From: Demequina capsici
GTDB lineage: Bacteria; Actinomycetota; Actinomycetes; Actinomycetales; Demequinaceae
Assembly: GCF_032102965.1 (NCBI RefSeq)
Contig: NZ_CP134880.1
Location: 1,984,001-2,048,000, forward strand
Direction of reading: 5' to 3'
Length of the DNA stretch: 64,000 nucleotides
Shown one piece after another: positions 1 through 64,000 of the stretch (the stretch's first letter is position 1; each line of letters opens with the position of its first letter). The position numbers were made by a program, and so were the translations under genes. The notes below the pieces were generated by a model. That model was given only the letters and a program-made list of their open reading frames with translations. It searched no databases and was not told the origin of the DNA.

Positions 1-608
1 TCTCCGAGCTCGCGCGTCTCAGGCACGGCCCACACGACGAGCGCCAGCACGAGCAGCCCGACGGGCACGTTGAGCCAGAACGCCCAGCGCCAGGTCACGT
101 CCGTGGTGAGCCATCCACCCACCAGGGGGCCGACGGCGGCCATGCCGCCGATGGTCGAGCCCCACACCGCGAACGCGATGGCCCGCTCACGACCGCTGAA
201 GATCGCGTTGACGGTGGACAGCGTCGCGGGGAGGATCATCGCTGCGCCGACGCCCTGCACCAGGCGGGCCGCGATGAGCGCACCGCCGCTGTCGACCGAG
301 CCGGCGACGACGCTGGCGAGGATGAAGACGCCCATGCCGACGAGGAGGAGACGACGACGGCCCCACAGGTCTCCCGCGCGGCCCGTGGTGAGCAGGAGCG
401 CGGCGAGCATGAGCGAGTAGACGGCGTTCATCCACTCGGCCTGCGTGGCGGTGAGTCCGATGTCCTGGATGACCACAGGCAGGGCCACGTTGACGACCGT
501 GGCGTCCATGATGATCAGCGAGACGCCCAGGGCGACGGCGGCGAGCGCCCACCAACGGCGCTGCGGGGCGGGGTTCGGGGACTCCGCGATATCGTTGTCG
601 ACAGTCAT
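1..608 (-). CDS. MFS drug efflux transporter (DHA2/EmrB-QacA type), C-terminus cut by window edge
   Basis: The reading frame is open from an ATG at 608 to the left edge, giving about 202 N-terminal residues. It begins MTVDNDIAESPNP and has a first membrane helix at about residues 19-45 with the D-A-T-V-V-N-V-A-L-P signature typical of 14-helix DHA2 exporters. The MFS motif A (GRAGDLWGRRR) lies at about residue 76, followed by further helices and the W-R-W-A-F-W-L-N-V-P motif near residue 170. It is divergent from a TetR regulator with a palindrome between them, the usual arrangement for a substrate-induced exporter. Proton-driven export of a toxic small molecule is inferred from the family; the substrate cannot be told. 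The C-terminal half lies outside the window. Confidence 0.9.
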   Translation of the reverse strand, partial: MTVDNDIAESPNPAPQRRWWALAAVALGVSLIIMDATVVNVALPVVIQDIGLTATQAEWMNAVYSLMLAALLLTTGRAGDLWGRRRLLLVGMGVFILASVVAGSVDSGGALIAARLVQGVGAAMILPATLSTVNAIFSGRERAIAFAVWGSTIGGMAAVGPLVGGWLTTDVTWRWAFWLNVPVGLLVLALVVWAVPETRELG

Positions 609-616
609 GTCGGCAT

Positions 617-640
617 CTTATCGACACGTATGTCGGTAAG
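617..640. promoter_or_regulatory. Palindromic operator between the MFS and TetR genes
   Basis: CTTATCGACA-CGTA-TGTCGGTAAG is a 10+4+10 inverted repeat with one mismatched pair. It lies 8 bases upstream of the MFS start and 21 bases upstream of the TetR start, where a repressor could block both promoters. Binding by the adjacent TetR protein is inferred from position. Confidence 0.6.
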
Positions 641-661
641 CAAAGGCGGAAGGAGGAGCGA

Positions 662-1255
662 ATGCCACGGATCGATGCACCCACAGTCGCCGAGCACCAC
701 GCGCTCCGACGTTCCGCCCTGCTCGAGGCCGGACGGACACTGCTCGCCGACGACGGACCTGACGCCGTCACGCCGAAGGCCGTCGGCGCTGCCGCGGGCA
801 TCGCCCGCTCGAGCGTCTACCAGTACTTCCCGTCAGCCGCGGAGCTCATGGCCGCGATCGTCGAGGACGCGTTCGCGCAGGCGAACGCAGTCCTGCGGGA
901 CGCGCTCTACGAGGCCGACTCGCCCACTGGAAGGCTCGACGCCTATCTCAGGACGAGCCTCGCACTCGCGACCGGCCACTCCCACTCGATCTTCGACGGC
1001 GTCGATCTCACGACGCTGCCCGGGCACACCCTTGCCCGCATCGACGAACTTCACCGCGAGCAGATGGAGCCGCTCCTGACCGCGATCAGGGAGTGCGGCG
1101 CGCGCGAGCCAGGCATCGCCGCGCAGCTGGTGGGCGGGATGCTCAGCGCCGCGGCCCGAGCGGTGCAGCTGGGCGCAGACCCCGCGGACGCCGAGCGCAC
1201 GCTCCTGGAAGCGGTCCACCACGGGCCCGTTCCGCACCCGCCCGCCGCGGACTAG
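662..1255 (+). CDS. TetR/AcrR family transcriptional regulator
   Basis: 197 residues, the usual TetR length. The N-terminal helix-turn-helix spans about residues 20-65 (core A-V-G-A-A-A-G-I-A-R-S-S-V-Y-Q-Y-F), and the rest is the helical ligand-binding and dimerisation domain. The start is supported by an AAGGAGG ribosome-binding site 6-12 bases upstream. It is divergent from an MFS exporter, so it probably represses that gene and itself through the palindrome at 617-640 and is released by an exporter substrate. The family call is firm; the ligand is unknown. Confidence 0.9.
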   Translation: MPRIDAPTVAEHHALRRSALLEAGRTLLADDGPDAVTPKAVGAAAGIARSSVYQYFPSAAELMAAIVEDAFAQANAVLRDALYEADSPTGRLDAYLRTSLALATGHSHSIFDGVDLTTLPGHTLARIDELHREQMEPLLTAIRECGAREPGIAAQLVGGMLSAAARAVQLGADPADAERTLLEAVHHGPVPHPPAAD

Positions 1256-1270
1256 CTGCGCCCTGCCACC

Positions 1271-2116
1271 TCAGGCCGAGGTGAGCCGGGCCTCGGCCTC
1301 GGGATCGTGAGCGGCCAGCACGACCAGTCCCGGCAGCGCCTCGATCAACTCCCTCACGCGACGCGACGCCTCCCGCTGCGCTCGTCGGTCTCCGACATCG
1401 GGGACGATGCCGTCCTCCAGCAGTGCCGGGTCATAGGTGAGGTCCCCGACAAGCAGCAGGGGTGCCGCGCCGGCCCTTCTCACCAGCAGGCTCATGGAGC
1501 CCGACGTGTGACCGGGCGTGGGGACGAGCACGAGCGCCCCATCGCCGAACACGTCGTGCGCGCCCTCGAACATCGCGAGATCGGGGTCGGCGGGCGGCGG
1601 GAAGTCCACGGGCCGGTAGTTCGCGGCACCGACGTGGTCGACCAGCACGCCGTGCAGCGACGGATCCTTCTCCGAGAGGAGGTCGTGCTCCGCTCGTGAG
1701 AGCAGCACCGGACTCTCGCCGAACAGCGCGACGTTGCCCGCATGGTCCTGATGCAGATGCGAGACGGCCACGAGGTCCACCTCGGCGATCGACGAGCCTG
1801 CCGCCGTGAGCTGTGCGGTCAGACCATGCTCGGCCTCCACCTGGAACTCCGCCTGCCGGCGGAAGACCCAGCCGACGAGCCCGCGCGGGTAGTAGCCCGG
1901 GGCGAGCGATGCGGGCGACTGGCCGGTGTCGAACAGGAGCGTGCCCTGGGGGTGGGACACGAGGAAGGCATGCACCGGCAGCCACTGGGACCACGTGCGC
2001 GCTGTGAGCGTCCACCACAGCATGGGGGTGCCCGTGCCGCGGATGTTCTTGGGCCTCACCCTCACGCGTCCGCAGTTCAAGGCGACGACGTCGATCTCGG
2101 GGAATAGCATGCCCAT
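1271..2116 (-). CDS. Metallo-beta-lactamase-fold hydrolase, N-acyl homoserine lactonase-like
   Basis: 281 residues. The zinc-binding signature H120-x-H122-x-D124-H125 is intact, with further metal ligands H203 (TPGHTSG), D225 and H270, as in di-zinc MBL-fold lactonases. Overall length and the motif spacing resemble the AiiA/AttM branch, which opens the lactone ring of acyl-homoserine lactones, but related enzymes act on other lactones and esters, so the substrate is inferred. No signal peptide, so probably cytoplasmic. A second in-frame ATG lies two codons in (2110). It converges on the TetR gene 15 bases away and has no operon partner. Confidence 0.8.
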   Translation of the reverse strand: MGMLFPEIDVVALNCGRVRVRPKNIRGTGTPMLWWTLTARTWSQWLPVHAFLVSHPQGTLLFDTGQSPASLAPGYYPRGLVGWVFRRQAEFQVEAEHGLTAQLTAAGSSIAEVDLVAVSHLHQDHAGNVALFGESPVLLSRAEHDLLSEKDPSLHGVLVDHVGAANYRPVDFPPPADPDLAMFEGAHDVFGDGALVLVPTPGHTSGSMSLLVRRAGAAPLLLVGDLTYDPALLEDGIVPDVGDRRAQREASRRVRELIEALPGLVVLAAHDPEAEARLTSA

Positions 2117-2407
2117 GGCGACAGTCTGCCGGTTTCTGACTTCATTGCGGCCACCTCGACGGGACCATCATCGCCGAGCATCGACGCGACGCAGCTCACG
2201 AGTCGGGATGACAGGACGTGGACCTGCCGCTCAGGAGGATCCGATCCACTCCCCGACCTTGACGGCCGTCTCGGGAAGTCGCGGACTCACTCGTATTGTC
2301 ACGGAACCCGGCGGTTCGCCCACTCCGAGTGTCACCGGTTGATTGCGGTCCATGGCGGCCGCGACCGCAGGTGACGATCACGCCGGCAAGCCCGCCAGTC
2401 GTCAGTC
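2117..2407. other. Gene-free stretch left of the IS3 element
   Basis: About 290 bases without a convincing reading frame in either strand. A short inverted repeat (TGCGGTC at 2344-2350 and GACCGCA at 2363-2369) is the only structure seen. It does not encode the missing front part of the IS481 transposase or of the dehydrogenase found on the other side of the IS3 element. Confidence 0.5.
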
Positions 2408-2431
2408 TGAATCGGCCTGGGTTTCGTTCCG
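2408..2431 (+). repeat. IS3 left inverted repeat
   Basis: Begins TGAATCGGCCTG and matches the reverse complement of 3694-3717 at 23 of 24 positions. Confidence 0.85.
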
Positions 2432-2454
2432 TCTGATCGACAAGGATGGAACCC

Positions 2455-2757
2455 ATGACTCGATACACGCCGGAGATGCGTGAGCGCGCCCTGCGGATGC
2501 TCGCCGAGGCGCTGCCGGATCACCCGAACCTGACCTCCGCGACGCGGCACGTGGCGGGGATGCTCGGGATGAGCCCGGAGACCCTTCGCCTGTGGCAGCG
2601 GCAGATGGAGGCCAACGCGGGCGGCAAGGTCGCGAACGTCAGCGAGGCTACGGCGGAGATCAAGCGCCTGAAGCGCGAGAACGCCGAGCTTCGCAAGGCC
2701 AACGAGATATTGAAGGCTGCGAGCGTGTTTTTCGCCAAGGAGCTCGACCGGCCCTGA
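2455..2757 (+). CDS. IS3-family transposase OrfA (helix-turn-helix protein)
   Basis: About 100 residues. The N-terminal helix-turn-helix (MTRYTPEMRERALRML onward) is the sequence-specific DNA-binding part, and the C-terminal leucine zipper (IKRLKRENAELRKANEIL) is the dimerisation and OrfA-OrfB contact region typical of IS3 elements. This frame is intact. The ATG at 2455 has an AAGG site at a proper distance; an ATG at 2446 is an alternative that adds three residues. It normally gives the OrfAB transposase with orfB by programmed frameshifting, but orfB is broken here, so only the regulatory OrfA could be made. Confidence 0.85.
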   Translation: MTRYTPEMRERALRMLAEALPDHPNLTSATRHVAGMLGMSPETLRLWQRQMEANAGGKVANVSEATAEIKRLKRENAELRKANEILKAASVFFAKELDRP

Positions 2758-2763
2758 CCGAGA

Positions 2764-3692
2764 TGATTCGCTTCATCGATGTGTCCCTTGGATCGTTTCG
2801 GGGTCGAGCCCATCTGCCGAGTCTTACGGCCGGCAGTCCAGGGATTCCTCACGTCGCGCGGCTATCGCGCTGCGAAGACCAGAACACCCTCGGCTCGTGC
2901 GCTGCGTGATGACCTGCTCGTTCCTGAGGTCGCGCGGCTGCATGCGGAGAACTACGGCGTCTACGGACGGCGGAAGATGCATGCGCTGATGCGCCGGCAG
3001 GGCTGGGACATCGGACGTGATCAGACCGAGCGACTCATGAGACTCGCGGGCGTGCGCGGGGTGAAGAAGTCCAAGCGGGTCTTCACGACGAAGAGCGATC
3101 CAAAGGCGGCGCTGCCGAAGGATCTCGTGAAACGCCACTTCCAGGCAGACGCCCCTCGCCGGCTGTGGGTGTGCGACATCACGTGACGCACGCGACGTGG
3201 TCTGGCTTCGCTTACGTCGCTCATCACTCACCGACGTGTTCTCCCGCAGGATCGTGGGCTGGAACGTCGCTTCGACGCTCAAGGCCGAGATCCTGCCGCT
3301 GCAGGCTCTCGACATGGCGGCCTGGGACGCCGGCGGCGACCTCGACGGACTGATCCATCACGCCGATCACGGGTCGAACTATCAGTCGATGGTCTACACA
3401 GACCGCGTCGTCGAACTCGGCGCGAAGCCGTCGACGGGAACCGTCGGCGATTCGTATGACAATGCCCTCGCCGAGGCGGTGGGCAACTCTCTACAAGACC
3501 GAGCTGATCCGCCAGCGAGGACCGTGGCGGACAGTCGAGCAGGTCGAGCTCGCGACCCTCGAGTACGTGTGGTGGTGGAACCACCAGCGACTCCACGGCG
3601 AGCTCGGCATGCGCACTCCCGAGGAGGTCGAAGCCGAGTACTACGCTGACCTCGCAGCCGCCCAAACGGCGTCTGTCGGACAAGGAAACTGA
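2764..3692 (+). pseudogene. IS3-family transposase OrfB, multiply frameshifted
   Basis: Pieces of a DDE integrase-type transposase are found in successive frames: MIRFID at 2764, then FGVEPICR from about 2790 running to VCDIT at 3186 where a TGA interrupts, GFAYVA in the next frame, TDVFSRRIVGWN from about 3230, and LIRQRGPWRTVEQVE to the end at 3692. At least four indels (near 2785, 3185, 3220 and 3485) break the frame. Catalytic signatures C-D-I-T, H-A-D-H-G-S-N-Y and D-N-A-L-A-E remain recognisable. The gene cannot make an active enzyme. Confidence 0.85.
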
Positions 3693-3693
3693 G

Positions 3694-3717
3694 CGGAACG
3701 AAACTCAGGCCGATTCA
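3694..3717 (-). repeat. IS3 right inverted repeat
   Basis: Ends GGCCGATTCA and pairs with 2408-2431. It begins one base after the orfB stop codon, the normal IS3 position. Confidence 0.85.
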
Positions 3718-3810
3718 CTGCACTTCTACAACCACCACCGGCAACACTCAGCCATCGGCAAGGTCCCACCCATCACGAGGTTGAACAACCTGCCTGGGCA
3801 CTACAACTAG
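3718..3810 (+). pseudogene. 3' fragment of an IS481-type transposase
   Basis: The 30 codons directly after the IS3 right end read LHFYNHHRQHSAIGK... to NLPGHYN and a TAG stop. Tyr-Asn-x-x-Arg-x-His-Ser-Ala followed by P-P-x-x-R is the C-terminal hallmark of IS481/IS3-like transposases. No upstream part is present, so it is a remnant truncated at the IS3 boundary. Confidence 0.65.
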
Positions 3811-4238
3811 CCAAGCACGCCGCCCGCCACATGGCCGACAACCACTCCGGCAACATCCTCATCACCTCGTCCCTATCCGCGCTGACGCCGACACCGTACG
3901 AGTCCATCTACGGACCCACCCGCGCATTCATGTACTCCTTCGCGCAAGGCCTGCGCGAAGAGATGCGCGAACACGGCGTCAACGTCACCGCCCTCCTGCC
4001 CGGCGCGACCGCGACCGAGTTCCACGACCGAGCGGGCATGCAGAACACCGCCTTCGGCGACAACTCCCGCAAGACCGACCCCGCGCTCGTCGCACGGCTC
4101 GGCGTCGAGGCTCTCTTCGAGGGCGAGGACCACGTCGTCGGAGGTCGTGCACGGACCCGACGCAACGCGTGGAAGCACCGGCTTGGTTCCGAGGAGAGCA
4201 AGGCCCGCAGGTTCGCGAAGCTCAGCCGGCCCCGGTGA
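3807..4238 (+). pseudogene. Short-chain dehydrogenase/reductase, C-terminal fragment
   Basis: The frame runs in from 3807 (L-A-K-H-A-A-R-H) through the ATG at 3831 and ends at 4238. It keeps the SDR catalytic core: Ser in NILITSSLSA, the Y-x-x-x-(K) region written here Y-G-P-T-R, and the P-G-A-T-A-T-E-F motif after the active site. The N-terminal Rossmann half with the TGxxxGIG motif is missing, cut off by the IS481 scrap. The active-site Lys position is Arg (YGPTR). It is therefore a 5'-truncated gene and unlikely to be active, although the remaining frame is open. Confidence 0.75.
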
Positions 4239-4336
4239 GGCCGGTCGACACCAGCCTCGTCCTGGCAACCAAGAACTCGAACTAGTCTCAACAGAACGTT
4301 CGAGTAGATCGTTCGAGTAGACGCCGCGGGTTGAAC

Positions 4337-5236
4337 TCAGCCCCAGCGCCGCGCCACGGGATCCCAGTCACGCACGCGCTGGGATCCGAGGACTGGGTCG
4401 GCGAACTCGGAGACGGCGTCGAGCACGTGGTCGAATGCTTCAGGGAGGTCATCGAGCCTTCCGGTGCGCTTTCGCCAGGCGGCCCACTTGGCTTGCGCGA
4501 GTGGTGGCATTTCGGCGAGCGCGGGCCGGATCGGCCCCAGTTCGACGCCGCGGTGGCGAGCGACAGTTTCGAACGATGCGCGAAGCTCGCTCGCGTCCAC
4601 GTCTCTGGAGCGCGTGAGCGTGTAGACGTCGGCGAAATCCCGCCAGCGGGTGTTCGCCTCGCCGCGGTCGAGCATGGTGATGATCTTCTCGGCAAGCACC
4701 ATCGTCAGCGGATAGCCGAGCAGCCTGATGTCGGTCTGCCCGAGCTGGAGCAGCCGGGGAACCTCCACGACCGTGGGCGCGGGCCAGATCGGATCGCCGA
4801 AGTTGACGTCGATACCGATGGTCACTCGCGAACGGCCGAGATGTCCGACGAGGCGGACTCGGACTCCTGCGTACTCGTCCTCGTCGCGGATCGCGGTCGC
4901 TGTCACGCTCGCGGCGTCGAAGACAACACCGTCCGCAATGTCGATCGATGCGATCGCGCGGACCCGCTCGGCGACGTCGTACGCCTCGTTCGCGAGACCC
5001 GTGGCCTGCAGGTCGATGTCCTTCGTCGGCCGTCTGAGGGCGAATGCCGCGAGCAGGACTCCACCCTTGAGCACGAAGTCGTCGCGATGCTCGCTCGCAG
5101 CGATACGGGCGAGGAACGCCTCAAGCACGTACAGCGTCTGGAGCTCTTGGACGTCGCCAGCCGTTGCCCGCGCCAGGCTGCGGATAGCGAGGACTGCGTC
5201 CCCGTCGGGCGTGCCGCGCTGAGGGTTCGGGCTCAC
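4337..5236 (-). CDS. abiEii: AbiEii/AbiGii-type nucleotidyltransferase toxin
   Basis: 299 residues from a GTG at 5236 that overlaps the stop of abiEi by four bases (GTGA), so the two are translationally coupled; a longer frame up to 5338 has no better start. The K57-G-G motif (F-V-L-K-G-G) and the R-P-T-K-D73-I-D75-L motif are the nucleotide- and metal-binding residues of the DUF1814/AbiEii family. Family members modify tRNA or other targets by adding nucleotides and stop growth on phage infection unless balanced by AbiEi. Both motifs are intact, so it is probably functional. It sits between transposon remnants and tRNA genes. Confidence 0.88.
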   Translation of the reverse strand: MSPNPQRGTPDGDAVLAIRSLARATAGDVQELQTLYVLEAFLARIAASEHRDDFVLKGGVLLAAFALRRPTKDIDLQATGLANEAYDVAERVRAIASIDIADGVVFDAASVTATAIRDEDEYAGVRVRLVGHLGRSRVTIGIDVNFGDPIWPAPTVVEVPRLLQLGQTDIRLLGYPLTMVLAEKIITMLDRGEANTRWRDFADVYTLTRSRDVDASELRASFETVARHRGVELGPIRPALAEMPPLAQAKWAAWRKRTGRLDDLPEAFDHVLDAVSEFADPVLGSQRVRDWDPVARRWG

Positions 5237-5814
5237 AGCAGGATCTCCAATGCGTTTCGAATTGCAGGCTGTGCCTTGGGGAACGATGCGGCCATCTTCA
5301 GCAGCGAGGCAGGGCCGTTTCCTCGCGTGCGCAGCCATCGCTTGAGTGCGTCGATAGCGAGGTCGCCCCCCCAGTCGTGCCGCAGTCGGAACAGGTCGAT
5401 GATCGTCCGCTCCGGCGAGTACAGCCCGATCGACAGCCCGCCGGGAAGCTCATGCTTGCCGCGCCCGATGTCGAATGTCGCTGCGTCGAATCGGTGCCAT
5501 GCGATCGGAGCCGTCGGCGCCTCGATCGGCTGCATCCCGCGCGGGATAGCGATGTGGGAGCGCGTAGGGATCTCGTCGGTCAGCTCATGCAAGGCGAGCG
5601 CCGAGAGCAGGCACAGCGTCGCTTGCGGACGCTTGACGGCGATCGCCATCCACGCCGCCGTCGTGTCGTCAGCCTCGCCGGCGCGCAGGAACAGGCCGGG
5701 CGCGATGCGCTCGTACTCCCCCGCGCCTAGCAAGGCTCGGAGTCGGTGCCTGGTCAGGCCATGATCCGCGAGCGACTCGTAGTGGAGCATCGTGGGATCT
5801 GCAGATGAAGCCAT
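5233..5814 (-). CDS. abiEi: AbiEi-type antitoxin and autoregulator
   Basis: 193 residues from the ATG at 5814 (MASSADPTMLHYESL), preceded by a GGGAGGG site; a longer frame upstream runs through a 9-bp tandem repeat and is not believed. The N-terminal winged helix (about residues 17-45, L-T-R-H-R-L-R-A-L-L-G-A-G-E-Y-E-R-I) and the following type IV antitoxin domain (S-P-E-R-T-I-I-D-L near residue 130) match AbiEi. In known AbiE systems this protein neutralises the toxin without stable binding and represses the operon through the winged helix. It forms a two-gene operon with abiEii. Confidence 0.88.
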   Translation of the reverse strand: MASSADPTMLHYESLADHGLTRHRLRALLGAGEYERIAPGLFLRAGEADDTTAAWMAIAVKRPQATLCLLSALALHELTDEIPTRSHIAIPRGMQPIEAPTAPIAWHRFDAATFDIGRGKHELPGGLSIGLYSPERTIIDLFRLRHDWGGDLAIDALKRWLRTRGNGPASLLKMAASFPKAQPAIRNALEILL

Positions 5815-5858
5815 GCCCGCGCCCTCCCAGCCACGCCGACGAAAAAGTGAACAGATAA

Positions 5859-5888
5859 AGCATACCTGTACCTGTTTCCGTCGATCAA
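5859..5888 (-). promoter_or_regulatory. Probable abiE promoter with direct repeats
   Basis: On the minus strand TTGATC (5888-5883), an 18-bp spacer and TATGCT (5864-5859) form a good sigma-70-like promoter 45 bases before abiEi. The spacer contains a tandem CAGGTA repeat, and AACAG/CTGTT halves flank the -10, candidate AbiEi-binding sites. Confidence 0.55.
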
Positions 5889-5961
5889 GAGCGTGGGCAC
5901 CTCGACCCCTGAACCGCCGGCACCTCCGCTTCGACGCGCAATCGACCGAGATGCCGCTCGC

Positions 5962-5993
5962 GGCGATGCAGGCGATGCAGGCGATGCAGGCGA
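5962..5993. repeat. 9-bp tandem repeat, 3.5 copies
   Basis: GGCGATGCA is repeated perfectly three times plus five bases, upstream of the abiE promoter. The surrounding 5889-6110 stretch carries no gene. Confidence 0.85.
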
Positions 5994-6110
5994 CCACGAC
6001 AGTGCATCATCGGCGCCCGTCACGCCACGGTCTGCACGAATCCCGGGGCGAAACACCCTGATCGTTACAAAGATGACACTTCGATGACATGGTCAAGTTT
6101 CCACCAAGAG

Positions 6111-6146
6111 AAAAGTCCTGGGAACTCGTGAGTTTCCAGGACTTTT
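6111..6146 (-). terminator. Intrinsic terminator of tRNA-Pro
   Basis: AAAAGTCCTGG and CCAGGACTTTT form an 11-bp stem with a 14-base loop just past the tRNA 3' end, with a T-rich tract on the minus strand. Confidence 0.8.
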
Positions 6147-6150
6147 ACCG

Positions 6151-6224
6151 TCGGGGTGACAGGATTCGAACCTGCGACCCTCTGCTCCCAAAGCAGATGC
6201 GCTACCAAGCTGCGCTACACCCCG
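6151..6224 (-). tRNA. tRNA-Pro (anticodon TGG)
   Basis: 74 bases reading CGGGGTGTAGCGCAGCTTGG... on the minus strand. Seven-pair acceptor stem CGGGGTG/CACCCCG with discriminator A, D arm, anticodon arm with loop TTTGGGA (anticodon TGG) and the T loop GTTCGAATC are all present. CCA is not encoded. It is transcribed toward the AbiE locus and followed by a terminator at 6111-6146. Confidence 0.96.
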
Positions 6225-6320
6225 TCCGCGCGTCGCGCGGTACCCAGCACCCGCCAGGCTCGGCTACTCTAGTACGCGCCGACGTCATGGCAGGCCACAG
6301 GCAGGTCACGATCAGGCATT

Positions 6321-6394
6321 GCGGGTGTAGCTCAATGGTAGAGCCTCAGTCTTCCAAACTGATGGTGCGGGTTCGATTCCCGTCACCCGCTCCA
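6321..6394 (+). tRNA. tRNA-Gly (anticodon TCC)
   Basis: GCGGGTGTAGCTCAATGGTA opens the gene; acceptor stem GCGGGTG/CACCCGC, discriminator T and an encoded CCA at 6392-6394. The anticodon loop CTTCCAA gives TCC. The T arm GGGTTCGATTCCC is canonical. It is divergent from tRNA-Pro. Confidence 0.96.
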
Positions 6395-6505
6395 CTCACG
6401 GCCTGTCGGGCCCAACGTCCCATCACCGGACCCGAATCACCGTCGATCCTCTGACTCTGGAGGTCGCGGCCGCGGACTCCTTGCATGAGTCCCGGGAGCC
6501 CCCGC

Positions 6506-7426
6506 ATGACCGACGACCCCGCCGGAGTCGACCACTCGCATCTTCTCGATGCGATGGCGAACGGCGTCTACGCGGTCGACCACGACAGGCGCATCACGTT
6601 CTGGAACGCTTCGGCCGAGCGGATCTCCGGCTACACCCGCGAGCAGACTCTCGGGCACCTGTGCGGTGATGGGCTGCTCAACCACGTCAATGCGGAGGGC
6701 AGGTCGATCTGCGGTTCGGGGTGCCCGCTGCTCGCCACCATGGTCGACGGTCGCACACGCACCGAACGCGTGCTCCTGCATCACGCGGCGGGCCACATGG
6801 TTCCCGTGCGCGTGACCGCGAGCGCCCTGCGGGACGCGGACGGCGCCATCACGGGTGCGGTGGAGACCTTCACCGACGACTCGCAGACCGCCGCTGCGGA
6901 GGAGCGCCTGCAGGTCGCTGAGCGGCTCGCCATGACCGATCCGCTCACAGGCCTGGGCAACCGCCGGTTCCTCGAGCACCGTCTCGCAGAGAGGCGCGCC
7001 GCCATGGACGACCGGGGCGACTTCTCGCTGCTCATGATGGACCTGGACGAGTTCAAGTACATCAACGACTCGGCTGGGCACAAGGCGGGCGACGACGCTC
7101 TCCGCACGGTGGCCGAGACGCTTCGCCATGTGGTGCGCGCCGATGACGACGTGGTCCGGCTGGGCGGCGACGAGTTCGTGATCCTCACCGGAGCGCTCGA
7201 TGCGCAGGAGCTCGCGGACCTTGCGATGCGGATTCGCAGCGCGATCCGCCAGACGCGACACCGCGCGGACGGGCGGCCGTTCCGTGTCACCGCGTCGGTG
7301 GGTGCCACGCACGGACATCGCGATGACACCGTCGAGTCCGCCGCGGCCCGCGCCGACGTCGCGATGCTTCAGGCGAAGCGGTCGGGCCGCAACACGTCGG
7401 TGATCTGGGGCTTGTCCTCGGACTGA
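6506..7426 (+). CDS. PAS-GGDEF diguanylate cyclase
   Basis: 306 residues from the ATG at 6506, which has a CGGGAG site; an ATG at 6485 adds seven residues. Residues 12-125 form a PAS sensor domain (F-W-N-A-S-A-E-R-I-S-G-Y) that carries a C-x3-C-P element near residue 69. The catalytic GGDEF is intact at 220-224 and the inhibitory I-site R211-A-D-D214 lies exactly five residues before it, so it should make cyclic di-GMP from two GTP and be product-inhibited. No membrane segment, so a cytoplasmic sensor; the signal is unknown. It is convergent with the next gene, stop codons four bases apart. Confidence 0.92.
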   Translation: MTDDPAGVDHSHLLDAMANGVYAVDHDRRITFWNASAERISGYTREQTLGHLCGDGLLNHVNAEGRSICGSGCPLLATMVDGRTRTERVLLHHAAGHMVPVRVTASALRDADGAITGAVETFTDDSQTAAAEERLQVAERLAMTDPLTGLGNRRFLEHRLAERRAAMDDRGDFSLLMMDLDEFKYINDSAGHKAGDDALRTVAETLRHVVRADDDVVRLGGDEFVILTGALDAQELADLAMRIRSAIRQTRHRADGRPFRVTASVGATHGHRDDTVESAAARADVAMLQAKRSGRNTSVIWGLSSD

Positions 7427-7430
7427 CCGC

Positions 7431-10319
7431 TCAGAGCGCCCTGCGCGCCTCACGCCAGGTGAGCACGCGGTCGAGCGCAGCGAGGAACCGGTCAACGGCG
7501 GCCTCGTCGATGGTCATGGGCGGCTTGATCTTGAGCACGTTCTTGTGGTCGCCCGTGGGTTGGACGATCACGCCCTGGTCGAGCAGCGCGTCGCAGATCT
7601 CGCGCGCGCCGGCAGGGTCGGGTGCGTCGGGGCCGCCCGCGACGACCTCGACTCCCAGGTACAGGCCCATGCCGTGGACGGCTCCGAGCGCGGGGTGGGC
7701 ACCTGCGAGCGCGCGCAGCCCGTCCGCCAGCCGGTCGCCGACGACGCGCGCGTTGTCCTGCAGACCGTCCGACTCCAGGATGTCGAGCACGGCGGTTCCG
7801 ACCACGCAGCTCACGGGGCTGCCGCCGGCGGACGAGAAGAACGACCCTTCGACGGCGAACGCGTCGGCGACCTCGCGGGAGGTGATGACGGCTCCGAGCG
7901 GATGCCCGTTGCCCATCGCCTTCGCGACAGTGATCACGTCAGGCACCGCTCCCTGCTGCTCGAAGCCCCAGAAGTGGTGCCCCAGGCGGCCGTAGCTGAC
8001 CTGGACCTCGTCGGAGATGCACAGCCCTCCCCGGGCGCGGATCGCGGCCCAGACTCCCGCCAGGTAGCCGTCGGGAAGCGCGATGCCTCCCCCGTTGCCG
8101 AACAGCGGCTCGGCGATGAAGCCTGCGAGCGACACGCCTGCGTCGTCCAGGGCTGCGATGCGATCAAGGGCGTCCGGAAGGTATCGGTGCGCGTCGTCGC
8201 CGCGATGCGTGCCGCGATAGGTGTTGGGCGCGTCCAGCAGGTGCACCCATGACGGACGGGTGTCGAGAGCGCGAGGGTTGTCGCCCAGCGACGTGGAGAC
8301 GGCGTCGGCGCCGACGGTCCAGCCGTGATACGCCTCGGTGAGGGCGAGCACGTCCTCCCGCCCGGTGACGGCGCGCACGATGCGGAGCGCAAGGTCCACC
8401 GCCTCGGAGCCGGAGTTGACGAGCATGACGGTGTCGAGCCCGTCGGGCGCGAGCGAGGCCAACCGCTCGGACAGCTCCACGATGGCGCCGTAATGGAAGC
8501 GGGAGTTGGTGTTGAGCCTTCGCATCTGCGCGTCGACGGCGTGGGCCAGGCGCGGTTCTCCGTGGCCCAGGATCGCGACGTTGTTGACCATGTCCAGGTA
8601 GGCGCGACCGTCGACGTCGATCAGGTGATGCCGCCAGCCGCGCTCGATCCGGGGCGGCTGCGCGTAGTAGTGCTCCTGGACCCGTGCGACCACGTCGTCA
8701 CGTCGCCGCGCGAGCCTGTCGGCGTCGGCGTCCTGCACGGCCACGGAGGTCCGCCCGATCAGGGACGACGGGTCGGGGCAGAGCTCGCGCCAGGCCCGCT
8801 CCTGCGCGGGGCGGGCGAGCGGCGGCGGCGTGAGGGATGCGCAGGCCGCCAGCTGGACGTGCAGGACGGCCATGTCGTCGGGACGGACGGCGACGCCGAG
8901 CTCCTGACCCGCAACGACCCGCTCCCCGTGCGTGACCGACGCGGAAGTGCCGTGCACCAGGACGGCGCCGCCCTCGTCGAATGCGAGCGTAAGCACCTCG
9001 CCGACGGCGACGGTGCCCGCGGCGGGAGCGACGACGCGGGTGCCGACCGGGACAGCGAGGTCGATGCCGAGCGCCAGCGAGCGCGGCGGATCGCCCGCGG
9101 CAGCCGACGCCGTGAGGCGTCGCTCACCGTAGGCCGTCACGGCGGAGCCGGAGGCGCGCGCGAGCGCCAGCAGGGCCTGGACGGACGCGTCGGGATCGGT
9201 CCAGGAGCCTGAGTCGTGGACCTGCGACGTCACCGTGAGGTCCAGGCAGGGGGCGTCGGCGAGCCCGTCGACCATGAGCCCGAGGACGGACGGCAGGGCG
9301 GGCACGCGACCGAGCGCGTGCCGGAGCAACGCTTCGGCCTCGTCCAGCTCGAGCTCGAGCGCACGCGCGAGGATGCGCCTCTCGAGCGGCATGCGCGCGG
9401 CCGCGTACTCGTTGCTGGGATCGGCCGCGAGCACCCGACCCGCGGAGGCGACGAGCACCGCTGCGCGCATCAGGATCGCGGGCCACAGCGCCGCGATCTC
9501 GGGCTCGGTCAGCGGCAGCCGCGCATCGAAGGCGGCGATCGCGTCGAACGCGAGCGCGAGCGCGTCACCATCGTGCTGGAGGAGGGACGATGCGGTCACC
9601 GCGGCCTCTGCCGCGACCCACCCGAGTCCTAGATCACCGAAGTCGATGACGCCGACGATCGCGCCGGAGGCGTCGCACAGCAGGTTGTCGCCGGTGAGGT
9701 CCCCGTGGGTCGCCTGTACTCGAAGCGTGTCCCGCAACGGGCCGAGGCGCTCCTCTGCCAGGCGCATGGCCAGGTCCACCTGGGTCACGACGTCGGGGTC
9801 GAGGTGAAGGCGCGACGCGGCGACGATCCGACCTGCCTCGCGCAGGTCCCAGTCGCCGCCGCCCAGCAGGCCGGGATGCGTGAAGCCGGTGAGCGCGGCG
9901 GTGAGAGCGCCGGCGGCAGCGCCGAGGCGATCGGCGGCTCCTGCGGGAGGCCTCGCCGCCTCCGTGGGGCTGCCGCCAGGGACGAAGTCGAGCAGGCGCA
10001 CCAGGCGCGTGCCGTCCGACCACTCGACGGCGCCGATCGGGTCACCCTGGACTGTCGGGTGCGTGCGCGGGACCACGAGCCCGAGGCCGGCCGCCGTCAG
10101 GTGATCGGCGGCGGCCACCTGCGCCTCGAGCGCGTCGCGTGAGATCCCTGGATGGGTGACCTTCAGCACGAGCGGCACGCTGTCGGCCATCTCGATGCGT
10201 GCGTTGAGGTCCTCGTTCGAGCCGAGCAGACGCACCGAGGCCACGTCGATGCCGAACATGTCTCGCGCGATCCGTGCGGCGGTCGCCTCGTTCCAGGCGG
10301 CGAAGTGAGTGTCACCCAT
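7431..10319 (-). CDS. Fusion: aminoglycoside-phosphotransferase-like kinase, M23-like segment and class III PLP aminotransferase
   Basis: About 962 residues. The N-terminal third is a choline/aminoglycoside-kinase fold (H-G-D-L-T-G-D-N-L-L and V-I-D-F-G-D motifs). A middle part (about residues 400-510) resembles a peptidase M23/lipoyl-like beta barrel (V-G-T-R-V-V-A-P-A-A-G-T-V) without obvious zinc ligands in the usual order. The C-terminal 430 residues are a class III aminotransferase fold with the PLP lysine in V-A-K-A-M-G-N-G-H-P. Fusions of this kind are related to phospholyases such as ethanolamine-phosphate phospholyase, so a kinase that phosphorylates an amino alcohol and a lyase that eliminates phosphate is a reasonable inference. 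The ATG at 10319 is chosen because an upstream frame to 10358 starts inside a terminator hairpin. Confidence 0.85.
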   Translation of the reverse strand: MGDTHFAAWNEATAARIARDMFGIDVASVRLLGSNEDLNARIEMADSVPLVLKVTHPGISRDALEAQVAAADHLTAAGLGLVVPRTHPTVQGDPIGAVEWSDGTRLVRLLDFVPGGSPTEAARPPAGAADRLGAAAGALTAALTGFTHPGLLGGGDWDLREAGRIVAASRLHLDPDVVTQVDLAMRLAEERLGPLRDTLRVQATHGDLTGDNLLCDASGAIVGVIDFGDLGLGWVAAEAAVTASSLLQHDGDALALAFDAIAAFDARLPLTEPEIAALWPAILMRAAVLVASAGRVLAADPSNEYAAARMPLERRILARALELELDEAEALLRHALGRVPALPSVLGLMVDGLADAPCLDLTVTSQVHDSGSWTDPDASVQALLALARASGSAVTAYGERRLTASAAAGDPPRSLALGIDLAVPVGTRVVAPAAGTVAVGEVLTLAFDEGGAVLVHGTSASVTHGERVVAGQELGVAVRPDDMAVLHVQLAACASLTPPPLARPAQERAWRELCPDPSSLIGRTSVAVQDADADRLARRRDDVVARVQEHYYAQPPRIERGWRHHLIDVDGRAYLDMVNNVAILGHGEPRLAHAVDAQMRRLNTNSRFHYGAIVELSERLASLAPDGLDTVMLVNSGSEAVDLALRIVRAVTGREDVLALTEAYHGWTVGADAVSTSLGDNPRALDTRPSWVHLLDAPNTYRGTHRGDDAHRYLPDALDRIAALDDAGVSLAGFIAEPLFGNGGGIALPDGYLAGVWAAIRARGGLCISDEVQVSYGRLGHHFWGFEQQGAVPDVITVAKAMGNGHPLGAVITSREVADAFAVEGSFFSSAGGSPVSCVVGTAVLDILESDGLQDNARVVGDRLADGLRALAGAHPALGAVHGMGLYLGVEVVAGGPDAPDPAGAREICDALLDQGVIVQPTGDHKNVLKIKPPMTIDEAAVDRFLAALDRVLTWREARRAL

Positions 10320-10341
10320 GGTGCACGCATCGTCCCACGCA

Positions 10342-10374
10342 GAAGGGCCTCGCACCATGGGTGCAAGGCCCTTC
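10342..10374 (-). terminator. Hairpin between aldo/keto reductase and the fusion gene
   Basis: GAAGGGCCT and AGGCCCTTC plus inner GCACC/GGTGC form a 14-bp stem with one mismatch and a 3-base loop, 16 bases after the reductase stop. No T-run follows. Confidence 0.7.
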
Positions 10375-10389
10375 GTCGACGAGCCGCGG

Positions 10390-11343
10390 TCAGAGAGCGG
10401 ATGCCTCCGTGAGCGCCTGGAGGTCGCTCGGGTTGAGCTCGAGCCGCATGGACGCGAGCAGGGTCTCCAGCTGGGCCGCGTTGCGTGCCGACGCGATGGG
10501 CGCCACCACGGTCGGCTGCGCCTTGAGCCATGCGAGCGCGACGGCGGCCACGTCTGCCTCGTGCTCGATCGCTACACGGTCCAGTGCGGACAACACTCGG
10601 CGGCCACGGTCGTCCAGGTATGCGAGGGCCTGGGACGCGCGCGGGCTGTCCACGGCACCGTCGGCCTCGCGGTACTTGCCGGTCAGGAAGCCCTTGGCCA
10701 GGCCCCAGTACGGGAGCACTCCCAGCCCGTGCCTGGTCGCAGCGTCGCGGAGGTCGCCCTCGAAGGTGCGCTCCATGAGGTTGTAGTGCGGCTGCAGCGC
10801 CACAGGCTCGTGGAGGCCCTCGGCGTCAGCGACGGCCATCCATGCGTCGATGCGCTCGGCGGTGAGGTTCGAGATGGCGATCTCGCGCACCAGGCCGTCG
10901 TCGACGAGGGCGGAGAATGCCTCCGCGGTCTCCTCGATCGGGTCGCCATGGTCGAAGTGGGCGTAGTAGAGGTCGATCGTGTCGACGCCCAGGCGGCGGA
11001 GCGACGCCTCCGCCGCGGCGCGCACGTTCGCCGCTGCGAGGCCCGTGAACTCGGGATGCTGGGACACCTTGGTGGCGATCAGGACATCGTCCCGACGGCC
11101 TCGAGCCGCGAGCCATTCCCCGATCATCGTCTCGGACTCGCCGCCGCTGTGGCCCGGCACCCAGGCCGAGTACGAGTCGGCGGTGTCGATGAGCACGCCT
11201 CCCCCGCCGACGAAGCCGTCGAGCACGGCGAACGAGTCCGCCCGGTCCGACGTCCAGCCGAAGACGTTGCCGCCGAGTGCCAGGGGCGCGTTCGAGAGGT
11301 CCAAGGAGCCGAGCGTCATCGCGGAGTCTGTGTTGACTGTCAT
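10390..11343 (-). CDS. Aldo/keto reductase
   Basis: 317 residues, a standard length for this NADPH-dependent TIM-barrel family. The catalytic tetrad is visible: Asp and Tyr in D-T-A-D-S-Y, Lys in L-I-A-T-K-V-S, and His in Y-Y-A-H-F-D. The C-terminal region (A-P-I-A-S-A-R-N) is the NADP-binding loop. It would reduce an aldehyde or ketone in the cytoplasm; the substrate cannot be told. It forms a single-gene unit ended by the hairpin at 10342-10374. The start codon is embedded in an inverted repeat (11331-11356). Confidence 0.92.
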   Translation of the reverse strand: MTVNTDSAMTLGSLDLSNAPLALGGNVFGWTSDRADSFAVLDGFVGGGGVLIDTADSYSAWVPGHSGGESETMIGEWLAARGRRDDVLIATKVSQHPEFTGLAAANVRAAAEASLRRLGVDTIDLYYAHFDHGDPIEETAEAFSALVDDGLVREIAISNLTAERIDAWMAVADAEGLHEPVALQPHYNLMERTFEGDLRDAATRHGLGVLPYWGLAKGFLTGKYREADGAVDSPRASQALAYLDDRGRRVLSALDRVAIEHEADVAAVALAWLKAQPTVVAPIASARNAAQLETLLASMRLELNPSDLQALTEASAL

Positions 11344-11356
11344 GACGGCGTCAACA
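11331..11356. promoter_or_regulatory. Inverted repeat across the aldo/keto reductase start
   Basis: TGTTGAC (11331-11337) and GTCAACA (11350-11356) flank the start codon at 11343, a position where a repressor would block transcription or a near-leaderless start. Confidence 0.35.
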
Positions 11357-11413
11357 GTCGGCGAGCGATGAACATTTCCGCACGACCCGCATGGTCGCGG
11401 TGCCGTGCGATCG

Positions 11414-11833
11414 TCACATGAACAGGCCGAGCACCAGGCCTGCGATCATCAGCGCGATCGTGTCGTGGGCGGAGTCGATCAGGGTGATCCCTCCCGCCCG
11501 CTGCGCGAAGCCGTTGTGCACCATGTGCGCGCCGGCACGGAACGCGAGCCCGACGATGAGGCCGAGCACCAGTCCTGACAGCACGCCCGAGGCGCCGATC
11601 GCCGCCATCAGGAACGCCAGCCCGATCACGCCGATCACGTTGCCCACGATCATCTGGCCGAACACGGCGCCCATGTTGGCGTTCTTCAGCTTGTCCTCGT
11701 CGAGCCTGCCCAGGCGGCTCCATACCGGGAAGAAGAGAAGAGGCGAGTACCAGAGCCACCCGAAGACGAAAGAGACGACGAAGGCGACGACGACGCCCAG
11801 CCAGCTCACCCCTGCGAAAGACAGCCACTCCAT
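11414..11833 (-). CDS. DUF1761-type small membrane protein
   Basis: 139 residues with four hydrophobic helices. The first contains F-G-W-L-W-Y-S-P-L-L-F, followed by W-x-R-L-G, and the last segment holds H-D-T-I-A-L-M-I-A-G-L-V-L-G, features of the DUF1761 family of unknown function. A strong AGGGAGGGA site precedes the ATG. It is an integral membrane protein of about 14 kDa on its own between a reductase and a SRPBCC protein, and neither neighbour suggests its role. Confidence 0.78.
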   Translation of the reverse strand: MEWLSFAGVSWLGVVVAFVVSFVFGWLWYSPLLFFPVWSRLGRLDEDKLKNANMGAVFGQMIVGNVIGVIGLAFLMAAIGASGVLSGLVLGLIVGLAFRAGAHMVHNGFAQRAGGITLIDSAHDTIALMIAGLVLGLFM

Positions 11834-11929
11834 GGCTCATTCCCTCCCTGGGCTGCGTTCCGGGCGCAGCCCTGGGGAGATTATGGCGCTGAGCGGACTC
11901 CGACGCACGCGAAGCGCCGTGATGCCGGG

Positions 11930-12430
11930 TCAGATGTCGAAGCTGAGCGTCTCGCGGCGCTTGTCGAAGTACACGCTGAACTGCTCGCACTGGTCACGCA
12001 CCGCGTCGATCGCCTCGCGTCCCCGCTGCAGCTGCCCGCGCTGGACGGCCCACCGCTGGATCATGCCCAGCTGCGTCTCGAGGACCGACGTGACGGTCAC
12101 CTTCGTACCGCCGGGAGCGTCCTCGAGCTCCCACGTCGAGGTGGAGGTCACGCGCGGGTTCAACGCGCGGCGAACGAGGCGACGCGGCCGATCGGCCTCG
12201 ACCGTCTCCTCGGTCAGCATCAGGTCCGTGCGACCCACCTTCAGCATGGTCCGGGTGCGACCGCCGACGTCGCCGATCCCCAGGTCGTCCTCGAGCAGCT
12301 CGATCTCCTGGATGTCGTCCCGCGAGTCGGCGAGCCCCTTCGGGTCGGTCAGCAGGTTCCACAGCTCCAGCGCGCTCGCGCGCACGAAGCCCTCGGCGGC
12401 GTGGGTCTCGATGTACGGAACGGCGGCCAC
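11930..12430 (-). CDS. SRPBCC (START/polyketide cyclase-like) family protein
   Basis: 166 residues from a GTG at 12430, chosen for the AAGGAG site five bases upstream; a longer frame to 12592 would run across the cysteine leader peptide region. The pattern E-x-x-x-x-x-S-A-L-E-L-W-N-L-L-T-D-P near residues 17-32, alternating beta strands and the long C-terminal helix (Q-R-G-R-E-A-I-D-A-V-R) fit the helix-grip fold that binds hydrophobic ligands. No catalytic residue can be assigned. It is divergent from the cys operon. Confidence 0.75.
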   Translation of the reverse strand: MAAVPYIETHAAEGFVRASALELWNLLTDPKGLADSRDDIQEIELLEDDLGIGDVGGRTRTMLKVGRTDLMLTEETVEADRPRRLVRRALNPRVTSTSTWELEDAPGGTKVTVTSVLETQLGMIQRWAVQRGQLQRGREAIDAVRDQCEQFSVYFDKRRETLSFDI

Positions 12431-12502
12431 GGGCACTCCTTCTTCGCTGACGGACCAGCCCAGCCTACGGGGCGTCGGTCCTGGTCCCGCACCTGCGATT
12501 GC

Positions 12503-12532
12503 TTGCCCCGCGCTCGTGGACAGCGCTAACCT
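12503..12532 (+). promoter_or_regulatory. Probable promoter of the cys leader-cysK-cysE transcript
   Basis: TTGCCC (12503-12508), an 18-bp spacer and TAACCT (12527-12532), 27 bases before the leader peptide start. Confidence 0.45.
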
Positions 12533-12559
12533 GGCTCCAGCGCACAGGAAGGAGGCGAG

Positions 12560-12658
12560 ATGAGCAACGCGAGCCGCATCACCACGATGCACGCTCCTGC
12601 CCTCGCCACCCGCGTCTTCTGCATGCCCTGCATGCGCACCGCCTGCTGCTGTCTGTAG
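12560..12658 (+). CDS. Cysteine-rich leader peptide (attenuator) of the cysK-cysE operon
   Basis: A 32-codon frame from ATG 12560 with an excellent GGAAGGAGG site. The peptide starts MSNASRITTMHAPAL and its second half carries five cysteines, the last three consecutive (A-C-C-C-L-stop). It ends 150 bases before cysK. Poly-cysteine leader ORFs that slow ribosomes when charged tRNA-Cys is scarce and so control sulfur genes are known from mycobacteria. Position, codon content and the downstream hairpins give the same reading here: translation stalls at the Cys run under cysteine shortage and changes folding of the leader RNA. The peptide itself probably has no cellular role. Confidence 0.8.
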   Translation: MSNASRITTMHAPALATRVFCMPCMRTACCCL

Positions 12659-12675
12659 AGCGCTGGCGACCGACC

Positions 12676-12747
12676 CGCACCCCTGACCCGGGTGCGCACC
12701 GCCTGCCAGTGCTCGCCCCCGGCATCCCTGCCATGCTGAGGAATGCC
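12676..12747 (+). promoter_or_regulatory. Leader hairpins between cys leader peptide and cysK
   Basis: CGCACCC (12676-12682) pairs with GGGTGCG (12690-12696). The same GGTGCGC strand can instead pair with GCGCACC at 12634-12640 inside the leader ORF, just before the Cys codons, so ribosome position could choose the pairing. A second hairpin uses GGCAT/ATGCC at 12721-12747. A 14-base direct repeat (12633-12646 and 12693-12706) underlies the alternative pairing. Confidence 0.5.
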
Positions 12748-12808
12748 ATCACGACGCGTTCGCGTTACCCACCCCGGAAACCCACTCAGGTAAGGAAACC
12801 CACTGCTC

Positions 12809-13744
12809 ATGGCACGCATCTACGACGACGCGACGAAGCTCATCGGCAACACCCCGCTCGTGCGGATCAACAAGCTCACGGAGGGCGTCGGCGCCACCGT
12901 GCTCGGCAAGCTCGAGTTCTACAACCCTGCCAACTCCGTCAAGGACCGTCTGGGCGTCGCGATCGTCGACGCCGCTGAGGCGTCGGGCGAGCTGAAGCCC
13001 GGCGGCACCATCGTGGAGGCGACGTCCGGCAACACGGGAATCGCGCTCGCCATGGTCGGTGCGGCCCGCGGCTACAACGTGGTGATCACGATGCCGGAGA
13101 CGATGTCGAAGGAGCGCCGCGCGCTGCTTCGCGCGTTCGGCGCCGAGCTGATCCTGACCCCCGGCTCGGAGGGCATGCAGGGCGCGCTCGACGCGGCCGA
13201 CAAGGTGATCGCGGAGCGCCCCGGCTCGATCCTTGCCAAGCAGTTCGCGAACGAGGCGAACCCGGAGATCCACCGCAGGACCACCGCGGAGGAGATCTGG
13301 AACGACACCGACGGCGAGGTGGACATCATCGTCGCCGGCATCGGCACCGGCGGCACGATCACCGGCGTGGGCGAGGTCCTGAAGGCCCGCAAGCCGTCGG
13401 TCCAGATCATCGCCGTGGAGCCTGCCGAGTCCCCCATCCTCAACGGCGGTCAGGCCGGCCCCCACAAGATCCAGGGCATCGGCCCCAACTTCATCCCGCC
13501 GATCCTGAACACCGAGATCTATGACGAGGTCTTCGACGTGGACGCCGAGACGGCGATCGCGACGTCGCGCGCCGCAGCCCGACAGGAGGGCCTGCTCGTC
13601 GGCATCTCCTCCGGTGCCGCCCTGCACGCCGCCATCGAGGTGGGCAAGCGGCCGGAGAACGCAGGCAAGACGATCGTCGCGATCATCCCCTCGTTCGGTG
13701 AGCGCTACCTGTCCACGGTCCTCTACGCGGACCTGATGGACTGA
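12809..13744 (+). CDS. cysK: Cysteine synthase A (O-acetylserine sulfhydrylase)
   Basis: 311 residues, full CysK length. The PLP lysine is K45 in N-P-A-N-S-V-K-D-R, the phosphate/substrate loop T-S-G-N-T-G lies at 72-77, and the PLP phosphate-binding loop is G-I-G-T-G-G-T. It joins sulfide to O-acetylserine to give cysteine and acetate in the cytoplasm. It is the first structural gene behind the cysteine leader peptide and is followed 41 bases later by serine acetyltransferase, so the operon holds both committed steps. A weak AAGG stretch lies about a dozen bases before the ATG, consistent with control of translation by the leader. Confidence 0.97.
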
Positions 13745-13784
13745 CCCTGCGCCCACTGATCCTCACCCCGGAAGGAGCACCCAG

Positions 13785-14417
13785 ATGACGGACAGGCCCC
13801 GAGGCCTCGCCCTCATGGCGGAGGATGTCCGCTCCGCCAAGGACCGCGACCCCGCCGCGCCCTCTTCGTTCGTCATCTGGGTGTCCTACCAGGGCGTTCA
13901 CGCCGTCTGGTATCACCGTGTGGCGCACCGTTGGTGGACCGCAGGCCACCGGTCGGCGGCCCGTCTGCTCTCTCAGTTCGCTCGCAGGCGCACCGGGATC
14001 GAGATCCACCCGGGCGCCCAGCTGGGACGCCGCGTCTTCATCGATCACGGGATGGGCGTCGTGATCGGTGAGACGGCCGTGGTCGGCGACGACGTGCTGA
14101 TGTTCAACAACATCAACCTGGGCGGCACGTCCATGAGCCACGGCAAGCGGCACCCCACCGTCGGCGACCGCGTGGTGATCGGAGCCGGCGCCCGCATCCT
14201 CGGCCCGGTCTACATCGGCTCGGACTCACGGATCGGGGCGAACGCCGTGGTCGTGAAGGACGTGCCGAACGGCGCCACGGCCGTGGGCATCCCGGCGAAG
14301 GTGCGCGAGCACCCCAAGCCGACGGAGGCGCACACGGCCGCGTCGTGCGTCGACCAGGGCGAATCCCATGTCCACCTGGACGACGAGCCGCTCGAACCGG
14401 CGATGTACTACATCTGA
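13785..14417 (+). CDS. cysE: Serine O-acetyltransferase
   Basis: 210 residues with an AAGGAG site. The left-handed beta-helix is visible as hexapeptide repeats (I-H-P-G-A-Q-L-G, V-I-G-A-G-A-R-I-L-G, I-G-A-N-A-V-V) and the active-site region D-H-G-M-G-V-V-I-G-E-T and the following N-I-N-L-G-G-T loop match the short EpsC/CysE type. It acetylates serine with acetyl-CoA to feed CysK next door. The C-terminal tail, normally the site of cysteine feedback and CysK docking, ends in D-E-P-L-E-P-A-M-Y-Y-I; a terminal Ile is what CysK docking requires in characterised complexes. Confidence 0.95.
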   Translation: MTDRPRGLALMAEDVRSAKDRDPAAPSSFVIWVSYQGVHAVWYHRVAHRWWTAGHRSAARLLSQFARRRTGIEIHPGAQLGRRVFIDHGMGVVIGETAVVGDDVLMFNNINLGGTSMSHGKRHPTVGDRVVIGAGARILGPVYIGSDSRIGANAVVVKDVPNGATAVGIPAKVREHPKPTEAHTAASCVDQGESHVHLDDEPLEPAMYYI

Positions 14418-14494
14418 CGTGAACCTCGTGCAGGAGATGTGGATCAACTCACAGCTCTCTGCACGCCGTGACAGATTCGGTCTATGCTGATCGC

Positions 14495-14640
14495 AGTCGC
14501 TTTCACGCGAGAGCGCATCGACAGGGGGACTGTTTCCCATGCCGGTCGCGAACCGCGGGAATGACGACGACAGACCTGGCGCGAACCCCTCAGCCGCGCT
14601 AAGGAGAACGGGCCCCCGCTTCGGCGGGGGCCCGTTGCTT
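14495..14640 (+). ncRNA. Candidate small structured RNA or orphan riboswitch-like leader
   Basis: A TATGCT -10-like element (14483-14488) is followed by about 110 bases without a convincing gene and then a strong terminator. The stretch contains CGCTTTCACGCGAGAGCG (a hairpin), CAGGGGGACTG and GCGAACCCCTCAGC near the 3' end; the last two loosely resemble conserved pieces of c-di-AMP (ydaO) riboswitches, but the fit is incomplete. A secondary-structure model search would decide. It could also be only the trailer of cysE. Confidence 0.25.
14607..14640 (+). terminator. Strong intrinsic terminator
   Basis: AACGGGCCCCCGC and GCGGGGGCCCGTT form a perfect 13-bp stem with a TTCG tetraloop followed by TGCTTTT. 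It ends transcription from cysE or from the candidate small RNA before the convergent dps gene. Confidence 0.9.
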
Positions 14641-14697
14641 TTCCCTCGATGCCCGCCCGTACCGCCGTTCGCACGGTGCACCGCTGCGGGCGTGTCG

Positions 14698-15198
14698 TCA
14701 GGCGGCGAAGGTGCGCAGCATCCAGGCGGCCTTCTCATGGGCGGCCAGCCGGGCGTTCAGCAGATCGGCGGTCGCGCCGTCGCCTGCCTCCTCCGCCACG
14801 TCGACAAGGGGCCGCACCAGGCGCGCGATGGTCTCGTGGTCCGCGAGAAGCGCGACCACCATGTCCATCGCGTCGGTCTTCGGCTCGTTGTCCTTGATGG
14901 TCGCGTGATCCAGGAACTCGGCGAACGAGCCGGGTGCTCCCGACCCGAGCGCACGCATGCGCTCCGCGATCTCGTCCGCGGCCGCGCGCAACTCCTCGTA
15001 CTGCTCCTCGAACATGAGGTGCAGGGTCCGGAAGTGCGGGCCGGTGACGTTCCAGTGGTAGCCCTGCGTCTTGACGAACAGCGTGAAGGTATCCGAAAGC
15101 ACCTGCGTCAGGCCCTGGTTGATGGCGCGCAGATCCTCGGCCCTGAGGCCGATGCTCGGGCTGTTCTCGGTGGTCTTGACAGGCGTGGTCGACGCCAT
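14698..15198 (-). CDS. dps: Dps-family DNA-protecting ferritin
   Basis: 166 residues from the ATG at 15198, which has an AAGGAGG site; the longer frame to 15357 is not needed. The inter-subunit ferroxidase centre is intact: H48 in G-Y-H-W-N-V-T-G, H60 in T-L-H, then D75 and E79 in D-E-I-A-E-R. Dps dodecamers oxidise ferrous iron with hydrogen peroxide, store the iron and shield DNA in starvation or oxidative stress. It is monocistronic with about 210 bases upstream. Confidence 0.95.
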   Translation of the reverse strand: MASTTPVKTTENSPSIGLRAEDLRAINQGLTQVLSDTFTLFVKTQGYHWNVTGPHFRTLHLMFEEQYEELRAAADEIAERMRALGSGAPGSFAEFLDHATIKDNEPKTDAMDMVVALLADHETIARLVRPLVDVAEEAGDGATADLLNARLAAHEKAAWMLRTFAA

Positions 15199-15412
15199 GC
15201 TCCTACCTCCTTCGTGCGTGTGCGGGGCGGTTCCCCGCCTCTTGTGGCAACCGGGTGGGACGCGCGAACATTCCTTCGGCTGCGCCCGTTCGGGGCGGGA
15301 GCGGCCCGCTGCGACACGCCTGCCGCGACCGAGGTCCCCACCTCGGAGCACGGACACGTGATGTCATGAGCAGGTCCGGAATGTTCCACGCCCCGAAAGG
15401 GTTTCGTCTCGC

Positions 15413-15889
15413 ATGACCATTGAGTCCGCCTGTCCCCTCCCCCTGGGGTCCGACGCGCCCGACGACGACACGCTCGTCGACGTCCTCGCACGCGCACGCA
15501 CCGTCGCCGTGGTGGGAGCGTCGCCGAACCCTGAGCGCACGAGCCACCGCATCGCGCTTTGGCTCATGGACCACACGGACTATGAGATCTACCTGGTGAA
15601 TCCCGCCGCGGGCGACACGGAGATCCGCGGCCATGCGTTCTACTCGTCGCTGGACGAGGTGCCGGTCGACGTCGACATCGTCGACGTCTTCCGCCGTTCG
15701 GAGCACGTGCCGCCTGTGGTGGACGAGGCGATCGCGGTGGGCGCGCCTGTGGTCTGGATGCAGCTGGGGGTGCGCCATCCCGAAGCGGCCCACAAGGCCG
15801 CTGCGGCCGGCGCGACGGTCGTGCAGAACCGGTGCCTGAAGGTCGAGTACGCCCGCCTGGCCGACAGGATCGCAGCGGCGACCGCCTGA
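15413..15889 (+). CDS. CoA-binding domain protein (YccU-like)
   Basis: 158 residues. A Rossmann CoA-binding domain starts near residue 27 (V-A-V-V-G-A-S-P-N-P-E-R-x-S-H), followed by V-x-x-V-N-P-x-x-x-x-x-x-I-x-G and the V-D-I-V-D-V-F-R-R motif, then W-M-Q-L-G-V near residue 115. This is the stand-alone CoA_binding_2 family (YccU), related to the CoA ligase N-terminal domain but lacking the ligase parts. Role unknown; a CoA-responsive or acyl-CoA-binding function is only inferred. No operon partner. Confidence 0.85.
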   Translation: MTIESACPLPLGSDAPDDDTLVDVLARARTVAVVGASPNPERTSHRIALWLMDHTDYEIYLVNPAAGDTEIRGHAFYSSLDEVPVDVDIVDVFRRSEHVPPVVDEAIAVGAPVVWMQLGVRHPEAAHKAAAAGATVVQNRCLKVEYARLADRIAAATA

Positions 15890-15940
15890 CTCGTCGCGTC
15901 GCTCCCGCGACGTGGCCGTCCCCTTTGCGAGGATGGCGGC

Positions 15941-17200
15941 ATGACCGCTCCTGCCGGATATCGCCTGGTCTCGTTCGATGAGACTCGCGCCGATGAGATG
16001 CTCTCCGCCTTCACGTGGGGATTCGCCCAGCGCCTCGACGACTCGGGCCGGGAGGAGATCCGCGCCATGTTCCCTTGGGAGCGGGCTCGCGGTGTGGAGG
16101 TCGCCGACTCGTCACGCGGGCGCGTGGGGATGCTGGCGGGCGTGCGGTCAACGCACGCGATGGAGCTGCGCGTCCCCGGTGGCGGCACCCTGCCGGCGGC
16201 GGGCCTCACGTGGGTCAGCGTGCATCCCTCGCATCGCCGCCGGGGAGTGCTGTCCACGATGATGCGGGACCACTTCGCGCGTGCCCGTGCACGCGGCCAG
16301 GCCGTGAGCGTGCTCTACGCCGCAGAGACCGCGATCTATGGGCGCTTCGGTTACGGCGCGGCCACGCCGCATCGCAAGATCGATCTGGGCAGGGCACCGC
16401 GACTGCGTGAGGTCCCCGGTTCGGAGGCGCTGGCGGTGAGGCTCGAGTCGGCCGACGTCGCCGTGCACGGCGACGCGGTGCGCGCAGTGCAGCGCAGGCT
16501 GACGCGCCCTGGCTCTCCGGTCGAACTGGGCGACACGATGGTGCATGAGGTCTTCTCGGATCCCCTGGGCAGCTACCGCGACGCGGAGCAGACCCGCATC
16601 GCGATCGTCGAGGACTCCGACGGACCGGCGGCGTTCGCCGTGTTCCGCCGCACCATGCAGTGGGGCGAGACAGGCGCCGCCGGTCGAGTCGACGTGCACG
16701 CGTGGGGCGCGGTGGACGCACGCGCGACCCGACGCCTGTTCGAGGCCGTCGCAGACATGGACCTGATGGCGTCCTGCCACGTGGTGGTCGGCGGTGACGA
16801 GACCCTGCTCGGGCTGCTGGACGACGTGCGCGGGGTGGGCCTGAAGGAGCGCGACGGCATGTGGCTTCGGGTGCTCGACGTGGAGGCCGCGCTCACGGGC
16901 CGGACCTACGCGACCGACATCGATCTGGTGATAGGGATCACCGATGCACTTCTTCCCACGAACGACGGCGCGTGGAGACTGACTGCATCTGCTGACAATC
17001 CGGCTCGGATAGAGCGCACCGATGCATCCTGTGACATCCGGATGGACGTCTCGACACTCTCCACGGCACTGCTCGGCGGCACCTCGCTCACCGCTCTGCA
17101 CGCGGTTGCCCGTGTCGAGGAGTGCACGCCAGGTGCGGTGAGGCGCGCGTCCCGTGCCTTCCGTTCCGACCAGCACCCCAGCTGCAACCTGATGTTCTGA
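15941..17200 (+). CDS. Eis-like GNAT N-acetyltransferase (copy 1)
   Basis: 419 residues, the length of Eis proteins. The N-terminal GNAT domain has the acetyl-CoA loop V-S-V-H-P-S-H-R-R-R-G-V (about residues 90-101) and the catalytic-type Tyr in A-I-Y-G-R-F-G-Y-G. A second GNAT-like region and the C-terminal sterol-carrier-like domain follow, ending in a terminal Phe (N-L-M-F) whose carboxylate acts as base in Eis. Eis enzymes acetylate amines including aminoglycosides at several positions. Substrate here is unknown. A paralog follows 83 bases downstream on the same strand. Confidence 0.88.
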   Translation: MTAPAGYRLVSFDETRADEMLSAFTWGFAQRLDDSGREEIRAMFPWERARGVEVADSSRGRVGMLAGVRSTHAMELRVPGGGTLPAAGLTWVSVHPSHRRRGVLSTMMRDHFARARARGQAVSVLYAAETAIYGRFGYGAATPHRKIDLGRAPRLREVPGSEALAVRLESADVAVHGDAVRAVQRRLTRPGSPVELGDTMVHEVFSDPLGSYRDAEQTRIAIVEDSDGPAAFAVFRRTMQWGETGAAGRVDVHAWGAVDARATRRLFEAVADMDLMASCHVVVGGDETLLGLLDDVRGVGLKERDGMWLRVLDVEAALTGRTYATDIDLVIGITDALLPTNDGAWRLTASADNPARIERTDASCDIRMDVSTLSTALLGGTSLTALHAVARVEECTPGAVRRASRAFRSDQHPSCNLMF

Positions 17201-17283
17201 GACGCGGCTCACAGGGCCTATTCCCCACTGTGGCCTACTCCCCTGCATTTCCCCTGCGACCGGATCCGTGCTTGCCTGGACGG

Positions 17284-18546
17284 ATGAAGAAGTCAGCCGG
17301 ATACCAGCCCATCTCCGTCTTCGAGGACCGCCTCGACGAGTTCTTCCAGGTGGTTCAGTGGGCGTTCGTAGGCGAATGGCTCCTTGAGGACCGGCAGGAC
17401 TATGTCGACGCGCTGCCCGTGGAGCGCGCCCGCGGCGTCGAGGTGGTCGATCCCGCTCGAGGCGACGTCGGGGAGATCGCGGCTGTCCACGCCAGCTTCG
17501 GCACCGAGATGACGACGCCGGGTGGACGACGCGTACCCACGGCGGGGCTGTCGTGGCTGGCGGTCCACCCCGCACACCGGCGCAGGGGCCTCATGACGGC
17601 CATGATGCACGACCACTTCCAGCGCTGTCGCGAGCGGGGCGAGGCGGTGAGCGCGCTGTACGCGATGGAGGCAGCGATCTACTCTCGCTTCGGTTACGGC
17701 ATGGGCTCGCAGACCGTGAAGGCCGAGGTCCCGCGCGGCGCGGCGATGTGGACGGTGGACGGCGCGGACCAGCTGACCGTGCGCTTGGAGCGCGCGAGCT
17801 TCGAGGCCCACGACGAGCTCGTCTCACGCCTGCAGGCCAGGCTCACCCGCCCCGGCACGATCATCAACCCGGTCGGGTCCGGCCGCAACGCCCGGTTCAC
17901 CGATCCGGTGGGCAACCGCAAGGGCATGGAGAAGTGGCGCCTGGCGATCGTCGAGGATCGCGGCGAACCCGTCGCGTACGCGTTCTTCCGCCGCCGCGCG
18001 CAGTCGAGCGTGGGCATCCATGACGGTGTCTGCCAGGTGCGAGAGTTCGGCGCGCTCACCCCGGCTGCGTCCCAGCGGCTGTGGCAGACGCTCACCGACT
18101 TCGACCTGGTGGAGACCACCTACACGGAGAACCTGGCGACGGACGACCCTCTGCTGCATCAGCTGAAGGACGCGCGGGGTGCACGCTCCAAGGTGGTGGA
18201 CAACCTGTGGGTCAGGTTGCTCGATGTGCCGATGGCGCTCCAGAGCCGCGAGTACTTCCACGATTGCGACGTCACGATCGGGCTGACGGACAAGCACGTC
18301 CCGGACAACGCCGGCGCGTGGCGCATCGTCGTGCGGAACGGCGACGCGACTGTCACCCGCGCAGAAGATGCCGCGCCGGATCTTACGATGGACATCCGCC
18401 ACCTCTCGACCGCGTACCTGGGAGGCACGAGCATCGAATCGCTCGCTGCGGCGGGGCTGGTCCGTGAGCACACGGCGGGGCAGGCCCGGGAGCTTGCAGT
18501 GGCGATGATGTCGCCGGTGGCACCTCTGGCCAACTGGGACTTCTGA
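17284..18546 (+). CDS. Eis-like GNAT N-acetyltransferase (copy 2)
   Basis: 420 residues from the ATG at 17284 (MKKSAGYQPISVFED); a frame reaching back to 17122 overlaps copy 1 and is not believed. The same architecture as copy 1: L-A-V-H-P-A-H-R-R-R-G-L acetyl-CoA loop, A-I-Y-S-R-F-G-Y-G, and C-terminal W-D-F with the terminal Phe carboxylate. Shared blocks such as ERARGVEV and the matching domain layout show a tandem duplication that has diverged widely. Probably co-transcribed with copy 1. Confidence 0.88.
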   Translation: MKKSAGYQPISVFEDRLDEFFQVVQWAFVGEWLLEDRQDYVDALPVERARGVEVVDPARGDVGEIAAVHASFGTEMTTPGGRRVPTAGLSWLAVHPAHRRRGLMTAMMHDHFQRCRERGEAVSALYAMEAAIYSRFGYGMGSQTVKAEVPRGAAMWTVDGADQLTVRLERASFEAHDELVSRLQARLTRPGTIINPVGSGRNARFTDPVGNRKGMEKWRLAIVEDRGEPVAYAFFRRRAQSSVGIHDGVCQVREFGALTPAASQRLWQTLTDFDLVETTYTENLATDDPLLHQLKDARGARSKVVDNLWVRLLDVPMALQSREYFHDCDVTIGLTDKHVPDNAGAWRIVVRNGDATVTRAEDAAPDLTMDIRHLSTAYLGGTSIESLAAAGLVREHTAGQARELAVAMMSPVAPLANWDF

Positions 18547-18868
18547 AGGGGAAGGCCCGGCTCCGGCGGAGAGGACCTGCCGCACCCGGCACATCCCTGA
18601 CGAGCGCCCGCGACCCTGGTGGTGGACAGGAGCGCGCGCGTCTCGGAAGGATGGCGACGAGGGACGGCGAAGCCGAACGGGAGATCCGGCATGCGGCGCG
18701 GGAGGATCCAACACTCACGCCGCAGGTTCCGGCCACCGCCGAGGGATCACCTCACGGTCGCCGCGGTTCATCACCGAACAGGCTCCGCCTGCCCCACGTC
18801 TGGAGCGACCATAGCGCGGAAAGGTCCCGGGTCAGGCACCACGCGTGCGAGCTGTGGAACGCGCCCGG
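18547..18868. other. Gene-free stretch
   Basis: About 320 bases between the Eis pair and the convergent metallopeptidase-like gene. Short frames on both strands have no good ribosome-binding site or recognisable motif; no strong hairpin was found. Confidence 0.45.
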
Positions 18869-19414
18869 TCATACCGAGGGCGGCAGCCCGTTGAGCTCCT
18901 TACGGATCCGCCGCCATTGCGGAAGGTACGCGTCCATGACCGCGTAGAACCGCGCGTCGTGCCCGCGCTCGATGAGGTGCGCGAGCTCATGGACCACGAT
19001 GTACTCCAGCTGCTCGTCGTCCCGCCGGGCCAGCTCGAGCGCGAAGGTGATGCGCCTGGTCTGCACGTTGCAGGTGCCCCACCGCGTGGTCATGCGCCGG
19101 ATCAGGTAGGGCGGCACGGGCATCAGGCCCATGCGGTCCGTCCAGTACGCGAGCAAGGGCTCGACGCGCAGACGGAGCTCGGCTCGGAGCCGCTCCGCCT
19201 CAGGTCCTGCCGTGAGCGGCGTCGGCAGCGCGGCGATCCGCTCCTGATGCTGCGCGATCCACCGCGCGCGGGAGGCGACGAAGCGGTCGATCTCAGACTT
19301 CGGCACATGCCTCGGGGCGGACACCCGAACCTCGCCATCGGGCGGGCGGACGGCGATCCGGACGTGGCGCACCGGCTTGCGCACCAGGGTGTAGGCGGGA
19401 AGGTCTGTCGGCAT
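18869..19414 (-). CDS. YgjP/SprT-like zinc metallopeptidase (DUF45)
   Basis: 181 residues. The zinc motif H142-E-L-A-H146 with a third histidine at 152 (H-D-A-R-F-Y) and the preceding R-W-G-T-C motif near residue 113 are the signature of the YgjP-type M48-related family. N-terminal part R-H-V-R-I-A-V-R is the beta sheet of this fold. No signal peptide or membrane span, so cytoplasmic. Family members are presumed proteases whose substrates are unknown. It lies 65 bases downstream of the branched-chain aminotransferase on the same strand. Confidence 0.87.
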   Translation of the reverse strand: MPTDLPAYTLVRKPVRHVRIAVRPPDGEVRVSAPRHVPKSEIDRFVASRARWIAQHQERIAALPTPLTAGPEAERLRAELRLRVEPLLAYWTDRMGLMPVPPYLIRRMTTRWGTCNVQTRRITFALELARRDDEQLEYIVVHELAHLIERGHDARFYAVMDAYLPQWRRIRKELNGLPPSV

Positions 19415-19479
19415 GGTGGGAACAGACTACGACCGCACCCCGACAAGGCCGCTCACCCGCTCAGGCGACACGGACGGGC

Positions 19480-20595
19480 CTAGACGACGCGGATCAGCCA
19501 GCCGTGGTCGTCGGCCGTGCGGCCGTACTGGATGTCCGTGAGCTCCTTCTTGACCCACGAGCCGACCGGTCCCGCCTTCCCATCGCCCACGGTGAGCGCG
19601 AAGTCGTCGGACCTCAGCTCGCCGATGGGGGTGACGACGGCGGCGGTGCCGACCGCGAACAGCTCCACGATCGCGCCCGAGGCGACGCCCTCGCGGATCT
19701 CATCGATCTCGATGTCGCGCTCGCGCACGGGACGGCCCGCATCAGCGAGCAATGTCATGACCGAGTCGCGGGTGATACCAGGCAGGATCGTGCCGCTCAG
19801 CCGCGGCGTGGCCACGGATCCGTCGCCCAGGACGACCATGAGGTTCATGCCGCCCAACTCCTCGACATAGCGGTCCTCCTTGGCGTCGAGGAACAGCACC
19901 TGGCCACAACCGTTCTCCTTGGCCTGCTGCTGCGGCAGCATGCTGGCGGCGTAGTTGCCGCCGGTCTTCGCCTCGCCTGTGCCGCCGTCATTCGCCCGGT
20001 GGTAGCCGCGCGACACCCAGATCGACACTCCCCCGCCACCACCCATGTAGGCGCCGACGGGCGACGCGGTGACCACCAGGTCGTACGTGTCGGACGGCTG
20101 GACCAGGAGGCTGGTCTCGGTGGCCATGAGGTAGGGGCGCAGGTAGAGCGCGGCGCCGTCGGCTTCGGGCACCCACCTCTGGTCGGCCTGCACCAGGGCG
20201 GCGCAGGCGGCCAAGAAGTCGTCCACCGGCAGCGGCGGCATGGCCAGGCGATACGCGGAGTCGATCATCCGCTCCGCGTTCATGGTGGGCCGGAACAGGT
20301 GGATGCTGCCGTCGGCGTGACGGTATGCCTTGAGGCCTTCGAAGACCTGCTGGGAGTAGTGGAGCACCGCGGCGCCCGGGTGCATCGGGATCGGTTCGAG
20401 CGGGACGACGCCGCGGTCTCCCCAGCTGCCGCCGCTCCAGGTGGCGCGCGCCATGTGGTCGGTGAAGACCTTGCCGAACACGGGGTCGGTCATCAGCGCG
20501 GCGCGCTCCGTGTCGGTCGCGGGATGCGGGTTCGGCGTGAGAGGGAAGGCATCGCCGGAGAGGGTCCGGCCGGTCGGGATCGCGGGGAAGGTCAT
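19480..20595 (-). CDS. ilvE: Branched-chain amino acid aminotransferase (copy 1)
   Basis: 371 residues from the ATG at 20595, which has a GGAG eight bases upstream; a GTG at 20604 is an alternative. PLP fold type IV: the PLP lysine is K210 in G-E-A-K-T-G-G-N-Y-A-A-S, with E-E-L-G-G-M-N-L and the phosphate-binding G-T-A-A-V-V-T-P following. It moves the amino group between glutamate and the keto acids of Val, Leu and Ile. A second complete copy lies at 47608-48711 within the ilv cluster; this copy stands apart, so it may serve degradation or another keto acid. Confidence 0.93.
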   Translation of the reverse strand: MTFPAIPTGRTLSGDAFPLTPNPHPATDTERAALMTDPVFGKVFTDHMARATWSGGSWGDRGVVPLEPIPMHPGAAVLHYSQQVFEGLKAYRHADGSIHLFRPTMNAERMIDSAYRLAMPPLPVDDFLAACAALVQADQRWVPEADGAALYLRPYLMATETSLLVQPSDTYDLVVTASPVGAYMGGGGGVSIWVSRGYHRANDGGTGEAKTGGNYAASMLPQQQAKENGCGQVLFLDAKEDRYVEELGGMNLMVVLGDGSVATPRLSGTILPGITRDSVMTLLADAGRPVRERDIEIDEIREGVASGAIVELFAVGTAAVVTPIGELRSDDFALTVGDGKAGPVGSWVKKELTDIQYGRTADDHGWLIRVV

Positions 20596-20652
20596 CGGCA
20601 GCACTCCATGCTCGGCACCCTACTCCGCGCGCACGGGCACCTCCGCCGCTCG

Positions 20653-21258
20653 TCAGGCGATGAGCGCCTTGACCGCGGCGAGCGCCATCTCGCCGAGCGC
20701 CTTGAGCGCGATTCCGCGCACGAACGCCACCTGGCCGTCGCGATCGTCCTCGGCCAGCAGCTCGTCGATGCGGGCCTTGGCGTCGGTCCCATCGGTGCCG
20801 AAGGCGTCATCGAAGGCGGCGAGGAACTGGTCGGCTTCGAGGACGACCCGTTCGGAGTTGTGCGCGCCGTCGGTGAAGACGCCCACCTCCTTGAGCCTGG
20901 CGATGAGCGCGTCGCGCCAGTACGCGTCCTCGACGTTGAGCACGGCGTCGCCGCCGCGCTCCACGGAGACGATGCGCACGGCGGCAAGCATGCGCTCGAA
21001 CCCCGGCCCGGAGTCCTGCGACATGCGGTAGCTGTACAGCAGCGACTTCACGCGGCCGGGAGTGATCTCCAGGCGCTTCGCCGTCACGAACACCGGGTCC
21101 GTGTCGGAGACGTACCCTGCGGCGATCAGGCCGGTGAAGATCGCGACGTCCAGCTCGCGCTTGGGCACGGTGCCGAACGGAGCGCCGTCCAGGCGCGTGA
21201 TGAGCGTGTCCGCGAGCGCGAGCCGCGCGGCCTGGTCGAGTCCCCCTAGATCCTTCAT
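20653..21258 (-). CDS. Conserved-looking hypothetical protein
   Basis: 201 residues from the ATG at 21258 (MKDLGGLDQAARL), with GAGGAAGG upstream; an ATG three codons earlier (21267) is possible. No family was recognised. It is mostly helical by appearance, begins with a segment typical of soluble proteins and ends M-A-L-A-A-V-K-A-L-I-A, a hydrophobic helix. Codon use is like its neighbours. It lies 57 bases upstream of ilvE on the same strand and could share its transcript. Confidence 0.7.
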   Translation of the reverse strand: MKDLGGLDQAARLALADTLITRLDGAPFGTVPKRELDVAIFTGLIAAGYVSDTDPVFVTAKRLEITPGRVKSLLYSYRMSQDSGPGFERMLAAVRIVSVERGGDAVLNVEDAYWRDALIARLKEVGVFTDGAHNSERVVLEADQFLAAFDDAFGTDGTDAKARIDELLAEDDRDGQVAFVRGIALKALGEMALAAVKALIA

Positions 21259-21386
21259 GCGGGCCATCCTTCCTCGTAGGTGGGACACCAGCAACCGGGG
21301 GGTCCCTGACGGTCCGCTCAGAGTTGCTCCTCTCCCCGCGCCCGCGCGGGCGCTCCATGCGAAACTGCCGAGGTGAGGGAGATGTG

Positions 21387-21752
21387 ATGGCACTCATCGA
21401 CGCACAGCTCGTGGACGAGCGCAATGCGATAGAGGAACCGCTGGGGCCGGTCCGCTATCGCGCTGAGCTGTGGACGGGCGCCGGGCTCGTGAGCGCCATG
21501 GAGGCATGGGACCTGATCGGTGACGACGTGACCGACGCGGTGGCCTGGCTCGATGAGAAGGTGGCTGCGCGTCGTCCCTGCCGAGGGGTCCTGTCCGTGT
21601 CCTACGCGCTCACCGCGGGCGGCACCAAGGCGCCGAATCCGATCGCGACGCAGCGGATCTACGAGAAGATCGACGCTCCCACGGGCGCATACCACCCGAC
21701 GCCGCCCGCGCCAGGGTTCTTCCTGCGTGCTGTGGGGCGCCTGGACGACTAG
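21387..21752 (+). CDS. Hypothetical protein
   Basis: 121 residues from the ATG at 21387, chosen for GGTGAGGGA six bases upstream; the frame is open 63 bases further upstream without a good site. The sequence (MALIDAQLVDERNAIEEPLG, then R-Y-R-A-E-L-W-T-G-A-G) is acidic and has no recognised domain. It is divergent from the 20653-21258 gene, start to start 128 bases. Confidence 0.6.
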   Translation: MALIDAQLVDERNAIEEPLGPVRYRAELWTGAGLVSAMEAWDLIGDDVTDAVAWLDEKVAARRPCRGVLSVSYALTAGGTKAPNPIATQRIYEKIDAPTGAYHPTPPAPGFFLRAVGRLDD

Positions 21753-21835
21753 CGAGAGGCACTCACTCACCCGTCAGATGCGCCGACGTCTCAGAACCGA
21801 CACTGTTCTACCCGAACCGACGGTGACGGAAGTGC

Positions 21836-21885
21836 GCGGGGGCGCGGGCGGCCGGGGCGGTGACGGGGGCGCGGGGGCGCGGGGC
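21836..21885 (+). repeat. G-rich low-complexity tract
   Basis: At least five runs of four to five G separated by one to eight bases lie directly after the LysR stop codon; on the minus-strand transcript this is a C-rich trailer, on the plus strand a potential quadruplex. Confidence 0.6.
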
Positions 21886-21886
21886 G

Positions 21887-22852
21887 TCAGTCGGCGGCGA
21901 CGGCCTTCGGCACCACCTCGTCGACCACCTCACGAACCACGGCGCTCGTCGCCTCGAGCGCGGGCGGCAGGGGCGGGCGGCCCAGGGACAGCAGCCGCAG
22001 CGTGCGGACGGCACCCTCGATCGGCGTGAGCACCACATCCGGATGACGGTGGGCGGCGAGCGCGAGCCCCGGCAGCATCGAGACGCCGTGGCCCACCGCG
22101 ATGAGCGCCTGGATGGCCACGAAGTCGTCGGAGGCAAACTGGACGTGCGGCTCGAAGCCGGCATCCTCGCAGGTGGCGACCAGGTAGCCGCGGCAGCGTT
22201 CGCACCCCGCCATCCAGTCGTCGTCGGCGAAGTCGGCCAGGCGACCGATGGCGATGCGGGACCCGAGCGGTTCACGCGACGGGCGGCGTGCGGAGGCCGA
22301 GTGCCCGGCCAGGCAGTCGGGCCGCACCGGGGGCGTGACCAGGTACAACGGGTCCTCGCCGAGCACCTCGGCGGTGATCGCGTCGGACGGCTGCTCGCGC
22401 GGGTAGGTGAAGGTGATGGCCAGATCCACCTCGTCAGCGAGCAGCAGACCCTCAGCCTCGGGCGGCTCGGCCTCGCGCACCTCGAGCGCCAGCCCCGGGT
22501 GGCGTTCGCGCATCAGCGTGACGATGCGCGGTGCGAGGGTGGCGATGCCCGACGGGAAGATCGCCAGGCGCACGTGACCGGTCTGGAGCGACACCGCGGA
22601 GGCGAGCTCGTTGCCTGCGCGGGACACGAGGCCGAGGATCTCCTCGCCTCGCTCGGCCAGGCGTCGGCCCTCCTCGGTGAGCACCAGGTTGCGGCCGACG
22701 CGCCGGAACAGGACCGCGCATGTCTCGGCCTCGAGCCGCTTGAGGTGGTGGGACACGGTGGGCTGCGAGTAGTGCAGATCGTCGGCGGCGGCGCTCACGG
22801 ATCCTGTGCGGGCGAACGCGACGAGGGCCTGAAGGCGGGTCAGATCGAGCAT
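21887..22852 (-). CDS. LysR family transcriptional regulator
   Basis: 321 residues from the ATG at 22852 (MLDLTRLQALVAFARTGS). The winged helix covers residues 1-60 (V-S-A-A-A-D-D-L-H-Y-S-Q-P-T-V-S-H-H-L), followed by the linker helix and a type 2 periplasmic-binding-protein effector domain. It is divergent from a PLP dehydratase with a perfect palindrome in between (22870-22888), so it very likely controls that gene in response to a small metabolite, perhaps an amino acid. Confidence 0.93.
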   Translation of the reverse strand: MLDLTRLQALVAFARTGSVSAAADDLHYSQPTVSHHLKRLEAETCAVLFRRVGRNLVLTEEGRRLAERGEEILGLVSRAGNELASAVSLQTGHVRLAIFPSGIATLAPRIVTLMRERHPGLALEVREAEPPEAEGLLLADEVDLAITFTYPREQPSDAITAEVLGEDPLYLVTPPVRPDCLAGHSASARRPSREPLGSRIAIGRLADFADDDWMAGCERCRGYLVATCEDAGFEPHVQFASDDFVAIQALIAVGHGVSMLPGLALAAHRHPDVVLTPIEGAVRTLRLLSLGRPPLPPALEATSAVVREVVDEVVPKAVAAD

Positions 22853-22869
22853 GCACCTCATCATATAGA

Positions 22870-22888
22870 CGCTGTCGATCGAACAGCG
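22870..22888. promoter_or_regulatory. LysR-type operator palindrome
   Basis: CGCTGT-CGATCGA-ACAGCG is a perfect 6+7+6 inverted repeat in the 85-bp divergent region between the LysR and dehydratase genes. Confidence 0.6.
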
Positions 22889-22937
22889 AGAAAACCTTCA
22901 TTGGACGTATGGATCACGGCGCGCCACGCTGAGGGGC

Positions 22938-24029
22938 ATGACAGTGACAGTTCGCCCCACCACCGACGCGGTCGCCGCCGGCAGCGCCTCTCCCCTGGCC
23001 GGGAGCCAGGCAGCGCAGGCCGACCGCCCCGGCGTGGCGGCCCAGCGCGGCACCTCGGCCGCCGCTGCGCACGGCCTCTCCTTCGAGGGCGTGCTCGCGG
23101 CGGCCGACGTGCTCGCCCCCGCCCTTCCGCCCACCCCGTCGTGGTCGTATCCGCTGCTGGATGAGGCCGTGGGGCGGCGCGTCGTCGTGAAGCACGAGAA
23201 CGTGCAGCCCACGGGCGCCTTCAAGGTGCGCGGCGGGCTCAACCTGCTGGCGACGCTGCCCGCCGAGGCACGGGAGCGTGGCCTGGTGACCGTGTCGACG
23301 GGGAACCACGCCCAGTCGCTCGCCTACGCCGCCGCCAAGCACGGCGTCGCGGCGACGATCGTCATGGCTGAGTCGACGGCCCCCGTGAAGGTCAGTGCAG
23401 TGCGGGCGCTGGGCGCGCGAGCCGTCCTTGCGGGAGCGAACATGGCCGAGGCGGCCGAGGCCGCGGCCGCGCTGGCGGAGCGCGAGGGGCTGTACTTCGT
23501 GAACCCTGGCGAGGAGCCGGCGATCATTCACGGCCACGCGACGGTTTACCTGGAGCTTCTCACCGCCCACCCGGAGATCGAGACGTTGTATGTGCCGATC
23601 GGATCCGGCTCGGGCGCGGCGGGAGCGGTGCTGGTGCGCGACGCGATCGCCCCGCACGTTCGCGTGGTCGGGGTGCAGGCCGCAGGCGCCCGGGCGGCCT
23701 ACGACTCGTGGGCCACCGGCGAGATCGTGAGCCGCCCCATCGACACGTTCGCGGCAGGTCTCGCGACCGGGTCCGGCTTCCACGCGCCGCAGTCGGTGCT
23801 GCGCGGCGGCCTGAACGACTTCCTGCTGCTCAGCGAGCAGCAGATGCGCGACGCTATCGCGCTGATGGCTGGTGCCGCCCACACCCTCTGCGAGGGCGCG
23901 GGCGCGTCAGGCCTGGCAGGAGCCTTGGCCGACCGCGATCGCGGCGACACCTCGGTGGCCGCGTTCGCCTGCACCGGCGGCAACGCGAGCGACGACGAGT
24001 TCGCCATGCTCATGCGCACCGCAGGCTGA
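22938..24029 (+). CDS. Threonine/serine dehydratase-type PLP enzyme
   Basis: 363 residues, fold type II PLP. The PLP lysine is K96 in P-T-G-A-F-K-V-R-G-G, the S-T-G-N-H-A-Q-S loop follows, and G-S-G-S-G-A-A-G is the phosphate loop. The usual C-terminal ACT regulatory domain is absent, so it is the short catabolic type that deaminates threonine or serine to a 2-keto acid; related short enzymes also act on hydroxyamino acids. The first 45 residues are a low-complexity Ala-rich extension. Control by the divergent LysR protein is inferred. Confidence 0.85.
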   Translation: MTVTVRPTTDAVAAGSASPLAGSQAAQADRPGVAAQRGTSAAAAHGLSFEGVLAAADVLAPALPPTPSWSYPLLDEAVGRRVVVKHENVQPTGAFKVRGGLNLLATLPAEARERGLVTVSTGNHAQSLAYAAAKHGVAATIVMAESTAPVKVSAVRALGARAVLAGANMAEAAEAAAALAEREGLYFVNPGEEPAIIHGHATVYLELLTAHPEIETLYVPIGSGSGAAGAVLVRDAIAPHVRVVGVQAAGARAAYDSWATGEIVSRPIDTFAAGLATGSGFHAPQSVLRGGLNDFLLLSEQQMRDAIALMAGAAHTLCEGAGASGLAGALADRDRGDTSVAAFACTGGNASDDEFAMLMRTAG

Positions 24030-24058
24030 CCCCTTCGGGTCACGGCACCGCCTGTCCG

Positions 24059-24427
24059 TCACTGATCGCTGACGGCCAGGCGCGCGGCGATCTGGTCCAC
24101 GTCGCGCAGTGAACCGTCCGCCACGCTCATCGTGAGCTCGAATAAGCCGTCATTGTCGAGGCCCGACGTCACCCCATTGATCTCCAGAAACACGACCGCG
24201 CACAGCGCCGCGATCCGCTTGTTTCCATCGACAAGCGCGTGGTTGAGGCAGAGCGAGTGCAATAGAGCCGCCGCCTTGGTCCCGAGGTCCGCATAGGCGT
24301 CTTCTCCGAGAACCGTCGTCGCTGGCCGGTCGAGGGCCGATTGCAGCAGACCAAGGTCACGCACCGGACCGATGCGTTCAGCGTCGATGATCCGCAAGAT
24401 CACCTCGACCGGCAGATAGCGGGTCAC
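24059..24427 (-). CDS. doc: Doc-type toxin (Fic fold, death on curing)
   Basis: 122 residues. The Fic/Doc signature H63-A-L-V-D67-G-N-K-R71 is present; Doc proteins phosphorylate EF-Tu and stop translation. The GTG start overlaps the antitoxin stop by four bases (GTGA), typical of coupled toxin-antitoxin pairs. The inhibitory and flap regions (P-x-x-x-V-F/L-G-E-D-A-Y-A-D-L) fit Doc of phage P1 type. Probably functional, acting in the cytoplasm. Confidence 0.9.
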   Translation of the reverse strand: MTRYLPVEVILRIIDAERIGPVRDLGLLQSALDRPATTVLGEDAYADLGTKAAALLHSLCLNHALVDGNKRIAALCAVVFLEINGVTSGLDNDGLFELTMSVADGSLRDVDQIAARLAVSDQ

Positions 24428-24630
24428 ACCGAACCGAGACGGTCGAGCGCGTCACGGTAGCGCACGCTCACTCGCGCGTAGGCCTCCATAGCGTCGTCTT
24501 CGAGCCGCCGCTGCGAGTCGGCCTCCAACACAGCCCGCAGAATCGCCTCCGTCTTCGAAACGTGCCAGCGCTCCGCGAGACGCTCGATCGCGGCATCCTG
24601 GGTCGGATCGGTGCGCAGTGTCATAGCCAT
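24424..24630 (-). CDS. Ribbon-helix-helix-like antitoxin for Doc
   Basis: 68 residues from the ATG at 24630 (MAMTLRTDPTQD); the ATG two codons later (24624) is the alternative. M-T-L-R-T-D is the DNA-binding beta strand and I-E-R-L-A-E-R-W-H-V-S-K-T-E-A-I the two helices of a ribbon-helix-helix domain; the C-terminal acidic helix would wrap the toxin. It should repress the operon through the repeats at 24638-24655. It lies 40 bases after the MFS gene stop. Confidence 0.82.
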   Translation of the reverse strand: MAMTLRTDPTQDAAIERLAERWHVSKTEAILRAVLEADSQRRLEDDAMEAYARVSVRYRDALDRLGSV

Positions 24631-24637
24631 GCGAACA

Positions 24638-24655
24638 TGATACCTCCGTGATACC
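24638..24655 (-). promoter_or_regulatory. Direct-repeat operator and RBS of a 5-codon ORF ahead of the antitoxin
   Basis: GGTATCA-CGGA-GGTATCA on the minus strand is a perfect direct repeat with an 11-bp period. It overlaps a GGAGG site that serves ATG 24638; this frame encodes M-F-A-W-L and its TGA overlaps the ATG at 24624, suggesting coupled initiation. Confidence 0.5.
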
Positions 24656-24670
24656 ACCGCTCGGAAGCGT

Positions 24671-26128
24671 TCAATCTGCGAAGTCGACGTCCCTCGTGTC
24701 CGCGGCGTTGGAGAGCGACCGATCCCACAGCACCAGGGCCAGCACCAGGCACGATGCGATCACGATGACGGCGCCGATGCGGTGCAGGCCTGCGTCGGTC
24801 GGCGCGTCGCCGACGGTCAACGCGATCAGAGCCGACGCGGTCATGGCGCCGATCTGCAGGAAGGTCCGGGACAGGCCCGACGCGATGCCCACCTGACCGA
24901 CGGGCGCCTGGCGGTACAGCGCCGCCTGGTTGGACACGGCGACGAGGCCCTGCGGAACCCCGAACATCGCGATGATGGCGAGCACGAGCCATAGCGGCGT
25001 CTCCGAGTGCAACAGCCACATGAGCACTCCGCCCGCGATCTGCACGGCGGCTGCGACGCTGAGCGCGAGGCGCGGCTTGGGCATCCGAGCGACCATCCTG
25101 TTGGCTCCCATGGCGAGCAGCGCGGCGGGCAGCAGCATCCACCCGACCACGTCGGCGTCGTACCCGCGCACCTCCTGCAACCACGGCGAGACGGTGTAGG
25201 TGACGGCGAAGATCGCGATGTAGCTGAGGAAGAACCGCAGGTAGGTGCGGGTGAGGGCGCCGTTGCGGACCAGCATCCGAACGTCGAGGAACGGGCGCCG
25301 CGCGCGCCGCTCCCAGAGGGTCAGCGCGGTCGCGAAGGCGAGGGCGACCGGCAGGAGCCACCACACGCCCGCGTCGATGTCCAGGAGGAAGACCAGGGAG
25401 GACACTGTCGTCCCCGCGAACAGGACGATGCCGGGGATGTCGAGCGCCGCGTGGATCGGCAGGTCGGAGCGGCCGATGCCGGCGGGGCGCGAGCGGTCGG
25501 GCGGAAGGAAGCGCAGGGCGAGCGCGGCGATGAGGATCGCGGCCGGCACGTTGACCAGGAAGATGGCTCGCCAGCTGAAGTAGTGCACCAGCAGACCGCC
25601 GAGCACGGGGCCGACGGAGATCGAGACCAGGCTGGCCAGCGACAGTCCGGCCAGGAGCGAATGCGGCGGCTCGCGGCGCAGGCGCGCCTGCTGGTCGGAG
25701 ATGAGGGTCATGGCGGCCGGGTACTGCGCGGATGTGCCGAGGCCGATCAGCATGCGCGCGATGAGAACGCCCTGGAAGGTGGGCATGAAGAGCGGGATCA
25801 GCCCGCCGATCGCTGCGGACGTGAGGCCAAGAAGGTAGACGCGGCGCGGCCCGAAGAGGTCCGCGAGGCGGCCCCATGTAGGTTGGCCGACGCTGGAGAC
25901 CAGGTAGAGGCCGGCGACGAGCCAGAGTGCCGTGGCGGCGGAGACCCCGGTGGCGTCCGCGATGGGCACGAGTGCCACCGCGATCATGGTGGTGTTCAGC
26001 GGGTTGAGCGCGGGGCCGGTGAGGGCGGCGGCGGCGAAGCGGGGGCCGAAGCCGGAACGTTCGGCGCGCGCCAGGTCGCGGGCAGCGACGGCGGCCGTGT
26101 CGGCGAGAGAGGTGGTGCGGGCCGTCAC
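24671..26128 (-). CDS. MFS multidrug exporter, 14-helix type
   Basis: 485 residues from a GTG at 26128 that overlaps the stop of the MarR gene by four bases. About 14 hydrophobic helices; motif A-like G-R-L-A-D-L-F-G-P-R-R near residue 85 and the W-R-A-I-F-L-V-N-V-P motif near residue 190. Plasma-membrane proton antiporter by family. It is the second gene of a MarR-MFS operon, so the MarR ligand is probably its cargo. Confidence 0.9.
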   Translation of the reverse strand: MTARTTSLADTAAVAARDLARAERSGFGPRFAAAALTGPALNPLNTTMIAVALVPIADATGVSAATALWLVAGLYLVSSVGQPTWGRLADLFGPRRVYLLGLTSAAIGGLIPLFMPTFQGVLIARMLIGLGTSAQYPAAMTLISDQQARLRREPPHSLLAGLSLASLVSISVGPVLGGLLVHYFSWRAIFLVNVPAAILIAALALRFLPPDRSRPAGIGRSDLPIHAALDIPGIVLFAGTTVSSLVFLLDIDAGVWWLLPVALAFATALTLWERRARRPFLDVRMLVRNGALTRTYLRFFLSYIAIFAVTYTVSPWLQEVRGYDADVVGWMLLPAALLAMGANRMVARMPKPRLALSVAAAVQIAGGVLMWLLHSETPLWLVLAIIAMFGVPQGLVAVSNQAALYRQAPVGQVGIASGLSRTFLQIGAMTASALIALTVGDAPTDAGLHRIGAVIVIASCLVLALVLWDRSLSNAADTRDVDFAD

Positions 26129-26556
26129 CGATCGGCCGCCAGACGCTCGAGCACCTCGAGGGCGCTGTCGAGAGTCGCGCGGTCGTCGTTGTCCAGGCGG
26201 CTTGCGATGAGGTCGGCGAGCTCGGCGTCGCGCTCGGCGCTGCTGCGCTCCACGACGGCCCGGCCGACTCGGGTGAGGATGATCAGCTCGCGGCGCCCAT
26301 CGGTGGGGTGCGGCGCCTTCACCACCATGCCGATCTCCACGAGGCCGCGCACGATCTCCCCCATCGACTGGGGGCGGACGCGTTCGATCTCGGCAAGCTC
26401 GGCAGTGCTGAGAGGGCCTTCTCTCCTGAGGACGAGAAGGACGACCTCCTGGGAGCGGGTGACGCCCGTGGGCTCGCCCGCCTGGCGCGTCAGGCGCCGG
26501 ATGCGGTTGATCGCGAGGCGGAGCCGCCTGGCGGTCTCGAGGGAGTCGCCTGTCAC
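26125..26556 (-). CDS. MarR family transcriptional regulator
   Basis: 143 residues from a GTG at 26556. The winged helix is at about residues 40-100 (L-S-T-A-E-L-A-E-I-E-R-V-R-P-Q-S-M-G and the wing D-G-R-R-E). The start is chosen because TTGCAA (26592-26587), 18 bp and TACCGT (26568-26563) place the transcript start at or next to this GTG, so the mRNA looks leaderless. A longer TTG-started frame would lie inside the operator. It leads the MFS operon and should repress it. Confidence 0.9.
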   Translation of the reverse strand: MTGDSLETARRLRLAINRIRRLTRQAGEPTGVTRSQEVVLLVLRREGPLSTAELAEIERVRPQSMGEIVRGLVEIGMVVKAPHPTDGRRELIILTRVGRAVVERSSAERDAELADLIASRLDNDDRATLDSALEVLERLAADR

Positions 26557-26575
26557 GTCTCCACGGTACGACTTC

Positions 26576-26603
26576 GACAGGCAACCTTGCAAGGTGTCCT
26601 GTC
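26576..26603. promoter_or_regulatory. 28-bp palindromic operator over the marR -35 region
   Basis: GACAGG and CCTGTC flank the perfect palindrome ACCTTGCAAGGT. The TTGCAA at the centre is also the -35 box. A further half-site (GACAGG-AA-ACCTTGC) lies at 26629-26643. Confidence 0.7.
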
Positions 26604-26897
26604 GACTTTGCCCTTCCCTGGGCAGAAGGACAGGAAACCTTGCTTGTGGCGAGATGGCGGCTATGCGTTTCCCCGCCGCGGCTGTGTCAGCGACGAGTCA
26701 GCGAGACCTCATCATCCCAGGCAGATGTGAGTTTACGCGCCTGGCATGACCGAGCCGGGGACATCCGCCCCGGCGTGTTCGACGTACACCGGACGGGTGC
26801 GCGTCACGCCCTCCGAAGTCCACAAGAGAGGACATGGCATGCGCGAGGCCCACCTATGCAGTCGACGATGAGTGGTGGGCCCCGCGCAAGTTCATGA
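26604..26897. other. Gene-free stretch upstream of the MarR operon
   Basis: Only short frames without good start signals; one on the plus strand at 26834-26956 overlaps the hairpins that follow and is not convincing. Confidence 0.4.
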
Positions 26898-26972
26898 GGG
26901 TCGCGGGATGGCCCGCGACCCGGCCGCGAGCCGCCGGACCGAGGGGCAGGAGGTGAGGGGGTCCGGCGGCTC
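26898..26972. terminator. Two adjacent hairpins downstream of the 34-residue ORF
   Basis: GGGTCGCGGG-ATGG-CCCGCGACCC (26898-26921) is a perfect 10-bp stem; GAGCCGCCGGACC (26928-26940) pairs perfectly with GGTCCGGCGGCTC (26960-26972). The second lies 14 bases beyond the small ORF stop. Confidence 0.65.
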
Positions 26973-26986
26973 ACGCATGGGCGTGA

Positions 26987-27091
26987 CTAGTAGGCGCCCT
27001 CCTCGTGGTCGGCTCGACCAAGCACCGCCCGGATACCGGCAACCGCCGCTCCGATGGCGACGACAACCGTGGCTACCTTGAGGAATCGCAT
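26987..27091 (-). CDS. Small membrane-anchored peptide, 34 residues
   Basis: An ATG at 27091 with GAAGGGA at a good distance opens a 34-codon frame. It starts MRFLKVATVVVAIGAAVAG, a basic start followed by a single hydrophobic helix of about 17 residues, and ends in an acidic tail (G-R-A-D-H-E-E-G-A-Y). The design of one helix plus a charged tail resembles small inner-membrane regulators or phage-shock-like peptides, but no family is recognised. Two hairpins follow as a terminator. Frame, site and terminator together make it more likely than chance; function unknown. Confidence 0.55.
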   Translation of the reverse strand: MRFLKVATVVVAIGAAVAGIRAVLGRADHEEGAY

Positions 27092-27237
27092 GGCATGTCC
27101 CTTCGTCCAATGCGCCGCCTTCGCGGTCACCCACCTTCAGGTTCAGGCACACGCCCCTCACCGCACATCGTCTAGATGGAGCGTTGCACCTACGCGACTT
27201 GCAGTAGTCGACGCGACTGCGGGCGCACAGTCCCCGA

Positions 27238-28128
27238 TCAGTGCCAGAGGTCCGCGAGGACGCCCGAGATTCGTCGACCCTGGTCGCATCCCGCCTGCGC
27301 CGCCGCGGGACGCTGAGAGAGGTTCATCATGTTGCCGCCGAACACCTCCTCGGAGGCATCGTCGGGGAAGATCGCGCGGACGTCGCTGCCCTCAGCGGAC
27401 AACTTCTGGACGTGTGCGGCGAGCCTGGTGCCCCATTCCTCGGGATGCCGCGAGCGGCCCCCGAACGGCGAGAGGACGAGCACGCGATCATGCCCCGCAG
27501 CGAGGTCGGCGTTCTCGTTGGCACGGTATCCGCCGTCGAGCAGACGCCGTCCGTCGATGGCGTGCGCAGGGCCGCCGAAGCCCATCGAGGTGCTCGCCGT
27601 CACCGCGTCGGCAAGGCTGACGCCGCTCTCCCGGTCGTAGAGCAACTCGTCGCCGGTGACGGCGTCGACGGCGGTGAGGACGACGCGCTGGGCCGGCCAT
27701 TCCTGGCTCGGCAAGCGGGAGGCGACCTGTGCGAGCCGTGCAGCGATCGCGTCGGCGCTGGCCGCACCGTCGGCCGCCAGAGCGGCCGCGCCGAGTCGCC
27801 GTCGCATGTCCACGGGGTCGGTGGAGCTCGTGATGATGTCCCCGGTGAGCTGGACGTAGTTCACACGGGGCGCATCGGACCCGCCGCCGGCTCCCGCGGG
27901 CGGGGCTGCGGGGCGCGATGGGTACTGCTCGGCGAGCGCCTGGGCGAGCAGCACGTCGGGCGCCTCCGAGGTGATCTGGGCCGCAGCCGTGGCGCCAGCG
28001 GAGGTTCCGACGATCAGGTCCGCGGCGCGGACGTCGACACCACCCGCATACAGCCCGGCGACGACGCCGATCTCCCAGGCATTGCCCAGCGATCCGCCGC
28101 CGCCTAGGACGAGTGCGCGTGTGGTCAT
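27238..28128 (-). CDS. Patatin-like phospholipase
   Basis: 296 residues. The oxyanion hole G9-G-G-G-S, the nucleophile elbow G41-T-S43-A-G, and the catalytic Asp in D-G-G-Y-R-A-N-E-N-A-D near residue 197 complete the Ser-Asp dyad of the patatin family. Acts as lipid acyl hydrolase or transacylase. No signal peptide. It is followed by no partner on the same transcript; an F420-type reductase gene lies 29 bases upstream on the same strand. Confidence 0.92.
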   Translation of the reverse strand: MTTRALVLGGGGSLGNAWEIGVVAGLYAGGVDVRAADLIVGTSAGATAAAQITSEAPDVLLAQALAEQYPSRPAAPPAGAGGGSDAPRVNYVQLTGDIITSSTDPVDMRRRLGAAALAADGAASADAIAARLAQVASRLPSQEWPAQRVVLTAVDAVTGDELLYDRESGVSLADAVTASTSMGFGGPAHAIDGRRLLDGGYRANENADLAAGHDRVLVLSPFGGRSRHPEEWGTRLAAHVQKLSAEGSDVRAIFPDDASEEVFGGNMMNLSQRPAAAQAGCDQGRRISGVLADLWH

Positions 28129-28157
28129 GCGTGGAGTCTAGGAGCGTGCGCGGCGGC

Positions 28158-28805
28158 TCAGCCCTGCGTGACGCGCTCCACGCCCGGCAGGATCTGCTCC
28201 AACTCGCTGCGCGTGACGGGCACGCCGTAGGTGGGGGTGTCGCGCTCGATGCGCCACGACTCGGCGAGCGCGCCAAGGTCCACCGCATCGAACCCGATGG
28301 CGTCCAGGAAGGACACGACGACGGCCTTCGCAGCGTGGTCATCGCCGGCGATGCCGAGCGCACGACGGGCGGGGTCGCCTGCCGGCTTGCCGTGGGCCGG
28401 GATGTCCTTGGCGTTGATGTGGTTGAACGCCTTGACGACCGTCGAGTGCGGGAGCGCGCGCTGCGTGAGCTCGGCGGTGGTCGCCTGGTTGGCGTCGAGC
28501 TCGGCGATGCGTCCGTCGCGCTGCGGGTAGTAGTTGCCCGCGTCCATGACAATCTTGCCTGCGAGCTCCTTCGCGGGCAGCGAGTCGACCTTGCCGAGCG
28601 GGACAGCCACGAGGATCAGGTCCGATGCCTCGGCCGCCTCCTGGGCGGTGGCGGGACGGGCGCCCTCCCCCAACTCGGCGACCGTGGCCGCGAGTGTGGC
28701 AGGGCCCCGCGAGTTCGCGATCACCACGTCGTAGTCCGCCGCGATCGCCGCCTTCGCCACGTTGAAGCCGATGTTGCCTGCGCCGATGATGCCGAGAGTT
28801 GTCAT
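28158..28805 (-). CDS. NADPH-dependent F420 reductase-family oxidoreductase
   Basis: 215 residues. The Rossmann motif G8-A-G-N-I-G with I-A-N-S-R-G-P after strand 2 (arginine favours NADP) and the A-x-x-x-V-V-K-A-F-N-H motif near residue 128 are typical of the NADP-oxidoreductase/F420 family (PF03807 group). The true electron partner may be F420 or another small molecule. It precedes the patatin gene in a likely two-gene unit and is divergent from the HNH endonuclease. Confidence 0.85.
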   Translation of the reverse strand: MTTLGIIGAGNIGFNVAKAAIAADYDVVIANSRGPATLAATVAELGEGARPATAQEAAEASDLILVAVPLGKVDSLPAKELAGKIVMDAGNYYPQRDGRIAELDANQATTAELTQRALPHSTVVKAFNHINAKDIPAHGKPAGDPARRALGIAGDDHAAKAVVVSFLDAIGFDAVDLGALAESWRIERDTPTYGVPVTRSELEQILPGVERVTQG

Positions 28806-28882
28806 GTACGAGGGAACGGGGTCATGGGGGCGGGGTATTCCAGGTTCTTGTAAGGAACCCTCAGAGCTGCCAAGCTGCAGGC

Positions 28883-29815
28883 ATGCGCCGACTTGAGGAT
28901 TCTGAGGAACTGCGGTGGCAGGTCTTCACGGATCTCCGTGCACGATCCCGCGAGATGACGGCGCCTTTTTCGCGAGAAGAGCTCCTCAACTACTCCATCC
29001 ACGGCGAGAGATTGCCGCTCATCGACTATTCGCGCGGCATCAGAAACGTTGATGGCCGAACATGGCACGACTCCCTCGCAATCGTGACTTCGGAGCGTGG
29101 CAGGTATCATGACCGTTCAATCGCCCCAGGGGTGTGGATCTATCCGTACGAGACGCTCTCGAAGACTGGAGAAGCAGGAAGTTCGAATGCGAAATTGGAG
29201 CATGCTCGCGGCAGCGGCGCGCATGTCCTGTACTTCTACAGTCCACGCAAGAACGTCTACCTGCTTGTGGGTCTCGTCAACGTCATCGAATATGACCGCG
29301 AGAATCTCGAATTCACCGTCGCGCTTGCCGACCTGGGCATCACTCCCGCCACATTGTCCGAGGACGACGCAGACCTTCGGAGGTGGGTGAGGCGAGAGGT
29401 TGACGCCCGATTGCATCAACCTCGGTTTCGCCAGATCGTAATTCCCGCCTACAAGAACATGTGCACGGTCTGTTCACTCCCGGTGCCCTCGCTCCTCGAA
29501 GCCGCCCATATTCGTCCCGACATGGACCTCGACTGGGGGCGTCCAGACCTCGAAAACGGTCTCGCACTCTGCCGCAACCACCACCGCGCATACGACCGCC
29601 ACCTACTTGGCATTGACGGCGACGGTGTCATTCACATGCACGACGCCGTTTCCACGCTCGAACCCAGTTCGCGCCTCGACGCCGAGTTGCTGGCTTTCTC
29701 GGGCAAGCACATTGCACCCGCTCCCCGAGGCCTCGATGCTCGGCGCCAGGTGCGGCTAGACCTCACGTATCAAGAGTTTCTGGGCGCCACCCACGTAGAC
29801 CTGTCCGTTGGCTAG
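28883..29815 (+). CDS. HNH endonuclease (putative restriction enzyme)
   Basis: 310 residues from the ATG at 28883. The C-terminal HNH_2-type nuclease has C194-x2-C197, A-A-H209, N225 in L-E-N-G-L-A-L-C, and H-H-R-A-Y-D-R-H at 233-240, so zinc and catalytic residues are intact. The N-terminal 180 residues form an unassigned domain, probably DNA recognition as in stand-alone modification-dependent nucleases. The gene is clearly less GC-rich than its neighbours and uses rarer codons (AGA, TTG, ATT), a sign of horizontal transfer. No methylase adjoins it, which fits a type IV restriction enzyme that cuts modified foreign DNA. Confidence 0.85.
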   Translation: MRRLEDSEELRWQVFTDLRARSREMTAPFSREELLNYSIHGERLPLIDYSRGIRNVDGRTWHDSLAIVTSERGRYHDRSIAPGVWIYPYETLSKTGEAGSSNAKLEHARGSGAHVLYFYSPRKNVYLLVGLVNVIEYDRENLEFTVALADLGITPATLSEDDADLRRWVRREVDARLHQPRFRQIVIPAYKNMCTVCSLPVPSLLEAAHIRPDMDLDWGRPDLENGLALCRNHHRAYDRHLLGIDGDGVIHMHDAVSTLEPSSRLDAELLAFSGKHIAPAPRGLDARRQVRLDLTYQEFLGATHVDLSVG

Positions 29816-29885
29816 CGCCTGCCGTCATCCCTGATAACCACCCCACCTCTCCCCTGACGCTCACTTCCGCTTGCCACAAGCACAC

Positions 29886-29929
29886 TACTTGGCGTTACTA
29901 TCTACTGGTACTCAACAACACCAAGTACC
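29886..29929. promoter_or_regulatory. Operator upstream of the PadR-ABC operon
   Basis: GGTACT (29907-29912) and AGTACC (29924-29929) form an inverted repeat with an 11-bp spacer; TACTTGG (29886-29892) and CCAAGTA (29921-29927) form a second, wider one. The site ends 15 bases before the PadR start and likely covers the promoter. Confidence 0.5.
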
Positions 29930-29944
29930 GAGAGGAGGCGCCCA

Positions 29945-30292
29945 GTGGGCAAGCAGATCACCGAGATGCTCAAGGGCACGCTCGAGGGCATCGTCCTGGC
30001 GATCCTTGCCACCGCTCCCGCGTACGGCTACGAGATCACCGCACGTCTGCGCGACCAAGGTTTCACCGACATCGCCGAAGGCACCGTCTACGCCCTGCTG
30101 GTCCGCATCGAGAAGCGCGGGCTCGTTGACGTGACGAAGGTGCCGTCCGAGCAGGGACCGCCCCGCAAGGTCTACTCGCTCAACGCTGAGGGCCACGTCC
30201 AGCTCGACGAGTTCTGGGAGACGTGGGGATTCCTCGCCACACGCATCGCCCAGCTCCAGCACACCGCCGCACCCCGGCAGGAAGGTCACTGA
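29945..30292 (+). CDS. PadR family transcriptional regulator
   Basis: 115 residues from a GTG with an AGGAGG site seven bases upstream. Starts MGKQITEMLKGTLEGIVLAI; the PadR winged helix holds Y-G-Y-E-I-T-A-R-L and G-T-V-Y-A-L-L-V-R-I-E, with the wing P-R-K-V-Y-S-L. It leads a PadR-DUF1048-ABC operon and by analogy represses it until the exporter substrate binds. Confidence 0.93.
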   Translation: MGKQITEMLKGTLEGIVLAILATAPAYGYEITARLRDQGFTDIAEGTVYALLVRIEKRGLVDVTKVPSEQGPPRKVYSLNAEGHVQLDEFWETWGFLATRIAQLQHTAAPRQEGH

Positions 30293-30294
30293 CC

Positions 30295-30675
30295 ATGCGT
30301 TTCACCGACCTCGCAGAGAAGATCATCGGAGACAAGCGCCGCTGGCGTGCCTACAAGGCCCGTGCCAAGGCCTTGCCCGAGCCCTACCGCACCGCCGTCG
30401 CCGCCATCGAGAAGTACATGATGAACGCCGCGATCGTCTCCAACGACGCCGACGTCCTCAGCCAGATGTTCGAGGACCTCGCCGACCTGTTCGAGCAAGC
30501 CGCAGCCGACAAGACCCCGGTCCACGACATCGTCGGCGACGACCCCGTCGAGTTCGTGGAGACGTTCTCCGCCAACTACGCCGACGGCAACTGGAAGGCG
30601 AAGGCCGAGAGCCGCCTGCGCGACACTTTCACCTACCTCCACTCCCCCGACGCCGCGGACGGCGACCCGTCGTGA
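30295..30675 (+). CDS. DUF1048 domain protein
   Basis: 126 residues from the ATG at 30295, two bases after the PadR stop. Sequence starts MRFTDLAEKIIGDKRRWRAY and is mostly helical and acidic (E-K-Y-M-M, F-E-D-L-A-D-L-F-E-Q-A-A-A), matching DUF1048 proteins that usually accompany PadR regulators and ABC exporters. Its function is unknown; a helper of the regulator is only suggested by context. Its stop overlaps the ABC gene start. Confidence 0.85.
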   Translation: MRFTDLAEKIIGDKRRWRAYKARAKALPEPYRTAVAAIEKYMMNAAIVSNDADVLSQMFEDLADLFEQAAADKTPVHDIVGDDPVEFVETFSANYADGNWKAKAESRLRDTFTYLHSPDAADGDPS

Positions 30676-31487
30676 CCGCCGCCACCCTCACGGCCCCAGC
30701 CATCTCGGTCGACGGCATCGCCCACTCCTACGGGGACGTCACCGTCCTCACGGACGTGACGCTCGACGTCGCACGCGGCAGCATCGTCGCCCTGCTCGGC
30801 GCGAACGGCGCCGGCAAGACCACCCTGATCCGCATCCTCTCCACCCTCCTCAAGGCCGACGCCGGCACGGCCACCATCGACGGGCACGACGTCACCTCCA
30901 GCCCGGCCGACGTGCGCGCCGCCATCAGCCTGACCGGCCAGTTCGCCGCAGTCGACGAACTGCTCACCGGTCGCGAGAACCTGGTGCTGGTCGGCAGGCT
31001 CCGCCACGTCGCCGACGCCAACGCCACGGCCGACGCACTCCTCGCCCGGTTCTCCCTCGTCGATGCAGCGTCGCGGCGGGTGAGCACCTATTCGGGAGGC
31101 ATGCGTCGGCGTCTTGACATCGCGATGAGCCTGATCGGCGACCCGTCGATCGTGTTCCTCGACGAGCCCACCACCGGCCTGGACCCCGCGGCCCGGCAGG
31201 AGGTGTGGTCCATGGTCAAGGAGCTCGCCGCAGGCGGCACGACCGTGCTGCTCACCACCCAGTACCTCGACGAGGCCGAGGCGCTCGCCGACCGCATCGC
31301 CATCCTCCACGGCGGCCGCATCATCGTCGACGGCACCCTCGCCGAGCTCAAGCGCCTGCTGCCGCCCGCCACCGTCGAATACGTGGAGCGTCAGCCCACG
31401 CTCGAGGAGATCTACCTGGCCGTCGTCGGCGGCGCCACCACGCCCCGCGACCACACCCTCACGGCAGCCGAAGGGAGCGAGTCATGA
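30672..31487 (+). CDS. ABC transporter ATP-binding protein (DrrA/multidrug type)
   Basis: 271 residues from a GTG overlapping the previous stop (GTGA). Walker A G43-A-N-G-A-G-K-T50, signature Y-S-G-G-M-R-R-R, Walker B I-V-F-L-D-E-P and the switch histidine region are intact. The subfamily is the daunorubicin-resistance type, cytoplasmic, powering the permease encoded next. Four-base overlaps on both sides indicate tight operon coupling. Confidence 0.95.
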   Translation: MTAATLTAPAISVDGIAHSYGDVTVLTDVTLDVARGSIVALLGANGAGKTTLIRILSTLLKADAGTATIDGHDVTSSPADVRAAISLTGQFAAVDELLTGRENLVLVGRLRHVADANATADALLARFSLVDAASRRVSTYSGGMRRRLDIAMSLIGDPSIVFLDEPTTGLDPAARQEVWSMVKELAAGGTTVLLTTQYLDEAEALADRIAILHGGRIIVDGTLAELKRLLPPATVEYVERQPTLEEIYLAVVGGATTPRDHTLTAAEGSES

Positions 31488-32245
31488 CCGCCCACGCCAT
31501 CGCGGACACCGCGACGCTCACTGGACGCTCGCTGCGGCACATCCTCCGCAGCCCCGACACGATCATCACCACCGCGATCATGCCGATCGCGATGCTGCTG
31601 CTCTTCGTGTACGTCTTCGGCGGCGCCATCGACGTCGGCACCGACTCCTACGTGACCTACCTGCTGCCCGGCATCCTGCTCATCACGGTCGCCTCCGGGG
31701 TCGCGTACACGTCGCTGCGGCTGTTCCTGGACAAGCAGGGAGGCATGTTCGAACGGCTTCAGTCGATGCCCATCACGCGCTCGTCGGCCCTGTGGGCACA
31801 CGTCCTGACGTCGCTGCTCGCGAACCTCGCGGCGGTTGCGGCCGTCATCGGCGTCGCGACTCTGATGGGGTTCAGGTCCAATGCCGGGGCGCTCGACTGG
31901 CTGGCCGTGCTGGGGATCCTGGTGCTGTTCACGCTCGCCCTCACGTGGCTCGCCGTGATCGCGGGACTCAAGGCCACCTCGATCGACGGCGCGAGCGGGT
32001 TCTCGTACCCGCTGATCTTCCTGCCGTTCATCAGCTCCGCGTTCGTTCCCACGGAGACGATGCCGACGGCCGTCCGCATCTTCGCCGAGAACCAGCCGGT
32101 GACCGCCATCGTCGACGCACTGCGCAGCCTCATGACCGGCCAGCCGGTCGGCACGGACCTGTGGGTCGCGCTGGCCTGGTGCGTGGGCATCCTGGCCGTC
32201 GCCTACATCTTCGCGACGCGTGCGTACCGCAGGCGGATCGGCTGA
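31484..32245 (+). CDS. ABC-2 type multidrug transporter permease
   Basis: 253 residues from the ATG at 31484, which overlaps the ATPase stop (ATGA); longer frames upstream are shadows. Six hydrophobic segments, with the ABC-2 pattern Y-L-L-P-G-I-L and the late motif P-L-I-F-L-P-F-I-S-S-A-F-V-P that marks DrrB-like proteins. It pairs with the ATPase to export a lipophilic compound. Confidence 0.93.
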   Translation: MTAHAIADTATLTGRSLRHILRSPDTIITTAIMPIAMLLLFVYVFGGAIDVGTDSYVTYLLPGILLITVASGVAYTSLRLFLDKQGGMFERLQSMPITRSSALWAHVLTSLLANLAAVAAVIGVATLMGFRSNAGALDWLAVLGILVLFTLALTWLAVIAGLKATSIDGASGFSYPLIFLPFISSAFVPTETMPTAVRIFAENQPVTAIVDALRSLMTGQPVGTDLWVALAWCVGILAVAYIFATRAYRRRIG

Positions 32246-32326
32246 CGCTCCTGGGGACGGCTGCGGCCGTCCACAACAGCCTCACCTCGGCTGCAGCGAG
32301 CACGAGCGTCACGCTAGGGTCGCGGC

Positions 32327-32929
32327 ATGACGGGGGCAAAAAGGACACTTCTACCCATCGCGCTCGCCGGAGCGCTCGCAATGACGGGCTGTACCGGGGA
32401 CGACGGGATCGTCACCGAGGCCCCTTTCCCCACCACAGCCGCCGAGACGACGGCAGCGAGCGCCTCGCCTTCGCCCAGCGCGACTGCTCTCACCGACGAC
32501 GAGCTGCTGGCGATGATGCCACCGGATGCGGCACGCGACGACCTAGCGGGTGCGATCGCCACAATTCCTGTGTTCTTTGACGCGTATGTTGACATGCTGA
32601 TGACCTCGAACTCTCAAACCTGGGACTCACTGTCCGCTGCCGAATGCGAGTTCTGTCAAGGTGCACGGGCGGATCTTGCCGCCTACCGGGACGATGGCTA
32701 CCTGCTCACGGACGGTTCGATAAGGGCCGGCACGACCGCTGCGACGGGAGCGATCGATGGAGACGGTACCGCCATCGTGTCGATGCCGTTGTCACAAAGC
32801 GCCTTCACCTACACCAGGAATGATGGCGGGTCGATGAATTCCGCCGCAGGAGAGTTTTCAGCGACGCTTCAGTTGAGCTGGACCGGCAGGCACTGGAGGG
32901 TCGAACATGTCGAAATCGCTGAGCAATAG
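32327..32929 (+). CDS. Lipoprotein, DUF6318-like
   Basis: 200 residues with a lipoprotein signal: K-R-T-L-L-P start, hydrophobic segment and lipobox L-A-M-T-G-C at about residues 17-22. A Thr/Ser/Ala-rich linker follows, then a compact domain with two cysteines in A-E-C-E-F-C-Q-G-A. This architecture resembles the DUF6318 lipoproteins of Actinobacteria. It would be anchored outside the membrane. The next gene overlaps its 3' end by 23 bases. Confidence 0.8.
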   Translation: MTGAKRTLLPIALAGALAMTGCTGDDGIVTEAPFPTTAAETTAASASPSPSATALTDDELLAMMPPDAARDDLAGAIATIPVFFDAYVDMLMTSNSQTWDSLSAAECEFCQGARADLAAYRDDGYLLTDGSIRAGTTAATGAIDGDGTAIVSMPLSQSAFTYTRNDGGSMNSAAGEFSATLQLSWTGRHWRVEHVEIAEQ

Positions 32930-33839
32930 GGCCTCCACGGCGGCGGTCTTCTCCATTATCGCGGCCACGGCAATCGCGGCGAGCGCTCATGCCGCCGAGG
33001 CGCCTGCTACGGGAGACGACAGCGAACCGACGTCGACTCACAACCTTGCCGGAACCGCAGGCGCAGACGGAACGGAATTCTCTGTCCGCCTTCAGGAGAT
33101 CTTGAACTCAGGCGGAGTTTCCGGGACGGTGCTTGCCGGCCCGGCTGGAGCTGTCCCTCTCACTGAGACGAAGTCGGTCTCCTGCGATCCTTCGCAACCG
33201 GATTGGGACCCGCTCTGTGATGACCTCCTTTTCGGCGAGCCCGATTGCCCGGCGGGGGCGGTGCGCAACCTTGCGACGTTCATCCGCGAACGAGAGACCG
33301 TCGACTCAGCTTGGGGAAGATGGCGTTACGTCGGCATCCAAGCCTGCGCACAGCCGACGACTTCCGAACCGACCATCGCTGATCTGATCCTCACCGAGTG
33401 GGCGCAGCTCGACCCCGGCGTCCCACCCCTGACCGTCCAACCAGACCAGGACTGGGTCTACTCCACCCTGCCCACCATCGTCTACGTCGACCCCACACCC
33501 ATCACCATCAACGACACCCTCCTCGGCATCCCCATCCAGATCCGAGCCACCCCCACCACCTACACATGGACCTGGGGAGACGGAAAGACCACCACCACCA
33601 CCGACCCCGGCACCCCCTACCCCAACCAAACCGTCAGCCACGAATACCTCTACGTCACTGGCAACGTCGACCTCACCCTGCAAACCACCTGGACCGGCAC
33701 CTACAGCATCAACGGAAACACCTGGACCACCATCAACGGCACCATCACCAGCACCTCCACTCCCCGCACCCTCACCGTCTACTCACCCCACAGCCACCTC
33801 GTCAACTGCGACCTCAACGGCCACTGCCTCAACAAATGA
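32907..33839 (+). CDS. Secreted PKD-like domain protein
   Basis: 310 residues. A signal peptide (MSKSLSNRASTAAVFSIIAA, cleaved after about A-S-A-H-A) is followed by a linker and a beta-rich domain with W-T-W-G-D-G-K-T and the V-S-H-E-Y motif of PKD domains. Two pairs of cysteines may form disulfides. From about 33400 the coding strand becomes strongly A/C-rich and G-poor, unlike the first half, so the domain may have been acquired or shuffled. It overlaps the lipoprotein gene, and the pair is probably a cell-surface unit of unknown role. Confidence 0.8.
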   Translation: MSKSLSNRASTAAVFSIIAATAIAASAHAAEAPATGDDSEPTSTHNLAGTAGADGTEFSVRLQEILNSGGVSGTVLAGPAGAVPLTETKSVSCDPSQPDWDPLCDDLLFGEPDCPAGAVRNLATFIRERETVDSAWGRWRYVGIQACAQPTTSEPTIADLILTEWAQLDPGVPPLTVQPDQDWVYSTLPTIVYVDPTPITINDTLLGIPIQIRATPTTYTWTWGDGKTTTTTDPGTPYPNQTVSHEYLYVTGNVDLTLQTTWTGTYSINGNTWTTINGTITSTSTPRTLTVYSPHSHLVNCDLNGHCLNK

Positions 33840-33894
33840 CCACACGACAGGACCGCGACGACACGCGCTCCGCTCGCGCCGCCTGCGGCAGTGC

Positions 33895-34203
33895 ATGGAT
33901 GCTGATCCCATGCGCCTCATGAACGAGTACACCGTCGCATGGCCGCTATGGAACGATGACGGGCTTGCCCCCGACGACGAACCCAGCGGCCTTTCGCCCG
34001 AGCTCACCGCACGCATCCGGGCATGGGCGACGCACTTCGGAAAGCACTTCACCGTCGAGCAGGGATGGCCCTCCCAAGCTCACGCAGACTTCAACGCGAC
34101 CGAAGGCGCAACCCTCCTGGACCAGCTCCGCCACGAACGCCCCGACCTCGAGTTCACGCTCGACCTCTGGGAGACCACCGTGACCGAGCGGACGCACGAC
34201 TGA
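33895..34203 (+). CDS. Hypothetical protein, about 100 residues
   Basis: The frame from 33895 (or ATG 33910, M-R-L-M-N-E-Y-T-V-A-W-P-L-W) encodes an acidic protein with conserved-looking W-P-L-W, R-A-W-A-T-H-F and a C-terminal L-D-L-W-E segment. No family is assigned and no clear ribosome-binding site is seen, but composition is that of a real protein. Single gene between the secreted protein and the convergent M50 protease. Confidence 0.6.
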   Translation: MDADPMRLMNEYTVAWPLWNDDGLAPDDEPSGLSPELTARIRAWATHFGKHFTVEQGWPSQAHADFNATEGATLLDQLRHERPDLEFTLDLWETTVTERTHD

Positions 34204-34245
34204 CGCGGAAGCCGCACGCCGGCATCACCGTCGACCCCCGACCCG

Positions 34246-34971
34246 TCAGGCCGAGACCAGCCCGCCCAGCATCAGCCACGCCCCACCGACGGAACACCCG
34301 ACCGTCACCAGCCAGAACAACGCGACCCACGCTCCCCCAGGCACACGGGTCAACCGCGCCAAGGCGTCGGCGTCCGACCCAGCAGCGCGACCACGTCGAC
34401 GTGACCCCGCCAACTCGATCACCGCGCGCACCGAGCCCAGCATCAGCAGCCAGGCGACGCCATACGCCACGCCCACCCGCCACTCGGTGGGAGCGAACCA
34501 CGCCACCGCCACCGCCGCAGCGATGACGACCACCAGGACCAGCAGCCCGTAGAAGTTCCGGATCTGCACCAGCACTATCAGCAGCACCAGCACGGTGATC
34601 CACAGCAGCGCCAACGGATATCCGGCGGCAATCAGAGCCGCGGCGCCCAGCCCGAGCACACCAGGCGCCGGATAGCCCGCGAACGCCATGAGCGACAGCG
34701 GCAGACGCCTCTCCTGGCCGATCGACGTGGTGAGGCCCGAAGTGTCAGCGTGCAGCCGGATCCCTCGCACCCTGCGGCCCATGAGCATCGCCACGGCCGA
34801 ATGCCCAGACTCGTGAGCGATCGTCACCACATGACGGGCCAGATGCCACAACGACGGAACCGCGAGGACCACCAGCACCGCCAGCAGCGGGATCAGCGCG
34901 GTCCGCGGCGCCACCTCCACCGACGTGGCCACGTCCGCCCACAGGCGATCCCACACGCTGGCGATCGTCAC
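34246..34971 (-). CDS. M50-type membrane metalloprotease
   Basis: 241 residues with seven or so hydrophobic segments. The zinc motif H53-E54-S-G-H57 lies in the first helix region, as in the M50B family of intramembrane proteases (site-2 protease relatives), and the later F-A-G-Y-P-A-P segment is the usual companion region. Usually these cleave anti-sigma factors or other membrane proteins; the substrate is not known here. It starts within the last codons of the upstream nucleotidyltransferase frame (four-base overlap). Confidence 0.85.
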   Translation of the reverse strand: MTIASVWDRLWADVATSVEVAPRTALIPLLAVLVVLAVPSLWHLARHVVTIAHESGHSAVAMLMGRRVRGIRLHADTSGLTTSIGQERRLPLSLMAFAGYPAPGVLGLGAAALIAAGYPLALLWITVLVLLIVLVQIRNFYGLLVLVVVIAAAVAVAWFAPTEWRVGVAYGVAWLLMLGSVRAVIELAGSRRRGRAAGSDADALARLTRVPGGAWVALFWLVTVGCSVGGAWLMLGGLVSA

Positions 34972-35402
34972 GCGACCTCCAGGAAAGGCTTCGCCTTGAT
35001 GTCACGCACGAAACCGTCCTCAGACGCGTTCCACTGTGCCTGCGTCATGACCGTGACCTGCACCTCACGCCCCAGCCGGTCGCCGAGCTCCTCCGCCACA
35101 TCAAAGGCGTCGAGCCTGTTCGGCGAACCCACGAGCAGCACGTCGACGTCCGCGGGGAAGGCACCCTCGACGCCAGCCACCCGAGAAGCCCACGATCCGA
35201 ACAAGATCACGTGCTCCACGCCAGGAAGCAGGATGAAGGCGTCTCGGATGAGCGCAGGAACGGCGCTATCGCCGGCACGCCATTTCTCATAGATCCATGA
35301 TCTTGCTCGTATATCGCAGGCATCAAGCCTCTGGGGAGAAGCGACTACTCGCAGTACGCGCAGATCCCGGTCGCAGGCAGAGCGGTGAAGCAGGTGGGGC
35401 AC
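34968..35402 (-). pseudogene. Nucleotidyltransferase domain, N-terminally truncated
   Basis: The frame has the MNT-type nucleotidyltransferase motif I-L-F-G-S-W-A-S-R followed by A-D-V-D-V-L-L-V-G, then F-D-V-A-E-E-L-G-D-R-L-G and V-T-V-M-T-Q-A-Q-W. In related proteins this follows an N-terminal winged helix of about 80 residues. Here only about 110 residues (from about 35300) are related; the rest of the frame up to the GTG at 35402 overlaps the zinc-ribbon gene and has no similarity. It is therefore probably a truncated gene, although the catalytic part could still be made with M50 by coupling. Confidence 0.55.
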
Positions 35403-35749
35403 AGGTCGTGCACCACGTCCACAGCGTGGATCTTCTTGGGCTTGGGACGCTTCTTCGCCACGGGCGGCTCGGGCGTGCCCTTGACGGGCAGCGGCACCAC
35501 GGCGCGCTCGCCATCCAGAGGCTGCAGGGACACGAAGTCCGGCATCACGTAGCCCACCTCACCCGCGCCACCGGCCGCCTCGAGGGCGATGAAGCCACGG
35601 CTCGCAGGGATGTACACGTGCTCGTAGTCCAGGACGCGGACCGCGTCCCGGATCGCCGTGATGTTGTCGAGCGGCGGTCGCCAATCGGCGATCGCGTCCT
35701 CGATCGTGGAGAAATAGGTCCGTTCGTCAGAATCCGCAGTGCTGCTCAC
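35345..35749 (-). CDS. Hypothetical protein with C-terminal zinc ribbon
   Basis: 134 residues. The C-terminal C-P-T-C and C-A-Y-C pairs form a minimal zinc ribbon after a basic linker (V-A-K-K-R-P-K-P-K-K). The N-terminal 90 residues (D-E-R-T-Y-F-S-T-I-E-D-A-I) are unassigned. The protein is cytoplasmic by composition. It overlaps the remnant nucleotidyltransferase frame by 58 bases. Confidence 0.65.
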   Translation of the reverse strand: MSSTADSDERTYFSTIEDAIADWRPPLDNITAIRDAVRVLDYEHVYIPASRGFIALEAAGGAGEVGYVMPDFVSLQPLDGERAVVPLPVKGTPEPPVAKKRPKPKKIHAVDVVHDLCPTCFTALPATGICAYCE

Positions 35750-35804
35750 TCGACCATCATGGACCCCTCCACCCGGGACCGCTGACCGCTACCACAGCAA
35801 CTGG

Positions 35805-36662
35805 TCAGGACTTACCGCTCAGCCAACGCAGCGCGTCGGCCGCGCCTTCCATGACGGACAGATGCCCATCGCCCGGTCGTTCCTGGTACTCGGCCCCCGG
35901 GATGGCCGAGGCGATCCACCGCCCGTGATGAACCGGGACGATGCGGTCCTCGTCTCCCTGCAGGACGAGCGTGGGAGCCCTCACATCGGCCACGCGGAAA
36001 CCCCACGGCTGGACGTACGCGACGTCGTCGGCCACGATCCCCGCGAACCCGTGCTCCACGCCGGCGGCCGCGATCCTCTGGAACCACCGCCACGACCCGT
36101 CGAGCGCCTCGAGGTCCTTCTCCGTGAACATCGCAGGGTCGTACTCGCTGGACTCCAGCAGGTCCGCGAGAGCATCACCGCCCTGGAGCGCGGCCGTCAG
36201 CTCGGCTGCGCCGGCCGCATGCATGCCGTCCCACCAGGACGTGCCCAGGCTCCCCTCCCCTGCGGTCGGCGCCACGAGCGGCCCGATGCCTGCGATCACC
36301 ACCACCCCCGTGAGGCGGTCCGGCAGCAGCGCGGCGGTCGCGAGCGCGTGCGGCCCTCCCCCGGAGTGGCCCATGACGCCGAACCTGTGAGCCCCAGCCG
36401 CGTCAGCGACGGCAGCAGCGAGCGACGCGACGTCCGCCACCGCACGGGGACCCGCGTCGTCGGAGCCGCCGTAGCCGGGCCTGTCCAAGCCGATGAGCCG
36501 CACGCCCAGCTCACGCGCCACGTCGAACAACGGCTCCGGCGGCTCGCCGATGTTAGGGGTGCCGTGGTGCCAGAGGACCACCGGCGCGTCTTCGGCAGTC
36601 GCGGTGCCCGCGTCGTACCAGCCGACCGCTCGACCGTCGACGTTGAGGATCTTGCGTTCCAT
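35805..36662 (-). CDS. Alpha/beta hydrolase (copy 1)
   Basis: 285 residues. The nucleophile elbow is G98-H-S100-G-G, the oxyanion-hole motif H-H-G-T-P lies at 32-36, Asp is in Q-G-D-E-D-R near residue 232 and His in G-D-G-H-L-S near residue 260. So the Ser-Asp-His triad is complete. No signal peptide. Substrate unknown, probably an ester or lactone. Confidence 0.9.
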   Translation of the reverse strand: MERKILNVDGRAVGWYDAGTATAEDAPVVLWHHGTPNIGEPPEPLFDVARELGVRLIGLDRPGYGGSDDAGPRAVADVASLAAAVADAAGAHRFGVMGHSGGGPHALATAALLPDRLTGVVVIAGIGPLVAPTAGEGSLGTSWWDGMHAAGAAELTAALQGGDALADLLESSEYDPAMFTEKDLEALDGSWRWFQRIAAAGVEHGFAGIVADDVAYVQPWGFRVADVRAPTLVLQGDEDRIVPVHHGRWIASAIPGAEYQERPGDGHLSVMEGAADALRWLSGKS

Positions 36663-36725
36663 GACGTGTGCAACCTCCGAGAACCGCCGTCGCTTCCTGG
36701 CCAGAGCCTCGGTGCCGTAGAACCG

Positions 36726-37220
36726 TCAGGCCTGCGCCGTCTCCGGCTTACGGTACGCCGCACGCATGTGGTCGCTGGTGAGGAAGTCGGCCACGCCGAT
36801 CATCACCAGGCTGAAGACGATCTGCTCGGTCACCATCCACGCGGGGTACAGGTTCGGGATCGCGGCAAGCACCAGGGTGATCACCGGGAAGATCTGCGCG
36901 AACAGGCGCAGCCGCTGATACGCCCAACGCCAGCCGCGCGCGGCGCGCCAGGCGAAGTAGAACAGGGTGGACGTGATGCCCAGCACCACCAGCGAACGCA
37001 TCCACACCGCGAAGTGCACCGTCTCCCCACGCCGCAGCAGGATGAGCGCGAACACCACGGCCGCGACTCCCAGCACCAGCTCGAATGCGAGCAGCCCCAT
37101 GATCCAGCGGAACGCGCGCAACGTCTTGGGATGCGACCGGGACTCCTCGGGGACGGTCAGGTGTGCGTCACGGCCACCGGCGAGGCGGTCGATGCGCAGG
37201 AACAGGCTCTCCAGGGACAC
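36726..37220 (-). CDS. Membrane protein of unknown function
   Basis: 164 residues with three to four membrane helices (A-F-E-L-V-L-G-V-A-A-V-V-F-A-L-I-L-L, then S-L-V-V-L-G-I-T-S, Y-F-A-W, and V-I-T-L-V-L-A-A-I). The N-terminal M-S-L-E-S-L-F-L-R-I-D-R-L is amphipathic. No family was recognised. It lies between two alpha/beta hydrolase genes on the same strand, 9 bases after the second and 63 before the first, so all three may be co-transcribed. Confidence 0.65.
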   Translation of the reverse strand: MSLESLFLRIDRLAGGRDAHLTVPEESRSHPKTLRAFRWIMGLLAFELVLGVAAVVFALILLRRGETVHFAVWMRSLVVLGITSTLFYFAWRAARGWRWAYQRLRLFAQIFPVITLVLAAIPNLYPAWMVTEQIVFSLVMIGVADFLTSDHMRAAYRKPETAQA

Positions 37221-37229
37221 GCCCTGAGC

Positions 37230-38189
37230 CTACGACGGTCCAGCACCGAGACCGGCCCACCAGTCGCCGATGATCCGCGCATGCTCGCGCGGGGCGTCCA
37301 CCCACGGCAGATGGCCCTCACCAGGACGCGCTTCCACGGTCGCATGCGGCATGAGCGCTGCCAGCTCCGCGACGCCTCGCGCCGGCGCGAACGGGTCACG
37401 GTCTCCGACCAGCCACAGCGTGGGCGCCTGGACCTGCGCGAGCGTGGACGCGCCCGCCGCCCAGCCGCGCCGCGGGCCTCGCCACGACGCCGCCCGCTGC
37501 AGCAGCGCCAGCTCATGCAGGAACGTGTCGCTGAAGTTGCCCACCGCCATGCGCCAGTCGACGTCAGCGCGCGGCATCGCCCCGGACCTCACCAGGTCTC
37601 CGTGGCCCATCTCCTTGAAGGACTGCTGCACGTCACGTTCCTTCATGGAGTGCCGCACCACGGCCGCCGCCACGGGAGGGAACGTGGCCATGCGCATCGG
37701 CACCGGCAGACGCATCCACTCGACCGCAGGCATGCGCTCCAGGACGACGCTGCGAACGAGCTCCGGACGCATCGCCGCGAACGTCAGCACCACCATGCCA
37801 CCGGCCGAGCTGCCGATGAGGTCTGCGACCCCACCGGCCAGCTCGTCGATCACGGCGCACATGTACGCGCCGATCACCTCCCGCAGCCTGCCGGGCGTCA
37901 TGGTCGTGTAGTCGATCGGGTCGCTGAGCCCGCAGCCCGGCCTGTCGATCAGGATGGCGCGGACACCCTCAAGACGCTCCACGAGCGGCACGAACACGTT
38001 CGCCGCGCTCGGAGTGCCGTGGACGAACACGACCGGCCTGCCCTCGCCATGCACCAGCGCCCTGATGCCGAGGCCCAGCTCGGGCACGTCCACCCGATGC
38101 TCCTCCGGCACCAGGCCGCGGCTGGACCAGACGGCCTGCTCGGCTGCCCGGTACCGCGCGTCGTCCCTGCGAGATGCCGTCCGAGCCAT
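37230..38189 (-). CDS. Alpha/beta hydrolase (copy 2)
   Basis: 319 residues from the ATG at 38189, which has a GGAGGGAG site; longer frames are shadows of the MFS gene. Oxyanion loop F-V-H-G-T-P near residue 57, nucleophile G126-S-S128-A-G-G, acid in D-R-D-P-F and His in G-E-G-H-L-P-W form the full triad. Different from copy 1 in sequence. It is adjacent to the MFS gene (37 bases apart), so hydrolysis and export may be linked, but this is only inferred. Confidence 0.9.
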   Translation of the reverse strand: MARTASRRDDARYRAAEQAVWSSRGLVPEEHRVDVPELGLGIRALVHGEGRPVVFVHGTPSAANVFVPLVERLEGVRAILIDRPGCGLSDPIDYTTMTPGRLREVIGAYMCAVIDELAGGVADLIGSSAGGMVVLTFAAMRPELVRSVVLERMPAVEWMRLPVPMRMATFPPVAAAVVRHSMKERDVQQSFKEMGHGDLVRSGAMPRADVDWRMAVGNFSDTFLHELALLQRAASWRGPRRGWAAGASTLAQVQAPTLWLVGDRDPFAPARGVAELAALMPHATVEARPGEGHLPWVDAPREHARIIGDWWAGLGAGPS

Positions 38190-38226
38190 GGCGCGCTCCC
38201 TCCGCAGGGTCACATGCGTACGACCC

Positions 38227-39678
38227 TCATTCTGCTGCCGCGGTGGCCAGCGTGAGAAGCGGATCGTCGTCGTCCTCGTCGACATCGGGGGCCTCGTCGG
38301 CCGGCACACCCTTGCCTTCGGGGAGGGCGAGCGCCGCGAGCGAGGCCAGCAGCAGCACCCCGGCGCCCACCCAGATCGCCGGCGCCGCCGCATCCGTGTA
38401 GCCCGACGGCGTGAACTCGCCGCCCGCACCGGTGAACACGGCCGTGAGGGCCGCGACGCCCAGCGCGCCGCCGATCTCCCGCAGCGTGGAGTTCACGCCC
38501 GTCGCCTTCGCGTGGTCGTGCGGCGCCATGTTCGCGAGCACGGCGCTCGCGGACGGCGCGAACACCAGCGCCATCCCCACGCCTGCCAGGAGGAAGGCCG
38601 GAGCCATCACGCCGTAGGCGACGTCGGGATCCATGACGAACGCGATCCACGCGAGCCCGAGCGCCTGCATCAGCGTTCCGGCGACCATGAGCACCCTGGT
38701 GCCCACCCGGGGAACCAGGAGGCCGGTCAGCGGCGCGATGAACAGCGGCGCGAGCGTCCACGGCATCGTCATGACGCCCGCCTGCAGCGGCGACCTGCCC
38801 TGAACCACCTGCAGGAACTGGATGAGGATGAAGATCGAGCCGAAGATGCCCAGGTTGAACAGCGTCACCACCACGTTGGCCGTGGTGAAGCTCCTGTCGC
38901 GGAACAGGCCAAGCGGGATCAACGGATCCCGTGTGCGCGCCTCCCAGCCCACGAACGCGAGCAGCAGGGCGCCGCCTCCGATCAGGCCCGCCAGGACCTC
39001 GCCGCTGGTCCAGCCCGTGTCGTTGCCGCGAACGATGCCGAACACCAGGCCGAACACACCGGCTGCCGACAGCGCCAGACCCACGAGGTCCAGGCGCGCC
39101 CTACGACCGCGCGACTCGTCGAGCGCCCACCACGCGAGCGGCAGAGCGATCAGGCCGACGGGCACGTTGAGCCAGAAGATGGCGTGCCACGAGAGGCCCT
39201 CGACCACCGCGCCACCGATCAGCGGGCCGAGCGCCACGCCGAGTCCTGCGACTCCGCCCCAGATGCCGATCGCCAACGCTCGCCGCGACCTGGGGACGGC
39301 ACCTGCCAGCAGCGGCAGGGAGAGCGGCAGCACCGCGGCTCCCCCAGCCCCCTGGATGACGCGGGCGACGATCAGCGCCTCGGGAGTGGTGGCGACGGCG
39401 CACGCGACGGAGGCGAGCGTGAACAGAGCGATGCCTCCGAGGAAGACCCGCTTGCGGCCCCATCGGTCACCGGCTGCGACCGCGATGAGGATCAGGCTGG
39501 CGAACGCGAGCGAGAAGCCGTTGATGAACCACTGCAGCTGCTCGATGGATGCGTCCAGGCCGGCCTGCATGACCGGAAGCGCGCTCGTGACGACCAGGTT
39601 GTCGAGCGAGGCCATGAAGGCGGGCACGGAGACGGCTGCGATCACGAGCCAGAGCGGTATGCGTCGTGTGGTGGTCAT
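38227..39678 (-). CDS. MFS multidrug exporter (DHA2 family)
   Basis: 483 residues, about 14 helices. Motif A-like G-D-R-W-G-R-K-R near residue 70, motif C-like G-G-V-A-G-L-G-V-A-L-G-P near residue 140 and L-N-V-P-V-G are present. The C-terminus ends with an acidic stretch (D-V-D-E-D-D-D-D). Divergent from a TetR gene with two operator copies between them, the usual inducible-efflux design. Confidence 0.93.
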   Translation of the reverse strand: MTTTRRIPLWLVIAAVSVPAFMASLDNLVVTSALPVMQAGLDASIEQLQWFINGFSLAFASLILIAVAAGDRWGRKRVFLGGIALFTLASVACAVATTPEALIVARVIQGAGGAAVLPLSLPLLAGAVPRSRRALAIGIWGGVAGLGVALGPLIGGAVVEGLSWHAIFWLNVPVGLIALPLAWWALDESRGRRARLDLVGLALSAAGVFGLVFGIVRGNDTGWTSGEVLAGLIGGGALLLAFVGWEARTRDPLIPLGLFRDRSFTTANVVVTLFNLGIFGSIFILIQFLQVVQGRSPLQAGVMTMPWTLAPLFIAPLTGLLVPRVGTRVLMVAGTLMQALGLAWIAFVMDPDVAYGVMAPAFLLAGVGMALVFAPSASAVLANMAPHDHAKATGVNSTLREIGGALGVAALTAVFTGAGGEFTPSGYTDAAAPAIWVGAGVLLLASLAALALPEGKGVPADEAPDVDEDDDDPLLTLATAAAE

Positions 39679-39700
39679 GGGACTCCCCTAAGGTTTTGTT

Positions 39701-39751
39701 GTAATCGGCTGATAACCAACAGCTCCACACCGTAGTAATCAACTGATAACC
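39701..39751. promoter_or_regulatory. Two operator copies between MFS and TetR
   Basis: GTAATCGGCTGATAACC (39701-39717) and GTAATCAACTGATAACC (39735-39751) differ at two positions. Each is an imperfect palindrome (GTAATC/GATAAC), and centres are 34 bp apart, about three helical turns, fitting two TetR dimers. Confidence 0.7.
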
Positions 39752-39758
39752 TGTCAAG

Positions 39759-40391
39759 ATGAACGACGCACCCGAACGCCGCAGCTCCTCCGACGACACC
39801 CGCGAGCACATCCTTGCCGCGGCGGCCCTGGTCTTCGGCGAACGCGGATTCGCAGGCGGCACGACGGACGCGATCGCCAAGACGGCCGGCGTCTCCCAGG
39901 CCTACGTCGTCCGGCTCTTCGGCTCCAAGCAGGAGCTCTTCCTCGCGGTCATCGAACGCGCCTACGCCCGCATCACCGACACCTTCCGCGACGGCATCGC
40001 CCACTTCGACGGCACCGAGGACATCGTCAGCAGGACGGATGCGCTCGGCGAGGCGTACGTGACGCTGATCAAGGACCGCGGCATCCTGCTCTCGCTCATG
40101 CACGCGTTCACCCTGGGGCACGACGCGCACGTGGGACCCGTGGTCCGCCAGCGCTTCCTCGAGATCTACCGCGTGGTGCGCGACGAGGCCGGCGTGGATG
40201 CCGATACCGCCACACGGTTCATGGCATCCGGCATGTTCATCAACACGCTCATGGCGCTGCGCATGGCCGACGTGGTCGACGCCGAGCCCGACGCGCGGGA
40301 GCTCCTCACATGCGTGTGGGGAGACTCGACCGAGGCCGTGGTCGCGCTCACCGCGAATGCGCCGACCGCCCCCGAGTCCGTGCGCCGCTGA
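39759..40391 (+). CDS. TetR family transcriptional regulator
   Basis: 210 residues. N-terminal helix-turn-helix at about residues 14-60 (I-A-K-T-A-G-V-S-Q-A-Y-V-V-R-L-F-G-S-K). The ligand domain holds a long hydrophobic segment M-F-I-N-T-L-M-A-L-R. Divergent from the MFS exporter, whose two operator copies begin 8 bases before this start, so it should repress both. Confidence 0.93.
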   Translation: MNDAPERRSSSDDTREHILAAAALVFGERGFAGGTTDAIAKTAGVSQAYVVRLFGSKQELFLAVIERAYARITDTFRDGIAHFDGTEDIVSRTDALGEAYVTLIKDRGILLSLMHAFTLGHDAHVGPVVRQRFLEIYRVVRDEAGVDADTATRFMASGMFINTLMALRMADVVDAEPDARELLTCVWGDSTEAVVALTANAPTAPESVRR

Positions 40392-40410
40392 CGACCGTCG
40401 GCCCGCCAGG

Positions 40411-42216
40411 CTACGCCGCGGAGGGCCCGCTGCTCGACGGCGTGTAGATCGACTCGATCACGTCCGCGAAGTGCTCCATGACCGCAGCACGCCGCACCTT
40501 CAGCGATGCGGTGATCTCCTCGCGCGCCTCGGTGAACTCACGCGGGAGGATGCGGAACTCGCGGATGGCCTCCGCCCTGGACACGTGCTCGTTCGCGGTG
40601 GCGATCGCGCGCCCGATCAGCTCCCTGACACGCTCATGCCGCGAAGCCTCCTCCACGCACATGTCCGGAAGGTCGTGGGACTTGAGCCACGTGGGCAGCA
40701 GCACGGGGTCGAGCGTCACCACCGCGGAGACGAAGTGGCGGCCGTCGCCGATCACCACCGAGTCCTGGATCGCAGGATGCGAGCGCAGCGAGTCCTCGAG
40801 CACGGCCGGTTGGATGTTCTTGCCGGACGAGAGCACCAGGATCTCCTTCTTGCGGCCCGTGATGGTGAGGCTCCCCTGGTGGATCTCGCCAAGATCGCCC
40901 GTGGCGAACCAGCCGTCTCGCATGACCGCCGCGGTCGCCTCCGGAGCGTTCCAGTAGCCGGCGAACAGGTTGACGCCACGGGCCAGGATCTCCCCGTCCT
41001 CGGCGACCATGACCTCGCAGCCCGCGATCGGGTGACCCACCGTGCCCATGATCTGCCCGGTGCTCGGGGTGCCCATCTGCGCCGCCGTCGTCTCCGTGAG
41101 GCCGTACCCCTGCATGACGGTGACGCCCAGTCCGCGGAAGAAGTGCCCGATCTGCGGCGTCAGCTTGGCCCCGCCGGCCAGCACGTAGCCCAGCCGCCCG
41201 CCGAGCAGGTGCCGGATCCTGCCCAGCACCAGGGCGTCGGCCACCTTGTAGCGCGCCTTGAGACCCAGGCCTGGCCCGCCGGACTCCTGGGCGACCGACA
41301 TGTCGCGGGCCACCTTGGCGGACCATCGGAAGACGGTCTTCTTGAGCCCCGTCTGCGCCGCGTCGGCCCGGTTGTAGATGGTCTCCAGCACACGCGGCAC
41401 CAGCGGCATCCAGGTGGGCTTGAACGATGCGAGGTCCGCCGCCAGTGTCTTGTGGCTGGACGCGTAGCCGATCACGGCGCCGGAGGACAGCGCGAGCACC
41501 ATGGCCAGGCGCGCGAACACGTGCGCCAGCGGCAGGAACAGCAGCACCCGCGTCTCACCCTGCACGAACGCCCCGAAATGCGGGTCGAGCTCCACGTTCG
41601 CGGCATGCACCACGAGGTTGCCGTGGGTGAGCATCGCACCCTTGGGTCGGCCCGTGGTGCCCGAGGTGTAGATGATGGTCGCGAGGTCGCCCAGGACGAC
41701 GTCGGCCGTGCGCTCGTCGAGCGCGGCGTCGGTCACGTCCGTGCCGGCATCGGCCAGGTCAGACAGACCCTCGGTCGTCAGCGCGACCGCCACGAGCCCG
41801 TGCTGCAGCCCGGCGAGCATGGCCCGCTGCTCCGCGCTCTGCGCCGCCACCAGCGTGACCCCGGCGTCCTCGACGATCCAGGCGCACTGCTTCTCGGACG
41901 ACGACGGGTAGATCGGCACCGAGACGCCGCCCGCGGCGAGCACCGCGAAGTCCATGACGGACCACTCGAGGCTCGTGTCGCCCATGATCCCCACGCGGTC
42001 ACCGAGGGCGACCCCGGCGGCGATCAGTCCCTTCGCCACCGCACGGACCCGCTGCTCGAACTCGCCGAGCGTGACGGGCATCCACTCTCCCGAGCCGTCC
42101 TTCGCCTCGGCGAACACTCCGCCCGGGCGGGCGGTGGCCCGCGCGTGCAGCAACGCGGTGAGATTCAGTCGGTCATCGATGTCGGCCAGGCTGGGCGAGG
42201 TCATGCGGCTCTGCAT
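40411..42216 (-). CDS. Long-chain fatty acyl-CoA synthetase
   Basis: 601 residues (or 597 from ATG 42204). ANL superfamily: AMP-binding loop Y-T-S-G-T-T-G-R-P-K-G, G-Y-G-L-T-E-T, the D-L-G-E-I adenosine hinge and G-R-K-K-E-I-L before the C-terminal lysine domain. FadD15-like in length and domain order. It activates long-chain fatty acids with ATP and CoA for breakdown or lipid synthesis. A perfect 20-bp palindrome sits 12 bases upstream of its start, so it is tightly controlled, probably by a TetR-type regulator encoded elsewhere. Confidence 0.92.
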   Translation of the reverse strand: MQSRMTSPSLADIDDRLNLTALLHARATARPGGVFAEAKDGSGEWMPVTLGEFEQRVRAVAKGLIAAGVALGDRVGIMGDTSLEWSVMDFAVLAAGGVSVPIYPSSSEKQCAWIVEDAGVTLVAAQSAEQRAMLAGLQHGLVAVALTTEGLSDLADAGTDVTDAALDERTADVVLGDLATIIYTSGTTGRPKGAMLTHGNLVVHAANVELDPHFGAFVQGETRVLLFLPLAHVFARLAMVLALSSGAVIGYASSHKTLAADLASFKPTWMPLVPRVLETIYNRADAAQTGLKKTVFRWSAKVARDMSVAQESGGPGLGLKARYKVADALVLGRIRHLLGGRLGYVLAGGAKLTPQIGHFFRGLGVTVMQGYGLTETTAAQMGTPSTGQIMGTVGHPIAGCEVMVAEDGEILARGVNLFAGYWNAPEATAAVMRDGWFATGDLGEIHQGSLTITGRKKEILVLSSGKNIQPAVLEDSLRSHPAIQDSVVIGDGRHFVSAVVTLDPVLLPTWLKSHDLPDMCVEEASRHERVRELIGRAIATANEHVSRAEAIREFRILPREFTEAREEITASLKVRRAAVMEHFADVIESIYTPSSSGPSAA

Positions 42217-42227
42217 GACCGAAGCGT

Positions 42228-42247
42228 AACCTACGGAACCGTAGGTT
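42228..42247. promoter_or_regulatory. Perfect 20-bp palindrome upstream of the acyl-CoA synthetase
   Basis: AACCTACGG-AA-CCGTAGGTT. It overlaps the likely -10 region (TAGGTT on the minus strand), and its form is that of a TetR-type operator seen near fatty acid genes; the binding protein is not in this window. Confidence 0.7.
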
Positions 42248-42304
42248 CATGCATCCCGAAGCACTGCGCGGATGCCGGGCGAACCCCGCGGGACGCGCAC
42301 GCGG

Positions 42305-42748
42305 CTACCGCGAGTAGATCCCCACCAGACGCGCCTGCTCGATCACCGCGTCCGCGTACCTGTGCAGGAACTCGTCCCTCGACGGCTCACCCCTCACCGG
42401 CCGCTTGAGCGCGTACACCCAGAAGTAGTACCGATGATCGCCGTGACCGTACGGCGGGAACGGCCCCACGTAGCCGAAGCTCTCGTCATCGTTGAGGCCC
42501 GGGCGGCCGACGTCCGGGATGATCTCGCCGTCGATCGCCGGCAGGCCGTACAGCGTCCAGTGGGTGAACCCGTGCGGGAGCGGCGCGTCGGGGTCGTGGC
42601 AGATGATCGCGAGCTCCACCGCGTCGTCGGGCACCCCCTTCACCACCATGCGGGGGGTCTCAGAGCCCACCTCACCCGCGAACCGCTCGTCGATCCTGGT
42701 GCCGTTGGCGATGTCAGGGCTGGTCAGGGCGAGATCCTTGAGCTGCAT
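42305..42748 (-). CDS. YbhB/YbcL-type (phosphatidylethanolamine-binding, Raf kinase inhibitor-like) protein
   Basis: 147 residues from the ATG at 42748 with an AAGGAAG site; the longer frame to 42835 is less likely. The PEBP motif C-H-D-P-D-A-P near residue 50 and the T-H-W-x-L-Y-G-L-P motif are intact. Bacterial members have an unknown ligand. Monocistronic, convergent with nothing, divergent from the PadR cassette. Confidence 0.88.
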   Translation of the reverse strand: MQLKDLALTSPDIANGTRIDERFAGEVGSETPRMVVKGVPDDAVELAIICHDPDAPLPHGFTHWTLYGLPAIDGEIIPDVGRPGLNDDESFGYVGPFPPYGHGDHRYYFWVYALKRPVRGEPSRDEFLHRYADAVIEQARLVGIYSR

Positions 42749-42846
42749 GGTCGCTTCCTTCCCACGGCGGGACGTCCCACGCACCATCATGCTCGGACCA
42801 GCGTCGACTCGCGCGCCCAACGTCCCGCTCGCCATACCTCACACCT

Positions 42847-42871
42847 CTATGTATCCTTGCTCTAGGCATAG
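42847..42871. promoter_or_regulatory. Inverted repeat ahead of the second PadR gene
   Basis: CTATG (42847-42851) and CATAG (42867-42871) with 15 bases between, immediately before the ribosome-binding site; a candidate PadR operator. Confidence 0.4.
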
Positions 42872-42880
42872 GAGGCCCGC

Positions 42881-43255
42881 ATGAAGGTGAGCAAGGACCT
42901 GATGGCCGCGAGCAGCACCCCGCTGGTGCTCGCGATCCTCGCCGACGGCGAGAGCTACGGCTACGCGATCGTGAAACGCGTCCGCGAGCTCTCCGACGGC
43001 CAGCTCGAGTGGACCGACGGACTGCTGTACCCCCTGCTCCACCGCCTCGAGGACGCCGGTCACATCGAGTCGCGCTGGGGACGGTCCGAGACCGGCCGAC
43101 GCCGCCGCTACTACCGGCTCACCGCCGCCGGCACGCGCGAGATCAGCGAGCAGCGACGCCAGTGGGCCGCCGTCGCCGCCGCGCTCGACTCCGCCTGGCA
43201 GGACCTGCGCGAAGCGACCGCGGCACCCCTGCCCGCGCCGGGGGTGGCCCGATGA
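42881..43255 (+). CDS. PadR family transcriptional regulator (copy 2)
   Basis: 124 residues, AGGAGG site. The wing-helix region holds Y-G-Y-A-I-V-K-R-V and D-G-L-L-Y-P-L-L-H-R-L-E, and the wing R-R-R-Y-Y-R-L. Its stop overlaps the next gene start (ATGA), forming the common PadR plus permease-prefix membrane protein pair. It probably regulates its partner. Confidence 0.93.
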   Translation: MKVSKDLMAASSTPLVLAILADGESYGYAIVKRVRELSDGQLEWTDGLLYPLLHRLEDAGHIESRWGRSETGRRRRYYRLTAAGTREISEQRRQWAAVAAALDSAWQDLREATAAPLPAPGVAR

Positions 43256-44607
43256 ACGGCGCGCGACCCAGCGCGATCGAGCCCGAGATCGCGCGCTGGC
43301 GCGAATACGTGCTCGCCCGCGGATCCCTCACCACCGCCGACGCCGACGAGCTCGAGGACCACCTGCGCGGACAGATCGCCGACCTCATGAGCGCAGGGCT
43401 CACCGACGACGAGGCGTTCCTCGTGGCCGTCAAGCGCATGGGAGGCCAGGCGCAGGTGGCACGCGAGTTCGCACGCACGCACTCCAAGAGGCTGTGGCGC
43501 GACCTGGTGCTCGACGGCACGACCGGGCGCGCCGGACGCCGCGTGGGCGAGGTGCCCGCGATGCTCGCCTTCGCAGCCGTCGCAGGGCTCGCGACCCGCG
43601 CGCCGTCGCTGCTGATCCGCGACTTCCAGGACCGCGGCTTCGCCTATGTGATGCTCTCCACTGCGCTCGTGATGCTCACGCTGTCCGGGTACCTGGCGTG
43701 GCGGCGCCACACCCTGCGCGCTATCATCGTCCCTGGTACAGCAGCGGCTGTGGGCGCCGCGCTCGCCATCGGCTACCCGTTCCAAGGTGAGCCGGACACC
43801 GCCGTGCTCTCCATGATCCACCTGCCGATCGCCCTGTGGGTGGCCCTCGGGATCCCGTACGCCGGCGGCGACTGGAGGTCGCGCACCGCGCGGCTGGACT
43901 TCATCCGATTCACCGGCGAGTGGGTCATCTACATGTCGCTCCTCGCGGCCGGCGGAGGCGTGCTCTCAGGGATCTCGCTCGCCGTGTTCCAAGGACTCGG
44001 GATCGACATCAGCACGGCCGTCATGCTCTGGGTGGTGCCGCTGGGTGCCGGCGGCGCGACCATCGTCGCCGCGTGGCTCGTCGAGTCCAAGCAGGAGGTG
44101 CTCGAGTCCATCGCGCCGGTGCTCACCAAGGTGTTCGCGCCCCTCGCCACGCTCGCACTGGTCGCGATGCTCATCGGCGCGATCGTCGGCGGCGGATTCC
44201 AGGACAGCCGCGACGTGCTCATCGCCGTCGACGTGCTGCTCGTCGTGGTGCTGGGCCTGGTGCTCTACTCGATCTCCGCCCAGGATCCCTCCGGACCCGC
44301 GGGCTGGACCGACCGCCTCCAGGTCGCGCTCGTCACCACCGCGCTGCTCCTGGACGCCGTCGCGCTCAGCGCCATCCTCTCCCGCACGCTCGACGGCGGC
44401 CTCACGCCGAACCGTCTGGCCACCGTGGGCGTCAACCTGGTGCTGCTCGCCAACCTGGCCGTCACCGCGTGGCTCTACGGGCGGCGCCTCCTGCGCGGCA
44501 CGCCGCTCACTCCCCTGCTTCGCTGGCAGACCGGCTACGTGCCGGTGTTCGGAGCCTGGGCCGCGCTCGTCGTCATCGTCGTGCCGCCCCTGTTCGCCTT
44601 CGCCTAA
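43252..44607 (+). CDS. Membrane protein with HAAS/permease-prefix domain, partner of PadR
   Basis: 451 residues from the ATG at 43252 (MNGARPSAIEPEIARWREYV). An N-terminal soluble region (about residues 1-90, D-E-L-E-D-H-L-R-G-Q-I and V-K-R-M-G-G) is the permease-prefix or HAAS domain, followed by ten or so hydrophobic segments. Such proteins are always next to PadR and may sense or transport, but function is unknown. Overlaps the PadR stop by four bases. Confidence 0.82.
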   Translation: MNGARPSAIEPEIARWREYVLARGSLTTADADELEDHLRGQIADLMSAGLTDDEAFLVAVKRMGGQAQVAREFARTHSKRLWRDLVLDGTTGRAGRRVGEVPAMLAFAAVAGLATRAPSLLIRDFQDRGFAYVMLSTALVMLTLSGYLAWRRHTLRAIIVPGTAAAVGAALAIGYPFQGEPDTAVLSMIHLPIALWVALGIPYAGGDWRSRTARLDFIRFTGEWVIYMSLLAAGGGVLSGISLAVFQGLGIDISTAVMLWVVPLGAGGATIVAAWLVESKQEVLESIAPVLTKVFAPLATLALVAMLIGAIVGGGFQDSRDVLIAVDVLLVVVLGLVLYSISAQDPSGPAGWTDRLQVALVTTALLLDAVALSAILSRTLDGGLTPNRLATVGVNLVLLANLAVTAWLYGRRLLRGTPLTPLLRWQTGYVPVFGAWAALVVIVVPPLFAFA

Positions 44608-45725
44608 GGCGCCGCCGGCAGCGTCACCGTGAACGTGGAGCCCAGGCCCAGACCGGCGCTGTGCGCCGCCACCGTCCCCCCATGGGCCGCGACCAGCCGG
44701 GCGACGATCGCGAGGCCCACACCAGACCCACCGCCTGCCCGATCCCGTGCGGTATCCGCCCGGTAGAACCGCTCGAACACGTGCGGCAGATGCTCGGGAG
44801 CGATCCCCGCGCCCGTGTCCGCCACCACCAGCTCCACGCCCCCGGCAGCACGACGCGCACGCAACGTCACAGTCCCGCCCGCAGGCGTGTGCCGCAACGC
44901 GTTGTCCACGAGGTTGCCCACCACCTGCGCCATCCGCTCCGGATCCACCGACACGAGCGGCAGCCCCTGCTCCACCTCGAGCATCAGCCTCACGTCAGCC
45001 TCCGCCGCACGGTCCTGAGCTGCCAGCCGCGCCTGCGCCAGGACATCCGCCGGCGCGGACGGGACGGGCGTCAGGCGTGTCGCGCCGCTCTCGGCACGCG
45101 ACACCGCCGACAGGTCCTCCGTCAGCCTCGTCAGCCGCGCACCCTGCGCCCGCAGCATCGCCACCGTCTCAGGGGTCAGCTCCGCCACGCCGTCCTCGAG
45201 CGCCTCCAGATACCCGGTGATCGTCGCCACCGGCGTGCGCAGCTCATGAGCCACATCGCCGATCATGCGCTGCCGCAACCGCTCCGACTCGTCCAGCTGC
45301 TGGGCCATCCTGTTGAACGACTCCGCCAGGTCGTCGAACTCACGCCCCATCCCAGGCGACGTCACCCGCGCCGCGAAGTCACCGCCGGACACCCGATGCG
45401 CCGCATCCTTCAACGTGGCGAGCGACCCGCCCACCCGCCGAGCGAGCACCACGCTCAGCACCACCGCGAGCGCACCCGCCACCACCAGAGCGACCCCGAG
45501 CGCCATCCCGCTCGACGCACGGAACGCCTCCACGACGTCCTCGTCCATCATCCGACCCATGACCGCGCCACGCACCGTGCCCATCATGCGGCGCTCGAAC
45601 ACCACCGGACCCACCCCGCGGGCCACCAGCCACACCGTGATGCCCGTCACCGCGATCACCGCCACGAACGCGAGCATCAGACGCGTCGCCAGGCCGCGCC
45701 TGCGCCACCAGCCCGACTCGTTCAC
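44604..45725 (-). CDS. Sensor histidine kinase with HAMP domain
   Basis: 373 residues. Two membrane helices (about 13-37 and 73-95) flank a short extracytoplasmic segment; HAMP follows to about residue 147. H-box with phosphoacceptor H160 (D-V-A-H-E-L-R-T-P), N-box N-L-V-D-N-A-L-R-H, and G-boxes A-D-T-G-A-G-I and G-S-G-V-G-L-A-I are complete. It signals to the response regulator encoded upstream; start overlaps its stop by four bases. Signal unknown; stress on the envelope is plausible. It is convergent with the PadR cassette. Confidence 0.93.
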   Translation of the reverse strand: MNESGWWRRRGLATRLMLAFVAVIAVTGITVWLVARGVGPVVFERRMMGTVRGAVMGRMMDEDVVEAFRASSGMALGVALVVAGALAVVLSVVLARRVGGSLATLKDAAHRVSGGDFAARVTSPGMGREFDDLAESFNRMAQQLDESERLRQRMIGDVAHELRTPVATITGYLEALEDGVAELTPETVAMLRAQGARLTRLTEDLSAVSRAESGATRLTPVPSAPADVLAQARLAAQDRAAEADVRLMLEVEQGLPLVSVDPERMAQVVGNLVDNALRHTPAGGTVTLRARRAAGGVELVVADTGAGIAPEHLPHVFERFYRADTARDRAGGGSGVGLAIVARLVAAHGGTVAAHSAGLGLGSTFTVTLPAAP

Positions 45726-46432
45726 TCGCCCGTCCCGACCCGATACCCGACGCCACGCACCGTCCGCACGTAGCGCTGCTGCTCCGCAGTGTCCCCGAGC
45801 TTCAGGCGCAGGTGCCTGATGTGGACGTCCACCAGATGCTCGTCACCCACCCAGTCGCCGCCCCACACGATCTCCAGCAGCATCGCCCTCGTGAGCACAC
45901 GTGTGGGCCGTGACGCGAGCGCCGCCAGCACGTCGAACTCGGTGCGCGTCAACGGCACCGCCTGCCCGGCGAGCCGCACCTCACGCGCGGCCACATCCAC
46001 CTGCAGGTCACCCACCCGCAGCGCTGGCTCCGCATCCGCCTCCTGCGGGCGTGCACCCACGCGCGGACGCCGCAGCATCGCGCGCAGCCTCGCCACCAGC
46101 TCGCGAGGGCTGAACGGCTTCGTGACATAGTCGTCGGCACCCACGGACAGGCCGACGAGCTTGTCCACCTCCTCCGCGCGCGCCGTCAGCATCACCACGT
46201 AGCAGTCGGAGAACGTGCGCAGCTGCCGGCACACCTCCACGCCGTCGATGCCCGGCAGGCCAAGATCCAGCACCACGGCGTCGGGATCCAGCTCGCGCGC
46301 CCTGCGAAGCGCGTCCTCGCCGTCGTACGCCACCGCCACCTCGAAGCCGTCCCTCTCCAAGTAGCCCGCCACGAGCGCAGCGAGCGCGCGCTCGTCCTCG
46401 ACGACGAGCGCGCGCGGCTGCACAGGTGTCAT
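45722..46432 (-). CDS. OmpR-family response regulator
   Basis: 236 residues from the ATG at 46432. Receiver domain with acidic pair E12/D13, phosphoacceptor D56 (V-V-L-D-L-G-L-P), T in M-L-T-A-R and K in V-T-K-P-F. The C-terminal winged helix ends R-T-V-R-G-V-G-Y-R. Operon with the kinase downstream (ATGA overlap) and the SHOCT protein 14 bases upstream. Regulates unknown targets. Confidence 0.95.
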   Translation of the reverse strand: MTPVQPRALVVEDERALAALVAGYLERDGFEVAVAYDGEDALRRARELDPDAVVLDLGLPGIDGVEVCRQLRTFSDCYVVMLTARAEEVDKLVGLSVGADDYVTKPFSPRELVARLRAMLRRPRVGARPQEADAEPALRVGDLQVDVAAREVRLAGQAVPLTRTEFDVLAALASRPTRVLTRAMLLEIVWGGDWVGDEHLVDVHIRHLRLKLGDTAEQQRYVRTVRGVGYRVGTGE

Positions 46433-46446
46433 GAGGACATCCTCCC

Positions 46447-46728
46447 TCAGACCTCCTCGAGAGCCTTCACGCGCTCGCGGAACTCGGCCGCGTCGATCTC
46501 GCCGCGCGCCAGCCGGTCCTCGAGGATCTGTCGCGCCGACGTGGGCGCGGGCGCTGCCTGCGTGAAGGCAGGTGCGTCGACCTTCGGAGCGCGGTCGCGA
46601 GTGGCCAGCCTGACCGCCACGTACACGAGCGCCGCCAGGCCCACCACCAGGAACAGCCCCATCAGCCATCCGCCCGCGCCCACCCCGTAGGACATGTAGC
46701 CGTGGCCTGGACCCCAGTAACCCATCAT
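46447..46728 (-). CDS. SHOCT-domain small membrane protein
   Basis: 93 residues from the ATG pair at 46728 with an AGGAGCAGC site. Glycine/tyrosine-rich start (M-M-G-Y-W-G-P-G-H-G-Y), one membrane helix (W-L-M-G-L-F-L-V-V-G-L-A-A-L-V-Y) and a C-terminal SHOCT motif (L-E-D-R-L-A-R-G-E-I-D-A-A-E-F). Leads the two-component operon, so probably an accessory of the kinase. Confidence 0.85.
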   Translation of the reverse strand: MMGYWGPGHGYMSYGVGAGGWLMGLFLVVGLAALVYVAVRLATRDRAPKVDAPAFTQAAPAPTSARQILEDRLARGEIDAAEFRERVKALEEV

Positions 46729-46852
46729 GATGCTGCTCCTCTCCGCGCATCCCCATGATCCGCGAATGGCTCCATCGTGCGAGGAGTGCCGTGCAGGTTC
46801 GCCAGAGGAACAGTGAAGTTTCGGTGAAGATCCCCGGCGCTGCCGGCACGCA

Positions 46853-46899
46853 GAAGGGCCCGTCCGGCGGCTCTGGCAGCGGCACCGGGCGGGCCCTTC
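46853..46899 (-). terminator. Terminator of the osmC gene
   Basis: GAAGGGCCCGTCCGG and CCGGGCGGGCCCTTC form a 15-bp stem with one G-T pair; it lies 18 bases after the OsmC stop. Confidence 0.8.
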
Positions 46900-46916
46900 G
46901 TGGCACCGAACCTGGA

Positions 46917-47366
46917 TCAGACCTCGACCGGGACCTGCTGGTGGATCGCGATCGCCACAGGCGTCGGGTGCTCGAGGTTGTCGGACACGGGGCACCTGGC
47001 CTCCGCGATGCGCGCGATCTCGTCGAGCTCGTGCTGATCCGCATCACCCGTCACCTGGATCGACACGTCGATCCACTGGTAGCCCGCACGCGCCGTCATG
47101 GACGTGCCCAGGAACCTGGCCGGCTCGAGCGATCCCTTCGCGGTCGCCGAGAACGAGGACAAGGTCACGCCACGCTCCTTCGCCACCAGGTGGATCACCA
47201 CGTTGAGGCAGCCGAGCAGCGAGGCGAGCTCGTACTCCACGGGATTGGGACCGAGGTCGCCCCCGCCGAGCGACGCCGGTTCGTCCACGCGGAACTCGAA
47301 GTCGCGAGCCTTCACTGTGAGGCCGGTGTCCGAGGTCGAGACTGCAGATGCTGAGAAGGTGAGCAA
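46917..47366 (-). CDS. OsmC/Ohr-family peroxiredoxin-like protein
   Basis: 149 residues from a TTG at 47366 with AAAGGAG seven bases upstream; the ATG-started longer frame runs through unrelated sequence. The two redox cysteines are C53 (L-L-G-C-L) and C125 (E-A-R-C-P-V-S-D-N). Reduces organic hydroperoxides in the cytoplasm. Stands alone. Confidence 0.9.
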   Translation of the reverse strand: MLTFSASAVSTSDTGLTVKARDFEFRVDEPASLGGGDLGPNPVEYELASLLGCLNVVIHLVAKERGVTLSSFSATAKGSLEPARFLGTSMTARAGYQWIDVSIQVTGDADQHELDEIARIAEARCPVSDNLEHPTPVAIAIHQQVPVEV

Positions 47367-47544
47367 GGGTCCGCTCCTTTGAGGATCCTGCGCGGGAGAT
47401 CGAATCTCGACCGTGACGGCTCCCGCGGCGTCGCACTGCCGAGCGGGAACTGCCTCCACCGTAGGGCCTGCACGGCACGGGCGCGACCGGAGCCCGCACC
47501 CGTGTCGAACGTCCCGCGCCGACGCGAGCAGCCAGCATGCGTAA

Positions 47545-47585
47545 AGCCCGCCCGGTGCCCCTGCGAGCGAGGCATCGGGCGGGCT
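47545..47585 (-). terminator. Terminator after ilvE copy 2
   Basis: AGCCCGCCCG-G-TGCC pairs with GGCA-T-CGGGCGGGCT, 22 bases past the ilvE stop. Confidence 0.75.
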
Positions 47586-47607
47586 CGTCAGCGTCGTCCA
47601 GGCGACG

Positions 47608-48711
47608 TCAGGCGAGGGTCTCCATCCAGCCGTACGTGTCCTCCGCGTGGCCGTACTGGATGTCCGTGAGCGTCTGGCGCACCTTCATCGTCACCGCGCC
47701 GGGCGTGCCGTCCCCGACCTGCTGCTCGAAATCCTTCGCGCCCATCCTGCCCACAGGGGTGACGACGGCGGCGGTGCCGCACGCGAACACCTCGGCCACG
47801 TCGCCGGAGGCCACACCCTGACGCAGCTCGTCGATGGTGATGGGGCGCTCCACGACCTTGAGGTCGTCGTCGCTCAGCAGCTGGATGATCGACGAGCGCG
47901 TGACGCCCTCCAGCAGGTTGCCGGTGAGCACAGGGGTGACGACCGTGCCGTCCTTGAGGACCACGAACACGTTCATGCCGCCGAGCTCCTCGAGGACCGT
48001 GTCGGTCTTCGCATCCAGGTACAGCACCTGGTCGTAGCCGCGGGCGTACGCCTCCATCTGCGGCAGCAGCGACGCAGCGTAGTTGCCGCCGCACTTCGCA
48101 GCGCCCGTGCCGCCAGGGCCCGCACGGTGGTAGTCCTGCTCGACCCAGATCGAGACCGGCTTGACGCCGCCCGAGAAATACGGTCCGGAGGGCGAGCCGA
48201 TCACCAGGAACTCGGCCTTCTTGGGCTGGCGGAGCCCCAGGAACACGTCGGTCGCGATGAGGAAGGGACGCAGGTACAGCGACGAGTCGGGGGCGGTGGG
48301 CGTCCAGTCGCCGTCGACCGCGACATAGGCGCGGATCGCGGCCAGGAAGTCCTCGACGGGCAGCTCAGGCAACGCCATGCGGTGCGCCGAGCGCTGGAAG
48401 CGCTTCGCGTTCTCCTCCGGACGGAAGGTGCGGATGGTGCCGTCCGCCCACCGGTACGCCTTGAGGCCCTCGAAGATCTCGCCCGCATAGTGCAGGACGG
48501 ACGCGGCCGGGTCGAGCGGCAGCGGCCCGTACGCCTCCACGCGACGGTCCGTCCAGCCGTCGTCCGCGGTCCAGGAGATGCGGGCCATGTGGTCGGTGAA
48601 GTTGACGCCGAACTTGAGGTCCGCGAGCACCGTGGCGCGCTCCTGCGCGGAAGCGGGGCTGGCGTTCGGGACGACCCGGAAGGCCTCCGCGGTCGATGCT
48701 GACGTGGTCAT
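47608..48711 (-). CDS. ilvE: Branched-chain amino acid aminotransferase (copy 2)
   Basis: 367 residues from the ATG at 48711. PLP lysine K206 in G-A-A-K-C-G-G-N-Y-A-A-S, E-E-L-G-G-M-N-V and A-C-G-T-A-A-V-V-T-P-V-G follow. It is the last gene of the ilvBNC-leuB-ilvE block and so very likely the biosynthetic copy for valine, leucine and isoleucine. Copy 1 (19480-20595) has clearly diverged, by eye well under 60 percent identity. A large hairpin separates it from leuB. Confidence 0.96.
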   Translation of the reverse strand: MTTSASTAEAFRVVPNASPASAQERATVLADLKFGVNFTDHMARISWTADDGWTDRRVEAYGPLPLDPAASVLHYAGEIFEGLKAYRWADGTIRTFRPEENAKRFQRSAHRMALPELPVEDFLAAIRAYVAVDGDWTPTAPDSSLYLRPFLIATDVFLGLRQPKKAEFLVIGSPSGPYFSGGVKPVSIWVEQDYHRAGPGGTGAAKCGGNYAASLLPQMEAYARGYDQVLYLDAKTDTVLEELGGMNVFVVLKDGTVVTPVLTGNLLEGVTRSSIIQLLSDDDLKVVERPITIDELRQGVASGDVAEVFACGTAAVVTPVGRMGAKDFEQQVGDGTPGAVTMKVRQTLTDIQYGHAEDTYGWMETLA

Positions 48712-48793
48712 CGTGAGGTCCTTCCTGGGGTGATGGGGTTCTGAGGGTGAATCTACTCGGCGCCTCTTGCAGGGAGGCCACGTGGTGGAGCCT

Positions 48794-48892
48794 GAAGTGG
48801 CACCTGGCGCCGCTGCTGGCCCGCCGCCAGAACCGAGGTGGCACGTGAGCGCACGGATCGGGCGGGATCCGTGCACTGGTGTGCCACCTCGG
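48794..48892 (-). promoter_or_regulatory. Long hairpin with an alternative pairing partner upstream of ilvE
   Basis: On the minus-strand RNA the segment GAGGTGGCAC (48890-48881) can pair perfectly with GTGCCACCTC (48844-48835, part of a 12-bp stem with an inner GCACGGATC/GATCCGTGC stem) or, less well, with GTGCCACTTC (48803-48794). This resembles competing stems of an attenuator or a terminator between leuB and ilvE. Confidence 0.5.
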
Positions 48893-48905
48893 AGCGAGGG
48901 CGACG

Positions 48906-49988
48906 TCAGCCGCGGATGCGCGCCGCCAACGCGTCGCCGACCTCGGAGGTCGAGCGAACCGCCGAGCCCTTCGCAGCGGCGTCCGCCGCGACGGCCTCCT
49001 CGACCTTCGCGGCGAGGTCGCCGTAGCCGAGGAAGTCCAAGAGCATGCCGATCGACAGCACCGTGGCCGACGGGTCGGCCTTGCCCTGGCCCGCGATGTC
49101 GGGCGCCGAGCCGTGCACCGGCTCGAACATCGACGGCGCGGTGCGATCGGGGTTGACGTTGCCCGACGCGGCGAGTCCGATGCCGCCGGAGACAGCCGCG
49201 GCCTCATCGGTCAGGATGTCGCCGAACAGGTTGTCCGTGACGAGCACGTCGAACGACGCGGGGTCGGTGACCATCTTGATGGTCGCGGCGTCCACGTGCA
49301 GGTAGTCCCAGGTGACGTTCGGGAACTCCTGCGCGACCGCCTCGACCGTGCGGCGCCACAGGTGGCCGGCGTGCACGAGCACGTTGTGCTTGTGCACCAG
49401 GGTCACGTGCCTGCGGTCCCGCTTGGTGGCCACGTCGAACGCGTAGCGGACCACGCGCTCCACGCCGAACGCCGTGTTGACCGACACCTCGGTGGCGATC
49501 TCGTGGGGCGTGCCGACGCGCAGAGCGCCACCATTTCCCACGTACGGACCCTCGGTCCCCTCACGCACCACCACGAAGTCGATGTCGCCCGGGTTCGCGA
49601 GCGGGGACACCTCCCCCGGGTACAGGCGCGACGGACGCAGGTTCACGTACTGATCGAGCGCGAAGCGCAGCGGCAGCAGCACACCGCGCTCCAGGACACC
49701 CGACGGGACCGTCGGGTCGCCGATCGCGCCCAGCAGGATCACGTCGTGCTCACGGATCGCGGCGAGGTCCGTGTCCGTGAGCGTCTCACCGGTGGCGTGC
49801 CACCGGGCCGCGCCCAGGTCGAACTCGGTCGCGTCGAACGCGATGTCCCTGCCCTCGATCGCGGCCGCGAGGCACTTGAGCCCCTCCTTCACGACCTCAG
49901 GTCCGATGCCGTCGCCGGCCACCACCGCGAGGCGGTGGACGGTCCCCGCATCGGCAGCCCCGACGCGAGGGTTGTCAAGAAGCGTCAC
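48906..49988 (-). CDS. leuB: 3-isopropylmalate dehydrogenase
   Basis: 360 residues from a GTG at 49988. The NAD-dependent isocitrate/isopropylmalate dehydrogenase family signature [13 protein letters not shown] is intact, as are V-R-E-G-T-E-G-P-Y and the adenine loop H-G-S-A-P-D-I. It catalyses oxidative decarboxylation of 3-isopropylmalate in leucine synthesis. 10 bases after ilvC, so same transcript. Confidence 0.95.
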
Positions 49989-49998
49989 GGTCCCGTCC

Positions 49999-51093
<1,095 letters not shown>

Positions 51094-51097
51094 TCAG

Positions 51098-51154
51098 GTG
51101 GACGATGCGGTGGCCGGGCCGACCTCGAGCGGCAGCCGCTCCCGCATCGTCCAC
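51098..51154 (-). other. Intercistronic hairpin between ilvN and ilvC
   Basis: GTGGACGATGCGG pairs perfectly with CCGCATCGTCCAC (13 bp); the loop holds an inner GCGGC/GCCGC stem. It may tune ilvC level by partial termination or RNA processing. Confidence 0.55.
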
Positions 51155-51155
51155 G

Positions 51156-51680
51156 TCAGGCGGTGGCTCCGACTCGCTCGAGCGCGCGCTCGGTGATGGA
51201 CCGGGAGCCGCGGCCGATGGCCACGGTGCCGGACTGGACGATCTCACGCACGTCATGCGGCGAGAGGGCAGCGAGCAGCGCCTGGAGCTTCTCGGACGTG
51301 CCGACGGCCTCGATGACCACCGAGTCCGGGGCGACGTCCACCACGTGGGCGCGGAACAGGTCCACGATCTGCAGCACGTCCGCGCGCTGACGGGCGTCGG
51401 CGCGCACCTTGATGAGCAGCAGGTCGCGCTGCACCGAGCGGTCGCGCTCGAGCTCCACGATCTTGAGCACATGCACCAGCTTGTTGAGCTGCTTGGTGAC
51501 CTGCTCCAGCGGCAGCTCGTCGACGTCAACGACCACCGTGATGCGGGAGATCTCCGGGTGCTCCGTCTGACCCACCGCGAGCGAGTGGATGTTGAACGCC
51601 CGGCGGCTGAACAGGCCTGCGACTCGTGCGAGCACGCCCGGCTTGTTCTCTACCAGGACCGAGAGGGTGTGGGTGGTCAT
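51156..51680 (-). CDS. ilvN: Acetolactate synthase small (regulatory) subunit
   Basis: 174 residues. The ACT domain (residues 3-75, [13 protein letters not shown]) binds the feedback inhibitor valine, and the C-terminal domain completes the regulatory subunit. Start overlaps the ilvB stop by four bases (ATGA). Confidence 0.97.
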
Positions 51681-53569
51681 GCGTTCTCCTCGCGCTCCCA
51701 CGCAGGGGCGACGCCCCTGGCGTACTGGATCTCGTCGTTGCTGACGCCTGCGGCCACCATGGGCCACACCATCGCGTCGCGCGACACCGTGAAGTCGACG
51801 ACCACGGGCTGGTCGTCGATCTCGTTGGCGCGCTTGATCGTCGCGTCCACGTCCGCGTCGGACTCGCAGCGCAGGCCGATGCAGCCCATCGCGTCCGCGA
51901 GCTTCACGAAGTCGGGCACGCGGCGGGTGCCGTGGCCGGTGTGCAGGTCGGTGTTCGAGTAACGGCCCTCGTAGAAAAGGGTCTGCCACTGGCGCACCAT
52001 GCCGAGCGAGCTGTTGTTGATGATCGCCACCTTGATGGGGATCTCGTTGATCGCGCAGGTGACCAGCTCCTGGTTGGTCATCTGGAAGCAGCCGTCGCCG
52101 TCGATGGCCCACACCGTCTTGTCCGGCACACCCACCTTGGCCCCCATCGCGGCGGGCACCGAGAATCCCATGGTGCCGAGGCCGCCGGAGTTGATCCAGG
52201 TGTTCGGGTGCTCGTACTTGATGAACTGGCTGGCCCACATCTGGTGCTGGCCCACACCGGAGGTGAAGACCGTCGAGTCGGGATCGTTGAGCTCGCCCAG
52301 GCGCTGGATCACGTACTGCGGGATCGACAGTCCGTCGGCCGTCTTCTGGTAGCCCAGCGCGTACGTCGTGCGCCAGTCGTCCAGCTGGTGCCACCAGGCC
52401 TCGAGGTCGGGCCTGCCGTGACGCTCGTGCTCCGCGGCGAGCGCCGGCACCAGGTCCGCGAAGACGTCCTTGAGGTCACCCACGATCGGCACGTCGACGG
52501 CGCGGTTCTTGCCGATCTCCGCGGGGTCGATGTCCGCGTGCACGATGGTCGCGTGCGGCGCGAAGCTGGACAGCTTGCCCGTGACGCGGTCGTCGAAGCG
52601 GGCGCCGAGCGCCACGACCAGGTCCGCCTTCTGCAGCGCGGCCACCGCTGCCACCGTCCCGTGCATGCCGGGCATGCCCAGGTGCTGCGGGTGCGAGTCG
52701 GGCAGCGCCCCACGGGCCATCAGCGTGGTGACGACGGCGGCGCCGGACAGGTCGGTGAGCCTCCGCAGCCCCTCGGAGGCGCCGGAGCGGATCACGCCGC
52801 CACCCACGTACAGGACGGGACGGCGCGCGGTGGCCAGCAGGCGCGCCGCCTCCTGGATGGTCTTGGCGTGCGGGCGTGCGCCGGAGTTGAAGCCGGGCAG
52901 GTCGATGCGCTCGGGCCACTGGAACTCCGTCATGGCCTGCTGGGCGGACTTGGCGACGTCCACGAGCACGGGACCGGGACGGCCGTGGCTGGCGATGTAG
53001 AAGGCCTCGGCGATCGCCTTGGGGATCTCCGCCGCGTCGGTCACCAGCACGTTGTGCTTGGTGATGGGCGAGGTGATGCCGACGATGTCGGCCTCCTGGA
53101 AGGCGTCGGTGCCGATCAGCGCCGCACCCACCTGGCCGGTGATGGCGACCATGGGGATCGAGTCCATGTTCGCGTCGGCGATGGCCGTGACGAGGTTGGT
53201 GGCGCCAGGGCCGGAGGTGGCGATGCAGACGCCCACCTTCCCCGTGGCGTGCGCGTAGCCCTGAGCCGCGTGGCCGGAGCCCTGCTCGTGGCGCACCAGG
53301 ATGTGACGGAGCTTGGTGGAGTCCATCAGGGGGTCGTAGGTGGGCAGGATCGCGCCGCCGGGAAGGCCGAAGACGTCGGTGGCGCCGGCGTTCTCCAGGG
53401 AGCGGATGATCGCCTCGGCGCCGGTCATCTGACGGCCGTTGAGCTCCGGGTCCGGGGTCGAGTACGACGTCGGAAGGGCGCCGACGGGTGCGGCCGTGGT
53501 CGCGTCGCCGCCGGCGGCGGGGCGCGGCGAGGTCGGCGGTGCGGTGGGCTTCGCCTTCACCTGTGCCAT
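51677..53569 (-). CDS. ilvB: Acetolactate synthase large (catalytic) subunit
   Basis: 630 residues from the ATG at 53569, with GGAGAGAAG nearby. TPP-enzyme: G-L-P-G-G-A-I and the catalytic Glu in [11 protein letters not shown] region, and the C-terminal TPP/Mg motif G-D-G-C-F-Q-M-T. Joins two pyruvates, or pyruvate and 2-ketobutyrate, in the first committed step. It lies behind a leader peptide and attenuator. Confidence 0.97.
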
Positions 53570-53621
53570 CTTCTCTCCTGCTCTGCTTCGAGTGAGGGGC
53601 GGTCGTCGTCCGCCCCGCATG

Positions 53622-53696
53622 AAAAATCCCCTTGCCTGATGGCTCGGGGAGGATGCGCGCGGACGATTCCTGGACGAGGACTAGTGGTCCGCGCGC
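53622..53696 (-). terminator. ilvB attenuator: terminator and competing hairpin
   Basis: Downstream stem CCCC/GGGG with inner GCC/GGC (53628-53649) is followed by ATTTTT on the minus strand, a rho-independent terminator 53 bases before ilvB. Upstream stem GCGCGCGGAC (53687-53696) with GTCCGCGCGC (53655-53664) overlaps the last codons of the leader peptide. Confidence 0.75.
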
Positions 53697-53725
53697 CTGG
53701 GAAGTACTACGACGATCGCCTGCAT
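53681..53725 (-). CDS. ilvB leader peptide (attenuator)
   Basis: A 14-codon ORF, MQAIVVVLPRRADH, with GGAG just upstream. It has Ile, three Val and a Leu in succession, the regulated amino acids, and ends inside the first hairpin stem. Ribosome stalling when these tRNAs are uncharged would prevent the terminator (53622-53650). The layout equals known ilv leaders of corynebacteria and enterobacteria. Confidence 0.85.
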   Translation of the reverse strand: MQAIVVVLPRRADH

Positions 53726-53865
53726 GGCTCCACAGTACGCCCGGACCGACGATGGGCAAGCCGAATCGCCCGAGAATCTCACATATTGGTTCACCGTTTT
53801 ACATAGTGAGACGTCTCGATGCGACGCGAGAGGATCGCGACGCACGGTCGCGCGACGCCTCGAGG

Positions 53866-54675
53866 TCACTGCGTCGGAGCTGCGTCGTCGTCCACCGGCC
53901 TGTGCCGCACCAGGTCCCACACCATGTGACCCGCGACGAAGGCCATGAAGACGGCGAACAGCGCGTTCGACGCCATGGGCCCCATGAGCTTCGCGAGATG
54001 CGCCCCGAGCGCCGTCGTCAGGCAGGCCGACGCTCCGACGAGGATCGCCGCCCGCACGTCGACGTTTCCTCGGCGCAGGTTGCTGACGGTCCCCGACGCC
54101 GACGCCGGGATCATCATGAGCAGCGACGTGCCGCGCGCCAGCAGGTCGCTGGTGCCGAACAGCAGCATCAGGGCAGGCACCACGACCACCCCGCCCCCGA
54201 CGCCCAGCAGGCCGGAGAGCACCCCCGACGCCAGGCCCACGACCACGAGGCCCAGCCCCGAGAGCCACGTCAGGTGCAGTCCCGCATCCCGCGACGGCAC
54301 GACGACGAACAGCATCACGGCCACCACGGCGAGGAATCCCACGAAGCCCCACCGCAGCGCGTTCAGCGGCAGCCTGTGCAGCAGCCAGGTGCCGAGCTGC
54401 GCCCCCACGACAGCCGCCACAGCGAGGACCAGGGCAGCGACCCACGCCACGCTGCCGTGGCTGGCGTAGCTGACGACGCCGACGGCGGCGGTCGGGACGA
54501 TCGCCGCCAGCGAGGTGCCCGCCGCGCGACGGTGGTCGAATCCGAGCACGAGCGTGAGCAGCGGCACCGTCACGATGCCCCCGCCCACGCCGAAGAGTCC
54601 GGACATGAGTCCGGCGAGCAGGCCCACGCCGATGCAGGTGAGCACGACGCGCGCGCTGGGCCGGGCCAGTGTCAC
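53866..54675 (-). CDS. TauE/SafE family membrane permease
   Basis: 269 residues from a GTG at 54675, GGAGG four bases upstream; longer frames are shadows. Eight or so helices; the two repeats each start with a G-L-F/L-G-V-G-G-G-I/V-V-x-V-P motif (A-G-L-M-S-G-L-F-G-V-G-G-G and L-S-G-L-L-G-V-G-G-G). Probably exports sulfite or organic sulfonates, or takes up sulfur compounds. Lies between the ilvB leader and a TetR gene. Confidence 0.88.
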   Translation of the reverse strand: MTLARPSARVVLTCIGVGLLAGLMSGLFGVGGGIVTVPLLTLVLGFDHRRAAGTSLAAIVPTAAVGVVSYASHGSVAWVAALVLAVAAVVGAQLGTWLLHRLPLNALRWGFVGFLAVVAVMLFVVVPSRDAGLHLTWLSGLGLVVVGLASGVLSGLLGVGGGVVVVPALMLLFGTSDLLARGTSLLMMIPASASGTVSNLRRGNVDVRAAILVGASACLTTALGAHLAKLMGPMASNALFAVFMAFVAGHMVWDLVRHRPVDDDAAPTQ

Positions 54676-54757
54676 GGTGCCTCCGTCGATCGGTTCATGC
54701 CCACCGTAGTACGACACGCGCACGCGGCTCTCCCACGCGATCGGGACCTCGGTCCCA

Positions 54758-54774
54758 ATTGACAGAGTGTCAAT
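54758..54774. promoter_or_regulatory. Palindrome ahead of the TetR gene
   Basis: ATTGACA-GAG-TGTCAAT, perfect 7+3+7; TTGACA inside can also act as a -35 element. Candidate autorepressor site, 18 bases upstream of the start. Confidence 0.65.
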
Positions 54775-54792
54775 GGACGCTAGCGTCACCGT

Positions 54793-55476
54793 ATGGACCA
54801 GCGACGCTCCGACCCGCCACGCACGCCCCGTGCCGCACGCGTCGTCAAGGCGCCCGACCAACGACGCGAGGAGATCGTCGCCGCCGCGCGCCTCATGTTC
54901 GCCCGCCAAGGCGTGCGAGCGACCACGTTCCAGCACATCGCCGACGAGGCGGGCGTGGCCCGCTCGCTCGTCTACCACTACGCAGGATCCATGGACAGGC
55001 TGGTGGACCAGGTGCTCGACGCCTGCGTCGCCGACTTCGCCGCAGAGCTGCGCGCGTGGGACGCCGCCCGCGAGCCCGGCGACATCGACGGCGCGGTCCG
55101 CAGCTGGCTGCAGCTGTTCCGCCGCAACCTCCCCCACACCGTCGACGGCGCGGCGCGGACCGCGCACCCCCTCCCACGGTTCGACGACGCCGGCCTCTAC
55201 GTGCGCTACCTGGACCGCTCGATCACCGCCCTGCTCGACGCGCTCGAGGACACGACGATCCCCGCCTACGCCGCCCGGCACACCATCGAGATCACCCACG
55301 TGCGCGAGACGTTCGCCCTGCTCCTCCACGGGATCATCGGGCTCCTCCGCACCAACCCCGCGCTCGGCGACGACGTTCTCGCCGACCTCGTGCGTCAGAC
55401 CCTGCGCCTGCCGCCGCTCCCCTCCCGGGGCCCCGACCGGGACCTTCCCACGCGGGACCGCGACGCGGACCGCTGA
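54793..55476 (+). CDS. TetR family transcriptional regulator
   Basis: 227 residues. Helix-turn-helix at about residues 25-70 (F-Q-H-I-A-D-E-A-G-V-A-R-S-L-V-Y-H-Y). The first 20 residues are basic. Followed 40 bases later by a membrane protein gene on the same strand, which it may control together with itself. Divergent from the TauE gene. Confidence 0.92.
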   Translation: MDQRRSDPPRTPRAARVVKAPDQRREEIVAAARLMFARQGVRATTFQHIADEAGVARSLVYHYAGSMDRLVDQVLDACVADFAAELRAWDAAREPGDIDGAVRSWLQLFRRNLPHTVDGAARTAHPLPRFDDAGLYVRYLDRSITALLDALEDTTIPAYAARHTIEITHVRETFALLLHGIIGLLRTNPALGDDVLADLVRQTLRLPPLPSRGPDRDLPTRDRDADR

Positions 55477-55516
55477 CCCCGAGGCCGCGTCGGCCTCACG
55501 CTCCGAGGAGAGTGCG

Positions 55517-56497
55517 ATGTTCCTGTTCGAATCGATCACGGTGGCCCAAGGGCTGATGTGGTTCGTGGTGCTCGCAGCCCTGATCGGGCTCAACGAGCTG
55601 TCCCGCCGCGGCCCCTGGGCCGGGCTCTTCTTCTTCGTCGCCGTCCCGGTGGTGCTCACGATCTTCGCGTGGCCGCACTCCGCAGGCGCCGGATCGTCCA
55701 CAGGCACCTGGTTCCACTGGGTCAAGGTCTACTCGGCGCTCACGGGCTGCCTGGGCTTCCTCGCGATCCGCTACATCCCGCGCCTCGCCAAGAACCGCTG
55801 GGCGCTGATCTTCCCGCCCGCGATCCTCGCGCTGAACATCCTCGAAGCATGCATCCGCGACTTCCAGGTGGGCGGCATGCGCGCGGACGGCATGGTCGAC
55901 GGCGTCTACATGGTGTCCGGACCGTGGAACTACATGAACGGCGTGGCCGGCCTCATCAACCTGCTCGCCATCACCGGCTGGATGGGCATCTACATCGCGA
56001 AGGACCGGATCGCGGACATGATCTGGCCGGACATGATCTGGCCCTGGATCATCGCGTACGACCTGTGGAACTTCGCGTACGTGTACAACTGCGTGGGCGA
56101 CCACTCGTTCTACGCGGGCGCCGCGCTCCTCATCAGCTGCACCATTCCCGCGTTCTTCCTCCGCAAGGGCGCCTGGTTGCAGCATCGGGCCCACACTCTC
56201 GCGTTCTGGATGATGTTCACCATGGCGGTGCCGTCGTTCGTCACCGACTCGGCGTTCTCGGTCGCGTCATCGCACGATCCCGCCGCGCTCTACACCGTGT
56301 CCGGGCTGGCGCTCGCCTCCAACCTGGCGCTCGCCGCGCTGCAGCTCACCATGATGGCGAAGCGACGCAGGAACCCGCTCAAGGTGGAGATCTACGACGA
56401 CACCGACGCGTACCGCCAGGTGGTCGAACGGATCCCTGGCGCCCGGCCCGAGCAGCTCGCGGCGGCCGGGGTGGCGCGGGAGACCGTGGCCGTCTGA
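55517..56497 (+). CDS. Multi-pass membrane protein, DUF5692-like
   Basis: 326 residues from the ATG at 55517 with a GAGGAG site. About eight helices; conserved-looking W-N-Y-M-N-G-V-A-G, W-I-I-A-Y-D-L-W-N-F-A-Y-V-Y-N and C-V-G-D-H-S-F-Y. These features recall the DUF5692 family, remembered not searched. Function unknown. Follows TetR as a likely regulated target. Confidence 0.75.
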   Translation: MFLFESITVAQGLMWFVVLAALIGLNELSRRGPWAGLFFFVAVPVVLTIFAWPHSAGAGSSTGTWFHWVKVYSALTGCLGFLAIRYIPRLAKNRWALIFPPAILALNILEACIRDFQVGGMRADGMVDGVYMVSGPWNYMNGVAGLINLLAITGWMGIYIAKDRIADMIWPDMIWPWIIAYDLWNFAYVYNCVGDHSFYAGAALLISCTIPAFFLRKGAWLQHRAHTLAFWMMFTMAVPSFVTDSAFSVASSHDPAALYTVSGLALASNLALAALQLTMMAKRRRNPLKVEIYDDTDAYRQVVERIPGARPEQLAAAGVARETVAV

Positions 56498-56613
56498 GTC
56501 CGCCGCCCTGGCGGCCGCCCGGCATCGAGGATCGGCGGATCCTCAGCACCGGCCGACTGCCAGGGCACATGAAACGTCCGAGGCGCAACGCCCCCGATCC
56601 CGGAACGCGCGCC

Positions 56614-56668
56614 CTGTGAGCACACCAGTGCACTGGGCACGACGATCCGAGCACTCAGGTGCTCACAG
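56614..56668. terminator. Hairpin between convergent genes
   Basis: CTGTGAGCAC (56614-56623) and GTGCTCACAG (56659-56668) are a perfect 10-bp stem with a 35-base loop that includes CCAGTGCACTGG; between the DUF5692-like gene and ilvD. Confidence 0.4.
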
Positions 56669-56685
56669 GATCCGGGCGGGCCGGA

Positions 56686-58383
<1,698 letters not shown>

Positions 58384-58446
58384 GAGCCCGAGTCTAGGAC
58401 CGGGCCGACGCGCGTTCCCGCCACGGCACGAAATCGGGCCTAGCGC

Positions 58447-58461
58447 TTGACGCCGCGTCAA
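58447..58461. promoter_or_regulatory. TipA-type operator palindrome between ilvD and the secreted protein gene
   Basis: TTGACG-CCG-CGTCAA. With its flanks (58443-58464, G-C-G-C before and CTTC after) it matches the MerR gene promoter at 62536-62557 at all but one position. Confidence 0.65.
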
Positions 58462-58472
58462 CTTCTCCCGAC

Positions 58473-58505
58473 GGTCACCGCATGTTCATCGAAGGTTCAC
58501 CCCTC
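58473..58505 (+). promoter_or_regulatory. Pho-box-like direct repeats
   Basis: Three 11-base units GGTCACCGCAT, GTTCATCGAAG and GTTCACCCCTC lie 129 bases upstream of the secreted protein gene. The PHO box of Streptomyces PhoP is built of GTTCACC-type 11-base direct repeats. Confidence 0.5.
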
Positions 58506-58633
58506 GCCCACCTCCACGCCCCCCTCGGATCCCTACCGTGGAGAAGGCGAGGGGAGCCGAGGATCTCTCCTCGTATCCGAGACACCGGCCCGACGAGGAA
58601 CCCGTGCGGCGCCGGTCGAGCCAAGGAGTCCCC

Positions 58634-60376
58634 ATGTCCCTGCTCCCCCACTCCCGACCAAAGGCACGACGCCTCGCCGTCGTCGCGGCTCTGGTGGCCA
58701 CCTGCGCCGCGGTCGCCGCGCCTGCGCAGGCCGCCATCGTCGACGACCCGATCACCTGGTCCGCCGACGACGCGAGCCTCGCGATGCAGCCGATCGGAAG
58801 CTTCGACACCGGCGTGTTCGACGCGTCTGCCCAGGAGATCGTCGAGTACCACGCAGCCACCCAGCGCCTCTTCACGGTCGACGCGCTCACCGGGCGGATC
58901 CGCGTGCTCGACGCGTCCGACCCCACCCACCCGACGGAGCTGTTCGACCTGGTCACCGCGGGGGCCACCGCGTCCGACGGCGCGGCCATCCCGTCGACGG
59001 CGCAGGCCAACTCGGTCGCCGTCCGCGAGGACGGCCTGGTGGTGGTCGCGGTGGAGAACGACCCGAAGACGGACGCCGGCTGGCTCGTCTTCTTCGACGC
59101 CGCGGGCGACGGCACCTCGCTGGGCGCGGTGCGTGTGGGGGCGCAGCCGGACATGGTCGCGATCACGCCCGACGGCTCGAAGGCCGTCACCGCCGACGAG
59201 GGCGAGCCGGACGACGCGACGTACACGATCGACCCCGAGGGCACCATCACCGTCGTGGCCCTTCCCTCCGACATCGCCGCGTCGGCCCAGGCCGACGTGC
59301 GCACCGCCGACTTCCACGCGTACGAGGGCGACTCGCTGCCCGAGGGCGTACGCGTGTTCGGAAAGGAGGTGGACACCGTCCACCCCGTCTCTGCGAACCT
59401 CGAGCCCGAGTACGTCACCGTCGACCAGCAGTCACGCAAGGCGTACGTGACGCTGCAGGAGAACAACGCGATCGCGGTCGTGGACCTGCGCTCCGCGACC
59501 GTCACGGACATGTGGTCGCTGGGCGCGAAGGACTGGTCCGCAGTCGGCCTCGACGCGTCCGACAAGGACGGCGCGATCAACATCGCCACCTACCCGGTCA
59601 AGGGCCTCTACATGCCTGACACGATCGCTTCCTACCAGGTGCGAGGCACCACCTACCTGGTGACCGCGAACGAGGGCGATGCCCGCGAGTGGGGAGACTA
59701 CGAGGAGCCCGTCCGCATCAAGGACCTGGGCAAGGACGGCGTCGCCCCCCTGTGCGACGGCGTGCTCACCGCCGCGCAGCGCTCGAACGACGAGCTTGGT
59801 CGCCTCGACGTCTCACGCGCGTCCGGCCTGAACGCCGACGGCACCTGCTACGAGGAGCTCTACGCCTTCGGCGGCCGCTCCTTCTCCATCTGGACCACGG
59901 ACGGCGTCCAGGTGTTCGACTCGGGCGACGACTTCGAGCAGATCACCGCGCTCGCCGAGCCCGACTACTTCAACTCCGACAACGCCGCATCCGACCTGGA
60001 GTCCCGCTCGGATGCGAAGGGCCCCGAGCCGGAGGGCGTCACGATCGGCAAGGTGAGCGGTCGCACCTACGCCTTCATCGGCCTGGAGCGGGTGGGCGGC
60101 GTGATGGTCTACGACATCACCAGCCCGACGGCGCCGACCTTCGTCACCTACGTCAACAACCGCGACTTCTCCGTGAGCGCGGAGGACGCGATCGGCGACG
60201 GCGGCGACGAGGCGACCGTGCTGGCCGCGGCGGGCGATCTGGGGCCTGAGGGCCTCACGTTCATCCCGGCTGACGACTCTCCGTCCGGCGAGCCCCTGCT
60301 CGCGGTCGCGAACGAGGTGTCGGGCACCACCACGCTGTACTCGCTGAGCGTGCTCGGCAAGCCGAAGAAGCACTGA
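58634..60376 (+). CDS. Secreted choice-of-anchor I-like beta-propeller protein
   Basis: 580 residues from the ATG at 58634 with AAGGAG. Signal peptide with A-x-A cleavage (A-P-A-Q-A) about residue 33, then a beta-propeller-like body with repeats E-N-D-P, N-S-V-A-V, P-D-G-S-K-A-V, E-P-E-Y-V-T, T-A-N-E-G-D-A-R-E and G-L-E-R-V-G-G. This is the choice-of-anchor I family, often mis-annotated alkaline phosphatase; some are phosphatase-like. No C-terminal anchor is seen here (ends G-K-P-K-K-H), so probably released. A Pho-box-like element fits phosphate starvation control. Confidence 0.85.
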   Translation: MSLLPHSRPKARRLAVVAALVATCAAVAAPAQAAIVDDPITWSADDASLAMQPIGSFDTGVFDASAQEIVEYHAATQRLFTVDALTGRIRVLDASDPTHPTELFDLVTAGATASDGAAIPSTAQANSVAVREDGLVVVAVENDPKTDAGWLVFFDAAGDGTSLGAVRVGAQPDMVAITPDGSKAVTADEGEPDDATYTIDPEGTITVVALPSDIAASAQADVRTADFHAYEGDSLPEGVRVFGKEVDTVHPVSANLEPEYVTVDQQSRKAYVTLQENNAIAVVDLRSATVTDMWSLGAKDWSAVGLDASDKDGAINIATYPVKGLYMPDTIASYQVRGTTYLVTANEGDAREWGDYEEPVRIKDLGKDGVAPLCDGVLTAAQRSNDELGRLDVSRASGLNADGTCYEELYAFGGRSFSIWTTDGVQVFDSGDDFEQITALAEPDYFNSDNAASDLESRSDAKGPEPEGVTIGKVSGRTYAFIGLERVGGVMVYDITSPTAPTFVTYVNNRDFSVSAEDAIGDGGDEATVLAAAGDLGPEGLTFIPADDSPSGEPLLAVANEVSGTTTLYSLSVLGKPKKH

Positions 60377-60386
60377 ACGAACGCCG

Positions 60387-60424
60387 GGGGCCGACGGGAG
60401 GCGGGCGCGTCTCCCGTCGGCCCC
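60387..60424 (+). terminator. Terminator after the secreted protein gene
   Basis: GGGGCCGACGGGAG and CTCCCGTCGGCCCC form a perfect 14-bp stem with a 10-base loop, 10 bases after the stop. Confidence 0.8.
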
Positions 60425-60477
60425 TCGACGTCGCTTCAGCGATCCCGAAGCACCCTCGGATCGGGACGTCTCGCCTC

Positions 60478-60505
60478 TTGACACGCACCGCCGCGAGCGT
60501 AATGT
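60478..60505 (+). promoter_or_regulatory. Promoter of the APC transporter
   Basis: TTGACA, 16-bp spacer, TAATGT; places the transcript start next to the GTG at 60514. Confidence 0.65.
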
Positions 60506-60513
60506 TGCCGCTC

Positions 60514-62526
60514 GTGACTCAACGTCGGGCGCGCGTGAGGCGCCTTCTCATCGGGGCACCGCTGCCCAGCAGCGCGCACGAGGGCCAGCTCCTGCGCAAG
60601 CGGATGGCGCTCCCGATCTTCGCGTCCGACCCGCTGTCCTCCGTGGCGTACGCGCCTCAGGAGCTGCTGCTCATCCTCGCGGCGGGCGGCACCGCGCTCG
60701 TCGCATTCACGCCCCTTGTGGCCACCGCGGTCGTCACGCTGCTGATCGTCGTGGTCGTGTCCACGCGACAGCTGGTCAGGGCCTACCCGTCCGGCGGAGG
60801 CGACTACGAGGTGGCGGCACGCAACCTCGGCGAGCGCGCGGGCCTGGTGGTCGCGTCGGCGCTGCTGATCGACTACGTGCTCACCGTGGCAGTCTCGGTC
60901 GCCTCGGGGGTGGACAACATCATCTCGGCGCTGCCGGGGCTCCACGAGTGGCGAGTGGAGATCGCGCTGGCGTGCGTCGCGGCGCTGGTCGCCATCAACC
61001 TCCGAGGAGTCGCCGAGGCCTCGAAGGTCTTCGCGATCCCCACCTATCTGTTCATCGGGTCCGTGCTCGTGATGATCGTGGTCGGAGGCGTCCGCGACCT
61101 CACCGGGTCGCTCCCCGTGGCAGAGTCCGCCCGCTACGCCGAGCACGGGGCGCAGCTGTCGCAGGCGGCGATGGTCCTGGTGCTGCTGCGGGCCTTCGCG
61201 TCGGGATGCTCCGCCCTGACGGGCGTCGAGGCGATCGCGAACGGGGTGCAGGCGTTCCGCAGGCCCAAGGTGCGCAACGCGCAGCTCACGCTCGTCGCCA
61301 TGGGGTCGGTCGCGATCACGCTGTTCGTCGGCGTCACGTACCTGATGCTCCGCACCCACGTGCACTACGTCGCCGACCCATGCTCGCTCTCAGGCATCAC
61401 GAGCTGCGACACCTACGTGCAGCGCTCCGTGATCGCACAGGTCGCGTCCGCCACGCTCGGCGGGGATCGCAGCGTCGGGTTCTACGTGGTCCAGGCCACG
61501 ACGGCGCTCGTGCTGCTGCTCGCGGCCAACACCGCGTTCAACGGCTTCCCCCTGCTGGGCGCGGTCCTGGGCCGCGCGCGGTACGCACCGAAGGCGATGC
61601 TCGCCCGCGGAGACCGGCTGGTGTTCTCGAACGGGGTGCTGATCCTCGGGACCGCGGCGGGTCTGCTGCTGCTGGCCACCGATGCGTCGCTCACCGTGCT
61701 CATCCAGCTGTACATCATCGGCGTGTTCGTGAGCTTCACCCTGGGCCAGACCGGGATGGTGGTCCACTGGACGCGGCGCGCCGAGCTCCTCTCCCGGCAT
61801 GGTCGAGCGACCCGCGGGGTCCATGCGCGGCGCGTCGTCAACGTGATCGGCGCTGCGGCGACGAGCGTCGTGCTGGTGATCGTGACGGTCACCAAGTTCA
61901 CGCATGGCGCCTGGCTCGTGTTCCTCCTCATGCCCGTGCTCTGGTTCCTCATGCTCAAGGTCAACCGCTACTACGCGGCCGTCGAGGTGCAGATCGCACC
62001 CGACGGGTCCACCAGGTTCGGCTCCTCGGGCGATCACGCGATCGTGCTCGTCCACACGTTGCACAAGCCCGCGCTCAAGGCGATCGACTACGCGCTCGCC
62101 GCCGAGCACGCGTCTCTCGAGGCGGTCCATGTGGCCACGTCACGGTCTGGGGCGCGCGCGCTCAGGGCGCAGTGGGAGGAGATGGGCATGGCCGTGCCGC
62201 TCACCATCCTGGAGTCCCCCTACCGCGACGTGTCCACCCCGTTGATCGAGCACATCAAGTCGCATCGGGACGAGCACGGCTCGGAGGTGGTCTCGGTGTA
62301 CGCGCCCCACTACGTGTACGGGCATTGGTGGGAGGGGCTTCTGCACAATCGCAAGCTGGGCCGCATCGAGAAGCGCCTTGCGCTGTGCCCCGGAGTCGCA
62401 GTGGTGCTCGTGCCCTGGCTGCTCGACTCCACGCAGGCGCTGTTCGAGCGTCAGCCTCGCCCGCTCGTGGGCCTCGAGCGCCGCGGCGTGTCCGGGCTGC
62501 CGCCCGTACGTCGCAACAGCCCTTGA
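60514..62526 (+). CDS. APC-family transporter, KimA-like (probable potassium or amino acid uptake)
   Basis: 670 residues from a GTG at 60514 directly after the promoter; a longer frame to 60478 would start inside the -35 box. About 12 helices (D-P-L-S-S-V-A-Y-A-P-Q-E in helix 1) followed by a cytoplasmic C-terminal domain of about 170 residues resembling universal-stress-like domains. The helix 1 motif and this tail are as in KimA, a high-affinity K+ importer controlled by cyclic di-AMP. The transported ion is inferred, not proven. Confidence 0.85.
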   Translation: MTQRRARVRRLLIGAPLPSSAHEGQLLRKRMALPIFASDPLSSVAYAPQELLLILAAGGTALVAFTPLVATAVVTLLIVVVVSTRQLVRAYPSGGGDYEVAARNLGERAGLVVASALLIDYVLTVAVSVASGVDNIISALPGLHEWRVEIALACVAALVAINLRGVAEASKVFAIPTYLFIGSVLVMIVVGGVRDLTGSLPVAESARYAEHGAQLSQAAMVLVLLRAFASGCSALTGVEAIANGVQAFRRPKVRNAQLTLVAMGSVAITLFVGVTYLMLRTHVHYVADPCSLSGITSCDTYVQRSVIAQVASATLGGDRSVGFYVVQATTALVLLLAANTAFNGFPLLGAVLGRARYAPKAMLARGDRLVFSNGVLILGTAAGLLLLATDASLTVLIQLYIIGVFVSFTLGQTGMVVHWTRRAELLSRHGRATRGVHARRVVNVIGAAATSVVLVIVTVTKFTHGAWLVFLLMPVLWFLMLKVNRYYAAVEVQIAPDGSTRFGSSGDHAIVLVHTLHKPALKAIDYALAAEHASLEAVHVATSRSGARALRAQWEEMGMAVPLTILESPYRDVSTPLIEHIKSHRDEHGSEVVSVYAPHYVYGHWWEGLLHNRKLGRIEKRLALCPGVAVVLVPWLLDSTQALFERQPRPLVGLERRGVSGLPPVRRNSP

Positions 62527-62533
62527 CTCCAAC

Positions 62534-62564
62534 TTGCGCTTGACGCGGCGTCAACTTCTACCCT
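62534..62564 (+). promoter_or_regulatory. MerR-type promoter with 19-bp spacer and operator
   Basis: TTGCGC (62534-62539), 19 bp, TACCCT (62559-62564). The spacer contains TTGACG-CGG-CGTCAA (62540-62554). The long spacer with a central palindrome is the classic MerR activation design. The TSS falls near the ATG at 62572, so the transcript is leaderless. Confidence 0.8.
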
Positions 62565-62571
62565 GGTCTCC

Positions 62572-63333
62572 ATGACGGACACGGACAGCACCTGGGACAT
62601 CGCGCAGGTCGCACGCATGAGCGGGATCACCAGCCGCACGCTGCGCCACTACGCCGACGTGGGCCTGCTCGCCCCGGCGTGGACGGGGCACGACGGTCGC
62701 AGGCACTACGGCAGGCCCGAGCTGCTGCGCCTGCAGCACATCCTGGTGCTGCGCGAGCTCGGCACCGGCCTGGACCGGATCAAGGCGATCGTCGACTCCG
62801 ACGACCAGCCGACCGTCGTGGCGCTGTTGCGCGACCACCTGGGCGGGCTCACCGCCGAGCGCGACCGCTACGCCAGGCTTGCGGCGACCGTCGCGCGCAC
62901 CATCGACTCGCTCGAGAAGGGACGACCCATGACCTCGGAGCAGATCTTCGACGGCTTCGACCACGCGGAGTACGAGCCGGAGGCCCGCGAGCGGTGGGGC
63001 GACGCCGCGGTCGACCGCTCCAACGCCAAGTGGGAGGCGCTGGGCAAGGAGGGCCAGCAGCGACACCTGGACACCCACCGTGAGGTGGTGGAGGCGTTGG
63101 GCGCCGCCAGGCGAGTAGGCCTGGGGGCGGACAGCCCGGAGGTGCAGGAGATCGTCGCCCGCCACTACGCCTGGGTGTCGCTGTTCTGGACCCCCACCGA
63201 GGAGACCTACACGGGACTCACGCAGATGTACGTGGACGACGAGCGGTTCCGCCGCAACTACGACGAGGTGGCGCCGGGCGCTGCGGCGCTGCTGCGCGAC
63301 GCCGCGGCGATCTGGGCGGCAGAGCACCTGTGA
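62572..63333 (+). CDS. MerR-family regulator with TipAS-like antibiotic-binding domain
   Basis: 253 residues. N-terminal MerR helix-turn-helix (I-A-Q-V-A-R-M-S-G-I-T-S-R-T-L-R-H-Y-A-D) and coiled coil, then a C-terminal TipAS domain of about 130 residues (residues 120-253). TipA proteins bind thiopeptide-type antibiotics and activate their own promoter. An internal ATG at 62929 (MTSEQIFDGFD) with an AAGGGA site could start a free TipAS-like protein of 134 residues, as happens in Streptomyces tipA. Ligand unknown. Confidence 0.9.
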   Translation: MTDTDSTWDIAQVARMSGITSRTLRHYADVGLLAPAWTGHDGRRHYGRPELLRLQHILVLRELGTGLDRIKAIVDSDDQPTVVALLRDHLGGLTAERDRYARLAATVARTIDSLEKGRPMTSEQIFDGFDHAEYEPEARERWGDAAVDRSNAKWEALGKEGQQRHLDTHREVVEALGAARRVGLGADSPEVQEIVARHYAWVSLFWTPTEETYTGLTQMYVDDERFRRNYDEVAPGAAALLRDAAAIWAAEHL

Positions 63334-63371
63334 GCGCCTCCACCGCACACAGGCGGACTCCATGCTCCGAT

Positions 63372-63401
63372 TTGCTTGAACACTCAAACATCTGGAATAG
63401 T
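63372..63401 (+). promoter_or_regulatory. Probable promoter of the FMN reductase
   Basis: TTGCTT (63372-63377), 18-bp spacer, AATAGT (63396-63401), in an AT-rich island with TTGA/TCAA repeats that may bind a regulator. Confidence 0.4.
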
Positions 63402-63483
63402 TGAATTGTCATCTAAGTTGACGTGGACAGCGGCGCGGACGCCGCCCCTCACCCCATCACTCTCTTCCAGAGGAGGATTCGTC

Positions 63484-64000
63484 ATGCCCCGCATCGGAAT
63501 CATCGTCGGCTCGATCGCCAAGAACTCCATCAACCGCACGGTCGCGAACAACGTGGCCGCTCTCCTTCCCGAGGGCTTCGAGGCCGAGTTCCTCGAGTTC
63601 GCCGAGCTGCCCATGTACAGCTACGACCACGATGCCGCCTACCCCGAGGTCGCACTCGCGTGGAAGGACGCCATCGCGTCCGTCGACGGCGTCATCATCG
63701 TGACCCCCGAGTACTCGCGCTCCATCCCCGGCGTCCTCAAGAACGCGCTCGACTGGGCCGCCCGTCCCTGGGGCCAGGGCTCGTTCAACGGCAAGCCCGT
63801 CGCCATCATGGGCGCCTCGATCGGCGCCGCCGGCACCGCAGCGGCGCAGCAGCACCTGCGCGCGATCCTCGGCCACTACAACGCCCCCACCATGGGCCAG
63901 CCCGAGACCTTCTTCCAGTACAACGCCGACGCGTTCGGCGCCGACGGCACCGTCCAGGACGAGGCCTCCGCAGCCGTCCTGCGCGGCTTCGCCGAGGCCG
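63484..64000 (+). CDS. NADPH-dependent FMN reductase, 3' end cut by window
   Basis: At least 172 residues from the ATG at 63484 with GAGGAGG upstream; runs off the window. Flavodoxin-like fold: I-V-G-S-I-A-K-N-S (phosphate loop) and the V-T-P-E-Y-S-R-S-I-P-G-V-L-K-N-A-L-D-W signature of NAD(P)H-dependent FMN or quinone reductases. Delivers reduced flavin or detoxifies quinones; partners lie beyond the edge. Confidence 0.9.
   Translation, partial: MPRIGIIVGSIAKNSINRTVANNVAALLPEGFEAEFLEFAELPMYSYDHDAAYPEVALAWKDAIASVDGVIIVTPEYSRSIPGVLKNALDWAARPWGQGSFNGKPVAIMGASIGAAGTAAAQQHLRAILGHYNAPTMGQPETFFQYNADAFGADGTVQDEASAAVLRGFAEA

Follow-up and report, generated by a model that had tools for sequence, protein, structure and literature searches.

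The cysK and cysE genes of the Demequina genome studied here are preceded by a short, cysteine-rich open reading frame (ORF) that always ends in a TGT cysteine codon six bases 5′ of its stop, and a hairpin, which we call P1, begins within the stop codon itself. The codon, the stop and the hairpin are kept in relatives of the same family and in further families of the order; elsewhere the peptide sequence drifts. We conclude that the element is very probably a ribosome-mediated cysteine attenuator and, judged from comparative sequence analysis, that it is not of the classical two-hairpin type and probably not of the leaderless type of mycobacteria. The window, that is, the whole stretch of DNA analysed, is 64 kb long and spans positions 1,984,001–2,048,000 of a complete 3.08-Mb genome; the features described are collected in Table 1, in window coordinates.

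Table 1. Features of the cysK–cysE leader region and the evidence that defines them.
Feature	Coordinates	Strand	Sequence and evidence
−35-like element of the leader promoter	12503–12508	+	TTGCCC; column (C/G)TTGC(C/T) kept in nearly all Demequina loci
−10-like element	12527–12532	+	TAACCT (TANNNT type), spacer 18; kept as CTA(G/A/C)CCT in Demequina loci
SD of leader ORF	12547–12555	+	GGAAGGAGG; strong; purine-rich SD in nearly all Demequina relatives
Cysteine leader ORF	12560–12658	+	32 codons, MSNASRITTMHAPALATRVFCMPCMRTACCCL, stop TAG; Cys-ending ORF in 45/45 Demequinaceae cysK loci
Last Cys codon, TGT	12650–12652	+	−6 from stop; proposed sensor codon; invariant
TAG stop	12656–12658	+	Invariant; P1 pairing starts at its G; TAGAGC in 98/98 loci, TAG in 45/45 of the unbiased set
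P1, stop-codon-fused hairpin	12658–12714	+	Outer stem 12658–12668 with 12704–12714; inner helix 12676–12682 with 12690–12696
C-rich tail of P1	12715–12720	+	GCCCCC (consensus GCCCC), without U-tract; alignment
Gap from P1 to cysK	12715–12808	+	C-rich, G-poor, rut-like; candidate Rho loading region, from composition
P2, small hairpin	12721–12747	+	Present in the majority of Demequina loci; pairs change together, by eye: GCATCG/CGATGC, GTATCG/CGATAC, GAATC/GATTC
SD of cysK	12792–12796	+	AAGGA; 12 nt 5′ of the cysK ATG
cysK, cysteine synthase A	12809–13744	+	PF00291, E 1.2e-73
cysE, serine O-acetyltransferase	13785–14417	+	PF00132 hexapeptide, E 1.1e-11; SATase_N weak

The cysteine leader and its last cysteine codon

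An earlier note on this DNA, made from the sequence alone, had described a 32-codon ORF with a strong ribosome-binding site and the C-terminus ACCCL, and its coordinates and sequence were reproduced. The ORF begins with ATG at 12560 and carries earlier Cys codons, including those at 12620, 12629 and 12644. Such an ending is rare: only two of the 1736 stops in the 64-kb window have at least three Cys among the last five codons, and when a start codon and a Shine–Dalgarno sequence (SD) were also demanded, the leader ORF alone remained. A sigma-70 scan returned no consensus promoter; the promoter-like boxes of Table 1 are nevertheless conserved, and a transcript start is predicted at about 12539, giving the leader a 5′ UTR of ∼20 nt. 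The leader is thus probably not leaderless, because leaderless translation is disfavoured by the SD together with conserved promoter-like boxes ∼28 and ∼50 nt upstream.

Elsewhere in the same genome, a 24-bp exact match to leader codons (window 12566–12589) lies antisense inside an ABC permease gene (L002 1501–1524; G000:C1:822257–822280); it is probably a chance match and was rejected as a second copy of the element. No Cys leader was found at the loci of this genome that carry two PAPS-reductase-family genes. Two other features of the window were recorded in passing. Downstream of cysE, at about 14604–14640, GGGCCCCCGC-TTCG-GCGGGGGCCC is a strong hairpin that resembles a terminator; its tail is T-rich. 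On the minus strand, at 7431–10358, a 975-aa ORF reads as an apparent fusion of phosphotransferase-like kinase, peptidase-like and class III aminotransferase domains.

Conservation was assessed on cysK genes gathered by protein homology alone from 46 genomes of the family (43 of the genus Demequina and three from other Demequinaceae genera), and Cys-ending ORFs were sought upstream of them without any motif. In the resulting set of 45, the window plus 44 relatives in which the cysK start was covered, such an ORF was present 111–206 nt upstream of cysK without exception, bearing out the earlier proposal of a Cys-codon leader ahead of cysK–cysE in this group. The two genes adjoin in every relative whose contig is long enough. 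Almost all of the family loci open the leader with ATG-AGC (Met-Ser) behind a purine-rich SD, the start being uncertain in three (L042, L063 and L066).

The last nine bases of the leader read TGT NNN TAG in 45/45 members of this set, which was collected without the motif. With Cellulomonadaceae and other families added, 96/96 distinct leaders have TGT at −6, hereafter TGT(−6), as their last Cys codon, although the model that found some of the distant members contains these TGT and stop bases, so that the unbiased count is 45/45. The base after TGT(−6) is C in 95 of the 96. At their other Cys positions these leaders use TGC 238 times and TGT 73 times (23% TGT), and two leaders have no Cys besides TGT(−6) within their last 14 codons. 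Readthrough of the TAG stop was considered and rejected, as the distances from TAG to the 3′ arm of P1 are variable and are not multiples of three.

In contrast to its end, the body of the peptide drifts neutrally (pN/pS 0.99; 97 nonsynonymous and 30 synonymous changes in 13 close pairs). A neutral body joined to a fixed TGT NNN TAG end is what is expected of a leader peptide, in which the act of translation is kept and the product is not. The earlier note had proposed asking whether the Cys run and a hairpin are conserved in preference to the rest of the peptide; the Cys codon, the stop and the hairpin are indeed kept, and the peptide body is not.

Hairpin P1, the gap to cysK and their distribution

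P1, which the earlier note had overlooked together with the invariant TGT, surfaced on aligning the interval between leader and cysK. Its consensus is TAG-AGCGCTGGC ... GCCAGYGCTC-GCCCC. The 7-bp hairpin previously described between the stop and cysK is real, but it is the inner helix of this larger structure. P1 folds with a z of −7.1 in the window and a mean z of −3.9 over 98 loci. Its lower pairs are invariant and its upper pairs covary: 67 sequences contain 43 two-sided changes as compared with 9.9 (sd 2.5) after shuffling, with a covariation score of 0.211 against 0.097 (0/500). In the same sequences a 10-pair stem is 91.8% paired, falling to 30–44% when the partner is slid by 1–3 columns. 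Arms that have diverged stay complementary (GAGCGTC/GACGCTC, GAGCATTGA/TCAATGCTC, GAGCGCGGG/CCCGCGCTC and GAGCGCC/GGCGCTC). On this comparative evidence, P1 is a real RNA helix. No Rfam family, T-boxes included, matched window positions 12450–12850 at gathering score, with weak chance matches only, and the same search in 10 relatives returned tRNAs only.

The 3′ strand of the inner helix (12690–12697) had been proposed to pair alternatively with the leader ORF. That pairing is present in the window, where GGTGCGC (12691–12697) can pair with GCGCACC (12634–12640), but it is not conserved (mean z −0.11 over 95 loci). Its source is a 13-base repeat of this species, GCGCACCGCCTGC, and it was rejected as an antiterminator. 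Over the 98 loci neither arm of P1 finds a competing partner, be it within the leader or further 3′ (mean z 0.0 to +0.8); if anything, pairings with the arms appear to be avoided. The mutually exclusive antiterminator pairing of trp/his-type attenuators is absent from the same 98 loci. A scan of 12400–12850 found no T-tailed hairpin terminator. In low-GC relatives the tail of P1 is mixed (CTCTTTTTCTTG in L236, CTCCATACC in L233); in L236, CTCTTTTTCTT can be seen by eye 3′ of P1, and a scan of that locus reports no terminator there. With the pairing not conserved, the arms of P1 without a competitor and a T-tailed terminator missing, the description of the region as an attenuator complete by layout is not supported.

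The RNA of the gap between P1 and cysK is 42% C and 25% G. Its excess of C over G averages 0.174 over 98 loci, against 0.037 in 38 control regions 5′ of cysK, taken from families that lack the element (p 3e-15); these control regions may not all be transcribed. This profile would suit Rho loading, as support rather than proof; C-rich, G-poor untranslated RNA downstream of a leader is what Rho-dependent leaders present. In Demequina the gap shows no fold beyond shuffles (mean z −0.13). P2 is followed there by a conserved GCGTT.

An exact-pattern scan of GTDB genomes gave 72 stretches, nearly all from Demequina and Cellulomonas with cysK downstream and with leaders ending in CCCL, CCRCR or CCRCL; the small remainder lacks cysK and looks like chance. 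A covariance model added further members within the order. Among its 40 loci, 30 have cysK 116–250 nt downstream, almost all with an in-frame Cys-ending leader, while 10 weak matches without cysK were rejected as false (L221, L222, L224, L226–L228, L231, L232, L235 and L238). Families in which the element precedes cysK are Demequinaceae, Cellulomonadaceae and a few more of the same order. When cysK upstream regions were sampled across the order, Cys leaders with the TGTC..TAG junction were also seen in family f3 and were not found in most of the other families sampled. In family f3 (L253, L255 and L256) TGTC at −6 is kept and the hairpin arms are changed, as is the stop of L253 (TGA).

A class-wide search with strict filters yielded no verified case outside the order, its matches lacking cysK downstream except in one genome of the same order (L239). 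One candidate from another order of the class, L247, was rejected as an instance of the element: its positions 1423–1515 encode a leader of the NF042934 type (MLMPVSRTALLVSRLHVDLVRQASALCRCR followed by the stop) that precedes what is probably an aliphatic sulfonate ABC transporter. The end of this leader, TGTCGC-TAG-AGC, is the codon, stop and base junction of Cellulomonas cysK leaders. A different Cys leader (..RFACVCCC, TGA stop), perhaps of independent origin, lies upstream of cysK in a locus of family f20 that has no P1 (L317).

Proposed mechanism and rival readings

The leader is a Cys-rich peptide ahead of cysteine biosynthesis genes, as in attenuators of the trp/his type, and its run of Cys codons lies close to the stop of a short ORF ahead of a cysteine gene, as in the polycysteine leaders of mycobacteria. 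We regard cysteine-responsive control through the leader peptide as highly likely, and P1 as its likely effector. The reading that we favour, and to which we give somewhat better than even odds, is that leader and P1 together form a cis-acting, ribosome-mediated cysteine attenuator of cysK–cysE, with P1 as the OFF structure opened by a ribosome stalled on TGT(−6). The direction of the switch, taken by itself, is evenly poised, and the participation of Rho in a presumed termination step is put forward tentatively.

When Cys-tRNA is short, the ribosome translating the leader would pause at Cys codons, the key one being TGT(−6). With this codon in its A site, the ribosome would cover the mRNA as far as about stop+6, where the invariant base of P1 (GAGCG/CGCTC) lies; ribosomes are known to protect ∼10–12 nt past the A site and to repress stop-proximal terminators (PMC4824070, PMC4833913). 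Closed P1 would be OFF and would keep transcription from reaching cysK, the most likely means being premature termination in the C-rich gap aided by Rho or another factor; factor-assisted termination is favoured because there is no U-tract. The stalled ribosome would hold the base of P1 open and so turn expression ON. In classical attenuators over 20 bp separate the terminator from the leader gene, which avoids direct ribosomal repression (PMC4824070), whereas the zero spacing between stop and hairpin here points to direct occlusion. In folding calculations, blocking the mRNA to stop+6 reduced the mean stability of P1 from −32.0 to −20.2 kcal/mol.

Several points nevertheless weigh against P1 being OFF. 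The helix that remains under the stalled ribosome is still stable (mean −20 kcal/mol), and P1 lacks a U-tract in Demequina, whereas the hairpin after cysE in the window has a T-rich tail. With ribosomes stalled at the earlier Cys codons (12620, 12629 and 12644) P1 would stay closed, so that severe starvation could have the opposite of the required effect. Terminators close to a stop codon are repressed when translation is faster (PMC4824070), which would likewise invert the response if the stall at TGT(−6) did not last longer than RNA polymerase takes to pass. The sequences TGTC and GAGC are also more invariant than simple pairing would need.

The main rival is the mirror image of this model, in which P1 is ON: it would form when ribosomes stall at upstream Cys codons and would protect the transcript or exclude Rho, while a ribosome at the stop would destroy it and expression would fall. 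P1 does stay free when the stall falls at any Cys codon other than the last; with a ribosome on the stop, the RNA is covered to about +12 and the outer stem is lost (a mean of −16.7 kcal/mol remains); and the C-rich gap suits Rho. Yet a stall at −6, the sole universally kept Cys codon, would open P1 at its base, and the freed 3′ arm has no alternative partner (downstream mean z +0.77), so that no OFF structure can be named; we consider this reading unlikely. Translational attenuation as in mycobacteria, with the cysK ribosome-binding site sequestered by leader RNA and freed by the stalled ribosome, would follow the logic of the M. smegmatis polycysteine leaders, as these are cited in PMC13236596 and PMC9031893. 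It strikes us as distinctly improbable, given that pairing of the cysK SD with P1, the one sequestering structure probed, is not enriched (mean z +0.20 over 98 loci) and that the Demequina gap shows no excess of folding over shuffles.

P1 might also be a ribosome-controlled element of RNA processing or stability, which the stalled ribosome would shield from or expose to an RNase, altering the half-life of cysK mRNA. The invariant bases of the lower stem suggest recognition of sequence plus shape and would fit such a role; a nuclease site is not known, and we think this explanation has only a slim chance of being right. That the inverted repeat is instead a DNA operator, with the ORF incidental, might be supposed from the AGCGCT palindrome in each arm, which is nearly invariant in Demequina and Cellulomonas. 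However, divergent species alter both arms jointly and accept G–U pairs, and the position of the arm is fixed relative to the frame and stop of the leader; on the covariation of the arms the operator was rejected, and we give it next to no credence.

Returning to P1 as the OFF structure, a wider picture can be offered as a conjecture. The element may represent a one-hairpin attenuator without antiterminator, in which an obligatory UGU at a fixed distance from a stop-fused hairpin makes the stalled ribosome itself the switch; it would be ancient in several families and would rely on factor-assisted rather than U-tract termination.

Significance and comparison with known systems

If the attenuator reading is true, the range of cysteine-sensing leader peptides grows to include the final steps of cysteine biosynthesis in Demequina, Cellulomonas and their relatives, through an RNA element that is missing from Rfam and whose simple codon–stop–hairpin geometry can be tested base by base. 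It would provide a clean case for asking how attenuation of transcription works in high-GC Actinobacteria when no U-tract terminator is used, and it raises the question of why a single UGU codon stays frozen amid a drifting peptide. No published cysK leader with a stop-fused hairpin was found in the literature searched, which covered only part of the subscription papers.

Mycobacteria reportedly carry polycysteine leaderless short ORFs ahead of sulfur and cysteine genes, said to have been described by Canestrari et al. in 2020 (Mol Microbiol 114:93). The Demequina leader shares with them a Cys-rich short ORF before sulfur or cysteine genes and, on the reading proposed here, sensing by pausing at Cys codons. 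It differs in having an SD, probably a 5′ UTR of ∼20 nt, a single invariant TGT at −6 and a stop-fused hairpin; no conserved hairpins are reported in mycobacterial leaders (Seliverstov 2005, PMC1262725). Outside the mycobacteria, Cys leaders were predicted earlier in other Actinobacteria, on the cys operon of P. acnes and on cbs of B. longum (Seliverstov et al. 2005, PMC1262725). These too have runs of Cys codons near the stop upstream of cysteine genes and no obvious terminator, but they concern other genes and other lineages, and no conserved hairpin was described for them.

The ‘putative leader peptide’ family NF042934 (NCBIfam) is likewise short and Actinobacterial, with some members ahead of sulfur genes, and the NF042934-type leader of L247 ends in CRCR followed by TAGAGC, as do Cellulomonas leaders. 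The leader ORFs of the window and of four relatives, however, gave no match to the NF042934 HMM over the cut-off. A Cys attenuator has also been described on cysS of Rhodobacterales, the uORFC-8-2 motif (PMC8632094). Like the Demequina element, it combines a Cys-codon uORF with RNA structure and has been proposed to act by ribosome-mediated attenuation, but its first stem contains the Cys codons and it ends in a U-run terminator, whereas in Demequina the hairpin follows the stop and there is no U-run. A parallel to the proposed occlusion is of the pyrBI type (PMC4824070), in which the ribosome itself, rather than an antiterminator helix, holds the hairpin open; pyrBI senses UTP through pausing of RNA polymerase, whereas the Demequina element would sense Cys-tRNA through stalling at a codon.
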